NCBI GenBank assembly: GCA_001600055.1
Contig: BCIV01000005.1
Span: forward strand, 124,001-188,000
From: Filobasidium wieringae
Taxonomy: Eukaryota > Basidiomycota > Tremellomycetes > Filobasidiales > Filobasidiaceae
Length of the DNA: 64,000 nucleotides
Direction: 5' to 3'
This document shows, in pieces, positions 1 to 64,000 of the stretch (positions are counted from its first letter, which is position 1; each line of letters starts with the position of its first letter). The position numbers were made by a program, and so were the translations under genes. Under the pieces are notes generated by a model. That model made no database searches, had not been told where the DNA came from, and was given only the letters and a program-made list of their open reading frames with translations.

Positions 1-723
1 GCGAACATCATGCAGGAAGACTGGGGGGTTTCTAGTATCATGACTGCCGTGCATTTGTATGTACCTGGGTCCCCGCTTTACTTCGAACGATGATGGGATT
101 CTAACGATTCGAGTTTCTGCGCGACACAGTCTACCCATCTCGATCGGAGGAGGAATCATCTTCATCCTTATCGGCTACCTACCCCCTTCCGCGTTCCCCT
201 TGAAACTCCGGATGATCGTTGGAGCACTTATAGCAGCCGGTGGAACTCTAATGCTCGTCTTCGCTCGCGATGAAGGCTGGTATTGGAAACTCGTCGTACC
301 GGGGATGGTGGTGGGAAGCTTCGGGATGGCTATCGTCTTCATCTCGGCGAATAATAGTCTATTGATGAGGGTCCCTAGTGAATATTCTGGGTGAGTCTGG
401 GTCAGATGCTCAAGTGTTTCACTGGATAGGGTATTGATCACGATTCCATGCGCAGTGTCGTCGGAGGGATCTTCAATGCTACGCTTCAATTGGGAGCCAC
501 AGCAGGTCTAGCGATAAACGCTACCATCCAAGCCGCTTTCCCCTCATCCGACAATCACTCGAACGGAGCACACTCGATCGCTTGGAAAGGGTACGAAAGT
601 ACTTTTATCTGGATGACGGTGCTGTGTGTGGTGGTGGCGATCTTGTCGGGGATCTGGTTCAAGAATCCCATCGAAGGGGATTCAGAGGTGGAGGTGAGGG
701 TCAAGGAAGGTGAACGGATATGA
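1..723 (+). CDS. MFS transporter, C-terminal part (5' end outside window)
   Basis: Three exons are visible: 1-56, 130-390 and 456-723, with stop codon TGA at 721-723. The first intron (57-129) starts GTATGT, has a CTAAC branch site and ends CACAG. Splicing it restores the segment TAVHFLPISIGGG, which matches the TALHFLP-type segment of 14-TM drug:H+ antiporter-like MFS proteins (DHA2 group). The second intron (391-455) is GTGAGT to CAG. The product has about four to five hydrophobic helices and a charged cytosolic tail. It probably sits in the plasma membrane and exports small molecules; substrate unknown. The N-terminal half lies upstream of the window. A second transporter of this general type sits at 58.8-60.4 kb. 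Confidence 0.85.
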
Positions 724-1058
724 TGGAGGAGTAGATTACGAATAGATGGTTACATAGGATCGAGACCGTTGTACAGGAATAGAAATACATGAGATCGCAT
801 TGCCCGTTGCAAGAAAAGGAAACATGAAACACATCGGGTAGATTCAGGATTCGCTCGCTATCAACGATGAATATGCTGCGCCGGTTGCTGACGTGTATTC
901 TAGCCGTGTTCGATCATAGTTCTCTGCATGCAGCTGCATGGTAGGTGACCTCCCATGACCAGACCTCGTATCAATCATATCAACTACCTAGAGAGCCGCC
1001 TCAACCTCACGCCGAGCTCTTCTCGCAAGATAACTACCGGAAAGAGTGTGCTTGCGAA
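724..1058. other. Intergenic, 3' of MFS gene and promoter of CWF19-like gene
   Basis: About 335 bp between two plus-strand genes. I see no ORF, RNA gene or repeat. It should hold the transporter 3'UTR and the CWF19-like promoter. Confidence 0.6.
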
Positions 1059-3591
1059 ATGTCCTCTGTAAAACCTGCCGCTAACCAGCAAACGGCAGCA
1101 CCCAAAATGTAAGAACCGCTGTAATCTAAGCTATTACTTACAACCGCTCACTTCTGCACCTGTATCCAACAGCCTAGCAATAGGCTCAGCCAATTCAAGT
1201 CTGAAGAAACTATCTACAAAAATAAATGCCTTTCAAACGAATTACGGACCGTTCGATTGTGCGTTTACCAAGATCGCTCTCATAATCCGTGTTATGACTA
1301 ATCGGAGAACGCTGGGTGCACGTACAGGTTGTGTGATCGTAGGAAATTTGTTCAAGGAGGGAGAATCGGTGGATTCTTTGAGTTCGGATCTTACCTGTAC
1401 GTGAATCGCTGGTAGTATCCATCTTCCCATGATCTATACCCGTGTTGCTCACGCACGACGAACAGTTCCTATTCCAACCTACTTCACCCACCCAACTCAT
1501 TCCTTAAGTGAAGAACTCTCGACAAAGCTTTCGACAACGAACGGAGAAGTGTTACCGAATCTGATCTATGCGGGTCGGACGGGGGTGATCAAGACGAGTA
1601 ACGGGGTTGGGATCGGATTTCTAGGTGGACGAGTTGGAGTGGAAGGAGGAGAGGTGAGTTCTCATCAACAGTTCGCGGGAAGGGTAGACATTTATGGTTT
1701 CGATCTCATTCGGACAGGAGACGGATCCTGAAGTATTGACAGAACCGGAACTTTCATCTTTCATTCAAAACCCTTCTTTCCGAACCCACACTCTTCCCCC
1801 TCCTTCCGAACCCGCTGCCCCCCGCTCATCGACAGAGACGAACATAAATCCCACGACATCCGGTCAATCTTCCATCACTCCCAAAGATCTTTCCTTAGCA
1901 GAAGCCCGAGCTCTAGCACAGAAGAAAGAGAAAGAAGAGAAGATCCCTAGTTGGACGAAAGGGCTGGACGTTCTGGTACTTCCTTCTTCACCTGCAGATT
2001 CCGAGAACGGGGGCAAGATAGGGGAGATTGTGAAACTATCAAGACCGAGGTATATCCTCACCTGCGAACCTTCTTCCTCTGCATCGAATGAGGAAGAGGG
2101 TAAGAGCGTATACGAAGAGAAAGCTCCTTTCCCTTGGACAGCTCAGGGACAGGGGTATGGGCCGGGAAGGGAAGAGAGATGGACAAGAGTCGTCAGGGTG
2201 GATCGATTTGCCGAAGCTGGAGAAAAGGGGAAGGTGAAGGGGGAAAAGAAAAAGGTCCGTCCCTCCAGATTTGCTCACTTTAACGTTGAGTATGGAATCT
2301 GATCTTCCTCCCATTGCGACAGTTCTTTTATGCGTTCACCCTACCTGATCTGAGCGGTTCTAAACCCGCTAGACCGGAGACGGTTAGACCTAACCCTTTT
2401 GTTCCTCAGCTCAACAGGGGAACGAAGAGACCTGGGGATGAAGCGGCAGATGGAGCGGATGGGAAACGGATGAAGGGAGAGGGATATGTTTGTCGGATAT
2501 GCGGACAACCTGGAGTATGCTCTCCCTCTTGTCTCTATCAACATAGGAATTCTTGACTTACGACTTTTCATTCTACGAACAACAGCATCATATTCGGGAT
2601 TGTCCGGATAAATCGAATACCCCAAGACCACCCCCACCGGAATATATTTGCCATCGATGCAACCAATCTGGTCATTGGATAAAAGATTGTCCAGAACTTC
2701 CAGCTGCTGGAGTCAAGAAGGAGCTCAAGATGCTGACTATGGATGAATGTTGGTTCTGTCTGGCTAATACGGGATGCGAGTGAGTCGACTAGACGGGATG
2801 TGATGAAGGGAAAAGGTACTGAACCTGACCTGATCGACAGTACGAGATTTATCGCTTCGGTACATAACGATTCGTATGTCGCTCTCTCGAAGGGTCATTT
2901 GATCAAGACTGGGGACAGTCAGAACCCACCCATCGTACCGGGAGGAGGACATGTATTAGTGAGTTTAAACCGATCTGTCCACTATCTCAATTGCAGCTAA
3001 CTCGTTCGTCAGATCATTCCCATTCAACACATCCCAAATCCCTTGCTCTTGCCGGAGGAAGAAGCTCGCCCATTACTCGCCGAGATCGCCGAGATCAAGT
3101 CTCAAGTTCAACGGACATTCGAGGCTAACAACGCGGTGCCTGTCTTCTGTGATATGTACCGGAACTACGCGAGAGCACAACATGGTCAGATTCAGGCTAT
3201 TCCGATCCCTAAATCAAGAGCAGGGGAGGTGGAGGATATGTTTAGAAAGGCAGCGAAGAGTGAGGGATGGGAGTGGGAGTCAGGCGATGGAGAAGAGTTG
3301 TTGAAAAGTGCAAAGGGGAGGGAATTCATTAGGATCGATCTGCCAAATGGAAAAGTGCTGGTTCACTTTATTGAAGGGAAATTCAACTTGCAATTTGCTC
3401 GGTGAGTCTGTCTCTGGTCGCAGTCGTGTCAACAAGAGTCCTTCTGATCGTCGACAATTGACAGATCGCATCTTGCGGACTTTTTGAGAACGCCTGATCG
3501 AGCTAATTGGCAAGTCTGCCAGACAACCGATGAGCAGATCAAGCGAGATGTACAGGCTTTCAAAAAGGCATTTAATAGCGTAGGACAATAA
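1059..3591 (+). CDS. CWF19L1/Drn1-like lariat-debranching cofactor with zinc knuckles
   Basis: Exons: 1059-1108, 1173-1258, 1328-1396, 1466-1653, 1718-2284, 2323-2520 (end approximate), an exon from about 2590 to 2779, 2841-2958, 3013-3401 and 3465-3591 (stop TAA). The N-terminus reads ILAIGSANSSLKKL, then FDCCVIVGNLF and PIPTYF with LIYAGRTGV. These are the landmarks of the calcineurin-like N-terminal domain of CWF19L1/Drn1. After FFYAFTLPDL come two CCHC knuckles (CRICGQPGHHIRDC, split by an intron, and CHRCNQSGHWIKDC). Then come CwfJ_C_1 (DECWFCLAN..., GGGHVLIIPIQHIP) and CwfJ_C_2 to the end. Drn1/CWF19L1 works with the lariat debranching enzyme Dbr1 in intron turnover in the nucleus. Human CWF19L1, as I recall it, lacks the CCHC pair. 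The intron at 2285-2322 is only 38 nt. Confidence 0.88.
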
Positions 3592-3769
3592 TACCGCCAG
3601 TCGACTTCGTTCATCGGAGCTTGTTAACGTACATACTATCCAGTCATCGAACGAATGGAGGACCGCATGATAGACATCCTATCTTTTCGCTGGTATGCGT
3701 ATTCCTGTCGTGCTGCATGAACATGATGATATTAGAGAAGGTCAGCTTAAGTAGGTAGCACTGTATCAC

Positions 3770-5290
3770 CTACGGCTTCGCTGCAGGAGGAGGTGCTTCA
3801 GGCTGGGCGCACTGGCGACGCGAGGGGTCCGGAGCGCCAAAGTCGCGATCGCTGAACCCACCCCCCGTAAGGCTGCTCCTGAAGCTCCCGGTCCTGAAAG
3901 ATTCGAATCAGGAAACGGTTTCTTCTCTAAACAAAATCAATAAGACACTGACGTCGAAGATCCTGTTGAGAGGGGGGTATTCTTCATATAAGAGTCAGCA
4001 GAAGAGGTGGAAGGTGGCATATTCGGCGGCTCTTCTGATATGATAGCCTCTGGCGTTTCGAGGCACGTTAAGCAGAGACGAGTTTGAGGGATTAGCCTTT
4101 CATTTCCCCAACAGCACTATACCATGCCCTGTTTTATACTTAGTTGTCCTTGACGAGCCCAGCGAAACTCTCATCCACACTTCCAGGGGCCGAAGCCGTA
4201 AAATAAAGGAAGCAGAGTCTCAAGGGATGACACGATGACTGATTCTCCATTAAGGCTTGCGATAAGAGAGTCATCGTAGTATTAGACCAGCATATCCAGC
4301 ATGGGGTTATCAATGAAAGGAGTTCATATCTGTAAGCAAACAAGAGGGTACAGTAAGTGACATAGCCCTCAGGCTTTGCGAGATCAGGAATGAGACCATC
4401 GAAGCGGATAAGGGAGATCAGACCAACACGTGCCATATAGATATGATCGAAACCACTTGGAGATAATCAGGCGCGCCCCACGCTCAAATGGCAGACGTCT
4501 GGCCGATACCGTGTCTTACGATTAAATGAGCGATCTACCTATGTATCTATGCGATTGATCATACCATAGTTGTACAGAGATCACAATCCGTCAACTGTGA
4601 GTTGTTGCCTACGACATGTACTAGCGGGTCCGAGCCACCAGCCTAAATACTCATCAGCGACCTCGAGCAAGCTCCAGTTATAGGGAAGTTTCCTACAGCT
4701 AAGAGATCGTTGTGACAGAGGCCCAAGGCAGTTTCATTGAGCAGGTAGCTCGTTTCGTCACTGACTCGTTGCCGATTCAGACATGTGGAAACACAGACTC
4801 TATTCAGATACATGACTACAGGACTCAACTCTCCAATGATCGTTATATCTCCAAGGCTCCCATCAGTCATGACGTGTCGGCACAAGAGAGCCCTGAGTCC
4901 ATCGGTAGCCTTTGTTGCCAGTTCCAGACGTCATGCGCGGGTACATAGTTTCCTTATGAGAGGCTGTGTCGTCTAAACAATTTGTGGAACTGGATCATGA
5001 TATGGTTGATCGATCAGTGGACGGTATAGACATTAACATGAACGTGGGTCTTAATACTCACCATGCACTCGTAGGACGAGAAGCCTTTGCAGCGTACGAA
5101 GAGAGTGGCTCGCCGTCCGATGTGCATGTGTTTGCGTAAGAAGCGGAGGTCATGGTGAATTGAGAAGAGATATTGATAGGACATACAGGTGGGAAGAACA
5201 ACAATAGCGTTTTTCGTCTACTTCAGGCATCTCATACCTGTTTCCTCACAGTAAGGGAACCCCTTAACAGACAAAGGAAGCATTTAAAGG
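3770..5290 (-). CDS. Probable multi-pass membrane protein gene, exon model incomplete
   Basis: I do not recognise the family with certainty, and this model is partial. The two 3' exons are firm: 4116-3953 and 3893-3770, joined by a GTCAGT...CAG intron. They encode a Cys- and Ser-rich cytosolic-type tail (LCLTCLETPEAIISEEPP, then GGGFSDRDFGAPDPSRRQC) ending at TAG 3772-3770. An exon ending at 5062 before GTGAGT reads AIVVLPTCMSYQYLFSIHHD and then GRRATLFVRCKGFSSYECM, like a first TM segment plus loop of a basidiomycete seven-TM protein. Between them are plausible exons (ATDGLRALLCRHVMTDGSLG near 4907; GGSDPLVHVVGNNSQLTDC near 4640; LIRFDGLIPDL near 4400; VIVSSLETLLPLFYGFG near 4230). Joining them all leaves in-frame stops that I could not remove, so the gene may be real with misread splice sites, or it may be decaying. 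Confidence 0.35.
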
Positions 5291-5469
5291 CGAGTTGAGG
5301 CGATAGTGCCGTCGCGCCATTCCTGATTGTCGCGAAAAGTAATCATGCCGCCTGGAAATAGGTCGCCGGATGTTTTGGCCCTCTGACAAAAAGCCTAGCG
5401 TATGTGGTTCACCACGACGATGATGCATAAAAAATACCATGGGCACGACAGTGCCTAGCTATAGACTCC

Positions 5470-6162
5470 CTATCGAAACAATATATATATGATTCCCACT
5501 ATGCCCAAGTCTCCTCGTAAAAATGCATAGAGTACAGTCGCTATAATAGCGTTTCGAGTCTTCCTCTGATTTTGGGATCGTTCATCTGGATAGTTCTGCG
5601 AGGCTTCTTGTATGTGGCGAGGAGAACCGTCCGCCAGAGATTGCAGGCCCCGCTCAAATTTGAAGGGAACAACCTGCTCGTGAGATTCGCTTCGAGGCTG
5701 CTCATTCTCCGTGCCTACTGGTAGCCGTGCAACATCGTAGCGGATATGGTACGTTTGTTGGATATTTGGTGCTATCGGTTGCCGATAGCTCTCTTCTCGC
5801 CGGCCGTACACGTTATGATAGTCACCGTCACGCTCAGAGGCGGAAGCCTTTTCGCTGTTTTCATACTCATCCCTCCACAAAACGAAGGAGGCAGACACTT
5901 CGGTCGTGGCCATCACACTCATCTGTGGAGAACCAGTGACTTCAGTGACAGAATCTCTGGATGAACTGCTGCGTATAGTGCTAGAGACGGGTAGATCGAA
6001 GCCATCTACATCTAGGCTACACTTAGTAGGCGCTGGTCGAGGTGGTCTACAACAGGTTGGCGTTCAGTTCGTGAAGTCAGCCTCATCATGTGCGGTAGAT
6101 TCAGTGACTCACTTGCGTTTCGGGATAAGCGGTTTGTGGATTTCTTTGTTTGGATGAGGCAT
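5470..6162 (-). CDS. Tail-anchored, mostly disordered protein, 208 aa
   Basis: Not recognised. Two exons close the frame exactly: 6162-6113 (ATG in context GGCCATGC) and 6046-5470 (stop TGA), joined by a 66-nt GTGAGT...GTAG intron. The protein begins MPHPNKEIHKPLIPKRKPP, is Ser/Arg/Glu-rich and low in order for about 170 residues, and ends in one hydrophobic helix (NAIIATVLYAFLRGDLGIVG) with only a few residues after it. That suggests a C-terminal tail anchor facing the cytosol. It lies upstream of, and in the same direction as, the incomplete membrane-protein gene at 3.8-5.3 kb. No enzymatic motif is visible. Confidence 0.6.
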
Positions 6163-6608
6163 GGCCTGAACGAAGTGCGGATTGCATATATTTGTGACAT
6201 CTAGTCCTGCCTGTCTCTGGCCCCGCGCCGATTGCTCTTATAGCCATCTCGCTAGTGCCAAGTTCGAAGGCAAATAGAAGCAAAAAGGAGAGATACAGCT
6301 AGCTGTGTAACCGTGTGTTGTGAACCTGTCAGACCGATTACTTCAAACTAAGTTGAGACTTTTCTGATGCAAATGTCTATCTCTTGCACGTGTTTCTCGC
6401 AATCTAGTAAAAGCGATACCTGCTCGACCATAGTATAGGAATCTGTCATGAAGTTGGATGCCTCAGGTACAAAGTTTCTATACAAATGCTTCAATATCTA
6501 GCTGAACTCCACTTTGGTCACCGATAGTCGTGTGCTCGTGAGCGGTCTTTCCTGTCCGATTTGGCAATGTACCCAATCAAGGTACAGGAGTGGCGTTCTG
6601 CCAACTGC
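6163..6608. other. Intergenic
   Basis: About 445 bp between two minus-strand genes. Short ORFs exist on both strands, but none has a recognisable sequence or splice pattern. It should contain the promoter of the tail-anchored gene at 6162. Confidence 0.5.
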
Positions 6609-7060
6609 TCAAGGCGCAGATGGATGCTCGTAATCCTCTGCTACTTCTTCCATCTTCACATTCCGGTTGATATGCGACGTATGGGTCATATCGGGGTTTA
6701 TAGTTCGACCTTCATTGGCAACTTCGCCTTTAGACCGACCAACTTTACTGCGTCGCTCTTGCTGCTCTTTAGTCATGGTTCGATCTTTAGGAGGTATATT
6801 CACTGGAATTTTAAACGTTCTCCAGCTGAGTTTTGGTCCCGGAGGCATTTGCGGCCGAATGGAAGAAGCATCACTTTGTATACTGCCAGAATTGTCGATG
6901 GTGGGAGGAGCGTCAGCGTATAGTTTGAAAAACCAGGTCCCCAGACTTACCTTTCTGCGCGTGGCTCATTCGATTCTTCCCAGGTCATGTTGGAGTGGCT
7001 CTTGGTCGAGTTTGTGTCTGTCACCTCTTGGGAAGGTGTGTATCCTCTGTCAGTGCCCAT
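6609..7060 (-). CDS. Small hydrophilic protein, 127 aa, or 3' exons of a larger gene
   Basis: Not recognised. Exons 7060-6951 and 6882-6609 are joined by a clean 68-nt GTAAGT...GGCAG intron and total 384 nt. The sequence is polar: MGTDRGYTPSQEV at the start, PGPKLSWRTFKIPVNIPPK in the middle, then a basic stretch (EQQERRSKVGRSKGE) and an acidic end (MEEVAEDYEHPSAP, stop TGA). This looks like the cytosolic tail of a membrane protein. The sequence just upstream on the same strand carries remnants resembling the membrane gene at 3.8-5.3 kb, so this could be the tail of a duplicated copy rather than an independent gene. Confidence 0.45.
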
Positions 7061-7580
7061 ACTGTCGGGCTGTATGAAATCGCTTCATGAACAGGGGTTC
7101 TGTCCAATGGCATTGCTATGCTCGACGCTTGTATCTTATATCGACTGCTTGGAAAGCCGTTATTCCAACGCAAGAAGGCAGTCACAAATGATGCACCAAT
7201 GTCTACCATCCTCTCCTCACGCCACAGGCAAATGACGTCTCCCTCACAAAGGAATTCTCTCCACCCCTATTTTCGCACGCGTGATCTCTTCTGGTCGCAA
7301 TATCATATCGCCGTCGAAACGTATGTAACCCTTCCCTAATCACTGTTCACACAATGAGTACCCACATCTTGAGATCAGTGACATGAGAAATACGTGTTGT
7401 GCTTTTTTGCATTCCAGTATGTAATTTGCAGGCATTCACGCTTGATATCCGAAACAAAGTACTGTTCTTCATTGCCATGTCATGTATAGCTAGAATTCTC
7501 TGCCTACTGAAGAAGAAAGATATTGATAGGACACGAAAATTGTACACATCGGGACTATCATAGCTGTGCGGTTGATAACG
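7061..7580 (-). pseudogene. Decayed partial copy of the membrane-protein gene at 3.8-5.3 kb
   Basis: Read on the minus strand, positions around 7560-7510 give MIVPMCTIFVSYQYLSSSV followed soon by a TAG stop. The first-TM exon of the other copy reads AIVVLPTCMSYQYLFSIHH, and the two share a 16-nt identical DNA stretch (TGTCCTATCAATATCT). Further on, NSTLFRISSVNAC parallels RATLFVRCKGFSSYEC, and YIRFDGDMIL parallels LIRFDGLIPD. Only about 140 nt separate the last two blocks here, against several hundred in the other copy, so the middle of the gene is missing. I infer a truncated tandem duplicate; the similarity is short and could be overread. Confidence 0.3.
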
Positions 7581-7624
7581 GCAGGGATGGGATGCCCGAA
7601 GAGCAGTGTATGAGTACAGCCAAA

Positions 7625-8329
7625 TCAGTAAGAATAGCCGTTCGCATCCTTATGTAATCCATCATGATGAGGTTCCGTGACGCATTGTAGACAGTGTTGG
7701 TCCCAAGTTGGCCTTGGCGGTGGATTGTATTGACGCGCTTGTTGAGATTCTGGTGGCACGTACACTGTAGGAGGCCCGGAGTAGGGATACGGTCCCGTAG
7801 TAGGTTGCTGGGGAGCGTTCATTGTTTGCTCGAAATATTGTTGAGGCTGAGCACCTTGAGGATTGAAACTATACTGTTGAGGCCCATATGGGTATTGGTT
7901 TTGAGGATTGATATATTGAGGGGAGTGCTGACCGAAAGAACCAGTATAAGTATAGGGGGCCTGCTTCGGAGGCTGAGGTGAGGGTTGGGTATAATCCCTA
8001 TACCACGGCACATTTTGATACGACCCAGGTCTCGAATCTGTACCGTTGTAAGAGCCGCTTGTATTGTATGATGACGGACACAAGCTTGAAGAGCTTTGCG
8101 ATGAAGGATCAATATGTACAGAGGAATCGGACGGGTATGGCGTGTATTCAGGGGGAGGATCTTCTGGGTAAGACCCTTGAGTGGATGCTGCTACAGAGCT
8201 TCCTCCATGAGGGGCTTCGGATATAGCCTGCGATGAGCTTATCGAACCAGGAGGTTTGTACATTGTATACGTGATTTGCACCATGATAGGCCTGCCTCGA
8301 GGACCATTCTCATCATCCGAAAGCGGCAT
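7625..8329 (-). CDS. Pro/Gln/Tyr-rich protein with C-terminal Cys/His segment, 234 aa
   Basis: A single uninterrupted reading frame from ATG (8329) to TAG/TGA-type stop at 7625-7627. The protein is mostly low-complexity, with a PPPEYTPYP stretch and many QPQ, QYN and PYG runs. It ends in a short ordered-looking piece, WDQHCLQCVTEPHHDGLHK, with two Cys and four His that could bind a metal. It has no signal peptide or TM segment. PPPEY is a PPxY-type motif, recognised in general by WW domains of NEDD4-family ligases. No function can be assigned. Confidence 0.55.
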   Translation of the reverse strand: MPLSDDENGPRGRPIMVQITYTMYKPPGSISSSQAISEAPHGGSSVAASTQGSYPEDPPPEYTPYPSDSSVHIDPSSQSSSSLCPSSYNTSGSYNGTDSRPGSYQNVPWYRDYTQPSPQPPKQAPYTYTGSFGQHSPQYINPQNQYPYGPQQYSFNPQGAQPQQYFEQTMNAPQQPTTGPYPYSGPPTVYVPPESQQARQYNPPPRPTWDQHCLQCVTEPHHDGLHKDANGYSY

Positions 8330-8768
8330 AGTTCAGAATACGAGCAAGAATATATGTCGCATAATGATGCATTGCTGCATCCAATCCACGCTTCTTTCAC
8401 GCACTCTTTATACCCATATCAACCCAATATAGTTCATTTTCAAGAAGCGTGTCTCACAAAGGTAGGTCTGGACCGCTGCTCATGCCCCCGAATGACGGAC
8501 ACGGTCAATCTCGATTGTGGCTCATGACGAGCGAAAGGCACCGCTGACGCATGTGGTCCAAAGTCAATGATGTGGCGGCTATCAGAACTGCACACAAAGT
8601 TCCTCCGTCATTAGTATTATAAGTTTCAGCTACACGAGAACCCTCAGAGTAGAGAGGAGGAGAGCGACGAATCCACTGCGTAGTCTATCGCAAAGTATCG
8701 CGTGATCGCCTGTGGTCGTGATATCGTAACATCATGAAAAGCGTATACAACCCTCCACTCCCTTCCTC
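8330..8768. other. Intergenic between two minus-strand genes
   Basis: About 440 bp. It should hold the promoter of the Pro/Gln-rich gene and the 3'UTR of the PCI gene. No RNA gene or repeat is recognisable. Confidence 0.5.
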
Positions 8769-11060
8769 TCAACCTCCTTTAGGTTTGACCCTCTGATTCA
8801 AAGCGGGGAACGGTCCGTTCTTAGCCAAGACGACCGTCCGTTTCTCATGTGAAATGTAGCCCTTCATATACCCCTATTCCCGCCGAGTTGTCGGATCAGT
8901 TTTCAAAGCACGGACGGGATTGAGATGTTGTAAATGAGGAGGAAGACTCGCCTTCCAGATCATCCCCGCCAAGAGACATTCCACCTCGTCGACGTCCATA
9001 CTGACTCCTTGTGATTGTAAAGCGATCCTAAACGATTCTATAGGGATCCTAGATGTCTTAACCATCGCCACCCAGCTGTGTCGTACGGGTCAAAAGCCAG
9101 GGCGAAAATCGAAATCGAATGAGCAGTCCGCTCAGAAACCTCGCAGGCCAAACCAGACCCGAAACGAAAACAAGGAAACTTGCAGACTCACACGCCCCTG
9201 ATCAACCCTCTCAAACAGACCTCCCTTCCTCTCTCCATCGCCATCCAAACGGCCACATCGACCCTCATCCCATCCACCTGCATCTCCTCCCCTTCCCTTT
9301 CCCCATCCTGGTCCCTCTGTCCAGCCAAACTAACCGCTCCCAAATCCTCCCCTGCTCTATCGACAAGCGCCCCGGATTGTAACCTCTCCAGAGCTCGGTC
9401 GTACCCCCTCACATCGCCCGACCGAATGGCCCCGATGAATTTCCCATAGAGGTGATCTATACGGGGGAAAAGGGTGAGGAGGAGTCGGCTAGGGAAGAGA
9501 CCTAGTCGGAGTCGAGCGGGGATCAGATGCATCAGGATCAACCTATGCACAAGTAACGTCATGCCAGACCGGGATCGTTTCCGCGAACGAAAAGAAAGGA
9601 AGACAGAAAAATGAAAGGAAAAAAAAAAAGACCGCAGGTATCAACCAATCGACCCTCCGATCAACCCCCTCAACCGATTAAAAGACGTACTCCTGATTCC
9701 TCCTACTTCCACCTAAACACCAATCCCAAGCCCATCCCAGCTCTGTAGCGGCCCCCTCATCGTCCCCCGCACGAAAGGCGAGCAGGCCGAGGTAATATTT
9801 CCAGGTGACTCTGTCGCATAGCTTGAAGGAGGAGAGGGGGGGGATGGTCGGGTCCGCTTGGACTGCGCGGACTAGTTGTTTGGAGAGGTTTGTGCGGTCG
9901 ATCTAAGTGGTGGGGGGGTGGGGGTGGTGGCGGGGTGAGGATGTAGGGAGGATCAGGGAGTAAGAGAATCCAAACGACCATAACAACAACAAAAATCCCC
10001 AGATCGAGCATCAGCCAACTCTCACTCCCAACTCTCAAACCGAAACCCCCAATCGAAGCTCGGAGTCACTTACCTTGAAGTACCACTTCAAGTTCAAATT
10101 GGCCATCCTATAAACCCCTTTCCTCTTACTCAGATGTTGCGGGTTGGATCTGGGAAGGGGAGGCAATCAAGGGGAGGTGAAATAACGGCCGGAGCGGGGA
10201 AATGAAGGATGGGATGGGATAGGAAGATCATTGGTCCATTCGAATCAATTCAGATCAATTCAGATCAAGTCAGATCAGTTTCGGTTACGTTTCATGCCAA
10301 GTACGAGCACTGGTAAGGAAGAGAAGAGGAACGTACCGATCCCCTACACAGACTTTGAACCCGCTCTGAAACACTCTTGCGCAATCCTCAGCGAATTTCA
10401 TCTCTGCTCCCATACTCGTTGTCTGTCCCTGTCCCTGTCCCTGCACCCCTCCTTGTCCCTGCGGCCCTAAAGCAAGCTGTTGTTCCCTCATCTCAAACTG
10501 CCTGGCGGTCCACTCCGTATCGGCCAAAAGGGAAAGATGTCGGAGATCGTGTAGCAAGACGTAGAGAGGTGGGAGGACCCAGGAGGTGGAGGTTAGCGTG
10601 GTGTGTAGTCGGATGTAATTGTTTATACATGATTTTTGGGAGGTGTAGCTGCGTGGGCGGGAGCGGAGAAGGGGGGGGGGGAGATGAAGTGGATGGGAGG
10701 AAGAGGAGGTGGGAGAAAGCGGGAGGTCAGATATATGTATGTATATAGGAGAGAAAAGAGGAGAGACGACCAAAAAACGAACGCTTCGATCCATTGTTCC
10801 TTCAACTCCATCAACCCGGCCCAGATCCTATCTACCAAGATCCCCCGCCACTCCGTATCCAATCCCAATGCCGCCCCTCGTCTCCCGATCATCATCTCCA
10901 ATGAACTTTTCGTCTCGACATCTTGCAGGGCAAGCAAGACGTTGTAAGTCGGGTCGGACGTCTGGGAGAGAGATTTGGCCAGTCTGTTTTGTTTTTGATT
11001 GGAGATTGATTCCGAGACCCGGGTGAGGTAGTCTGAGAGTTGTGGTGGTGGAGGAGCCAT
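8769..11060 (-). CDS. PCI-domain protein of the PCID2/Thp1/Csn12 family
   Basis: Seven exons: 11060-10783, 10648-10337, 10149-10074, 9902-9691, 9542-9192, 9075-8952 and 8873-8769; 1,458 nt, 485 aa. Landmarks in order: WVLPPLYVLLHDLRHLSLLAD, KRKGVYRMANLNLKWYFK, a helical repeat domain (LGLFPSRLLLTLFPRIDHLYGK; RSGDVRGYDRAL), then the winged-helix end VECLLAGMIWK/GYMKGYISHEKRTVVLAKNGPFPAL. These are the hallmarks of the family that includes TREX-2 subunit Thp1/PCID2 and Csn12. The DLR..AD signature leans towards Thp1/PCID2, which with Sac3 and Sem1 couples SAGA-linked transcription to mRNA export. A Gly/Gln-rich insert lies near residue 165. The last intron (8951-8874) has a GC donor. Introns here are long for this window (78-187 nt). 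It shares a 221-bp divergent promoter with ATG3. Confidence 0.85.
10240..10281. repeat. Short tandem repeat in an intron of the PCI gene
   Basis: Four to five imperfect 10-nt units of the type GATCAATTCA lie inside the intron 10336-10150. Probably a small minisatellite with no coding role. Confidence 0.6.
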
Positions 11061-11281
11061 CGTTTGTCGGTGGAAGAGTGGTGCAGAGGGGTTCAACCTG
11101 GCAGAGTGAACCGTCGAGGTCGATGTTATGAAAGTCGACCTAAATCGATCAGAGCGGAGACCCGACGCTGACCATCGTTCGTCATCATCAACATCGACCG
11201 GATCATCCTATCACTTGCAAACCCGTTCAGATTGATGCACCACCACCGCTCGACACTCGACACGACAGCATTCTCTAGACC
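11061..11281. promoter_or_regulatory. Divergent promoter, PCI gene and ATG3
   Basis: 221 bp separate the start codons of the minus-strand PCI gene (11060) and plus-strand ATG3 (11282), so both promoters must lie here or overlap the 5' exons. I see no clear TATA box. Confidence 0.6.
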
Positions 11282-13640
11282 ATGAACAATCCGCTCTTAG
11301 CTATTCAAGTAGGTCGTCATCGAAAAGAGCGAGGAAAACGGTCAAGAACTGATCGTTTTGTTCCATCCCATCAATTCCTGACTTCTAATCACAACGATAA
11401 ACACCGCATCATCTCGACCTCTTCATCTCCATAATCGATGATCCCAACGACAGTCTCAATACTGGGCAGTAAGGGACTACCTATCCCCCGTAAGTCTTCC
11501 CCCCTCTTCATATCCACGCCCCATACCCATCTCATTCATCCCCCTCATCCCTCCCCTCCCCTCACCTTGCATCAACAGGTCCTAAAAGAATCCAAATTCA
11601 AGGACCACGGCCGCCTAACTCCCGAAGAATTCGTAGCAGCAGGAGATTTCCTGAGCTACAAGTTCCCCGTTTGGGCATGGTCAGTCAGAGATCTACCGCG
11701 ATTGGTCGATGGGGGAGGAAGGGAAAAGGGGCTGATTTTTAACGCTTTGGCTTGTGTTCTGCGTTCTGCGTTCTGGATTCTTTTCTTCTTCTTCTTCTTC
11801 TTCTTCTTCTTCTTCTTGTGATCTTTTATTTTTGCCCTGGTCCTTGACACGCGGATCAGGCAAAAAGGCGATCCGTCCAAGACGAGGGATTTCCTTCCGG
11901 TCGATAAACAGTATTTGGTCACTAGGAACGGTTAGTCCTTACCTCTCCTGTCCTCCCCTCTCTTGACGTCAACTCTATTCTATTGCTTTATTATCCCTCA
12001 ACCGTGATCGAGAACTAACCTCTCCCTCTTTTTCTTCATTTTTGACATCACATTTTATCACATCACATTACATTACGTCCCACTGCCCTCCCCTCGCGCC
12101 CCGCACACAGTCCCTTGTTTAAGAAGAGCCACGGCAGTAGAGTACGGGAACAACGAGGAGGATGGGGAGAGGTTGTTATCCTTCTTGGACGACGTGAGTT
12201 TTCGGGTCTCTCTGCAGGGGTGGAAGAGGGGTTCGCTGATAGTAATAACGATTGATCGATCGATTGATTGTTTATTGAACATTTTTTTTTTGCTCTGCGG
12301 CGGTACATTCGAACCGAACGAAAGGCGGAAGAGGCTCCGGGACCGGATGGGAAGACCAGACCTAAAGGGGAGGAAGATTGGGTGGAGACTCATATCGGTC
12401 GAAGTGAGTCCCTCCAGGCTTTTTTCGAAATAGGAGCCAGTACGGTCGAGTACTAATCGTCGAACCCCCCCCTCTTCCGCGATTTGAGCAGCTTCCCATA
12501 ATATCAAGACTGCCGAAGGAATGGCAGAGATCCCGGATATGGATGATTTCCCTCCCTCCTCCACCTCTCCCCCCTCTCATCCTCATGATCATCAGGGGAA
12601 AGACGCTCCCCATGCCGTCCACCTGGGCGATCTCACTCGGGACATTGGGGCGTTGGATTTGAAGGAAGAGGTACCGGATATGGACGATATTCCCGATATG
12701 GACGATGAGCTCGAGGGGGAGGGGGTGTTTTTGGAGGAAGAGGATGAGGCGGTGGGCGGGTTGAGACATCCTTCTGCGTGAGTCTGTCGGTTCTCAGTGC
12801 AGGGGGAAGGGGATGTGATACTGACCGGTGTTCGGTTTGTGATCGTTTTTCGTTTTGTTCTTCTCTTTGATGTGTTTTCATTCGCTCTTTCAGGGAAGAG
12901 GTTCAACAGAGTAGGACGAGGGAGAATCTGTTACAGGTCAGGACTTATGATTGTTTCATCACTTATGATAAACATTATCAGACGCCTAGGTTTTGGTTGT
13001 TGGGTTATGACGAGGTCAGTCGCTAGGGTTTCTTCGTCTCCAACACTTCGCGGTGGGGTGTGTGTGCGACTGACCATCACACCCATCGATGTTAGAACAA
13101 GAAACCACTCACGCCTACTCAGGTCTTTCAAGATGTCCCCTCGGATCACGCGTTCAAGACGATGACCATGGAGACTTTCCCGCACTCGGGTCAGTTGTTG
13201 GCCTCCGTCCATCCCTGTAAACACGCCAGCGTTATGAAGAAGTTTATCGATCGGATGGATGCGGGCAGGAAGAGGAGCGATTCGCCTGGGCTTGGGCAGG
13301 AGGAGAGGGTTGGGGGGAGCGGGAATGATAAGGAGAAGGAAAAGGAGAAGAAGAAGAAGGGTTGGGGTCTCGGGGGAGTCGTCAGGAAGGTCACGGGTGG
13401 ATCAGGGTCCGGTTCCGTGGCTACCGGTTCGAATGTGGGTTCTACATCCGTCCCCGGGCAGGGTAGGGAGAAGACGGAAGATCTGGGTGGGGTTCAGGTG
13501 GATTTCTATATGGTCATCGTGAGTACGCTCGGGAACGGTTCGGCTGCAAATGTTGACCCCCCTGGACTATACGGCAGTTTTTGAAATTCATCGCTAGTAT
13601 CGTACCTACCATCGAGGTGGATAGTACCACCGCTTTCTGA
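11282..13640 (+). CDS. ATG3: ATG3, E2-like enzyme for Atg8 lipidation
   Basis: Ten exons: 11282-11308, 11454-11489, 11579-11679, 11860-11930, 12111-12193, 12325-12403, 12492-12777, 12894-13014, 13096-13518 and 13578-13640; 1,290 nt, 429 aa. It starts MNPLLAIQ...[10 protein letters not shown] and continues [20 protein letters not shown] and [16 protein letters not shown]. The active-site region is [16 protein letters not shown] (HPC cysteine). It ends [20 protein letters not shown]. Atg3 takes Atg8 from Atg7 and transfers it to phosphatidylethanolamine on the phagophore. The flexible acidic region carries three [IV]PDMDD motifs. Between the catalytic Cys and the last helices is a Lys/Gly-rich insert of about 70 residues ([17 protein letters not shown]) that I do not recall in yeast or human Atg3. 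Confidence 0.95.
11779..11818 (+). repeat. (TTC)n microsatellite inside ATG3 intron
   Basis: About a dozen TTC units lie in the fourth-exon-preceding intron (11680-11859), acting as an extended polypyrimidine stretch before the acceptor. It is likely polymorphic between strains. Confidence 0.9.
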
Positions 13641-13800
13641 ACGAGTCGACGGGATGTCTGGTTCTCGGCGGGACATGTGTTTGTGTAATCAAGAAACGTC
13701 GCTGATTGTTGTCATAGTATGAATATACCATCTCGCTGAACGTCTTGGCAAAGCGTCACAGCCTACATCCTACATCGCTCTTGCACAGATTCACGAAAGA

Positions 13801-15336
13801 TCAAAGTAGTTCGCTGACATCCCTCGAACTGCTCGAGGATTTAGGATACTTGAACCAAGTAGGCTGGGTCTTTGAGGCGATACCGTCCCCAGCGAGCTGT
13901 GGATCTTGGGAAGTCATCAGTACAGGCGCATTACTCGAGATCGGAGCCCATTGGAGTGGTTCCAGATCCCCATCGTCTGATTCGAATCGAAATCAGTCTC
14001 GAATGATGATCTCCACGGACGTCTAGACCGGGACTTACCGCCACGCGTATACATGTACGATAAACCCACACCGGGTTGCTCGTCACTCGGTTTCTCCCAC
14101 TTGAGAGCTCTGGGACGTTTCTCCGCCTTGTAGGTGCTACGTCTACCCCGGATCAGAGTTTCCATCTCTTTTTGGAAGACAGAGTAGATGAAGGGAACGA
14201 GCGCTATCATTGCTAATCGTTTACTGGCTGTAAAAAGCACGTTTGTATACGAACAACTTTGAGTGGCTTTATCGGATCGAGTACCTTTACTCACCGAAGG
14301 CTAGCACGAGGATAGTACTGAGCACTTTGATGTGCCAGATACGGTGCTCCAGGCTAGAGGATGGTCTCAGTGATTACACTTCAGGCAAATCGGATTCGTC
14401 AAGTGGCTTACACTCTCTTCTGCTCCGCGTAATACTCCCCCCTCTCCCTATTCGCTTTGTCCTCTTTCTTGGGACGCTCCGAGATGATCTTCGTTGCAGC
14501 TTCCCGGCGCTTCTTGTCGTACGCCTGCACATACGAGAGAAAGATCAATATAGTGAGACGATCGGGTCTATCACGCTTCTTCTTACGTCTCCTATTTTGA
14601 ACCGGCCCTGAATATGAATTGGATAAGCAGATGGCCAACGATCGAACACCTCGTGGCTATACTTACGACCTGAGGCTGCAAACCGCTTTCCCAAACCATA
14701 CTCTTGTTTTCTGCCGAGGCCAATCCTACGGGAAACGGGAAAAGCCGAGGCTGCACCAACGATGTTGAGAGAAAAGCTATTCCATGCATTTTCAGTCAGT
14801 ATCACTTGCCTCGCCCACGGCCATCAATCAGCACTTACCGCTCGGATGCGCTCGTGAAGCCATATCCTATCACGAGTCCCAATCTGAGTGAAGAAATTCA
14901 TGCGAGCTAATATAAACTTACCCATAAGGAGAAAGCTCTTCGAAATATGATGGTCAGGTAACGATTTTGGATGTACATACGAACGAAACTCACGGCTTTC
15001 TCGAGAATTCGGTTTCACCCTGATTGACCGGCTTGCTTTGTTTCGCAGAGATCTGTTTGGCGTTCCATAGCTCAACTTTTCGCTTCCACGCCCAATTGGT
15101 GTACATCGTATGACTGAACATGAGACTGATGGAACACCAGTCAACACAGCGCTCATCCCCTTGTATTCGCGCTCAACTCACATCACAGCCAATATCGTGG
15201 CGCGGGAAAACATCAGGTAGAAGCCGTACGCTTCAGGGGGTATGTTATCGATGGAGGACATCCAGAGAGTTACTCCTACCATCAACAGTCCAGCCACTTG
15301 CCACGGTCCATACTCCACGTCCTTCGCTACCGGCAT
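13801..15336 (-). CDS. Multi-pass membrane protein of unknown function (352 aa or longer)
   Basis: Not recognised. Exons 15336-15182, 15125-14994, 14883-14839, 14776-14587, 14524-14412, 14353-14295, 14227-14039 and 13976-13801 close the frame (1,059 nt). TM-like segments: VAGLLMVGVTLWM, YLMFSRATILAVILMFS, PLGLVIGYGFTSASE with NIVGAASAFPV, VLSTILVLAFGASKR and MIALVPFIYSVFQ. Between them is a long charged helix (DKKRREAATKIISERPKK, ERGEYYAEQKR). The tail is polar. The start used is the first ATG in the open frame. Upstream sequence (15337-15600) also looks coding (SLDRYARTARVAEQSIG; NPRTLDEINSNMGQVSS, in another frame), so an extra 5' exon is likely, but I could not join it with a normal-length intron. 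Location is probably ER or another endomembrane (inference). Confidence 0.7.
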
Positions 15337-15840
15337 TTCTCCTCTACGGCCAATCGATTGCTCAGCGACGCGCGCAGTTCTAGCATAACGGTCAAGGCTC
15401 ACGATGAAGAGACCTGGCCCATGTTGGAATTGATCTCGTCGAGTGTTCGAGGGTTCTCTAGTATATGTTTGTCAAAATGAGTTCAACTTGGTAAAGACAA
15501 CCTCAGCAACGATACTGTGTATGAAATGTGAGTGTCGGGAAAAGGAGGGAGAAACGAAACACGACCGAAACGTAGGGGTGAACGACAAAGGAAAGGACAT
15601 GTTGGATAGGGAATTTTGCCTATAACATGGACAACCTCTGTCATATCATTCTTGGCTGCTCTGCTGTACTTCCACTTTCACCGCACCATTCGCTCAGTAT
15701 TGTGGCATATAAAGTCATGATACGCGCCAACAACCCCATCTAGTCGGCGCGAACCATCAACACCTTGTTGATCACAGAAACTGACTAATTTTCCCGTTCA
15801 AGTCTACTGCATTTCCCACTCCTAAAGCTTTACAATAATC
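15337..15840. other. Divergent region; may hold an unresolved 5' exon of the minus-strand gene
   Basis: About 500 bp between the membrane-protein gene and the plus-strand four-TM gene. On the minus strand, 15600-15340 has a near-continuous reading frame beginning MSFPLSFTPTF at about 15600, broken by a TGA and a frame change. Promoters of both genes must also lie here. Confidence 0.45.
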
Positions 15841-16635
15841 ATGGGCCAGCCAACTAGCCAACCTGTCGATAAGACGCAAACCCCACCCCGTCAAGGCCTC
15901 TTTCTGGGCATCATTGTGGTCTCACAAGTGTTGTTGCTACTGGTATCAACACTAGTCATCGTTCCCCTGATCGACCCAACTGTACCCAACCTAACTCTTT
16001 TCGTCTATCAAGCGAAGGATCGGCGAAGTTATGCTCTGGGTAGCTGTCAGACTGGCGAGCAGAGTCGAGACGCGTACCAGTAAGCCGATGACGTCGACAA
16101 AGCCGTAATCATTGCTGACCGACTTTCTCGACCAGATGTATTGACAGCATAGGGAAGCAAAGTATAGAGGGTAACTTCAAGAATGTCCCAAACACCATGA
16201 AATTGACTTTGGTCTGGTCAGGCCTACTTATGGGGTCGTTCCTCATGGCAATCGATGCGTGGATAGACGTATCCCGCCAATCTGCTCTTGCGCAAGACAG
16301 GAATACAAGTTATCGAGCAAGTACAGACCCACTCGCTGCTGGAGTGAAGAGGATCACACTGGTCACACATAGTATCGTAGCCGCATTGATTTTGTTGACC
16401 TGGATTCTAGTCGCAGCATGGATTGGAGGATCGAAGGGGATTAGTATTAAGTCGATCGGATACGCGTGGGTCCTGTTGTCTGACAGTGACACAACATGTT
16501 TCGCTTACAATATCATGGATCAGATACTTGGTGATGACCCCAATCCTTGTTCTAACTTGGATAGCAGGGATATTTGGTGCCTTCAGATCAAATTCCGTAC
16601 GCGTCACCAGTCAAGATCGCTCTGGGTTCTGGTAA
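15841..16635 (+). CDS. Four-TM membrane protein of unknown function, 226 aa
   Basis: Exons 15841-16079, 16136-16465 and 16524-16635 (681 nt with TAA). Introns are GTAAGC...CCAG and GTGGGT...CAG. TM1 is GLFLGIIVVSQVLLLLVSTL, followed by an extracellular-type loop containing NLT and a Cys pair (SCQTGEQ, QCID). TM2 is LTLVWSGLLMGSFLMAI, TM3 is HSIVAALILLTWILVAAWIG, and TM4 is YLVMTPILVLTWIAGIFGAF; a short polar tail follows. The topology resembles Sur7/PalI-like or tetraspanin-like fungal proteins, but no family signature is clear. The second intron choice is supported because it yields TM4. Confidence 0.7.
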
Positions 16636-16815
16636 AAACGACCACATCTAGACAATCTGTGCGGCACTGGACTACTCATCCCGATTGTATCGAAATGAAC
16701 AGATCGAAGTGCATACATAAGTGGGAGCCTGCGAAGTATCATGTATTAGGAATTCTCAGCTACTGTTACACAAAGTCTACCATCTACCGATTCGATGTGC
16801 GCTTCATCTGATCGA

Positions 16816-17535
16816 TCAAGGCGATCGGTCCTCGGCGGGATCACACACGAATGTCGCCTTCCACTCAGTCAACTCACTGTTGAGATAAACGAAGCCAGTC
16901 ATATGAAACTAGAACAATACTTCGTGTCTCAATTAAACCAGTTCAGCTTCCTCTTGCAAGTTGACTCACCCTTTGATCGTCATGCATGGCCGAGTAAAGG
17001 ATCACAGCATCAGAGTCCGCCTGAATCATGACGTGAGTTTCCTCGAGCGAGATACAACCAGAGTTCCACAGAACCACCTTAGCTCCGGCCTGTCAATTTA
17101 GATTGCTTTAGTCTATAATTTTTGCCTGACATCAGTTTCTCGACTCACCGGTTGACTCAGCATCCTCTTGATCAACGTCCTGTTCCTGTCTTCAAGCGCG
17201 CGACTGACTTCCGCGAGTTCTACAGGGTCACGGTCATCCATGGTGAAGGGGGTGTCGACCCCATGAGTAGCTAATAGCCCAGTCTTCTTCCTGGTAGGAG
17301 CTTCAGGACGAGCATTCGACTCTTTGAGGGCGAACACCTTCTCGAAGGGGCGCAGAGTTGAAGTAACGAGTGCGATGGGCATGTTGTACGAGATTGGAAG
17401 TGTCTGTTTGTCGTCAATTGTGGAGCCATCGGTCAAGTGGCGAATCCACAATATGTGCTAGTTAAGTACGTTCAGGGGGAATTGTACTCTCTTCGAGCTC
17501 GTGCTTTCACGAATCCCTTCTTCGTAGCTTCTCAT
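16816..17535 (-). CDS. Hypothetical cytosolic protein, about 190 aa
   Basis: Not recognised. Exons 17457-17149, 17089-16970 and 16908-16816 (TGA) join in frame with GTGAGT...ACAG and GTGAGT...CTAG introns. An upstream ATG exon from 17535 (MRSYEEGIREST) can be joined only through a 30-nt intron, so the start is uncertain; the first in-frame ATG of the main exon is MPIALVTSTLRPF. Distinct segments: RALEDRNRTLIKRMLSQP, AGAKVVLWNSGCISLEETHV, ILYSAMHDDQRFHMTGFVYL, EWKATFVCDPAED. The alternating hydrophobic pattern suggests a small folded domain rather than disorder. The end is 180 bp from the convergent four-TM gene. Confidence 0.6.
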
Positions 17536-18728
17536 TTTCCCTTTCTTCGTCCGTTTACCGCTTCAGTCGCCTCGACACGTTAGGAAGTCGGACCAGATCT
17601 TCCTTTAGCAGCATACTATCAGGAAACGTTTATAGTATTCCTTTGTGAGATACGAGTAGGCTTCTTGGAGCGAAAGCCGATGCACGTTTACCATGTGACG
17701 ATAGATAACATCTTGAAATGACCTCTAGCGGACTTTCTGCCTTGTCATTGAGGCTTAGAAATGCAGAAGACGTGCGAGACAATGCCATCGCGACGTGGCC
17801 CAGTCTTCCCTCGACTGACCTCACGCAGTCCGATCAGATGTTTAATATCTAGTGGTGCAGACCTCACAGGCTAGGGAGCCGAGATACGGTGTCAATCGTC
17901 AGGCAAAGGGATTGCTACTTGACAATGTGATCAACCATACGAATCGAAAAAATCGATGACACAAGCTCAATAACATGTAGAATGTCGTTAAAAAGATATC
18001 GGGACCTGTCCATCGTACTTGTTCACTTTTTGATCTAGAACTGGGCCGCTTTCCGCATACGTACAATAGAATCTGGCAGTAAGCAGAAATTGCTGCAATC
18101 GAGAGTTTGGCAAGAGTTGGCCCTGATTAACGTACGTACTCATGCAACAATCGAGGATCTAGGAGCAGTTGTTCAGCGATCTGGACAAGCGATAGCGGCG
18201 CGTATTCCCCTGATATCGTTTGATGATGCGCTATACAAATCAGAACCAACAGATATAGCTGAGACCCTGGCCAGCTGGGCTGTGGGCTTTTCTTCCCCCA
18301 ATGTTAACCTGTGTCCAGGTACTTTGTATCTGCCAGAGGCCTATCTAGAACTCAGGTACCAGTCGCAAAGACAAAGAGCATCCTCAACTATCAATCGTAA
18401 GAGCAGAAAGAGCCGTTCCGTTGACCCTCCTATGTTGCCGTGAACTATTTCGTAAGGACAACAATGTCAATCATACCTTCGCGAGTCTGCTGCCGCCGTA
18501 TCCCCCTAGACCTTAGCCACAACTCCGGGTCGCACGGCTCAACGATCCCCAAGTCCGCACATCCCGAGTTTCCAACAGAACAACGACCCATCTACACGCC
18601 TCGATCCCACATGAACCGAATCGTCTCATCGTATCATGCAATAATCTCTACATCTTTCTCGGATACACGGTACCATCCCTTCGGGGTACGAACTTTTATA
18701 TCAGGCCTGAGTATCGTACTGATGATGA
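17536..18728. other. Gene-poor stretch with one weak ORF
   Basis: About 1.2 kb. The only notable frame is plus-strand 18090-18443 (117 codons, starting with a TTG), containing IEDLGAVVQRSGQAIAARIP and LISFDDALYKSEPTDIAET. It has protein-like composition but no start, splice sites or known family. It could be a gene remnant. A minus-strand ORF at 17824-17630 has no support. The 3'UTR of the SNRNP40-like gene reaches in from the right. Confidence 0.35.
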
Positions 18729-20236
18729 TCAAGAATGATCCTGAGCGTCGATTTCTCCCAGTAACATCTGCCCGTCTTTCCCTCCTGTCAAAACTGTGTG
18801 TGTGAAGAGGGAGAGAGAGATGTCGCATGGGGCTCAGTGTGCTTGATAGCAGAAGGAACGCGAGCATGACTCACTTATAGGTTCTCTAGGGTGCCAATCC
18901 ACCGCCCCCACGCTCCCCTTATGACCACCCAATTTATAAACGATCTTTCCCGTCTCCACGTCCCAAACGGTGACGGTCCGATCTCCACCGCCACAGGCCA
19001 CCCGTGCGCCTCCGTCGGTACGTGACCAACCGCACTTGATCAGCATCTGTTCGAACCCCGCCGGCGCGCCCGTAAGGGTTCTGTAGACTCGGGATGGGGA
19101 GGAGGAGAAGGGTCGGATGTCGTGGATCATTAGGGTCGAGTCGAGGGAGTAGGAGAGGAGGTGGTGACCTGATGGGGAGAGGGAGAGGGAGGCGATCTGA
19201 AGCGATTGATAGTTGTGGGTCAGGGGGTTAGGGGAGAAGAGGGGAGGATGGAGCTTACGGTATCCGTATGACCTTTCAGCGTGTACAAAATTTCTTCTTT
19301 TCTCAGATCCCAGACCTAGTATCATACTCATCAACATCTCGTCCCCCCTGTTCCTAGGCCATGCGTCAAACCGGTCGGACTGACCTTGATCTCATTATCG
19401 ATCCCACCGACAAAACAAACCCCCCCTTCCCTGCCCCATTCCACAGCGGTCACACATCCCCCCAACCCATCATCCAACTCGGCCACCGCGCCTCTCTCCC
19501 CATCCTCGAAACTCGCCGGATCCCATACCCTGGCGATCCCATCGTCCCCCCCGGTGAGTACCAAATCCTTCCCGCTCGCTGTAGAGTTCGTGACGGCGAT
19601 GGAATTGATGGCTCCATAATGGGCGTTGTATTTCGCCAACCTGGCGCCGGAGGAGAGGGAGGTGGAGATTAGGGTCCCATCGGCCGAGACGGTGTAGAGG
19701 ATGGAGGAGTCAAAGGGAGAGAAGGCTAGATCGGTTATAGCTTGTTTATGGTGGTTTGGGAGGTAACCGGTGTTTTCGTGAGGAGGGTAGGTTTGCCAGA
19801 GAGCTGCGTCGGGTGTCGTGAAGAGCGTTCGTTAGAAGAGGCTCTGAAGTGGAAGAATTATGAAAGGGAGCAGGACTTACAGACATTACGATCCGCCGAG
19901 ACTGCTGCTATTCTTTCCCCAGTAGGATCGAACTTGCAAGCGATAATCTCTCCCTGTAGTCCAACGACTGATCAATCTTCCGTTCCCGTTTCCTTTCCTC
20001 GAACAGACGAACGGCCAACTCACCCTATGTGCCCCACCCAGACTGACGATGGGAGCGACAAGTCCACTAGTCCTCTGTACGGCTCTGACCAGCTGGTTCT
20101 TCGATCCGGGTCCTCCAGAGGAAGCGATGGTCATCAAGGTCTTGTTGCTGTCCGCATCTTCATCCTCTACCCGAGCGCGTTTGAGGAGAGCGGATGAGGT
20201 GGGACCGGAGGGAGGTGGGGATTTTCTGACGGACAT
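18729..20236 (-). CDS. WD40 protein of the U5 snRNP, SNRNP40 (40K) type
   Basis: The first exon is 20236-20024 (MSVRKSPPPSGP... to SLGGAHR). Further exons join through normal introns to the stop at 18731-18729. WD repeats in order: GEIIACKFDPTGERIAAVSADRN, an insert-containing second repeat, AKYNAHYGAINSIAV...LVLTGGDDGIARVWD, VEWGREGGVCFVGGIDNEIK, SLSLSPSGHHLLSYSLDSTL then IHDIRPF, and CGGGDRTVTVWDVETGKIVYKLGGHKG. It ends EPIILTGGKDGQMLLGEIDA. The IHDIRPF and final HPREPII...LLGEI segments match human SNRNP40, a Prp8-binding U5 and activated-spliceosome protein. Family length is about 350 aa and this fits. It is divergent from the RRP3 gene, 264 bp between starts. Confidence 0.85.
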
Positions 20237-20500
20237 TCTGTATGGGCCTGGGCTGTGGGAATGGGTCGATGCAGCTCGTCTGGCCTGTGAAGAATGATTC
20301 TGGTCAGGTTGAATGATCTGTGGATGATGTTGAAGAAGGATTCGAAGTGCAAGTTGACGAGTCGAAACGATCAACCTGACATCTTTTTTCCACTCGAATT
20401 AGAGAATTTCAACCTCGTCAACATCGAAATTCAATCCAACCTCGACCTTCCTCAATTCCTCTTTCCTCCTCCTTCCACGATCACGACCACATCCTCAGCA
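20237..20500. promoter_or_regulatory. Divergent promoter, SNRNP40-like gene and RRP3
   Basis: 264 bp between the two start codons. The RRP3-proximal part is pyrimidine-rich (TTTCCTCCTCC before the ATG). No TATA box is seen. Confidence 0.55.
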
Positions 20501-22576
20501 ATGCCCATATTCACAAACACCCGTCATCCACAGAAACGGGCGTACGCTAAGCCTAGACCTACCAACGTCGTCGATGAACCCGTCAAGAGATCGCTGATCG
20601 ATGAAAAGGCCAAGAAGGCGAAACTTTTGCAAAAGCAGAAGAGGAGGGAGGAACGAAAAGGAGCTGTGGAGGTGGTAGATGATGAGAATGAAGATGACGA
20701 GGAGGATAGTGTAGTTGAGGAAGACGTCGGGGAGGACGATGATGACGAGCTAGAGCTTGGAAGCGGGGAGAGTGATGATGAACAAGAAGACGACCTCGAC
20801 CTCGAAGACCAAGGCTCACAAGCTTCAAACTCCCATTCCGACGAAGAAGACGCTCAATCCCAAACCTCCAACCCTCTCGAACCATCCACATCAACGGACC
20901 CAGTCGAACTAGAGAACGTTACCTTTGAATCCCTCGGGATGATCCCCGAACTAGTCCGAGCCTGTACGACATTATCATTCACCAAGCCCACCCCCATCCA
21001 AGCGAAATCCATCCCCCCCGCTCTCAAGGGGAACGATATCATCGGTCTAGCCCAAACCGGTTCGGGGAAAACAGCAGCCTTCCTGATCCCTATCCTCCAA
21101 TCGTTATTTACGTCTGAAAACCCTACCCCCTTTTACGCACTCGTCCTAGCCCCCACCCGTGAGCTGGCCTACCAGATCGACCAGACCCTCAAAGGTCTCG
21201 GGTCGGGGATCGGGGTCCGCAGTAGCGTACTCGTGGGAGGAATGGATATGATGCAGCAGAGCGTCAGTTTGGGGAAGAGACCTCATGTGATCGTCGCTAC
21301 GCCTGGAAGATTGATGGATCATTTGGAGAATACCAAGGGGTTCAGTTTGAGGGGTTTAAAGTACTTGGTACGTGCAGTCATCTCCCTCCGTCTTCCAATA
21401 GTTCCCTAGACTCACCTGTCTCCTCTCCCCCTCCCTACCGACTCCGCATTTCAGGTAATGGACGAAGCAGATAGACTACTCGATCTAGACTTTGGTCCCA
21501 TCCTGGACAAGATCCTTAAAGTCATTCCGAAAGAAGGTCGTCATACCTACCTCTTCTCCGCTACGATGACCACCAAAGTCGCCAAGCTTCAGAGGGCCAG
21601 TCTGAAAGACCCGGTGAGGGTGGAAGTGTCTAGCAAGTGAGTCTCAAACGCTCGTGATCAGCGAATAATACCCGTCATGCGGATAAACATTCATCTAACG
21701 CCCGATCTCAACCCTAGGTATTCTACGGTAGAGACTTTATTACAATACTACCTCCTCCTCCCTCTCAAACAAAAGGACGCCCATCTAGTCTACCTGACCA
21801 ACGAAATGTCCTCGTCCTCCACCATCATCTTCACACGGACGGTCGCGGACGCTCAGCGATTATCGATCATCTTGAGGTTATTAGGTTTCCCCGCGATCCC
21901 TCTGCACGGACAACTCAGTCAGAGTTCCAGGTTGGGCGCTTTGAACAAGTTCAAGAGTGGAGGAAGGAAGATCTTGGTCGCTACCGATGTCGCCGCGAGG
22001 TACGTTTTTTCATCCTCGGGATCCATAGGTGTAGTTTGTGAGGTCTTACGAATCCACTGAACGAATCACAGAGGATTGGATATCCCCCTGGTAGATCTGG
22101 TGATCAATTACGATATCCCCACTCATTCCAAGGAATACATCCATCGAGTGGGACGAACGGCCCGTGCGGGCAGAGCGGGTAAAGCCATCACGCTCGTATC
22201 CCAATATGATGTCGAGCTGCTCCAACGGATCGAGAACGTGATCGGGAAAAAAATGGACGGGTTCGCAGTGGACAAGGAATCCGTCGCTGTCCTAGGTGAG
22301 AGAGTGTCTCAGGCTGCCAGGGAGGCGGCGATGGAGATGAGGGAAGCGGCGAAGAGTGGTCATTCTGGGCATGGAGGCAAGAGGGGTAGGGACTTTGGAG
22401 CGGGAGATGATGCGGATAGGGATGACGATGTGAAGGAAGCTGGGATGGCGTACAAGAAGCCGAGACGAGATGGCGGTGGTGGAAGAGGGCGGGGCGGCGG
22501 TGGTGGTGGTGGTCGTGGCAGGGGTGGCGGTGGCAGAGGTGGAGGACGTGGTGGTGGTCGAGGTGGTAGACGATGA
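20501..22576 (+). CDS. DEAD-box RNA helicase, DDX47/Rrp3-like or close relative
   Basis: Exons 20501-21367, 21455-21636, 21718-21999 and 22072-22576; 1,836 nt, 611 aa. After a basic and then very acidic N-terminus (residues 1-135) come the helicase motifs: Q motif with [14 protein letters not shown] (I), PTRELA (Ia), TPGRL (Ib), DEAD (II), SAT (III), IIFTRT (IV), ATDVAARGLD (V) and [11 protein letters not shown] (VI). The C-terminal 60 residues are a Gly/Arg-rich RGG tail. The acidic N-terminus and the [10 protein letters not shown] segment after motif VI also fit Drs1/DDX27, another nucleolar helicase needed for 60S subunits. RRP3/DDX47 (18S processing) and Drs1 are the two best options. The presence of a UTP gene next to it says little about which. 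Confidence 0.9.
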
Positions 22577-22712
22577 TCCTCGTCATCTACAGTCCAATAC
22601 CCTTCTTAGGACTCGTTCACTCCCGCTTTAGATTCTCGCAAATTCACACAGTTGTATCCCATCATCACACGATCACATGATCGTGTTCCACCTATATCGC
22701 ATGACGCACTCT

Positions 22713-23756
22713 CTATCGTTTCGTTTCCGTACTGGTAGCAGTAGACCCATGTGTCCTCTTGTTTCCGCCCTGTTGGTTCTGGTCTTCAGCGCTCTCGGGC
22801 AATTTCCTCTTGTTATTCGATTGCTTCTCGTTCGGCTTCGGAGTGGTCTCACTTCCGAACCCGTAACCCACTGCCGCCTGAACTAGTTTAGAGAGCGACG
22901 GTGATGGTCCACGTTGCCGAGTCTCTTCCTTCTCCTTTGACTGAGGAGTGACTCTAGGGGAAACATTGACCACTTTCCCGAATTCGAACCGAGGTGAGAA
23001 GGTCGTAGTGGTCGAATCGGTAGAAGTATTCCCACTCGATCCTTTCATCGGTGTCGTCTGAGCGATCGCTTCCGTTACAGCAGGCGCAGGAGGGAGAATA
23101 GGAGGAACGACCTCGTGTTCGAAAGTCTCCGGTAGAGTTCCACTGTTCCTCTCCGGTTGACTAGATCCTTGGGATTGCGATCCCGTCTGACCCGAACTGG
23201 CGGTCGTATCAGCTAATCCCGGGATCTGTTGAGTTCCAGGTCTGGATGACGAGGTAGTTGAGATATCGGCTGGGACAGTGCCAGAAGAGTGATGAGTGTT
23301 CCCGCTTGGTGAAGGTGATCGGACTAGTGATTTGATGAAAGCGTCTTCTTCTGCTTCAGAAAGATGAGCGGCATGTGGTCGATGAGGTGCAGCAGTCGAG
23401 GTCGAAGTGGAAGCAGCTCTAGCTGGACCGTCCGCCATCAGCGTTTCTATTCCAATCATGATCTCACGATCAGTTGAACACGAAATTGACCGAGTCTCGA
23501 GAACGCTTACCGAACCCCTTATCCCGCCCAAACCATCTCCCCGACTCGTCCTTCCACGTCTTCAGGTCCTTGGTCAATACCGATCGAGTTGACGAGATGT
23601 GCGAGTCTACGAGATGCGTTCCGAGTAGCTGCTTTGAAGGGAAAGTTTCCCTGCACCATTCCCAGCTAGAAGAACGAGCGGTAGGTTGTTAGGTGAGTGT
23701 ATAGGTTTGCCTGCTATGAGCTGTACATACCGGCAAGAATGGATCGATGCTGACAT
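22713..23756 (-). CDS. Hypothetical protein with short N-terminal domain and disordered tail, 304 aa
   Basis: Not recognised. Exons 23756-23731, 23665-23511 and 23446-22713 total 915 nt, all with canonical introns. Residues 1-65 look folded (SIHSCRWEWCRETFPSKQ, LLGTHLVDSHISSTRSVL, TWKDESGRWFGRDKG) and are rich in Trp and His. Residues 80-304 are Ser/Thr/Pro-rich and disordered, ending in a basic, nuclear-signal-like stretch (SNNKRKLPES, GGNKRTHG). A nuclear or DNA/RNA-associated protein is possible, but that is inference only. The start is divergent from UTP13, 574 bp away. Confidence 0.7.
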
Positions 23757-24330
23757 TGAATAGTTCACTGTCAAAGCGTAGTCAAGATAGGCGGGGTGTG
23801 CAAATATGCAACAATGTAATACGAGGGTGAAGACCGGGCGAGTAGCTAGAAGATCACAACCACCAGGTGGTTCAAGTATCGATCTATCAATCAACGGGAA
23901 ATGATTACACGTCGCGCGTGAAATCGTTCTTATCAGACATCGTAGGTTTTTAACCCCATCCAGGCCCTGTCACGTGTTCCCCCCCTGTACAGTAGCAGGA
24001 GGGTCAGTACAAAGGCGTCCCCTCGCAGGGAACACAAGGTGAACACTCTCAGGTAAACAGGTCATCTCTGGTGTCTTTCCCAAAGTCGGCTCGAATAGGT
24101 AGATCAGGTGCTCGTGGAGATGTGCCATCGACGTGTGCGGAGTTCGTTCAGGGAGACACGTGACCAACATCGATGAAGGCGACTTGTATATAACTCTTCT
24201 GATCATCCAAGAAGGCGACGTTTTTGTTGAGGAAATCAGTAATTTCATTCTCATTTGACGTTTCAATCGATTCTTACGCTCAGAATCTGGAATCTGGACT
24301 TGTGATCTGGATGATACGACAATAATAACG
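23757..24330. promoter_or_regulatory. Divergent intergenic region upstream of UTP13
   Basis: 574 bp between two divergent start codons. It contains CACGTG at about 23972 (E-box type) and a CACGTGAC at about 24159. No ORF with support. Confidence 0.45.
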
Positions 24331-27300
24331 ATGACTGACTTACTAAAGACATCGTAGGTTCTCTCCGCCTAATTGATAGCTTCCTAGACCACTGACTTTT
24401 GCCCGCGTGCGACGTCTAATAGGTTCAGACCTTCACCCCGTTCACTTTATCCTAATTACACTGGTGGACCGGTTGGAATCACTAGGGATGGAAGATGGAT
24501 CGCCACTACTTTGGGTGATGAGAGCGATTCAGTGCTCATTAGTCGAGTTCGGGATGGACTAGGTGTGGCAAGGATCAAGGGAGTGAGTCGAGGCGGTGCT
24601 TTGAACTTTGCTTGCAGTGGCTGATCACTTGTCCGCACTCGAATTCGATGCTTCTCTAGGATGGGAGTTCAATAACAGCCATGACCATCTCATACCATAC
24701 CTCCCCTCCTACCATAATCACAGCTCATCAATCCCTTTCCATCCGATACTATCCCCTTCCTCCTTTCTGCAAACATCGATCACAAGAGGACGACGACAAC
24801 GATGAAGAAGATGACGAGGAAGATTTCATCCCTACCGACAACGGTCAAACAAAACTAGGAAAACCTAAACTTCCCTACCTCTCTTATAACCGTCAATTAA
24901 CGAAGAACCAAACCCATTCCGCTCCCATCCTCGTCCTATCTCTTTCCCCTACCATCCCCTCCTCTTCAACTTCCGGACCTTCGTCGTCGAAAGCAATCTT
25001 CGACTCCGCTGCAGAGGAACAAGAGAAGACTCTCTTAGCGACCGGATCGAGCGATGGAGTCGTCAAAGTCTGGGACGTCATTGGAGGATTCGTCACCCAT
25101 GTGTATAAAGGGCATGGAGGAGGAGTGTCCGCTCTGAGTTGGAGGTTCTTATCCCCTCAAGGCGAGATCAGGGAAGACGAAGAAGAACAGACTGGAGGAT
25201 ATATGAACGCCCCTTCTTCGAGTTCCCGAGGCATTTCAGAGGGAGGAAAGGTGATGCAGTTGATAACGGGATCGGTGGATACTAGAATAAGAATCTTCGA
25301 CCTCCTCTCCCGAGACCCCGCTTCCAAACCCATTCATGTGCTTGAAGGACATGTGAGCGTGGTCAGGGGGATCGATGTGGATCTTACTTCCGAACAAGGA
25401 GAAAGGGGAAGATGGATGATCACCGCCGGAAGAGATCGGGTGGTCTTTTTATGGGATTTCGCTTCCCCCGTTCAAGGAGGAAAGAAGATATCCAACGGGG
25501 GAAAGAAATCTCATGGAAATATTGTTGGAGGCGCACCCAGGGTGGTACAGACCACCATGACCAACGAGTTGATCGAATCCGTCGGGTTCGTTTCTCTTCC
25601 CTCTTCAAGTGTCCTCCGGGGTTCAGAGGAAGGACGACGAGCAGCGTTGGTAGCTTTCACTGGGGGTGAGAAGGGGGTGGTCAGGGTATGGGATGTTCAG
25701 AGAGGTGCGGAGTTGGGCAGGATGGACGGGCCTGGTGGATTAGGAGAGGACGAGGATGAGGAGGATGAGGACGAGGTGGAGGAGAGGGGAATCAGGGAGG
25801 TTTTGTGAGTCGATTAGTGTGTGCGTTCGGAGCGCTGTGACAGGGTCATGAACTTTTCGTGGTGTAATTGTGGCTTACAGGTACAATCGGTCGACGGGAT
25901 CGCTGGTATCCATCCACCACGATCAGAACATTCTCCTTACTTCTCTCGAAACCAAAAAGATCACAAGACAGATCATCGGGTTCAACGACGAGATCATCGA
26001 TTGTGCTTATCTAGGACCGAACGATTCTACCATCGCTCTTGCCACCAACTCTTCGCTCATCAGGATATACGACGCCAAGACCTTAGACGCTAGGTTGGTC
26101 CCTGGTCATACGGACGTCGTACTCTGTCTAGACGTCAGTGCGGATGGGAACTGGTTGATCTCCGGTTCAAAGGACAACACCGTCCGTGTTTGGGGAAAGA
26201 CGAGTATTCAGGGCGACTGGAAATGTTTAGCCATTGCTGAGGGACATGCGGAATCGATCGGAGCGGTAGCCGTCTCGAGGAAAGAGATGGCAGGGAGAGG
26301 AAGGTTCTTGTTCTCCGCCTCTCAGGATAAGACCGTCAAGATGTGGGACCTGTCCATGATCTCCACGAACCCAGAGGAATACCCTAAATCCCCGATCAAG
26401 TTGAAGAGTTTGACGACGATGAAGATTCATGAGAAGGATATCAACAGCTTGGACGTCGCACCCAACGATGGCTACCTCGTCTCCGGTTCTCAGGATAAAT
26501 CGATCAAGGTCTTTTCCGTCGACTTTACCGAGGGGAAGCAGAAGCCCGGACAAGATGGGACTGGTTATAGCGGAGCTTCGGGAGCTATTCGATTACTAGG
26601 AACTTGCACGGGTCATCGAAGAGGAGTATGGGCGGTCAAGTTTAGTCCCACTGATAAGGTCATCGCTAGTTGCGGTGGAGATCGGGTAGCGAGACTTTGG
26701 TCACTGGATGACTTTACTTGTGTCAAGGCAAGTCCAAACCGGTCATCGCAAGTTTCGGCTCCTAACGGTAGAAACATTTGTAGACGCTTGAGGGTCACAC
26801 GAACTCTGTGCTTCGAGTCGACTTCATGTCGAAAGGACAGCAGCTTGTGACTACGGCATCGGATGGTCTAGTCAAAATCTGGAACCTGCGAGACGAGGAG
26901 TGTATCAAGACATTGGACGGACACGTCGATAAAGTTAGTCTGCATTTGATGAGAAACATTGCCATATAGATACTGACCAGACTTACGACTCTAGGTATGG
27001 ACGTTGGCCATCTCGAAGGATGAGAAAACAATTCTATCTGGAGGAGCTGACAGTGTGTTGAACATGTGGGAGGACTGTACCGCGGAAGTCGCAGCAGAGG
27101 CGATCCAGAAGCGTGAAGGCGAAGTTGCTCTGTAAGTCACTCAGTTGGAGTCAATCACCTTCCTACCGTGTCGCTAAATGAGCTCGATTCCACTCAGTGA
27201 GCAAGACTACTCGTCATACCTGGCACTAAAGGATTACCGACGAGCGATCCAACTGGCATTGGCAATGGCTCAACCTAGGCGTCTGCTGAACCTATTCGAA

Positions 27301-27936
27301 AAAGTCTCGAACAATCGACCACGACTAGCGGACGAGGCACCAAGTACGGGCCAATTGGCGGATATGCAGAGCATGACTGGACTGGCAGCTGTTGACGAGG
27401 TGTTGAGAACGCTTTCCGCAAAAGATCTCGTCAGACTTCTCAAATATGTTCGAGACTGGAATTCTCGAGCGAACACTAGCGGTACTGCCCAAAGGGTATT
27501 GGGAGCTATTCTACGTGGAAGAAAAGGAGAGGATCTTAGGGAATGTTTCGAGAAGGCTAGACGATCGATGGTCAAAGCAACGACGGAAGATGACGAGGAT
27601 GATGAGCCCGAAGCTCCTGCCCAGGAAGATCAGAAGAAGCGAAAACCAACGCGAGCTGTAGAAGAGCTCCTGTCCTTACAGGATTGGCTGGATGGTATTG
27701 TACCATACACCGAGAGGCACCTCCAGAGACTCGACCGGGCTCTTGTGGATACCTTCATGTTGGATTACGTGCTGGGAGAGATGGATGGTGGAATCTTAGA
27801 CGGAATCGAAGAGATTGAGGAGGAAGGCGAGACTGGGAGGGATGCCATGGAAGGTCTTGTTGATATGCTGGTGGATGAGCTGGACGGGGATGACAGCGAG
27901 AGCCTACCAAGTATACCTGAGATGGAAATGGAGTGA
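24331..27936 (+). CDS. UTP13: UTP13, WD-repeat subunit of the SSU processome (UTP-B)
   Basis: Exons 24331-24353, 24423-24582, 24660-25804, 25881-26727, 26784-26933, 26995-27131 and 27198-27936; 3,201 nt, 1,066 aa. The N-terminus has YTGGPVGITRDGRWIATTLGD and HQSLSIRYYPLP, both typical of Utp13/TBL3. Two seven-bladed WD propellers follow (ATGSSDGVVKVWD, TGSVDTRIRIFD, ISGSKDNTVRVWG, SASQDKTVKMWDLS, VSGSQDKSIKVFS, ASCGGDRVARLW, TASDGLVKIWNLRDEEC). The Utp13 C-terminal helical domain follows (RLLNLFEKV, EELLSLQDWLDGIVPYTERH). Utp13 belongs to UTP-B with Pwp2, Utp12, Utp6, Utp18 and Utp21 and is needed for 18S rRNA. The intron at 26728 has a GCAAGT donor, confirmed by the protein (CVK/TLEGHTNSV). 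It is longer than the yeast protein, partly through acidic inserts. Confidence 0.93.
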
Positions 27937-28018
27937 TAGGAGCGTTGAAACGAAGCATCATGTATTATCGTCATTATACATTATAAGGGTTCTGTCTAAT
28001 CTTGATCGTTATGTAGGA

Positions 28019-29194
28019 CTATGCAATATCTGTTCTATCTATTCCCTCTCGAATCCGCTTCATCTGCTCGAAAAGAGCATCATGCTTAGCCTCCTCAACC
28101 GCACGAGCTTGTCGTTCAATGTCCTCCGTGGTTATCTGGCGATCCCCATTCTCGATCACCCATTCTGCGGCAGAGGACAGATTGCTTCGACCTAGACTTC
28201 TTTGCGATGCGGTTTCGTCGTCTTCGTCATCTGTTATAAGGGGTAACACCAACCGATATCTGTACCCGTATAGAGACGCTCAATCAGATCTATCAAATAG
28301 ATTAAGCGGCCTTGGTACTTACGCATCCTTTCCGTTTAGGTAGAACCGATACAATCTCTTCTCCCTGAAGAAGCCGATCGACTCGTATAAAGCGAGTGAT
28401 GCTAGATTATCAAATTCTGTCTCTAAGACGACCTAAAAACTGAACATCTCAGTACAGAAATCGTCTATGACTGAAGGAATGCCGTACCTCATGCGCTCCG
28501 TGCTCTTTCATAGAGTCGATAGCTAAAGCTACGAGCTTTCGAGCTGGTATCGTCAATCCCGTCAGCAACGCTTCCCAACGTGTATCGTAAGGGCCAGGCT
28601 GACCTATCCCCTTCCGTCTCCAAGCTCTCTGCACACTGAGCATAGCAATATAACCTCGACTTCTCTTGCCTCGATGCGTTTCTTGCTTGCATACGACACA
28701 AGCTATTGGTTTTCGGAATGTCCGAGAACGATCTTCCTCAGTCGGAAATGCCTACGAGATGGAATACAATTAGGTCGAAGTGCCTCGTTCGAATCGGATA
28801 GATCTGTACCAAAAACGATAGATGAGGCCTGTGCATTTCAGTTCAGCAATCGCGTAAGGTTCACAGAGCTCGTAGGTCGCTCACCAGTCTTGCAGGAAAT
28901 ACCGGAAGGTATAGACTGTATGTCGGGAATCAGCATAGCTAAATGGCACCTGAACTTCCAGACTGACTGTTATATCTGGTGACAAGAACATATATAAGTT
29001 CATCTATGGTTCCAACATTACAATTCGATTACTCACGGCTCGCTGAGCTCTTGGTCGACTAAAGACATCATCGCCTGCAAGTCCCTCTCTTCTCCCTCAT
29101 ACCCATCGTATATCACGTCATTTCGCGAATCGCCATTGCTGCTTTGCGGCCGTCTTCCGATCTGAGCAGGAGGACCTGTCACCACGCTCAGCAT
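28019..29194 (-). CDS. N-alpha-acetyltransferase NatC catalytic subunit, NAA30/Mak3
   Basis: ATG at 29194, stop TAG at 28021-28019, about six exons. GNAT core in order: [12 protein letters not shown] then [32 protein letters not shown], the acetyl-CoA loop [61 protein letters not shown] and RLVLPL. RGYIAML, VVLETE and YLNG.DA are diagnostic of Naa30. NatC acetylates N-termini of the type Met-Leu, Met-Ile or Met-Phe at the ribosome, with Naa35 and Naa38. A GTCAGC...CCAG intron follows RRKGIG, and its removal restores the conserved GIGARKLV spacing. The C-terminal 70 residues form a lineage-specific acidic and helical extension. Confidence 0.9.
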
Positions 29195-29456
29195 TGTATT
29201 GATATTGAGGGTAGAGGTTTCTATCTATGTCAAATGCGGATGGGAACGACAACTAAGTCGTGCTTTTCTGGACATTCATAACACCGGAAGCAAATCGGGT
29301 CGAGATTACTTCGAGCAGTTACTTATAGAAGAGGTATATTGGATGGTCTATACAACTGCATACATTGACCTACGGTGGCTATCCTGGCGACTCATCCTTA
29401 CCGTAGCATTCTGCTGTATCAACAGCTCATGCATACTCGTCTAAGCGCAGTCAAGA

Positions 29457-30870
29457 TCAGTCTTCATGATTCCGTATCTCGGTATGATTAATCCACATAC
29501 CATCAATGTCCTGTCCAGGATCATCATCCTCACTCCCGCTAGCATCATCATCGCTGCCCATATACTCATCGTCTTCTCCTACATCATCTTCCCCTTCAGC
29601 ATCCTCATCCCCCTCTCCACCCGCCGCAGAAGCGTTGGACTGGGTTTGACTGAAACTGAGCGTCTTTTGTCCAACAGAAGGGGAGAAATTGGGTGTCGAT
29701 GGGGATTCAGCGAAGGTTGCTGATTGTTGCAGTGGATGCGGATTGGCTTTTCGATCATTTTGTCGGATATCAGTATACAGAAACCTTTGCAAGGAGACTT
29801 CTGGAAGCGAACCTGATGTAGCTTTATGTTTCTTGGCTAGTCCAGGCTTGACGACAGGAGAATTGCTCTATCACAGACGGATGACATATCAACACCTATC
29901 TGAGTAACCTCAATGAGAAGGAGATGACTTACCCTCTTCGTACTACCACCGGCAGCCTTACTCGCTGCGAAGGTATTTCCTGTGAGTACTGTCGGGCTGA
30001 TCCCGGATGGACATGACATGGCACTTACGTCTTCCAGGACCCCGACTACCCTTTCCAGAACCAATCGATCCCGCAACGGAACCAGGAGTACTCGTATCGC
30101 TCCCTGCATCTGATTCATTATCCACATACATCGACGACTTTTCTGATCCCGCACTGCAAGTAGATCAATATGGTCTAATTCAGTTGACAAGAGCTGTGGC
30201 ATACAGATAGAGCGACAGGTTACGGACCGAGCTTTGCTTTTATCGTTCGTCGATGCTCTAGCTGTTCTCCGTTGACTACCGTTCAGACCAAGACAACCCG
30301 CTAGATGTGGTGCATATCGGTTCGAGGCGATCTATCGTCGGACTCATTAGCTTGCATCTCCTGTATCAGGATGAAAGCGACCAACCTGTCTTCCGCAGTC
30401 TAAACAAGGGAAATAGATCGTCCCGTTCTTCGTGACGTTCCCTTGGACTCCGTTATTCTCTGCACCCAGTTGAGGGGTAGAGGATCTAGATTTGTTCCCG
30501 TTCGATGGTTGAGGATGTGTTCCCGCCGTCAAGGTGGATGAGCTCGAATTGCTCGAAATGATAGCAGAGGGAGGTGGGAGCTGGGACTTCCCTCTGCATC
30601 TATGTACATCAATGCATTAAGTCTGTGGAAAAGATAGAGATTGATCGATCAATTTGACTTACAAGGTTCCACACCGGTGACATATCATTCGACTAAGTTT
30701 GACTTCTCTATGTCCCCCAAGAGCTATCGTCATGGCAATATCGCAAATCATAGCTTCCAGTATCGTCTCGCTCTGTGGTCAAGATCGCATGATATCATTT
30801 GGTTTCTTGACAGCACAAGGGTGTCTCTTACTATTTGAGCGACCTGCGCCTCTTCATCGTTTGAAAGCAT
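29457..30870 (-). CDS. SGF11: SGF11, SAGA deubiquitinase-module subunit (zinc finger)
   Basis: ATG at 30870 and stop at 29459-29457, with at least six exons. The N-terminal helix (LEAMICDIAMTIALGGHREV) is the part of Sgf11 that packs on Sgf73/Sus1/Ubp8. The zinc finger is FPCLDCGRQ/VASNRYAPHLAGCLG, split by an intron; it fits the Sgf11/ATXN7L3 CX2C...HX3C finger, which contacts the nucleosome acidic patch. After it come a Ser-rich disordered region and a strongly acidic tail (EGDEDAEGEDDVGEDDEYMG). At around 300 residues it is longer than yeast Sgf11 (about 99) and closer to ATXN7L3. It also carries a CHRCGTLCRG segment before the finger that may bind a second metal. Confidence 0.85.
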
Positions 30871-31522
30871 GATATCAATCGCTTGTACTCGATCGTAATT
30901 CGTTGTTTCTGCTCAGTTATCCCCCGTCTCTATACGATATAATCGTCTATGTCTATCAAGCTGTATGTTCAGGTGCTCAAGTGTGGCATAGCTCGCTGAG
31001 CATCTAGCAGCTCCTCTGAACTACATCTTCAAGCACAATACGACATCTCGTACTAACCGGCGGCCGGCGACTATCGCTCGGTCAATTTATTGCATCCGCT
31101 CTTCCCATCAAACTCCGGATCATGACAACTCATGATATAATCAAACATCATGCACGACAAATGTACTACGTATTACAAATATTGACGGGCGTACTAGAGC
31201 CATGCTGCGAGGAAGAGACCCTTGTTGGCGAGAGTACCGAGAGATTGGAGACGATGTGAGAATACATTTACACATTTACAGGAGTGACCAGAGAGAAGGG
31301 TGATTGTTGCGAGAGATTAATAGATCCCCTGGGAAAAGATCCACCGAGAGATCGTGAGAATACTTGGATAGTGGGGCATAAGCATCCATTATGGTGTCGT
31401 AACCGTGATGTTCCGTGGGTGTTCGTTGTGGTAGTCTAGATCTACGATCGCGTCACTGATCAATACCGGTTCCTCTCGGCCGGACCACACAAAAATGTGT
31501 ACTCACTGTTTTGTCCTGTACT
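30871..31522. other. Intergenic between SGF11 and NOT1
   Basis: About 650 bp, holding the SGF11 promoter and the NOT1 3'UTR. It is AT-richer than the flanks. No RNA gene or repeat is recognisable. Confidence 0.5.
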
Positions 31523-34500
31523 TCATTGGCCATAACACCTCTGGAAGATGGCGAGCAACTCAGGCTCGGCGCGAACCCAAGGGAATTCCCAGAAAGCTAG
31601 TTTCTCGTTGTGCAAGAGTTCCCCGAAAGCCATCGTAAGACCCCATGGGTGAGGACGCTGGGCGAGAACACGCTCGAGCAGGACACGAGTGATGCGTTCA
31701 GGAACGTCGCCGTTTTTGGGAGCAGTGGAGAAGAGATGAAGGATGTAGAGCATGAAGAATAAGGTGTGAGCATTAGGGTATCGGAGTTGGTTGACGATGG
31801 AATTGATGAAGTGGTGTTGACCTGAACAAAAACTGGGAATTAGTCGATGGCTCTACTGGAACTCAGATATGAGTGTCAAACTCACCTTCGCCGTCGAGAC
31901 TGGCAATCAAACTGGTCAACAACCCGACCTCTGGTCCTTGAGGATCGAAAGTAACACGTCCATTCCTCTCAATCGACCTGTTGACGGCCGAAGATCCGAG
32001 GTACAAGCTCAAGGAGTATAGCAGGGTCACGTTGTACTTGACCGAAGGAGCACCGTCTTCTCCAGTGATGGAGATGGCAATGCGGTTCCTAAGCTCAGGT
32101 ACAAGAGCCGCCGCATTGGGAGTCTCGTCCGCAATGTAACGATCTACCGCCTGCCTGACCTTGGCGTCATCCAAGAATCGAACGTAGTCGGTTCTGATCT
32201 CAGGAACCTGGTTGAATTCTGGCAGAGGAGGGACTTCAGAAAGACTGTTGACGTCTAGACGCAAAGTGACTCCTCGAGGGAAAGCGCAGAGAACGACGTT
32301 GCGTAGCTGAATGCAGTGAGGTGGAATAGCAGCGCAAAGTCCAATATAGTGCTCGACGAGGAACTCGGGGAAGTCTTTCAGGATGACCAACAAGATCCTC
32401 AGAGCACCCTTGAACAGGATTCGAGAGGCTTGATGGAAGCTAGCCGCTTCGAGGAATGGGTTCAGGAACTTGAACAAAGCCATCAAGACTCGGTAAAAGT
32501 CGGTCCAGCCCTATAGTAAGATATATTAGGCTCGAGATCGTTCAGATCGCGATCATTCATTACTCACCTCCTTGTTGTTGCCACCGAGGAGTCGAGGCAT
32601 GAAGTAACGATGAGAGATCAGTGCGATCCAGCTGTAAGAAAAGGCTGGAGCGATAGTCGGTTGAATGCTACCGAGGTGGTTGCTAATGAGACACAACGAA
32701 AGACGTATCAGAAAATAGAAAGCAAGTGATCTTATCGAAATACTTACGCAAAGGTCTGCAGGCATCCGTAATAAGCCTCAGGAAAGGAGGACTGGATGAC
32801 TTGTAGATCACACAACAAGCTCGAGAAGAACCTGAAATACGGCCTTTGCTCAAAGTTGGCGCCCAACTCTTCATGGTCTCGTACAAGAGACAAGGCGGCA
32901 ATGGTGATGATCTTGGCAAAGTAGAGAGTCTTTGCGGAATCGCTCGAGACCCCGTGAGTGTCGGAGTAGTTCTTGAGCAACAAGGCAATCAATCTCGACA
33001 ATGCATCCACTCCGTGGAACATCTGAGGGGATCCACTGGCTTTGTGCTTGGTGTACATGTCGATAGCCAAAGCGATACTGTTCCTGTAAAAAGCGGAAGA
33101 GATCTCCTCGCCTTTCAAGATTCCTTGTTTTTGCAACCGGTTGACAAAGGGCACGAAAGTAGTCTCGACCGGAAGAGGAGAAGTGAACAAGCGAACCCAT
33201 TCAAGGAAATAGATGCTCAGAGTAGCTCGTAGATCTGGGTCGATGCTTTGGCTTCCAGGAGGACCCTGGCTTCGAGGACCCTCCTGAGGGCCGTCCGAAT
33301 TCTCACTTGAAGAGCTCGAATACTGGTTGTGCCTCTTTTGTAAATCTTCCAGCAGATGATCGACGCTGTATGAGGGCAATGTTTAGCGATGGACTGTTCA
33401 TAATCATGCAGTAGCAGATACTCACGAAGGTGTACCTCTACGGTTTGCAGCGGCCCTTCCGAGAGCTTCAATGGAAGCATTGAATTGGCTTCGAGAAGCA
33501 CAAGAGTTCGGTCCGATGACGGCTTCCGAGATGAGCATCGCAGCGAAAGCGACGACTGTCTGCGAGAACTCCCTGTAAATCATCTTGCAGAGCTGAGCAT
33601 CGAACTCGGGCACGTTGATTAAGCCAGCCCTGATAAGAGTCACAGTGACCGCTACGTTGAATTTACGCTAGATCGATGAACCCATTGGTTAGACATATTT
33701 GTAAGGCGCACGATGGATGAACACTCACAACGTCCTCAGCGTAAATCAGCCACTGGGTGACTTCTTTCGCTACCTTGGCGAATAAGTCGCACAAACGCTG
33801 CAAGATGCTGACCCAAACTTCTCGAGACAGATTGTTGCTACTCTTGTAGAGTAGTTGGACAACCTTCTGCGAGAACGACAACGCGGTCTGGTCTGCATAA
33901 GCGGATTGCGTCGCGATGACCGGGATCTGCCTAATGATCATCTTGATGTCGTGATGCAGAGGCAACTGGGCGAGAGAGTCGAGATCCGATTGATGCAAGA
34001 GCTTGTCTAACTCGGCAACCAATTCCTGGAACTTCTCCAAGCTTTGAGCGACAGTCAACTTGGTTGTCATGATGGAAGACTCGACGACTTCGCCGAGAGG
34101 GATAGCAGTGGCATCGTTGGCCCTCATACCGTTACGATTGGTTTCAGGGGCAGTAGCAAGCTGCATTCCGGCGGCACCTGCAGGCTGACCGTACTCGGCT
34201 TCGTGATGGCTGACAGAGGCAGCAAACCTCGACTGATCACCAAAGTCCTCGTAAACCCGCAATTGGATGCTTTGCAGACCGTGTGGGATAAGACGCAAGC
34301 TTTCAGGAAGAGCAGATCTCGAGACAATGTTGCTGAAAGACGAGGGATCCATGAACATCTGGCCGGCTTCCCGGTGTTTCCTGCGGGTGGCGTAAGCAGG
34401 CGTGAGATTCACATCGATGTCCTTCACGGCTTTCTCTTGCGCAGCAGTCTTGATGATGTTGCAGGCCACGTCCAGGTTGTCTTGCACAATCCCGATGATC

Positions 34501-37500
34501 GCTTGTTCCGGAAGAGTATCCTGTAAGGCGTAAACGATCGTGAGCATGACAATCTGAATGCAGAAAAAATGGTCGACGTACCTCGGTAAATCCGCTTTGC
34601 AACATCATGGCGCGGATGTTGTTGAGCATACTGGTCCTAAGAGGCTCTTTGCAAGTAACAAGAGCCAAGCTACCCGCCAACTTGGATACCATCAAGTGAG
34701 CAGCTTGGCGCAACTTGGTTTCGTCACTTTCCATTCCGAAGTCCTTCATCAAGAGATCACGAGATGAAATGCCGGCAATGGTAACGGAGCGCTCCACGAC
34801 AGGGTTGATAATCTCTCGCAGAGCTCGGTCGATTGAGAGATGAACAATTCGCTTGAGAGCGGCGGTCGACTGGAACATGGGGTAGGCCGGATTAAAGAGC
34901 AGTTGACCGGACAGTTGAGCAATAAGCTCATCAATTCGGCGCAGGAAGGCATCCTGTACGGCTTGCTGAGCAGCCTCGCCAGGTCCAACAGGTCTGCCTC
35001 CGACACCTGTACTGGGTGCGAAGCCTGAGCCAGGAACCATGGTAATACGATCGAGCTCCTGTGCCAAGCGAGCGGGCTGAGTAGGAGGTACAGGAGGAGT
35101 CCTTCGTCGCAAGATGTTGCTAGGTTGGATTTCAAGCAAATCGATATCAAGTGTCTTGCACAAGACCTCGATCTCAAACTTCAAGTTGAGCTTGAGTTCC
35201 GCGAACTGGTAGAGCTCGATAAGTAATCCCATGACTGCCATCAACCAAGGGTTGGGGGGATGGAATACGCTCGATTTCGAGCACTGCTCCATGATCTTGC
35301 ATACGAATGGAATGGCCACTTGCAAACGCTTCTCGTCGTATCCTTGTACGAGCAGATCCTTCAAGGACAATTGCCTGTGCCTGATGGGAAGGTCCCGGGC
35401 TACGGTAAGCTTTCCGAGCCAAGACGCAATGTTCTTCAAGATGACCTTGTCCTGAGAGTTGTCCAGAGTCTTCTCCGAGTTCAAGAGCTGTGCAGACTTG
35501 CGGTAAGTCTCCCACAAGACGTGTTTCTCCAAGATGGCCATGGAGAGGGTCTCGAGGAGCTGCATGTACAAGCCGTGATTGTTTGGTTCGACGCTGACAC
35601 GAGTATTGACTAGGTAGTCGGCGAACCACCTAGAGTATCGAGCGGCTATCAAACGCTTAAGGTCCTCGGCCTTTTCCTCAAAGTTGGTAGGAGCCAGGTT
35701 GTTAACGATGAACAAAATCTTGTCCGAGATCCTCTCCTCTGGCAAAGTGAGGACGTTTTCCTGCTCGTCCTGGTCCAACTCTTCGATCTGTAGAGCGGAG
35801 AAGACGATCCTTTCCGGTGAAGGAGGGCGAGATCCATCGTCCCTGTCCATCCCGCGCTCAGTTAGAGCGGTCCTGATGATCGACATCAAAACCGGGTTGC
35901 TGTCGTGAAGATGAGGGATCTCGAGGAGAGCGCGGCACATCAACGGGAACTCCGGCAGGCGCGATTGGAAGATGTTCAATGCGTTCTTTCCAAAGGAGAA
36001 CATGGTAGATTCCGGGTTACTCTGAAGCGCGTCCAGGACGTAACGAACGGCGACGTGTAGAGGTGTACCCTCGACCAGATGGTATTGGATAATGGAACCG
36101 AATAGCAACCCGGTCATGGCGAGTTCTCGAGGCGGGTAAGTCTGAACGAACTTGTATTCGTCGAAAAGGGTATGCAACATGCAAGCGAAAAGCTGACGTT
36201 CCTGACGAGACTCTGATTTCTTGAGCCTCTGGAACACCTCGATGACGTGATCGAGGGAGATTTCCTCGGCATACATGCGTTGATAAAAGTCGTCGACCTG
36301 AGCATCGATCTCGGGAGGGAAAGCGACGACGGAAAGACCGGGCTCGGTATCGGCGTCCGGGTTGAGGTTCATCAGACGAGGATGCAACTGCAAGCACAAG
36401 TTTCGGATCTCCTTGAAGTGACCGATATCCTCCGCGCTCAAGCTGTTCGAGTTTCGCAACGCTCGGAAGAACGTGGCGTAAACGGGAGGAGTGAGGGGGA
36501 CGGTATCGGATTGCCCATCGGTAGCAGAACTTTCCGAATTGACCTTGCGATCGAGGAAATCGAGTACGGCCTGTACAAAGCTCTCGCCATGTTTCTCGAT
36601 CCCATCGACGACCCAGCTTTCCAAATCGACCAGATCGCGTTTGCTAGCGACGGCGGCGACGTCGAGAGCGAGCGCCAACGATTTCGAAGAGAGGAGCTTA
36701 TCAAGGACCTGTGCGTCCTGACCACACTCAACGACCCGATTGACGTTCAACTCGTTCTCTTCGTAACTCTTCTGCAAACCTTCGACGACCATATCCGGTC
36801 GAGTCCTTCCCAAGATGGACATGACGAGCTGAGAGGTAGGTTGACCCTTGATGAACATCGCCAGCAAGCTAGCGACGATACTGGAATGAGCTTCCGACCA
36901 GGGACGCTAAGAGGTGGACGTAGACGCCGATCAGCTCTTCTCATCTCGTCCCCAAAACGAAGGACCTTATCCGAAACTCACCTCCGCCATACTGAACCCA
37001 ATGAGCACCAGATCAGAAGAACTCTTCATCCCCTTCTCCAAGACCTGTTCCCAAGCCGTCTCCACCTCATCCTTATCCTGCATCTTACCGGCCTGTTGCA
37101 AACCCTTTGAAACCTGAGCCATAATGTCGGTCAATTCCTTGATGTTCCAAGTACTGCCCAGTACGCCTTGAGCGAGTGCTTGTACGGGGGAAGAAAGATC
37201 GCTGAAATCCTCCTCCACGACCAAACGCTTCACAGCGGGCATGGAGGAGATGGGGAAACGATCGGAAGCCACGGTCAACAGGTTGTTCAACACCTGAAGG
37301 AGAGAATGGGTGTTCTTCCATCTAGATTCCTCCGAGATCAGACCGGAGAGGGCCGATTTAGGTCCGGGAGGGGTGAGGGTGAGGAGACCGAACATGATCT
37401 CTTGACTCGCCGGTTTAGCCAGGATGGAACGGGGTTGATCGAATTCCTTGATGACATCTGACCAATCGACGTTAGGCTGTTATTCCACCGGGCCAAAAAA

Positions 37501-39119
37501 GAAAAGTCAAAAACACCCGATCAGCTCGTCCTCCACCAGTCCCCACGATCCAGCCCGACTCACGATGGATGCTAAACCCCTGACGACTCCCTGAACATCG
37601 ACCAACCTGCCCGCCTCTATCCCCTTGATTAAACCTCTAACGAGCACGCCCAGATTCATCTCCAACTCCCTACTCCCTTCTTCCCTATTATTGATGATCC
37701 CGGCCCACCACTTGGCCACCACCCCCTGTACGATCCCCTCATCGCTAGTCAACGAGTCCCCCAGCTCGAACAAGAATTCCGCCAGTGGGATAGCCTTGGG
37801 GGAAGAAGGCGGTGCTCCCGGAGAGACGGAAGCCAACGCCTGAAGGACGATAAAAGGCGATCCAAACTTATCCACCAAAGCTCTCAAAAACACTTCCCTC
37901 CTGTTCGTATCCAAAGCGAGTTCCCTGACCGCATTCACCTGCGCCGGAGTGGGGTCGATAAAGTTCGCACCCCCCTCTTCCGGGACCCTAGGGTAGATGG
38001 CGAGGATGAATTGTCTGGCTTCATGGACCGCTAGATCTTCCCCTTGTCCCCCTGACTGTCCGAAAGTCGATACCCCCGGGTTCCTGAGTGCGTTGAGGAC
38101 ATGATCGAAATGTTCCTTGATGATATTGTTGCACCTATCGTGCAGGTTTCCGGAAGGTGGGAGGAGAGAGGGGGAGGCGAGTACGTTACATGCAAAGGAG
38201 AAGAGTTTGGTCTGGTCCAACCCGAGTAAGCTCAGTTGAATAAGAGGTTGAGTGGATGGGGGAAGGGGGACGAGTAGGGTCGCAGCGAAATGAGGCGCTG
38301 CAAGGGAAATACCAAAAAAACAAAGAGAGAAGAAGAGATCGTTCAACAACGCCTCACGATCAGGGCAATGCACACCGTTCACTGACCTAAACTCCCATCC
38401 CTACTCGCCCTAACGGCCTCACTCCCCAATACCCTCCAAGCCAACCCCCCCGCTCCTCCTTTAGGTGGACCCTTGATCGTTCCCGGGTCCAACCATTCCC
38501 CCCTAACCCTCTCCCTCAACCCGACCCACTGCCCCTGAAGGCCCTGAATGACCGGTTGAGCCACGACGATGAGTCGTTTCAAGAAATGCGCGTACATCTC
38601 TGGAGCGTTCTGGGAGATGAGGGTCCGGATTTCCGAAAGGTTCCTGGAAAAGGTTTCTTCGGACAAGGTGGAGAGGAGGAACACGATTTGAGCCTTGACG
38701 ATGGTCGATACGGAGGAAGAAGGGTTTGGTTGATGTGTGTTTCCCAACATTCCGGTCTGATTCATATGGCCCGTCGTCGATGTGGGTTGAGGAGGACCGA
38801 TGGATGGTTGAGGGTAAAGTTGAGGTTGTGCGTAGGGGGGGAGGGGAGAAGGACCTCCATTATTGGCAGTGTTATTGTTATTACCGTTCACGTTCACGTT
38901 CCCACCCTGTTGAGACTGAGCGAATAATCCAGGGGGTCCACTCAATCCCGGAGGTCCTCCTCCACCACCTCCTTGTTGCTGTTGTTGCTGCTGTTGCACA
39001 TTAGATCCAGGCAATCCCAACCCAGGCGGGTTCATCCCACCCTGAACTTGACCTTGACCTTGTGGAGGTTGAGGTTGACCCTGCCCCTGACCGATCCCTA
39101 AACCGGGGGGTTGGTTCAT
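31523..39119 (-). CDS. NOT1: NOT1, scaffold of the CCR4-NOT deadenylase complex
   Basis: ATG at 39119, stop TGA at 31525-31523, with about a dozen exons over 7.6 kb; roughly 2,200 residues. The first ~125 residues are Gln/Gly/Pro/Asn-rich with an eight-Gln run. Then come the N-terminal HEAT region (LSTLSEETFSRNLSEIRTL; IVLQALASVSPG), the central MIF4G domain for Caf1/Ccr4 (KILFIVNNLAPTNFEEKAEDLK, FADYLVNTRVSVEPNNHGLYM), the Caf40-binding DUF3819 region (RALREIINPVVERSVTIAG) and the C-terminal Not1 superfamily domain. The protein ends TRVLLERVLAQRPHPWGLTMAFGELL...FQRCYGQ. Not1 organises mRNA deadenylation and decay in the cytoplasm. Several antisense ORFs inside it are shadows. Confidence 0.95.
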
Positions 39120-41020
39120 CCTCTCACTTCTTCTATTTCCTAAGCGGGTTCAACGCGGTTACGATCGTGGTTCTGTCTAGGAGTATATTGATGTTTATCC
39201 GATCGATAATGATTGTGAAAAGAAAAGAGGTATGGAAGCCAAAAGACGAAGCAGTAGAACGATTAAGAACCGTCCTCCGATCCAGTTCGCTAGCTAGTTC
39301 AAGCGGATGAATCCTCTAGTGGCCTAGTGTGGAACGTTTTCGATCTTTCCCGAGTTGCTCGTTGGGTGAAGGTTTAACGCTGGATGGCTATAAGAGGAGG
39401 TGTGACGATCATGGTAGCGGTGTGGACGGTAGTGTAGGTAGGCAGAAGGTAGGTATAGGTAGAGCAGAGTGGAGAGTCATTTGAGGTAGAGCTGGTGCAT
39501 CGAGTAGGTGAAGCGGTGAGTGCGAGTGTGACTGACCGAGTGAGTGAGCGAGTGCGTTCCCACGCGTTTACACGTAGTTGACCTCGTTTTAAGGTCTTCG
39601 AGGTCGCTCTAACCGTCGATCAAGGGTTCAAGCATGTGGTATGCTCACCCTCGACATGGACATGGAGACAATTTGAATGACGATATAGCTGGTAGTGACA
39701 AGCATGATGCATGATGAGTATAAGACCATGTGATGCGTCTGTAGTAGTAGCTGTAGTATGGCAATTCAACGATGGCCTGTCTGATGAATGCAGATCTGAC
39801 TGCATCTCGAAACCGTCAAACATCGCTCGCTTATCGCTTACTCGTTCCGTAAACTGTACATGTCACCGCTCTCCTGGACTCGACTGCATCTGCGTGTCTA
39901 CCATCCCATTCACATCCCACAAACCTACACCTGACTTGCCTCTCATTCCTCATTCCTTGTCCAATGGAATAACATCTCAACCCAATCCCTCATATCCATT
40001 CAATAATTTGTAGCTTGTGGCCTCGCATCGTGTAATTCCCGCAATGACGTCCCATCCTCAAAAGGCGCAAACCGCATCCCAAAGCGCGAAAAGTCTCAGC
40101 TCAAGCGTTCCTCCAGCCTTCACCTGTCCTCTCTCAGTCCGTCTCTGGCTCTGGCTCACTGGTGCCAGAGTGGTAACATATTCTCTCTCTCCCTCTGTAG
40201 CACCGTATCTCTGAATACTTCCTACTCGCCCACTCGTCAAGGACTTTGGACTTTGGACTTTGGACTCTGTTGCTTCGTCGGTACGGGTTCTTTCACGACG
40301 TTCAGGTATAGGTCCGATCGAGCGGTTGGCGTTAAAGGAGGACTCTCAATTCCACACCTCGCAAGACAGACCGTCAAGCATCCCGATCACACGCTAGCCA
40401 ATCTTTCCTCCCCCCACCTATCTACGCTCTTCTCCCGTATCACTACCTCTAAAACCAGTACCCCACGAAACGCAGGGGGAGTTTGAACGCCACACGTTTA
40501 TCCGATAGACTCGAGCTGCATCGCATTGGAGCTTGGAGTGATGAAGATCTGAAATTACGTGGTAGGATCATCCGAGACGCTTTGCTTTCTTTTCGCACGC
40601 TTTATCAATAACTGTTGATCAATTGGATCGTCAAGTCGAATCCACGACGAAGAGGCCCACGACGGAGAGACTAGAGAAGAGAGAATCGAGAGAAGAGAAG
40701 AGGACAGAGTGGGAATTCCTTTTCTTTTGAAGGACGGGGATTGATCGTAAGTCCGTTCATCTATTGTGGAGTATCGTTGGATCTTGAATTCCGTTTCGGT
40801 TCTCAACAGCAAGAAACTCAGGTCACTACCATCCGATCAAGTACTCACGTCTATCTGGATCTTCAACGAATCCCACATCTTTCTCTTTTACGTGATTACA
40901 ACCACACTATCAAGCATTTGAACAAATAACACCTCGTCGCTCGCTCAAGAGACGTCCAATACTGAACCGCAAATCCGGAAAGGAAAGGAAATATAAAACA
41001 GCTATATATGATCTGGAAGG
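39120..41020. promoter_or_regulatory. Long divergent intergenic region, NOT1 and PPP4R1-like gene
   Basis: 1.9 kb without a supported gene, very long for this compact window. It includes GTGAG/GTGAGTGAGCGAGTGCG repeats near 39510-39550, three tandem CTTTGGA units at 40243-40268, and a C-box/D-box-like pair at 39711-39784 that I do not trust. The last 500 bp are A-rich and pyrimidine-rich before ATG 41021 and probably form a long 5'UTR. Confidence 0.5.
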
Positions 41021-44000
41021 ATGAACGAGGACGATCCTAATTTACCCCCGACTTCTGATTCTGATCGGCTTGGAGCGGGTCCATCGGCTCGTTCATATTC
41101 GCAGTCACAATCGCATTCGCTTCCTCGCTCGAATTCAGATCCAGATCCTTCAGTGCCGGTAATAACTAGACTCTCATCAACCCGGATGGATCCGGATCCG
41201 GAACATCCTCCTCCTCATCCCTCCTTCTCCTCATCCTCTTCTCCCGCTTCTCCCCCTACGTCCACCACCTCACCTAATGTCAGCCCGGGGATCAGTACTT
41301 CCGCCAGTGCGACGGCCATCTCGGGTCTCTTCGGACTGGGCAATCGGAGGGGGAGTAGGAACACGGGGGAAGAGGTTTTTTGGGGATCTTCCCCTGGTTC
41401 AGGTCTTTCCGGTACCGCCACGACCACGCAGACGCAGACTTCGAACTCGAACTCGAACTCGATGATGGGGGTTTCCATCTCCCCACCCGCCCCGCCAGTA
41501 GGGTTCAACCCTCCCCCAGCCTCTCATCCTTCATCCACCGGTAGTTCCCCCGGATCACCTTTGAATCTGAATTCGAATACGATCGGTCCGGGATCGACGA
41601 CGACGACGGGAAGGATCTCCTCCGTCTCCCTAGGAGAAGCTTCAGGGGGAGGGGAGAAGATGGTCGGTTGGCCATTTGGACAGAGCCATTCTCCTTCTTT
41701 ACTCGGTCAGGAGGAACAGGTGCGGTTTGGGTCTTACCACTCGGGGCAGAGGGAGCAGACGGGTGGTGCTGCAGGTGCGAATGCGAGCGCGAGCGCGAGT
41801 GCGAGCCCAAGTGCCGGTGCAGCGGCAGGGACGGGGGAGAGGACGGGAGGTAGTACGGCTGGATCTTCTGCTTCTTCTTCTTCAGGCACTTCGGAAGGTT
41901 CTGGACGGAACAGGACGGGGTTGAGGGGGATGGTGGGGACGAATGAACAGGGAGCGGTGGGTTCTACCGGTTCAGGATCCGGGGTCGGACAAGGTCAGGG
42001 TCAGGGATATGCGCAGGGACAAGGACAAGGTCAGGGATCGGGATCCGGGTCGGGACAAGGAATCAATCGGTCCGGTCTATCTTCACCTAGATCTTCCGTC
42101 TCCTCCATCACCCTCGCGGGGTTGGCGAGGAGGACGAGCGGAGGGAGATCGGATTCCTCCCGTTCGGGTAGTAATAGAGGTTCCATCTCTAATCACGGTG
42201 GTCCGAATCCTTTCGATCTCGCCGCGCTGGGAGGGGGGACGGAGAAGATCACGCCTCCCGCTGAACAGATCACTAGGTCCGGAATGGGAATGGGAATGGG
42301 AGCGGAGGGTGATGAGTTGAGGGAAGCGGTGGCGGGAGTGACCGGACAGGGGAAGAGTACAGCTTCTGAACAATTGGACAGGGCCAGGCAGAATTTAAAC
42401 GACGAAAAGGATAGGGTCTTTGGGCTTTCGAGGCAAGCTTCTTTGGCTGGATTGGTCATCCAACATCCTCAAGTTTCCCCTATGGAATACAACGCCGTCG
42501 CGGGGAAATCAGTCACTAGTCCTTCTTCCCCCGTCTTGGGGGCCAGATCTCCTACCGGATCACTCAGGAGGTCTTCATCTGACGATGGAAGGTCTGCAGG
42601 GAGTAGGAGTCCGAGTAGATCTTCATCCTCTGCGGCTTCCGGTAGTAGATTGGAGACCCTCGTTTCGCCCGGTGGAGTGGTCGCTCCCTCGACCCTCTTG
42701 GGGGTGGACACGATCACCTCCCCCATCAGTTATACGGATCAATCGAGCGAGATGTTCTCACCGTCACACGGACGAGGTTCTTCATCCGCTACTACGGGGG
42801 ATAACGCTTCGATCTCTTCCTCTCGATCCGGATCGTCCCCTATCGGCCAGAACAGACGAGGTGAATTGGGTAGGTGGAGTACCGCAAGGGAAGTCAGGAA
42901 TTCTCCTCCAGGGAAGAAATTACCTTCCCCCGCTCCGTCTTTACAGAGATCGTTCAGTCATGAATCTCATCGTCATGAGCGTGCAAGTACAGAGGGCGCG
43001 CAGGGGAATGTGCATATGTGGGATAGCGTTTGGCCTACACAGACGAGTAACAAGGCGGTAGATCCCGTCACGGCTTTACCTGTTTCTCATCAGGTAGTCG
43101 GGAGTCCGGCTTTGGTCCCTCTGATCCCACCTCTGGGTATGCATTCGAGATCAATGTCGGCTTCCGTCGTCGTCAATTCGCCAAACATGGGATCTCCTGC
43201 TGATTCTTACAACCGTGCGAGAAGGGATTCGGGTGCGGGTGTCTTTGGAAGACCTGCCATGAACCTCGGAGCAAGGCCTAGTACGCCTGGACAGTTGTCC
43301 CCTCCTGGAAGCCCGTTGTCTTATATCAATCCGCAAACCCGATCGTTGCCCATGTTTCGATCCGCCAAAAAGTCGGCCACGCCCTCCTCGGGATCCGCTA
43401 CGAGCAAGACAAGTCCTACTTATACAGATCGAGCGGAATCTCCCCTCAATTCTACGGACTTGCCCATGTTCTCCGCTCCTAGAGGGCCGGGGTCACCTCG
43501 AGCTATACCTACAATGATGAATCGATATTTCAGCGAGACAGATGTACCCGGTCTCATATTCACTCAACCGACACCGACACCTGAAGTATCGCTCTCCAGG
43601 CCGTCAGACGATGAGAGGACGAACACGTTCGACACCGCTGATTCGTTGCTCGCGAGCTCTCCTCCTTTGGCGTTACCGCCAGCTCTGGCTTCACCCGAAC
43701 CAGCACCTGCTGCAGGTCCGTCCACTCTTGCAGCATCTCCTGCTATCAGCGAGAAATCGAGCGGTAGTGGTACACCTGTGAAAGCTGCCTCGGTCGCTCG
43801 ACCTGTTCCTCCACCTTTCCGTCGGGCGTTGTCTCACGTGAACGCCGCTTCACCTCCTTTGCAGGCTTCCACTTCTCCCAGGCCACGAGCCTACAGTGGA
43901 TCCACATCTACCATGGCCAGACCAGCAATGGTCAGCCAGAATTCAGGTTACTCCGCATCTCGTCAGAGATCTGGACAGGCTTCTCCTTTGCAACAACCAA

Positions 44001-47000
44001 GAGTCGTCTCTCCTGCCGAAGACTCTCCACCTCAGTCTATAGGGTCGGACAGAGGTCCTTCGCCTACAATAAGAGTCTCTCCCGACAAGGAGGAGAATGA
44101 CAGATCTCCACCTGCGAAATCGCCCGTTGCAAAGTCCAAATCGAGTTCGGGAGGAATATCAGGAGAATCCATCTCACCGCCCAGTATCGGAAATTCTTCA
44201 CATTTGGACGCGGACGATGAAGCCTCTCCTGTTCTTCCAGATTCTGCAATAATGAAGGACATCTCGATAGAACCTCAAAGCGACGTCTTCGATGAGAGCT
44301 TTGATGCTGTTCAGCAAGATTACAATCCACCTGTCATTGCGGATACCGAATTGCACGGCTCGGGGACTCTCAACAGCGATGCGGACGAAGTCATGGCTGT
44401 GCCGACGGATACGCTTCCTGCAGATGTCGCTTTTGAAGATGAAGGGCTATTGACTTTGGAACGTATCTTCCTCCTTAGCAAATCGGAACACGCATTCCAC
44501 CGGTACGTTACAGTTCTGTACCTTTATATTGGCTTGTGACTGACATCGTATCTGCAGCGCCTACATCGCCCGTACTTTGGGCGATCTTTTAGAAGATACG
44601 GATCCTTGTGAAGCCGTGGAATACGTCATACCATTGCTTACTGGATTTGCGCTGGATGAAGGTTCGTTGCCGCCCGCTTACACCTTGCCAATATGCTAAC
44701 TTGCTGAGTATGCAGATGAATCCGTCAAAGAGGCGTTCGCTTCCCAACTACACAAAGTATTGTGGTACTTCTTCACTGTAAGCTAGCTTTCTGTCCCATG
44801 ACCTGTTGCTATTCAGCTAACAGCAGCATATGCGCACACAGTCATGCGACCTTATAGGAGAAGAAGATGAGATTTTGGCTAGCGAGGATCCTTCGAAGGA
44901 CCCTGTCTTTGCGATCACGTCAGAAGGCGTTCGCGCTCTTCGGAGATCCGATACGGCTTTGGGTGCCCCCGGTGATATCGGTCCTCGCTTACCTGGATCG
45001 GGTTCAGGTTCCAGTGGCTCCACCTCATGGAACTCTAGCGAGGGATCATCTGCTGGAGCAGCCTCCCTGAACTCTCGCAAAGAGTCGATCTCGTCCAGCA
45101 CTGATATGACTACCGGCACACCGGCTTCATCGATCGAAACGCCAGGTTCTGTCATCACCGCAGATACCAGTCAGTCAGTGCACGCTGCGGCTCAACGAGA
45201 CAAAGAGATGTCCAAAGACCTCTTTCAAGGTACGGAAGAACAGCCAGATTTGGACGCCGGGCCTTTACTGGATCGACCCATCATTCCTGTGCACATCTTC
45301 ACGCCTCTTATCGGTTCCTTGCTACTCAGTCAGAACTCTCTTGTTGCCGACCCGGCTCGTGCTGCAGTTGTCGCTGTTTTAGGGAAATTGCGGAAGGCAG
45401 ACATTCCAATCCTGGACGAATGGCCAGAAGAGCGACCAGAAGGCGTTAAGCTGGCTTATACCGCACAATCTGGTTCGCATTCCCACGATATACCAATGTT
45501 TTCGGTCATTTCTCGCCGAATGGTACAAAAGGAGTTGCTCGAGGGGATCGTTATAGGTATTGGACGTTTGCACGAAGATCGAGCCCAGTCCCGCAAAGGA
45601 AGCGATGGCAGCTCGATAATCGGAGCCGCACCCGATCAGGGCGATCAGACCGACTCGGGTCTACAGCGAACTGTTTCGAGAGCGTCTGGGCAGCCCGGAA
45701 CTGTATCGTCAGATGGAGCTGATTCCGAGGCCGCTTTCCTGAAACAACAATTGGCTCAGGAGGCTGTTCTAGGAAGAGCAATCTCCATGAACCTGATCGC
45801 GTCCATTAGCGAGTTCTTACAGGATCATGAAATCGCACGGTATGATCTAGTCACTGAGGTCGCTCGAACACTCGAGGACGAACCTGGCGTCAAGGCTGAG
45901 GCCGCTCTGGCCCTTGCCTACCTCGCGAAGCAGGCGCCTCAAGATCACATTGAAGTGATGGTAAGCTAATCTAGCACTATAGAAGATCGAGACTCCATTG
46001 TTGACTTCCACTCTTATGCCGTTTGCAGTTGTCTCTGTTCGAGCATTTCGTTGAAGACGAAAACGAAGCTGTTCGGCAGTCTGCGTGCTTGTGTTTGCCA
46101 GCTCTTAGTAAACGTATTGAGAACCTGGAACACCGCCGGTCTTACACCGTTCGAGCCTTTGAAGCTTTATTGGATTCCGGTGATCTGGTCGAATACACTT
46201 TACTGGAAATTATTGGCGAGATCATTCATATATTCCAAGATGATCCTGAAGGACCGCCTCTAGAGCTGTTGGAGGTGTTCTACTCTCAGGCACCCGTCAA
46301 TCAAGCTTCGTCCGAAGACGAGCTGATTCGGGAGTTTGACAATCTAGACCGTGCTATAGTGTCAGCCTTCAACGTGAGTACAATTTTTGTCAGATTACAA
46401 GATACTTCGCGACTAACACCTGACATCCCTGATCTCCAGCTTCCGGCAGTCTGTCTTGCTTTGGGTCCCGAACGATGGGCTGAACTGAGGCCGACCTACA
46501 AAGCTCTTTGCAACATCAACCATCAGCGTATTATCGCCAGTCTTGCTGCTGCTGTTCATGAGTTGGCGAAGATTTTAGGTCCAGAGATTTCGGCTTACGA
46601 TCTGCTACCTTCGTTCACGGAATACATTCACGGCGCTGACGAGGCAAAAGTCAAGGTTCTCGGTGGATTGCCCTCCTTTGTCAGCAGTTTACCTGTTGAT
46701 GAGGCGTTGGCAGTGATCGATGAACTGTCAGCTATGTGGATTGGCGGATCTTTGCCGAACTGGCGACATCGGGAGGCACTTGCTAGTCATTTCGCCGCAC
46801 TTCTCAAGCATATGGCTTCTGTAGGCGAGGCTTCCACGGCACTTGGGCTTCTGAACCACGGTCTCGCTGATACTTTTCAAGCGATTCGAGAAGCGACAAT
46901 TACGAACGTAAGTACTTTGTTTGGGGCTGGAATCACCGACTGGCTTTGTGCTGAATCTATCATCCGCATAGATGCCGTCGTGTTATGGCTCTGTCAAGGA

Positions 47001-47894
47001 CGACAAAACTTCAAGTGACCAGATCATGAACATGCTCAAGGATCTAGCAATTAGTGGCAATTTCAAGCAAAGACGAACGTGAGTCACTGGTTTCGTCCGA
47101 TGATCACAGCAAGCTGAACATTAAAGGCGCTACCGTAGTTACATCGCGTGCGTTGAAGCCTTCGTCAAGCAGAAGTGCAGTAGCGAGTTCTTTGAGGAAC
47201 ACTTCTTGGACGATCTAGCTGTCTTGTCGGACGATCTGTTGGATGTTCGCATTTCAGTTGCAAAGTGCTTGGGACCTATCTGTGCAAGAGGTACGTGCAA
47301 TGTATCGTCTCGACACCAAACCGTTGCTGACCAGACCCATTTACAGATGGTCTGTATCCCCACTCCCCATTGAGGCCTTTAAGGCTCAACGAGATTGTTG
47401 AGCGATTGAGCAACGACGATTCGCAATATGTCCGTGATCCTATCGCCAAGATCGTTGTGCGGCCTCGAATCCGACCAGGCGGGCCATCTGGAATCTGGTC
47501 CAACGGTCCTTACGTGTACACCCCGGGCAGTACTGGAAGTCATCCAAGCCGCAGTAGTCCACCCGATCGACGATCTTCGTCTGCGTCTCTACTCATTCGA
47601 GCGGATTCCGATTCTACGATTCGTCAGGGCAACTTCGGGTATCAGGACAAGGAAGAGGTTTCGAGTGGGACTCAATCGGCACCATCGGAGATGATGTTTG
47701 TCCCTTGGAGCTCACCTGACCTTGGAGAATCGCTTGGTCGCCCGATCTCGATGCAAGAGGCTCAGAGAATGCTAGGCGTCGAAGCTGAGCCTGTCAAGGT
47801 TGGAATGAAGGATCCTTTCTCTGCCAACTTTGGAAGAGCGGTCGCCAAAGCCCAATCTCTTCACAACAACGACAAAATTATCAAACGATTCTAG
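41021..47894 (+). CDS. PPP4R1-like HEAT-repeat phosphatase regulator with giant disordered N-terminus
   Basis: The first exon is 41021-44512 (1,164 codons). About eight further exons run to TAG 47892-47894; roughly 2,100 residues. Residues 1-1,150 are Ser/Gly/Pro-rich and disordered, with GQGQGQ repeats and many SP sites. HEAT repeats follow: LTLERIFLLSKSEHAFHRAY, LLEDTDPCEAVEYVIPLL, ESVKEAFASQLHKVLWYFF, VDENEAVRQSACLCLPAL, FTPLIGSLLLSQNSLVADPA, LPSFTEYIHGADEAKVKVL and ISVAKCLGPICA. Order and wording resemble PPP4R1, a scaffold for PP4 related to the PP2A A subunit. A PP2A-A-like protein is the alternative. The many Ser-Pro sites suggest kinase-controlled regulation (inference). Confidence 0.75.
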
Positions 47895-48345
47895 ACGGCA
47901 AACGGACCCTGCTTGATACGCCTCGACTGTTCATAAACTGTATTTCTAATTCACGCCGACTTCTCATAGGATCGCAGCATCGACCCTGTAGCTAATATAC
48001 ATAACCTTTCTCGGATCAAGCTATGCTAGAACGGAAGAGGAGCGGGACTGGTTAAGATTTTTAATGTATCAATGCTATTCTCATCATGCAATCGTATCTA
48101 CCCAATCTATGCATGTTGCTGTGCTGATCAATAAGGATGTGGCTGGTGAACTGCTAGGTTGAGTGAAGATGACGACTTGCGACTATATGAACGTCGCGTT
48201 TGGAAGTCGCTAGAACTAACGGGTTAGCGAAGCCATACCGACTAACAATAATGATCAGCCTCGATACCTTCTCGATCTCTTGACCCGATCTCTGTCGATA
48301 CAATTTGATACCTCTGATCTAGATTCCCTGCATACCTCTTACAAA
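47895..48345. other. Intergenic upstream of SGT2
   Basis: 450 bp between two plus-strand genes. It contains the 3'UTR of the PPP4R1-like gene and the SGT2 promoter. Nothing else is recognisable. Confidence 0.5.
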
Positions 48346-49768
48346 ATGGCTGACAAGAAGAAACAACTCGTGTGGAACTTTATCGAGTTCCTGAAGACCT
48401 CGCAACAGGATGGAACAGTAAAGGAGGATGACAAGGAATCCTTGGATGTTGCAGGTAAACCTCATTTCGTTAGGTCATGGTTAGAGACTATCCTGACAAA
48501 ATCGATCCTTCCTCTCAGTTCAATGCTTGTCCGAGGCTTTCGAGCTTGACGCAGAGTCAACTGCCGATGAGCAACAATACAGTATCAAGCCTGCCAATTT
48601 GCTATCTATCTTTGAGGTCGCTTTGAAGACCATCAATGCCAAGAAGACCGCTCCTTCGGCCTCTGACTCTACCTCCAGCGCTTCTCCTGCTTCCTCGAGC
48701 AAGAAAGCCCCATCAGCTGAAGACAAGGCGAAGGCCGAAAGTCTCAAGATGGAGGGTAACAAGGCTATCTCTTCCAAGTCCTACAGCTTGGCCATTCAGA
48801 AGTACGATGAAGCCATCGCTTTGGACCCCACAAATCCTGTATACTACTCCAATCGAGCGGCTGCTTACAGTGCCGAGGGTAGCCACGACAAGGCTGTCGA
48901 AGATGCTGAAGAGAGTTTGAGGAGAGATCCTAAGTTCGTCAGGGGTTACTCTAGGCTTGGGTCAGTTGAGGTCCCTTTCCAAGCGATGACGGACAATACC
49001 TTCCTAACAAGTCTCTGATCATGGTTCACTAGACACGCACAATACTCCCTCGGAAACTTCTCCGCAGCTGTTGATGCCTACACCAAAGGTCTAGAACTCG
49101 ACGGTAGTAACGCCACTATGAAAGCGTCTCTTGCTCAAGCCAAGAGCAAGGCCAAGGAATACGAATCTCGAGCGGAGGAAGTCGATGAGGCCGATGAGGA
49201 CGCTCTTGAGGCTCCTGCCGCTAGGGGCGCGGGTGCAGGTGCCGGTGGAATGCCTGATTTGAGCTCGTTAGCTGGCATGTTCGGTGGTGGTGGTGGTTAG
49301 TGGTCTACACACACAGGTCACTCGGAGACAAATACTGATGGTTCTGGCACTACAGGCGGTATGCCCGATCTCGCCTCGATGATGCAGAACCCGGCGATGA
49401 TGCAGATGTGAGTAACGATTCTTGAGTTACAGTAGCTTGATACGTTACTGACTCGCTCTCGACCTATATCAGGGCTCAACAAATGATGCAGAACGGTGGA
49501 TTGGAGAAATTGATGTCCAACCCCGCATTGAGGAACATGGTACGCTGTTCATCCTTGTGCTGCCTGCGAGCGTCACATTGATCCTGATATTCTGCTACAG
49601 GCTGAGAAGATGCAGGGAGGTGGAGGTATGCCCGACTTGGACTCGATCAGGAATGACCCAGAAATGAGGAAGATGTAAGTCGCTTAATTTGCTCGTACCT
49701 CATTGACTGCGAGCTGATGAGGCACCATATCGGTTGACAGGGCCGAGGAGTTCATGGGGAAGAAGTAG
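48346..49768 (+). CDS. SGT2: SGT2/SGTA, TPR co-chaperone of the GET pathway
   Basis: Six or seven exons; the first is 48346-48454, the next starts at 48519, and the stop is TAG 49766-49768. The N-terminal dimerisation domain reads LVWNFIEFLKTSQQDGTV...VQCLSEAFELD. Three TPR motifs follow (KAESLKMEGNKAISSKSYSLAIQKY; NPVYYSNRAAAYSAEGSHDKA; YSLGNFSAAVDAYTKGLELD). The C-terminus is Met/Gln/Gly-rich (GGMPDLASMMQNPAMMQM, MMQNGGLEKLMSNPALRNM) and ends AEEFMGKK. It captures tail-anchored proteins from the ribosome/Hsp70 and passes them to Get4/5-Get3. The repeated MPDL segment of the C-terminus is spread over four tiny exons, one repeat per exon. Confidence 0.95.
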
Positions 49769-49863
49769 GCTTGAACGATTGTTTGTACTCTTAAGCGAAA
49801 CAACTATACTATACATAGGGCTTTACTGGATCGTTCTCACCGCTTCAGTCCATCAGTCCTAGT

Positions 49864-50811
49864 TCAGGCTTCTTCCTCGGGACGGATGAGCGCTAGTTTC
49901 GCCTCTATCTCTTGTTCTAGCCCTACGCCTACCAACCCTTGCGTCGTCTCAGTCGTTTTCTGAGCGATACCTTTATGACCAGGATATTCGACAGCGTCAG
50001 GTATAAAGCTTCTCCCAGTTCAGGTAAGACACTTACTAGACACGAACCCCGCCCAAGCTTGGAGGCATCCTTCCGTTTCAGTCTGACTGGATTCGAAGCT
50101 TGTATTGACGGATTTCTCCAAGGTTTCCATCAGCTCCTATGAGACAGGGGAAAACGGGAGCTGAGCTTGAGATGGTTCAGTCCAGGCGACGAAAGGGCTT
50201 ACAGTTTTCTGGGTGATCAGTTGATCTAGTTCTTGATGCAATGCCTGAATAGATTTGTCGCTTTCACTGATCGAGGTGGACAGTTCTGCGTATGTATTTT
50301 CACTAGAATTGAGATTTGGTATAAGCAAAGGACGGCGTTCTTTTCTCTGCGTGTGATCTATACGTTTCGGAAATGTGAGTCTTTATGAGGTGATTGTGTT
50401 TTTTGACCTGCGAACAACCGTCGTACATGAGCAAATGAAATACAAAGAGGAAACAATGTTGTTTCGCAACTTACAATGGCAGCAGACTGAGAGGCGTATT
50501 CCTTGATCAGTCTCTCGACGCTAGCTTTCTTTCTCTTCTCGTATTCACCTATAGCGTGAGATCAATTCCATTAAGCAGATGCTTAAGATCGACTTCGTGC
50601 TATTGTATATGCTTGTACTCACGTCTTTCCTCCCTGACCAAATCTTTCATGATCTGAATCCTTCATCCTTGGCTCATCAGTCCCATCCGGACAACACCGG
50701 GCGAGCAATTACTTACTGCTCGCTATCGACCTCTGAACCTTGAGTAAGCTCTGGTGGTGAGTTGGAAGCGGCCTGAATAGCACTAGCTCGAGCGTTCCTG
50801 GGTTTAGTCAT
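49864..50811 (-). CDS. Coiled-coil protein of unknown function, about 225 aa
   Basis: Not recognised. ATG at 50811 in a CCACC-ATG-A context; exons follow at about 50590, 50330, 50140 and 49990, and stop TGA at 49866-49864. Residues 20-150 are helical with heptads (MKDLVREERREYEKRKKAS, SISESDKSIQALHQELDQL, ELMETLEKSVNTSFES). A short acidic C-terminus follows (LEQEIEAKLALIRPEEEA). The last intron needs a GTTCGT donor and is about 40 nt. Size and architecture resemble small kinetochore or tethering-complex subunits, but nothing specific supports that. It is divergent from SCD6. Confidence 0.6.
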
Positions 50812-51886
50812 GGTGGACTCGATCGAGGCTAGTGTTTGGGAAGTGATGAAGTAGCGGACTGATTCCTCGGCAGGTCGTAATACAGAACGTCTTGGCACTA
50901 TAGTTTCACCGGTGTTGGCGAGCTAGCTTGATTGAAAGTAGAGATGGTGAACCTCAATGCTATTATGGATGTTATAGCAGCTAGCAATTGATTGAATGAT
51001 ACAAAGGACACAAATCGCGACCAACGACGAAGAGATCGAAAAGAGCGGAATATCAAACCCGAACAGAGCTCGGACATGTCGGACACAAATCCACTTGAAA
51101 CGCGCGTCATCTGAGCCGGAAATTAGACGGCCGACAGACAAGAGGCAAGAGGCAAGAGGTCAGAAGGCAAGACGAGACACAATGACCTGAACACGAATGG
51201 CTAAGATCGTTATGTAGGGTTTGAAAAACCCTGTATTTGCGCTCTATGAGTATGCCTCTTATCAGTCTGCCAGTCCGATACATTTTGTGCTAGGACTAGT
51301 ACTTGTCGCCTTGTCGCCTTGTTTCCGGTTGACGAGTATACTGATTCAGTAACTGATAATGAACTCGTTATATCGTTATATTACAGGTACTAATGGCAAT
51401 ATTGCGCCCTATACGTCACTAAATTCCAAAAGAATGTGACATGGCTTTGGCCGTCATTCCTTTTGGTCGACATGTCACATGTCCTGTTGATTTATCTTTT
51501 CTTGTTTGTAACGCATAGATAGCTGGATGAATGGAATGGTTGCATGCATCGCTTCAAGCTGTCAAGCAGATCATAAGTTGGAAGGTTTAATTGATCTCGC
51601 TTGTGCTAGAAGGTGAACCAACCAGAATCGTCATCCATGCGCGTGAGAAAGCGCGCTTTCATACTCGTTTTCCTAGGTCGCTGGCAGTTTTCATCTCAAC
51701 GACTTCAAAGTCAAGATTCATATAAATTCTCATAACAGTTTATTCTCCTCCTAGTTCTGCACCACTTACACTCCCCCTCTGCTCTCTTCTTTTCTTCGTT
51801 GGGGATCCGGCCTCTTTTGGTCCGTGTAAACCTATACCACCCGTTTCTTTTATCGTCACCTGGTCCCGCTTCGATCGTCTTGCACC
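50812..51886. promoter_or_regulatory. Divergent intergenic region, coiled-coil gene and SCD6
   Basis: 1.07 kb. It includes short direct repeats (GAGGCAA units near 51145, CCTTGTCG units near 51305) and a pyrimidine-rich leader directly before ATG 51887. ORFs here are small and unsupported. Confidence 0.45.
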
Positions 51887-53675
51887 ATGTCGACCGAACA
51901 ATTCATAGGGTACGCCCAGGCCTGGATGACTCATTCTATCAGGAGTACGTGAGCTGATCTAATTCTTGTTCTATGTAGGATGAAGATCTCCCTCACCTCG
52001 AGGGCTCAGCTGAGGTATCGCGGAACGGTTCATTCCATCGACAGTTCCCAAGGTACCATGACTTTGAAAGAAGTTACCAGCATGGGTACGGAAGATCGAC
52101 AGGTGGCGCAATATATTCCTCCAATGCTTGACCGGGTTCATCCTGTCGTTGTCTTTACGTGAGTTGTCCAAGTTGATAGTGATGCGCTAAAACCGACACT
52201 GAAACGACCTGATACATCAATTCAGTGTCAACGATATCCTTGATCTGGCTATCGAACCTGTTGCACCTCCCGCTTCTCAAACTCTTCCTGATGACCCAGC
52301 AATCCGCCAAAGTGTGAGTCTGACGCCTTGTTCTATCTGATCCCTCGGTCCTTGTCTCCATCGCGTCTTCCTCCTTCCCTTTCTAAACGATGCCGAAGCC
52401 TCGACCAAGACTTCCTATGATGAAGTATTTTTCGGATGTAAAGTGCCTTCGGGCCAGTGTCCGAGAGCGCAAAACCCATGTGGATGCTTCCGTTGCCTTC
52501 CTTCTGAGAAGGTCTTGGTCAAGGTTTTTAATCGAGTCGACAAGGGAATGTGGAAAGAAGCGATGCTATCTCGTCCAACACGATGAACTATCAGATGGCT
52601 GATGTGCTATCCTCGACTCTCCCAATAGACACAGACCGCTAACGGACTCGCTGCCGCGCCTTCAGTTCCATCATCCGTCCCGGTTCCAGCGGCTTACGCT
52701 CCAAGTCCGCAACCACGATCGCAACCTCCTTTTCAAGAACCTCGAGGTTATCCTCCTCCCGGTCCTCACTCGCAACAACCTCGCCAGCCTGTAGCTCAGC
52801 AGCAGTTCCAGCGAGGACCACCTCCCCATACTTCCGGTGCTCAACCCTCCGCACCTCCTCTTAGTACGATTGAAAAGATCGAGCAGACCGTAGGGGAGAT
52901 CAGGAGTCAGGCTGGACCTTCTCATGCACAGGGTCAGGGGCATTTCGCGAATCGAGGCGGATTCAGGGGAAGGGTTTCTGTCGCCGGACCTGGACGAGGG
53001 TTCTACCAGAACCAACCTGGATCTGAGTATGGACACGGACCTGGACCTGGGTCCAGAGGACCTCCTGGTGGACATGGACCTGTACCTCCTTCCATCCCTG
53101 ACGAGGAGTACGATTTCGAGCAGATGAACAGGAGGTTCGAGGAGATGAGGACGAAGGAATCTAGGAGTTCTGTTTCGCAACAAGGAGGACCGGAGGTTGT
53201 TCTGTCGTCCAGCGCTGCGGGAAAGAAGCCGGTTCAACAGGACGGGAGCGATGATGACGATGACGATGAGGAAGAAGTGGTTATGAGCCGTAGCGCAAAC
53301 CCAGGACGAGAGACTGAGAATGCTCAAGTGGAACCCGTTTACAACAAGTCGAAGTCTTTCTTCGACTCCGTATTCTCCGATGTCTCTCGGGATCCTACCG
53401 CTTCCAATTCGGGAGGACGAGGAGGCCGTGGAGGTTTCAACAATGGACCAGGATTCAATGGCCAGGTCGGTGGAGGAGGTGGAGGGTTCAAGTGGCAGCG
53501 TAGCCAGGAGAGGATGACAAATTTGAACACCTTCGGCGAGGCTGGAGGGAACACCAATTACGGAAACGGACGAGGACGAGGGGGTTTCAACAGGGGTCGA
53601 GGTGGAGCTGGAAGAGGAGGGTTCAGAGGGGGAGCACATCCCCCACCTCCTTCGGGATATGCCGGACCGATGTAA
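51887..53675 (+). CDS. SCD6: SCD6/LSM14-type P-body translational repressor
   Basis: Exons 51887-51909, 51979-52158, about 52227-52315 and about 52629-53675 (stop TAA). The LSm domain reads FIGMKISLTSRAQLRYRGTVH, GTMTLKEVTSMGTEDR and IPPMLDRVHPVVVFT, then DPAIRQS. After a Pro/Gln-rich stretch come the FDF motif (EEYDFEQMNRRFEEM), the FFD box (YNKSKSFFDSVFSD), the TFG box (ERMTNLNTFGE) and an RGG-rich tail. Scd6/LSM14/RAP55 binds eIF4G through RGG, and Dhh1/Edc3 partners through FDF/FFD, repressing translation and promoting decapping. The third intron is about 310 nt, several times the window average, and carries a C/D snoRNA. Confidence 0.93.
52404..52520 (+). ncRNA. Intronic box C/D snoRNA
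   Basis: Inside the long SCD6 intron. C box ATGATGA at 52418-52424 and D box CTGA at 52504-52507. The flanks form a strong terminal stem: GACCAAGACTTC (52404-52415) pairs with GAAG-G-TCTTGGTC (52508-52520), 12 bp with one bulged G. A D'-like CCGA lies near 52461 and a C'-like TGGATG near 52481. The guide before the D box (52492-52503, GTTGCCTTCCTT) pairs 12 nt, one of them G-U, with the 18S rRNA segment AAGGAAGGCAGC as I recall it. The fifth-nucleotide rule selects the second A of GGAAGG. By size and structure this is an intron-encoded 2'-O-methylation guide; the target assignment is inference. Confidence 0.8.
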
Positions 53676-54709
53676 ACGACAAGTCACAGAATCACAACAT
53701 ACCATACCGAACGGGAAAAGAACAAGGGAAACAAGAAATTTGTATCGTCAACCAACCAATCAAAGTCAAGAACATAATGTGGAAAGCGGGAAATGGAGGT
53801 GGAATTGTACGACCGTTTACGACCAATTCTCTATCATGTCTATTGCATACGAATTTTCGAAGTCTGGGAGAATGACCTACTTGCCATTGGTCGTTCTAGA
53901 GCTTCAGTCTCTGTCTCGTCGCCTCACTCCACAGGCATAGAGATCAGAGAGTATGGACGCCTGGCGCCATCGTTCGATCGTCTTTGCGTGATCGCTCTTC
54001 GAGGCGGTGTTGAGAAGACCAATAGCGGTTGCTATCTCAACACAGATTGAGCAGACATCTTGGAACCAAGATACAGTGGTGATAGCATCAACAGTTACGG
54101 ATAATATTAGAAAGCCTCTTCCTTCTCAATGTTGGTGATTGGTGATGATGCTTTCACCGAGGCAGGGAAGTCTGTCTCTCAAAACCACTAGAATGACCTT
54201 CCAACACAAAAGGATGTACAAGAACAGTTTTAAATGCATCCCTCTCAATCTTCCTCTATATTTGAGGACTTCCAGATCGAAATCGCATAGGTGAAGGTGA
54301 TAGTTTGAACTGTGTCGAGCGATAATCAGATTGCCGGCAACATTTGACATCTCCAGTGCAGTAAGTCCAACCTGTGGAAACACAGACAGGGTCGATTTGT
54401 TGTCAAATACTTCGGATCCGCAGGATACTGAAGTTCAAAGTGGTTTGGACTGGCTGCTTACAGAACCACACAGCTGCCTGTAGGTCACCCCAAGACAACA
54501 CAAAGAGCGGATCAATTACAACCAGATCTCGCTTGAGAAAAGACAGAAGAAAGCCTTAAAACAAGTCGGTGCGATCGATCGATGGATATCATGTCCGTTC
54601 TTGTGTTCTAGGAGTCACAATTGCCAAATGCCCTTCTTTGATATCGTGTATGTAATGCTTGAATCTTGCTAACTATCGAATAAGTAACCGCGATTTATCG
54701 ATCTCTATT
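53676..54709. other. Convergent intergenic region with weak ORFs
   Basis: About 1 kb between SCD6 (plus) and YVH1 (minus). A minus-strand frame at 54383-54126 (VGLTALEMSNVAGNLIIA) and a piece upstream (DLVVIDPLFVLSWGDLQAAVW, ending before GTAAGC near 54462) could be two exons of a small gene, but no start codon fits. The rest is 3'UTR-like. Confidence 0.4.
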
Positions 54710-56785
54710 TCACCACACCTCATCCACCTTGTTCCTAGCTATACAGAAACCCTGTTGTAGCGACTATCAGTATACGAGCCTTGCGATGGAGTTTGTTCTT
54801 GACTCACGGGTATCACCCATTCTTTGCAACCGCATTGTACTCCTGCCCAGTCGTAATTCCCAATCTTCGCTTTGCATTTATCATTGGGACAGAGGATCTT
54901 GCCTGCCATGCTCCCGTTCTCCAACATTGGTTCCATCCAAGTCAACTATGTACTAGAACAATCAGTGACCTGCCTCGATTTACATTTAGTAAGATACTTA
55001 CCGGTTCGACGAAGTAACCTGAACATTTGCTGTCATGACTCAGGAGGGCGCCGTCTCGTATACCCGCGACGTTACTACTGGAACTTCCGGTTCTCCTTCT
55101 TGTAGCCATAGAGATGGGATCCAAAGGAGAAGCTGCTTGCTCTCCGTCGCTAGCAATAGCACTCTCGTCTACTACTCCGCCCAAGCTAGACTTTCGCGAA
55201 TGCGAATCGCTGGGTGTAAGAGCCATCCTTGAAAGTGCTTTAGCAGCTTGATTCCGGTTTTGAGGAGCAGCATCCTCAGTCGCAGTACTGGTACCATAGC
55301 TGAACGAGTGGCTTGGAGAAGAACCGTTGGATCGAGGTGGCGATTCTACGGGCTTGGCTCCTGGTATCGAGATCCTTCTAACTCCGTTCGCTGGACCTGG
55401 AGGAGGCGATGCTTTTCCTGGGAGTCCCGCTCTCAGAGCGGCGAGTTGGGGCGGCAATGATGCAGCGATAGAAGCGGGGTCCAATATCCTTCTCGCGGGC
55501 TTAGGCACCGACTCAGCCTCACTGATATCATCATCGTGAGGGAAAGTCGACCTGTTCAAAGGACTTGAAACGCTAGGACTTGTCATGCTGGAGAAGCTGG
55601 GAGGCCTGTTGGCTCGTGCTTTGACATCTCCATTTGCAACAGCAGAATCCAAAGGAGAATCGTCTAATGTCGACAAGGGGGAAGGTAAATGCAAGCTCAT
55701 TGAAGGTTGTCTAGATCTTGGCGCAGGAGATTGATCCAAGATATGATCCATCATGTGTTCCCTCGTAGCCAAATGACGCCGACACATCTTGCACCGAATT
55801 TTCCTTCGACCGAAGCCGCCTGGAGGGGTAGCTGGTTGCGACGGTGTAGGCGTTGCGGGGAATTTAGCCATACGGTCGGTTGATTCGGGATCGAAGGAGC
55901 CTTCTGTCAAGACATCGTTCGCCGTGCGCTCTAAATACCATCGACGGGTCTCCTTATCCTTCTGCGATACCCTACATCCAGCATAATGATACACCTCTAG
56001 TTGTTCTCGGAAAGTCTGAGATGGTCTTGTGATTGCAAGTGCGCGTAGCGGATCAGTAAGTGAGAAGCCTAAGTCAATAGTACGGGGCTTACTCGATAAC
56101 AGGTCGAACAGCTCGGATCATGTCCAGAGCCTCATCTACGCTGAGTTTCAGAGTCTTCATAAGGTATGCAGCCACGATTGTTGCACTGCGGCTCATTCCA
56201 GCTTGACAGTGTACCAAGACACCACCATTCCGTTTGACCTGCTTCTGACCTTCAGAATTCTTCTCTACCTGCTTGGATCCTTCTTGTACGCCAGCTCCAA
56301 TTGAGGAGCTAGAGTTGAGGTCGCGTTCGGATCGAAGCACTGCGTCTATCCAGTCGACGCATTCATCCATGTGTGACAAGATATCTGTACCGGGGGAGTC
56401 TTCTATATCGATTTTGAGTGACTTGATACCGGCTGGGATAGTTTTCAGTTCAGGCGTTATAAGGGAAACTACGGCAGTCTATGTTTCGGGACGTAATGAG
56501 ATCGTGTCATCGAGAAAAGTAGCTCATCTTTGAACTCACGATACCAGCTTCTTTCAGCGCCTTTTCGTCTTGAGCTGAGTACACATCTCCTACCCAAAGT
56601 CCCTCTCTGAGCACTAGCTGCATATGACCCAACACTTGCTCTGTTTCCAAGCCCTTGTCAGCCGTGCCTATGGCTTCCGCCAAAGCAGGTTCTTCAGCTT
56701 GCTCCATCAGTGCAGAGTCAATCTCCGCAGCAGGGGGGTCCTCGACAGGTTTGGGATGGTATTTACGTTGGCGAGGATGCGGCAT
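54710..56785 (-). CDS. YVH1: YVH1/DUSP12 dual-specificity phosphatase
   Basis: ATG at 56785 (MPHPRQRKYHPKP), stop TGA at 54712-54710. The N-terminal part has LVLREGLWVGDVYSAQDEKAL. The phosphatase loop is GVLVHCQAGMSRSATIVAAYL (HCX5R), followed by SVDEALDMIRAVRP. The C-terminus has the Yvh1 zinc-binding domain: CKMCRRHLATREHMMDH, MEPML...KILCPNDKCKAKIGNYDWAGVQCGCKEWV, and the end GFCIARNKVDEVW. Yvh1 releases Mrt4 from pre-60S ribosomes, using the zinc domain rather than catalysis. The loop between domains is long, Ser/Pro-rich and disordered (about 200 residues), and an insert (SSSSIGAGVQEGSKQ) interrupts the phosphatase fold before the P-loop. Confidence 0.93.
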
Positions 56786-57060
56786 GCTGAATGTGATGAG
56801 GTTTCAATGTCCAGAAGCAGTTGTGTCGGCGATCCTAGTATATAGCATGTGTGCAAGTCGCTTTCGAGGATCAAAGGGAAATTCTGACTTCTATGAGCGT
56901 ATCGTGAGCGGGGTCCCAGGAGCCCCAGACCGCGACTGCGTCTGCGCAACATCAATCGTCAGCAAGCCCAAGAAATCTTTGCATTTTTCAGTGCTCATGT
57001 GAGAGTTACATTCTGTAGTTACGGGAGTACTATTGCCTTCGGCCAGCTCTGTTCGCAAGA

Positions 57061-58281
57061 TTACAATTCCGTGATGGTTTTCTCTTCTCCTCCTACAAAC
57101 TTGGCAGTCACGCTACCGTCAGCATTTCCAAAGTAAGCGGCTTTGGCCATATCGCAGAAGAGTCCCACTTCCACAACTCCTGTTAAAAGCTTGATGTCGA
57201 TAAGGAGCTGATTAAAGATAAAAACACACAGAAGATGAGCGGCATGAGCACAAACGTGCGTTCTCATTCACTGACTTTTTTGGGGTTCTTCATCAGCTCC
57301 TCTGGGAACGGAGCGTCAACGATGAAATTTCCGTTGTCACTGATGACTGGCCCAGCCTTAGCCTTTCCCATTCGTAGCGTCAGAACTTTTCCTCCCGAGA
57401 CCTGAGGATCGGAAGATGTAGGAGATCCCATTCGAGCGAGATCTCGAAGGACTTTGACGTATGCGAAGGGTGCAACTTCGATAGGGATACCTTGCGTCCA
57501 CTATGTATTCAAATGGGAGGAAATGGTCATTCACAGCATCTAGACAAGAAGCAAGATCCATCTTGTACGTACGGATTGACCGAGAATTTGTCCATTCTTT
57601 CGGTAGTCGGCAACCATGATCCATGTCTCCGCTGCCTCAGCGAGGACCTTCTCTCGAAGCTGGCATGCTCCTCCTCCCTTGATGGCATTGAGGTTAGAAT
57701 CGACTCTGTTGTCGCAAGTATGCTACAGCATCAGCAAGGTAGACTTGAGCATAGTAATGTCGAGACGCACTCGTCAGCTCCGTCGATAGTAACATCTAAT
57801 GCTGGGTGCTGATCTGGATCTCCAAGAGTCAAACCAGCGGAGATGATCAATTCTCTTGACTGAAATCCTGGAATGAGACCGGTATCAGATCAGCTATGTA
57901 ACGTAGCTGATACAGAACCAAGATGGGCTTACCGGTAGGAAGGAACACTCGAGAAGCATTGACATCTTTGCCTTGAGCTTGGATTCGCTCGACAACATAA
58001 GGGACTGTCGAGCCTGAACCGATTCCGATGATCTGATTTGCGTTCAGAGATATCATGTTGCAAGTACAACCAATTCAACGGGTAAATGTTCGGTACACTG
58101 TCAGCAATCAACCGCGTTTTCGGAACCCTGGAGCAGAACTAACCTTGTGCTCAGGTTTTACATGTCCATCAACAGCCGCATAGGCGGCTAGACGCTTGGC
58201 CTTCTCAATCGGCTCCAACTCGACGATACGCCCAGCATTGATGACCTCGTTCTTGGTCGAAGTAGCAGGAGTTGCAGACAT
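57061..58281 (-). CDS. RKI1: Ribose-5-phosphate isomerase A
   Basis: ATG at 58281, stop at 57063-57061, with about six exons. Landmarks: [32 protein letters not shown] (phosphate-binding GxGSGST), [19 protein letters not shown] with [19 protein letters not shown] (active-site Asp and the KGGG.....E segment) and [18 protein letters not shown]. It interconverts ribose-5-P and ribulose-5-P in the non-oxidative pentose phosphate pathway, in the cytosol. Length agrees with fungal RpiA proteins of about 260-300 aa. The [14 protein letters not shown] segment keeps the family start. Confidence 0.93.
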
Positions 58282-58783
58282 GGTCCGTGTGTGAAGTAAA
58301 CGGATGATACGTGAAGTTGAGCGAAGAGCAAGAATGGTCGACAGATTAAGCAGATTTACAGCGAAAGAGTGATTGACGATAGAACATATGTGAAGCTGTG
58401 AAGATGGAAACTCGGACCGGAGCTGGGGTTATGATGCCAGAGGCCAGAGTAAGACGCCGGATTATCTGTATGCGTTCTCGGGGTCATGCGTGACGGCTGT
58501 ACCTTGTGCCAAACGTGCCAACGTACGAACCGCTCAAAGGCTTGCCATCAACCAGCACTTCCTGGTCATCTATACTAAGACCCTTGTATAGCGTGAGTTA
58601 TGTCTCCTGCGGACAGCGTACAGCGGTTGGCTGTAGAAGCTGGCGGAGCTGCTTTGAGTAAGTCGAAACAATATGCATCCATGCATAAACGAACGAATAT
58701 TATTGATCTGTACAAATCCGCGCCAAACCGCAGACCATAGAACTGAAGTACTGAAAAGGAGCCCGTCACACCCAGCATCCTGA
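58282..58783. other. Intergenic, RKI1 promoter and 3' end of MFS gene
   Basis: About 500 bp between two minus-strand genes. An in-frame remnant at 58805-58575 follows the transporter stop but has no support. No RNA gene is recognisable. Confidence 0.5.
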
Positions 58784-60444
58784 TTACCTGTTCCGCGTAA
58801 TCCATATCAACGAACAGCTGATAGACATGCCTATCAAGGCTAAGCCGATTCCGACGTAATGTGCTCCATGATAACCGACGAGGATTTGCGTGCCCCCTTT
58901 GCTGAGGTGACGTTCAACTAAAGCTCCTATTCCCAATCCGATCGAGATACTGTAATTGATCATAGTGTTGACCAGTGAAGCACCCAAGCCTTGTTGATGT
59001 CTCGGCATAAAGTCCGACGCGGCGAGGTTGGCTGCTGGAAAAGAGCAGTCCATTCCGAAAGGAGTAATCAGAACCCCAATGAAAGACGCGGCCCAGTAAG
59101 TGAGGTTTGGGGGAGTGACTGAAGCAATGACATTTCCAGCGCAGAAGGCGAACATGGATCCCAGAAGGATGTAACCTGGCTTTATCCTGGACATGAGATA
59201 TCCCGCGGTCAAAGCTGCTGCGGTACCTGATAGACATATAGGCGCCATCTGAGCGGTGGCCTTCAGAGGCGAGTCGCCCCGCAAAACGGCCCAAGATTGC
59301 CACAGATAATCTGAGCCAGAGAGGAGCTGAGTACGAGCCGGGCAACGGCACTTAGCTGCTAGCGATGACTCACAAATCCAGATGCCGAAAGAACTCCATC
59401 CTGCACCTACCGCTCCCAGAATCAGGATAATCTCGGGACTCAGATCTTTGAGTGGCACTAGAGGATGAGATGCGGTTTTCTCCACCCAGACTAGAAGAAC
59501 CAGTATCAGTTCATCATTCCGTCTCTACACAATAGATAGACTCACAGAACCCCCCCATGGCAAGTATTCCCACAAGGAGAGTTATGTACACGTATACTGT
59601 ATTCCAGCCCACAACGGCTCCTTGATTCCATGCAAAGTTGATCAACACTAGTCCGGTGATGCCGGTCACGCAACCTGAAACGTCTAAACTTCCCCTCTTC
59701 CCGCGCAATGGATTGTACTCGTCGATAGTGCAAGGGATTACAGCAAAACTCAGGGCGGCAGCCATGAAGCATACAATTGCGTGTATCCAATAAATCCATG
59801 GCCACCAAGCCAGTTCACCTATCAGCGATGAAAAGGTGGCGCCCAATACGAAGCCTAAAGGCGCAGTCAAACCAAAGAAGCTGAAAGCGACGTCTTTCCG
59901 CCGACCGGAAGGGTAGGCACGACCGAGAAGGGCGACTCCATTTGGCAAGAGAAAGGCAGGCCCAATCCCTTGAAGGGCACGTGTCACATCGAAAAAAACG
60001 TGACCGTGAGGTTTGACGTAAACCGAGAACCCTGCATGTGAATTCGAGTCAGATCATCAGATGGTTGAGCTAATTAAACGTCGTACATGACCTACCTGCC
60101 ACTACGCCACAAAGTGCAAACCACATCCAACCACCCAGTACAGCTCTTCTATGACCATAGAGATCGCCGATACGTCCCGCCACAAGGATGAATGTGCCGA
60201 CAGTCAAGCTGTAAGCCGCCGGCGACCAGCTCATCAGACCGGGATCGTGATCGATTTCGAAATGCCTTCCGATGATATGGAGAGGAGCTATAGACATGCC
60301 CAGTGCGCTTTGCGTGAGCAGTTGACATAATGATACCACTAACACAAATGCGATCTCGTGAGGTAGCGATAGAGAGTCAATGGGCCAGCTGAGATCGCCT
60401 GTCGCATCTTCAAGTCTAGACGGATCAACGGATTCTTGACCCAT
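58784..60444 (-). CDS. MFS transporter, DHA2 (14-TM drug:H+ antiporter) type
   Basis: ATG at 60444 (MGQESVDPSRLED), stop TAA at 58786-58784, about five exons. Landmarks: IAFVLVVSLCQLLTQSALGM, then LMSWSPAAYSLTVGTFILVAGRIGDLYGHRR (motif A; the Asp-X-hexaGly-like GRIGDLYGHRR is clear), RALQGIGPAFLLPNGVALLGRAYP (motif C region), SFSFFGLTAPLGFVLG and VVGWNTVYVYI. After an intron (GTGAGT...CTCAG) come YYLWQSWAVLRGDSPL, TAQMAPICLSGTAAAL and LGASLVNTMINYSISIGLGIG. It should export toxic compounds or metabolites across the plasma membrane by proton antiport. No neighbouring biosynthetic gene is seen, so a substrate cannot be suggested. Same broad family as the partial gene at 1-723. Confidence 0.88.
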
Positions 60445-61503
60445 GTCGATACGATGAAAGGGACGATATTGTGAACCTAGTCGCTCTCGCAACGACGAAG
60501 AACGATCATTTCTTCAACATCCTTCAAACATAATCCTGCCGAAGGATGAGGGAGCTTTGGGCAAAACTCTCCGTGAAGGATTATCAATCAACCTAGCAAT
60601 GAGGACGAGAGTCTTTCCGAGCCGGCTATTCGTCCGCGTCCGCGCGTCCCCCGAAAAAGCGTTACCAGAGTATATTCGATACAGCAAAGCGATACTTCTG
60701 GTTAATCTTTCTTGGTAGAGGTAGCAGACATCTGGATTCCCTTCGAATATGATGCTGTACATTCCGAGATACGGTACCCGCAACTTGTTCATCCGGTTCC
60801 CTCCCGCCAGGAGGTATGATTACGGAAGGAGATCTTCCGATCTCGAACGCATTTATGGTTCCCAAGCATACTGATAGATATATACAAATTTGTCGTAACT
60901 CATCATTGTTCGGATTATTGCGAGGCGAACCGTTTCAGTCGAAATCCGAGTTGCGGAGAACGTCATCGAGAATCAGCAGGTTAATTCAAGAAAACCTTGA
61001 ATAGTTACTTGGCTTATGTCTGCTGCTGAATGAAGCCGGATTGTATTCCACTGTTCAGTACCATACTCCAAAGGGTGGGATCACTACAGCGACAACGAGC
61101 CGACTCTCCCAGAGTCTAAACCGGATTCCATGACCATGCACCTCTTCCGACCCGGCTCATCCCGACACCCGCTTGTATTTCGTGCCTTCTCCTGTATTTC
61201 TAGTATGTACGTTGTAGACTAGATCTCGTGCCATCGAGGCGGAAATCTCAGCTGCCCATATTTTCCCTCTTGTTTCAAAAGTACACGTCGCGCGAACTGC
61301 ACAGGCCTCTTCTACGTATCGATGGAAGATAGGCACTGATGTGTATGCGTAGTAGTGGAAGGGAAGACTTCCTGTTCCTTTATGACGTCCAGAGACCTGG
61401 CTTGTACCTCTATATAGATCGATATTATGACTCGCTAGTCGCTGTACCAGACAAAGACCATCAGCCTACCAAGCGTCTTAAACGAATGTAGGTGTTCAAA
61501 GCA
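60445..61503. other. Intergenic, about 1.06 kb
   Basis: Between the transporter start and the downstream tail-anchored gene on the same strand. Only short unsupported ORFs. Position 60816-61004 has a plus-strand 62-codon frame without splice or family support. Confidence 0.5.
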
Positions 61504-62516
61504 TTACCAGAGATAAGCTCCGATACCGATCAAAGCGAATAGTCCTATACCGCCTGCTATGGCCATTATTTTTGTGGAGAGTTCTGATTCAGCTTTTCTG
61601 CCTATCACAGAGGAAGATAGAGAGATAGGGAAATGGGTCAGTAATGTATGAGAGTCGCCGAATCTTGGAGGAACACGTTCCAATATACTTACGCAATTCA
61701 CTTTCCTCCGGACTATCTATGATCGAGACGATAATAGGCCGTGCAGCACTATTTGCGATCCCAGCCCAGGCATCGTTTACGATTAACAGAGGTGGGCCGG
61801 AATGAAGCAGATCGGATTCAGGGCGAAGGCTGAAAACAATCCGGTCTTGTGGTATCTCACGTAGAGAAGGAAATCCCTCTTTGACCTGTGCGATTGCGAT
61901 CTAGGGTGACGTGTAAGACTTGCTCTTGTGATTGCTGATGATCCGGTTTGATTGTACTCACCTGTCGGCTGGAAGGAACCGGACCTAACATCCTCTGTTT
62001 ACTTCCTTCCCTAGGCCATTGGGGTTTGTACGTCCAGAAAGTCAGCCTTGGGCCATGAGGATCAAGATGCTCCGGTATACTGCTCGTCGGTTGTTTTTCT
62101 TTCACAGAGGTGGTAGATTTGATTTCGTTCTCTGCGCATTTCTTGCACTCGTTTTGATGCATTGCTGGAGTTAGGGTGGACATGTTGCCTAGGAGCGAAC
62201 CGATGGTATAAGTTTGGAGGTTGACCGATTGAGATAGTATCCTGCTCTGAATCGTTGCATCACGACGCAGGTCGACGCTTTGTTCGACAGAGCCCTGTCG
62301 CCTGTCGGACCTCGAGACAGCGCGATAAACGTCATCGGGCACAAGACCTACCGCTACCCAGTCGAAATCTGGCCACCACTCAATCCAGTTTACCCCGGGT
62401 GACCCTGGTTTATCACGACCCGCAATTGGTAAGAATGGGCCGAGCGTAAAACTGCTCTGATGGTATATGGTAGGTGAGGATTTCCTTATGGGGCCTGTGG
62501 TGCTTGGTATCGCCAT
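61504..62516 (-). CDS. Tail-anchored protein of unknown function, about 285 aa
   Basis: Not recognised. ATG at 62516 (MAIPSTTGPIRKSS); exons run to about 61969, from about 61901 to about 61696, and about 61603-61504 (stop TAA). N-terminal segment: YHQSSFTLGPFLPIAG, VNWIEWWPDFDWVAVGLVPDD. The middle holds four Cys in a short stretch (NECKKCAENE). Then come REIPQDRIVFSLRPESDLL and WAGIANSAARPIIVSIIDS. The C-terminus is one hydrophobic helix, MAIAGGIGLFALIGIGAYLW, directly before the stop, so the protein is probably tail-anchored in an internal membrane with the rest in the cytosol. Confidence 0.65.
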
Positions 62517-62710
62517 TCAATTTGCGTGATCAAGTACGAGCGATTGATAAACGAGCTAAGACATGGCGGGGGTTGTGAAGAAGATACAGTCACGATCGAC
62601 ATTGTGAGAGGAAGAAGGTGGGATTACAATGACCCCAAAGAATACTTCAATTTAGAAGGTGATGGACGGAAATAGAAACATGGATAGCCGATGCCCGACC
62701 GCTCGAGTCT

Positions 62711-63118
62711 TCAAAGCTCCCTCAGTTCCACTGCCTTCCTCAATGCCCGGAATTCCAGCAACAATTCCCTCAAGAGTACAGGCACCTCAAGATTGACCGT
62801 CCTCTCTGCCTGTTCGTTTGCTTTCCTCTCGTCATTTGGGGGAAACACAACAAACATCAAGAGGCAAGCAATCAAACTGAAGAATGCGATCGCGAATATG
62901 AAACAGCTCATCCAATCGATTCCCTCTCCCAGTTTTGGTGAGGTTGCAGACAAGGAAGATGGCGGATTGGGTTCTTTCTGCTTTTCGTCTGAAGAGGAGG
63001 ATAGTGAGGAGGTAGGAAGGATGGGCTTGAAGCTTTCTCTTCCAGATGACCGGGATGAGGTTAATTTAGTTAAGATATGACAGTTGTCCGCCTTGAAGAC
63101 TCACGAGTGGCTAGCCAT
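62711..63118 (-). CDS. Small single-pass membrane protein, tandem copy 1, 113 aa
   Basis: Not recognised. Exons 63118-63105 (MASHS) and 63038-62711 total 342 nt. The N-terminal half is Ser/Pro/Glu-rich (SSLSSSSDEKQKEPNPPSS). One TM helix follows (WMSCFIFAIAFFSLIACLLMFVV). The C-terminal helix is amphipathic (RKANEQAERTVNLEVPVLLRE, LLLEFRALRKAVELREL). It is a clear paralog of the next gene: same order, TM helix, (N)xxVPVLLxELLxE core, and an intron after exactly 14 coding nucleotides in phase 2. The frame is N-out or N-in; topology cannot be read. Confidence 0.75.
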
Positions 63119-63272
63119 TATGGAAGCCCTTTGAGACGAATTGGTAGGAGAGAGGTCAGTGTAACCGTTTAATGGTTCGAGTGGTGGCTAACTACGTTAC
63201 GACAACGAGGACACCCCGCAGAATTGATGCTGTGGATGCGTCTGCTAACTCGGACAATGCCGAGCGGACCGT

Positions 63273-63736
63273 CTAAAGGGATCTGCGTCTTCGTACTACT
63301 ACTATTGTATACAACCAGACAGCACCACTCCAGTAGACTCTCAACCCTTTCATCTCCCGTAACAGCTCCTCCAATAAAACAGGAACCCTCTCGTTCGCTT
63401 CTCTGTGTACCTGATCCCTCAATCTTTTTTGTTGTCCTTCTTTGCAGGAAAAGACGATCATCCAGGTCGCCGCAGCTAGACCGACCAGGCCTAGGAGGAT
63501 CAAGATAACGCTGGTTTTCACGTCTTCTGGGTCGGCTTTGGGGGCGCGGACGGGCAAGGTTAGTGGAGATGAGTCAGATGAGGCTAGTGAAGAATCATTC
63601 TGTTCTTTCTCAGGCGAGGTACTGTCTGGATTGGGCTCGGGGTCGAGTTGGACTGGTAGAAATCTGGTAGTCGATCGGATTGGGTTAGTAAACGTTTCCG
63701 GAATATGGTCGAGAATGCTTACGGCCGAGCGGACAT
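63273..63736 (-). CDS. Small single-pass membrane protein, tandem copy 2, 134 aa
   Basis: Not recognised. Exons 63736-63723 (MSARP) and 63663-63273 total 405 nt; the intron is GTAAGC...CCAG. Ser/Thr/Pro/Glu-rich N-terminus (DPEPNPDSTSPEKEQ), TM helix (SVILILLGLVGLAAATWMIVF), then the amphipathic segment KRLRDQVHREANERVPVLLE and ELLREMKGLR. The C-terminus differs from copy 1: it runs into WSGAVWLYTIVVVRRRRSL, adding a second hydrophobic patch with a basic end, perhaps from a lost stop or intron. Copies lie head-to-tail with 154 bp between them. Confidence 0.75.
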
Positions 63737-64000
63737 CCTTTCGACTGTTAATTTCTCTGGTTATACGAGGATCTTACGAAAATACTGGATTACTACCATC
63801 AGGTACTCATGTACTCGAATTACTCGAGCGATCATCCAGCAGACCGAGATGAGGACATGGATATGGGCGCGAGAGGTCGGTGTTTTGACGACGAATCTCG
63901 CTCGGATATCGCCGAGACGGTGTGGCAGGCCGAGGTCGGTTCAACCAATTTCATATACGACCAATGTAGCCAAGTAGCAAGTAGTAAATACAGCGCCTCT
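63737..64000. other. Window end, no gene seen
   Basis: 264 bp upstream of the last minus-strand gene, probably its promoter. Confidence 0.5.

Follow-up and report, generated by a model that had tools for sequence, protein, structure and literature searches.

A predicted snR52 orthologue in a long intron of an LSM14/SCD6-like gene

The long third intron of an LSM14/SCD6-like gene raises two questions: which small RNA it encodes, and which nucleotide of the 18S rRNA that RNA would act on. The gene lies in a window of 64 kb, the whole stretch of DNA that was analysed. A sequence-only reading of the window had proposed that this intron carries a box C/D snoRNA that pairs with 18S rRNA and may direct a shifted or unreported methylation close to A436. 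Our analysis upholds the snoRNA and its pairing with 18S, but not the site near A436, as the nucleotide at position D+5 is A420. Judging from sequence, the intronic RNA is almost certainly an ordinary snR52 orthologue and a predicted guide for 18S-A420 methylation.

Results

The host gene and its long intron

A predicted four-exon gene model was built by hand from splice signals and reading frame, and gave the following features.

51887..53675, + strand: LSM14/SCD6-like host gene (spliced translation, 445 aa; LSM14 E 3.6e-21, Pfam)
51887-51909, 51979-52158, 52226-52313 and 52629-53675, + strand: host exons (splice signals and frame)
52314..52628, + strand: host intron 3, GTGAGT...CAATAG, 315 nt (manual splicing and translation)

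The LSM14 match supports the proposed SCD6/LSM14 identity of the host, which we word as LSM14/SCD6-like. The FDF domain in the 445-aa product scored 24.1 bits, just under the Pfam cut-off of 26.1. Using the first 96 aa of the protein as a query revealed four relatives, two of which carry a precomputed LSM14 Pfam domain. The intron had been put at about 310 nt, in good agreement with the 315 nt found here, and it is long in comparison with the 69 and 67 nt of the other two introns of the same gene.

Family, boxes and stems of the intronic RNA

A cmscan search with Rfam 15 over positions 50500-54500, which returned seven rows up to E 5, revealed a match of window positions 52407-52515 (+ strand) to RF00335, snoZ13_snr52. 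The match scored 80.4 bits (E 1.3e-15) against a gathering score of 47 bits and covered model positions 1-101 of 101, with insertions of 1, 2 and 5 nt relative to the model. It was the sole above-gathering Rfam match in the whole window. The genome holds at least one copy of RF00335, a single match having been found. A 20-nt core of the snoRNA gave no match in viral_contigs and none in genome_contigs, neither of which is a fungal collection. The features of the RNA are listed below.

52407-52515, + strand: snoRNA family match (cmscan, RF00335)
52417..52423, + strand: C box ATGATGA, aligned with consensus AUGAUGA of RF00335
52504..52507, + strand: D box CTGA, aligned with consensus CUGA of RF00335
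52492..52503, + strand: D guide, partner of 18S 416-427 (pairing on the 1800-nt 18S)
52397..52413, + strand: terminal and outer stem, 5' arm (duplex fold; inner part also in the minimum-energy fold)
52510..52526, + strand: terminal and outer stem, 3' arm (duplex fold; inner part also in the minimum-energy fold)
52433..52492, + strand: internal stem, CGGA 52433-52436 with UCCG 52489-52492 (Rfam structure line and minimum-energy fold)
52478..52484, + strand: putative degenerate C' box ATGTGGA (position and RF00335 consensus)

The C box and D box that had been noticed in the sequence are thus present, and together with the terminal stem they give the RNA the hallmarks of a box C/D snoRNA. In the minimum-energy fold of 52404-52520, the terminal stem has 12 pairs with one 1x1 interruption, closely resembling the 12-bp stem with one bulge described earlier. 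Positions 52404-52413 pair with 52510-52519, followed by 52415-52416 with 52507-52508, where the last pair takes in a base of the D box. When the outer flanks were included, the duplex fold gave 11 bp, a mismatch and 5 bp more (52397-52413 / 52510-52526) at -23.3 kcal/mol. When the two 20-nt arms were shuffled 2000 times, one shuffle attained this stem energy; none of 1200 control sites, taken at intervals across the window on its + strand, did so. Folding 52430-52468 alone produced a competing local hairpin (52430-52438 with 52458-52466), which uses the same CGGA as the internal stem.

The predicted 18S target

Neither an exact 22-nt pattern from 18S nor a 310-nt piece of it matched this assembly, and the target was therefore read from the 18S of another organism. 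The reference is a 1800-nt eukaryotic sequence inside the prokaryote record L014, evidently a contamination, which we take to be identical to the S. cerevisiae 18S. The 12-nt guide at 52492-52503 pairs with 18S AAGGAAGGCAGC with one G-U, exactly as had been predicted. The duplex covers 18S 416-427 of this reference. A420 lies opposite the guide nucleotide that is fifth from box D, as expected for a D guide of the RF00335 type. Taken alone, the guide pairing is only moderately unusual: pairing of at least 12 bp was reached by 6 of 2000 shuffled guides, and of the 636 CTGA sites that the window holds on its two strands, 2 reached 12 bp, the snoRNA's own site being one of them. The feature as a whole lies far beyond chance because of the Rfam covariance match; the guide alone would be suggestive, and the family match decides.

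The sequence-only reading had set the predicted A four nucleotides 3' of A436, which is presumably the SNORD16/snR87 site. However, A420 lies 16 nt 5' of A436. In favour of a shifted or unreported target near A436 stands only the 18S numbering used in that reading, while D+5 falls exactly on A420, a documented target of yeast snR52 alongside 25S-U2921 (PMC9418376, in excerpt). We therefore rejected the A436-shifted target, which deserves practically no credence. SNORD16/snR87 was likewise rejected as the family of this RNA, given the D+5 position at A420 and the absence of the SNORD16 model RF00138 from the seven cmscan rows for 50500-54500. A genome search with RF00138 gave no match here and none in the control genomes either.

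Several observations were made on rRNA-like sequences along the way. A search for the organism's own rDNA through the 5.8S family found just one 97-base fragment, in another region (L003 1517-1613; G000:C10, within 798969-799115), which closely matches 5.8S rRNA with 62.4 bits in Rfam. It lies outside any rDNA unit, with no other above-gathering Rfam family in the surrounding 18.9 kb, and open frames of 85 aa (+ strand) and 129 aa (- strand) extend into it from both sides; a gene interrupted by an rDNA-derived insertion is one possible explanation. The rRNA patterns had no match in viral_contigs. An exact 37-nt eukaryotic 18S segment was present in seven records filed as prokaryotes (L008-L014, the last filed as Planomonospora), and all three of these that were scanned with Rfam matched SSU_rRNA_eukarya. 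The eukaryotic 18S in these records is probably contamination.

The second guide of Saccharomyces snR52

A second site guided by snR52 in S. cerevisiae is 25S-Um2921, for which Spb1 serves as a back-up (PMC11121408, in excerpt). None of the eight best helices between the intronic snoRNA and a 70-nt fragment of the 25S A-loop covers U2921, and no guide to this site was found in the RNA. Possession of such a guide does not define the RF00335 family as a whole. Elsewhere in the genome, a U2921-type pattern gave two matches at two mismatches, compared with five for the reversed control pattern; because the control gave more, the two matches are chance. If U2921 is methylated in this organism, Spb1 could make the modification, or the guide could be too diverged for the pattern used.

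That no second guide was found is what might be expected of a decayed, non-functional snR52 copy left behind in the intron. However, the match extends over the full model at 80.4 bits, the boxes are intact, the terminal stem is strong, and no second copy was found in the genome. Moreover, the N. crassa entry, in the excerpt of its source, likewise gives the 18S site alone and no 25S-U2921 guide (PMC2780460), and the lack of this guide is therefore nothing special. A decayed copy is thus very improbable, and an ordinary snR52 orthologue remains the preferred reading.

The conserved centre

In the RF00335 consensus, CGGAUGUAAA and AGCGCAAAA stand in capitals and aaccaUGUgGAu is mixed. The conserved centre is in part the internal stem of the Rfam structure (CGGA/UCCG), and in part it is likely a degenerate C' box. 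No methylation target was found for it. A 6-mer in the centre, GGAUGU at 52434-52439, can pair with ACAUCC at 18S 410-415, adjoining the guide duplex, and a second 6-mer, AUGUGG at 52478-52483, fits the overlapping stretch 408-413.

A further reading is that the snR52 centre would touch 18S immediately 5' of the guide duplex as well, through GGAUGU, as an aid to methylation or folding. The 6-mer GGAUGU lies within CGGAUGUAAA, capitalised in the Rfam consensus, and on 18S the partner stretch borders directly on the guide duplex. However, shuffling the centre 1000 times gave a pairing of 6 bp or longer no more than 20 nt from the guide site, on one side or the other, in 356 cases, and no more than 40 nt away in 574. 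The abutting 6-mer itself, picked after it had been seen, occurred exactly in 432 of 20000 shuffles. On the whole 18S, the centre had no Watson-Crick match longer than 7 bp, a length that 199 of 200 shuffles reached as well. In addition, the GGA of GGAUGU is also used in the internal stem, and the partner stretch includes C414, the U14 site. The GGAUGU match is near chance level, a weak lead rather than a result, and we regard such an extra contact as unlikely.

Discussion

The snR52-type guide of this intron belongs to an already known kind, and the value of the present analysis lies mainly in annotation and in a correction, namely that the site predicted for this RNA is A420, the usual snR52 target, rather than a new one. 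In the snoRNA literature, searched by title and start of abstract and not by gene name, no report of snR52 in an LSM14/SCD6 intron was found.

We take C414 to be the yeast equivalent of N. crassa Cm411. In N. crassa, 18S Cm411 is the U14 site, and it lies six nucleotides from Am417, the site of the snR52 homologue (PMC2780460, in excerpt); the stretch 18S 410-427 corresponds to L014 2459-2476. The U14 and snR52 duplexes would overlap on 18S, and the two snoRNPs would be expected to take turns on this segment. A bolder and rather improbable proposal is that, outside Saccharomyces, the conserved centre of fungal snR52 (here CGGAUGUAAA ... AGCGCAAAACCCAUGUGGAU) would be a non-guide element that pairs with 18S 408-415 beside the guide duplex and orders the binding of snR52 and U14 on one 18S strand. 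If the centre proved to contact rRNA, this would explain why the snR52 family retains a stretch with no methylation target found.

Among known families, the human U83 family RF00593 (snoU83B) shares the D-guide core UGCCUUCCUUCUGA with the intronic RNA. It scored 27.9 bits here, below its gathering score of 35, with a poor alignment of the centre, whereas the RF00335 consensus has an identical D-guide sequence and matches the full length in sequence and structure. S. cerevisiae snR52 differs in its 25S-U2921 guide (PMC9418376 and PMC11121408, both in excerpt), for which no counterpart was found in the intronic copy. The snoRNA CD42 of N. crassa, tabled beside snR52 and U83, is intronic too, and its D guide is tabled with 18S-Am417 (PMC2780460, in excerpt).
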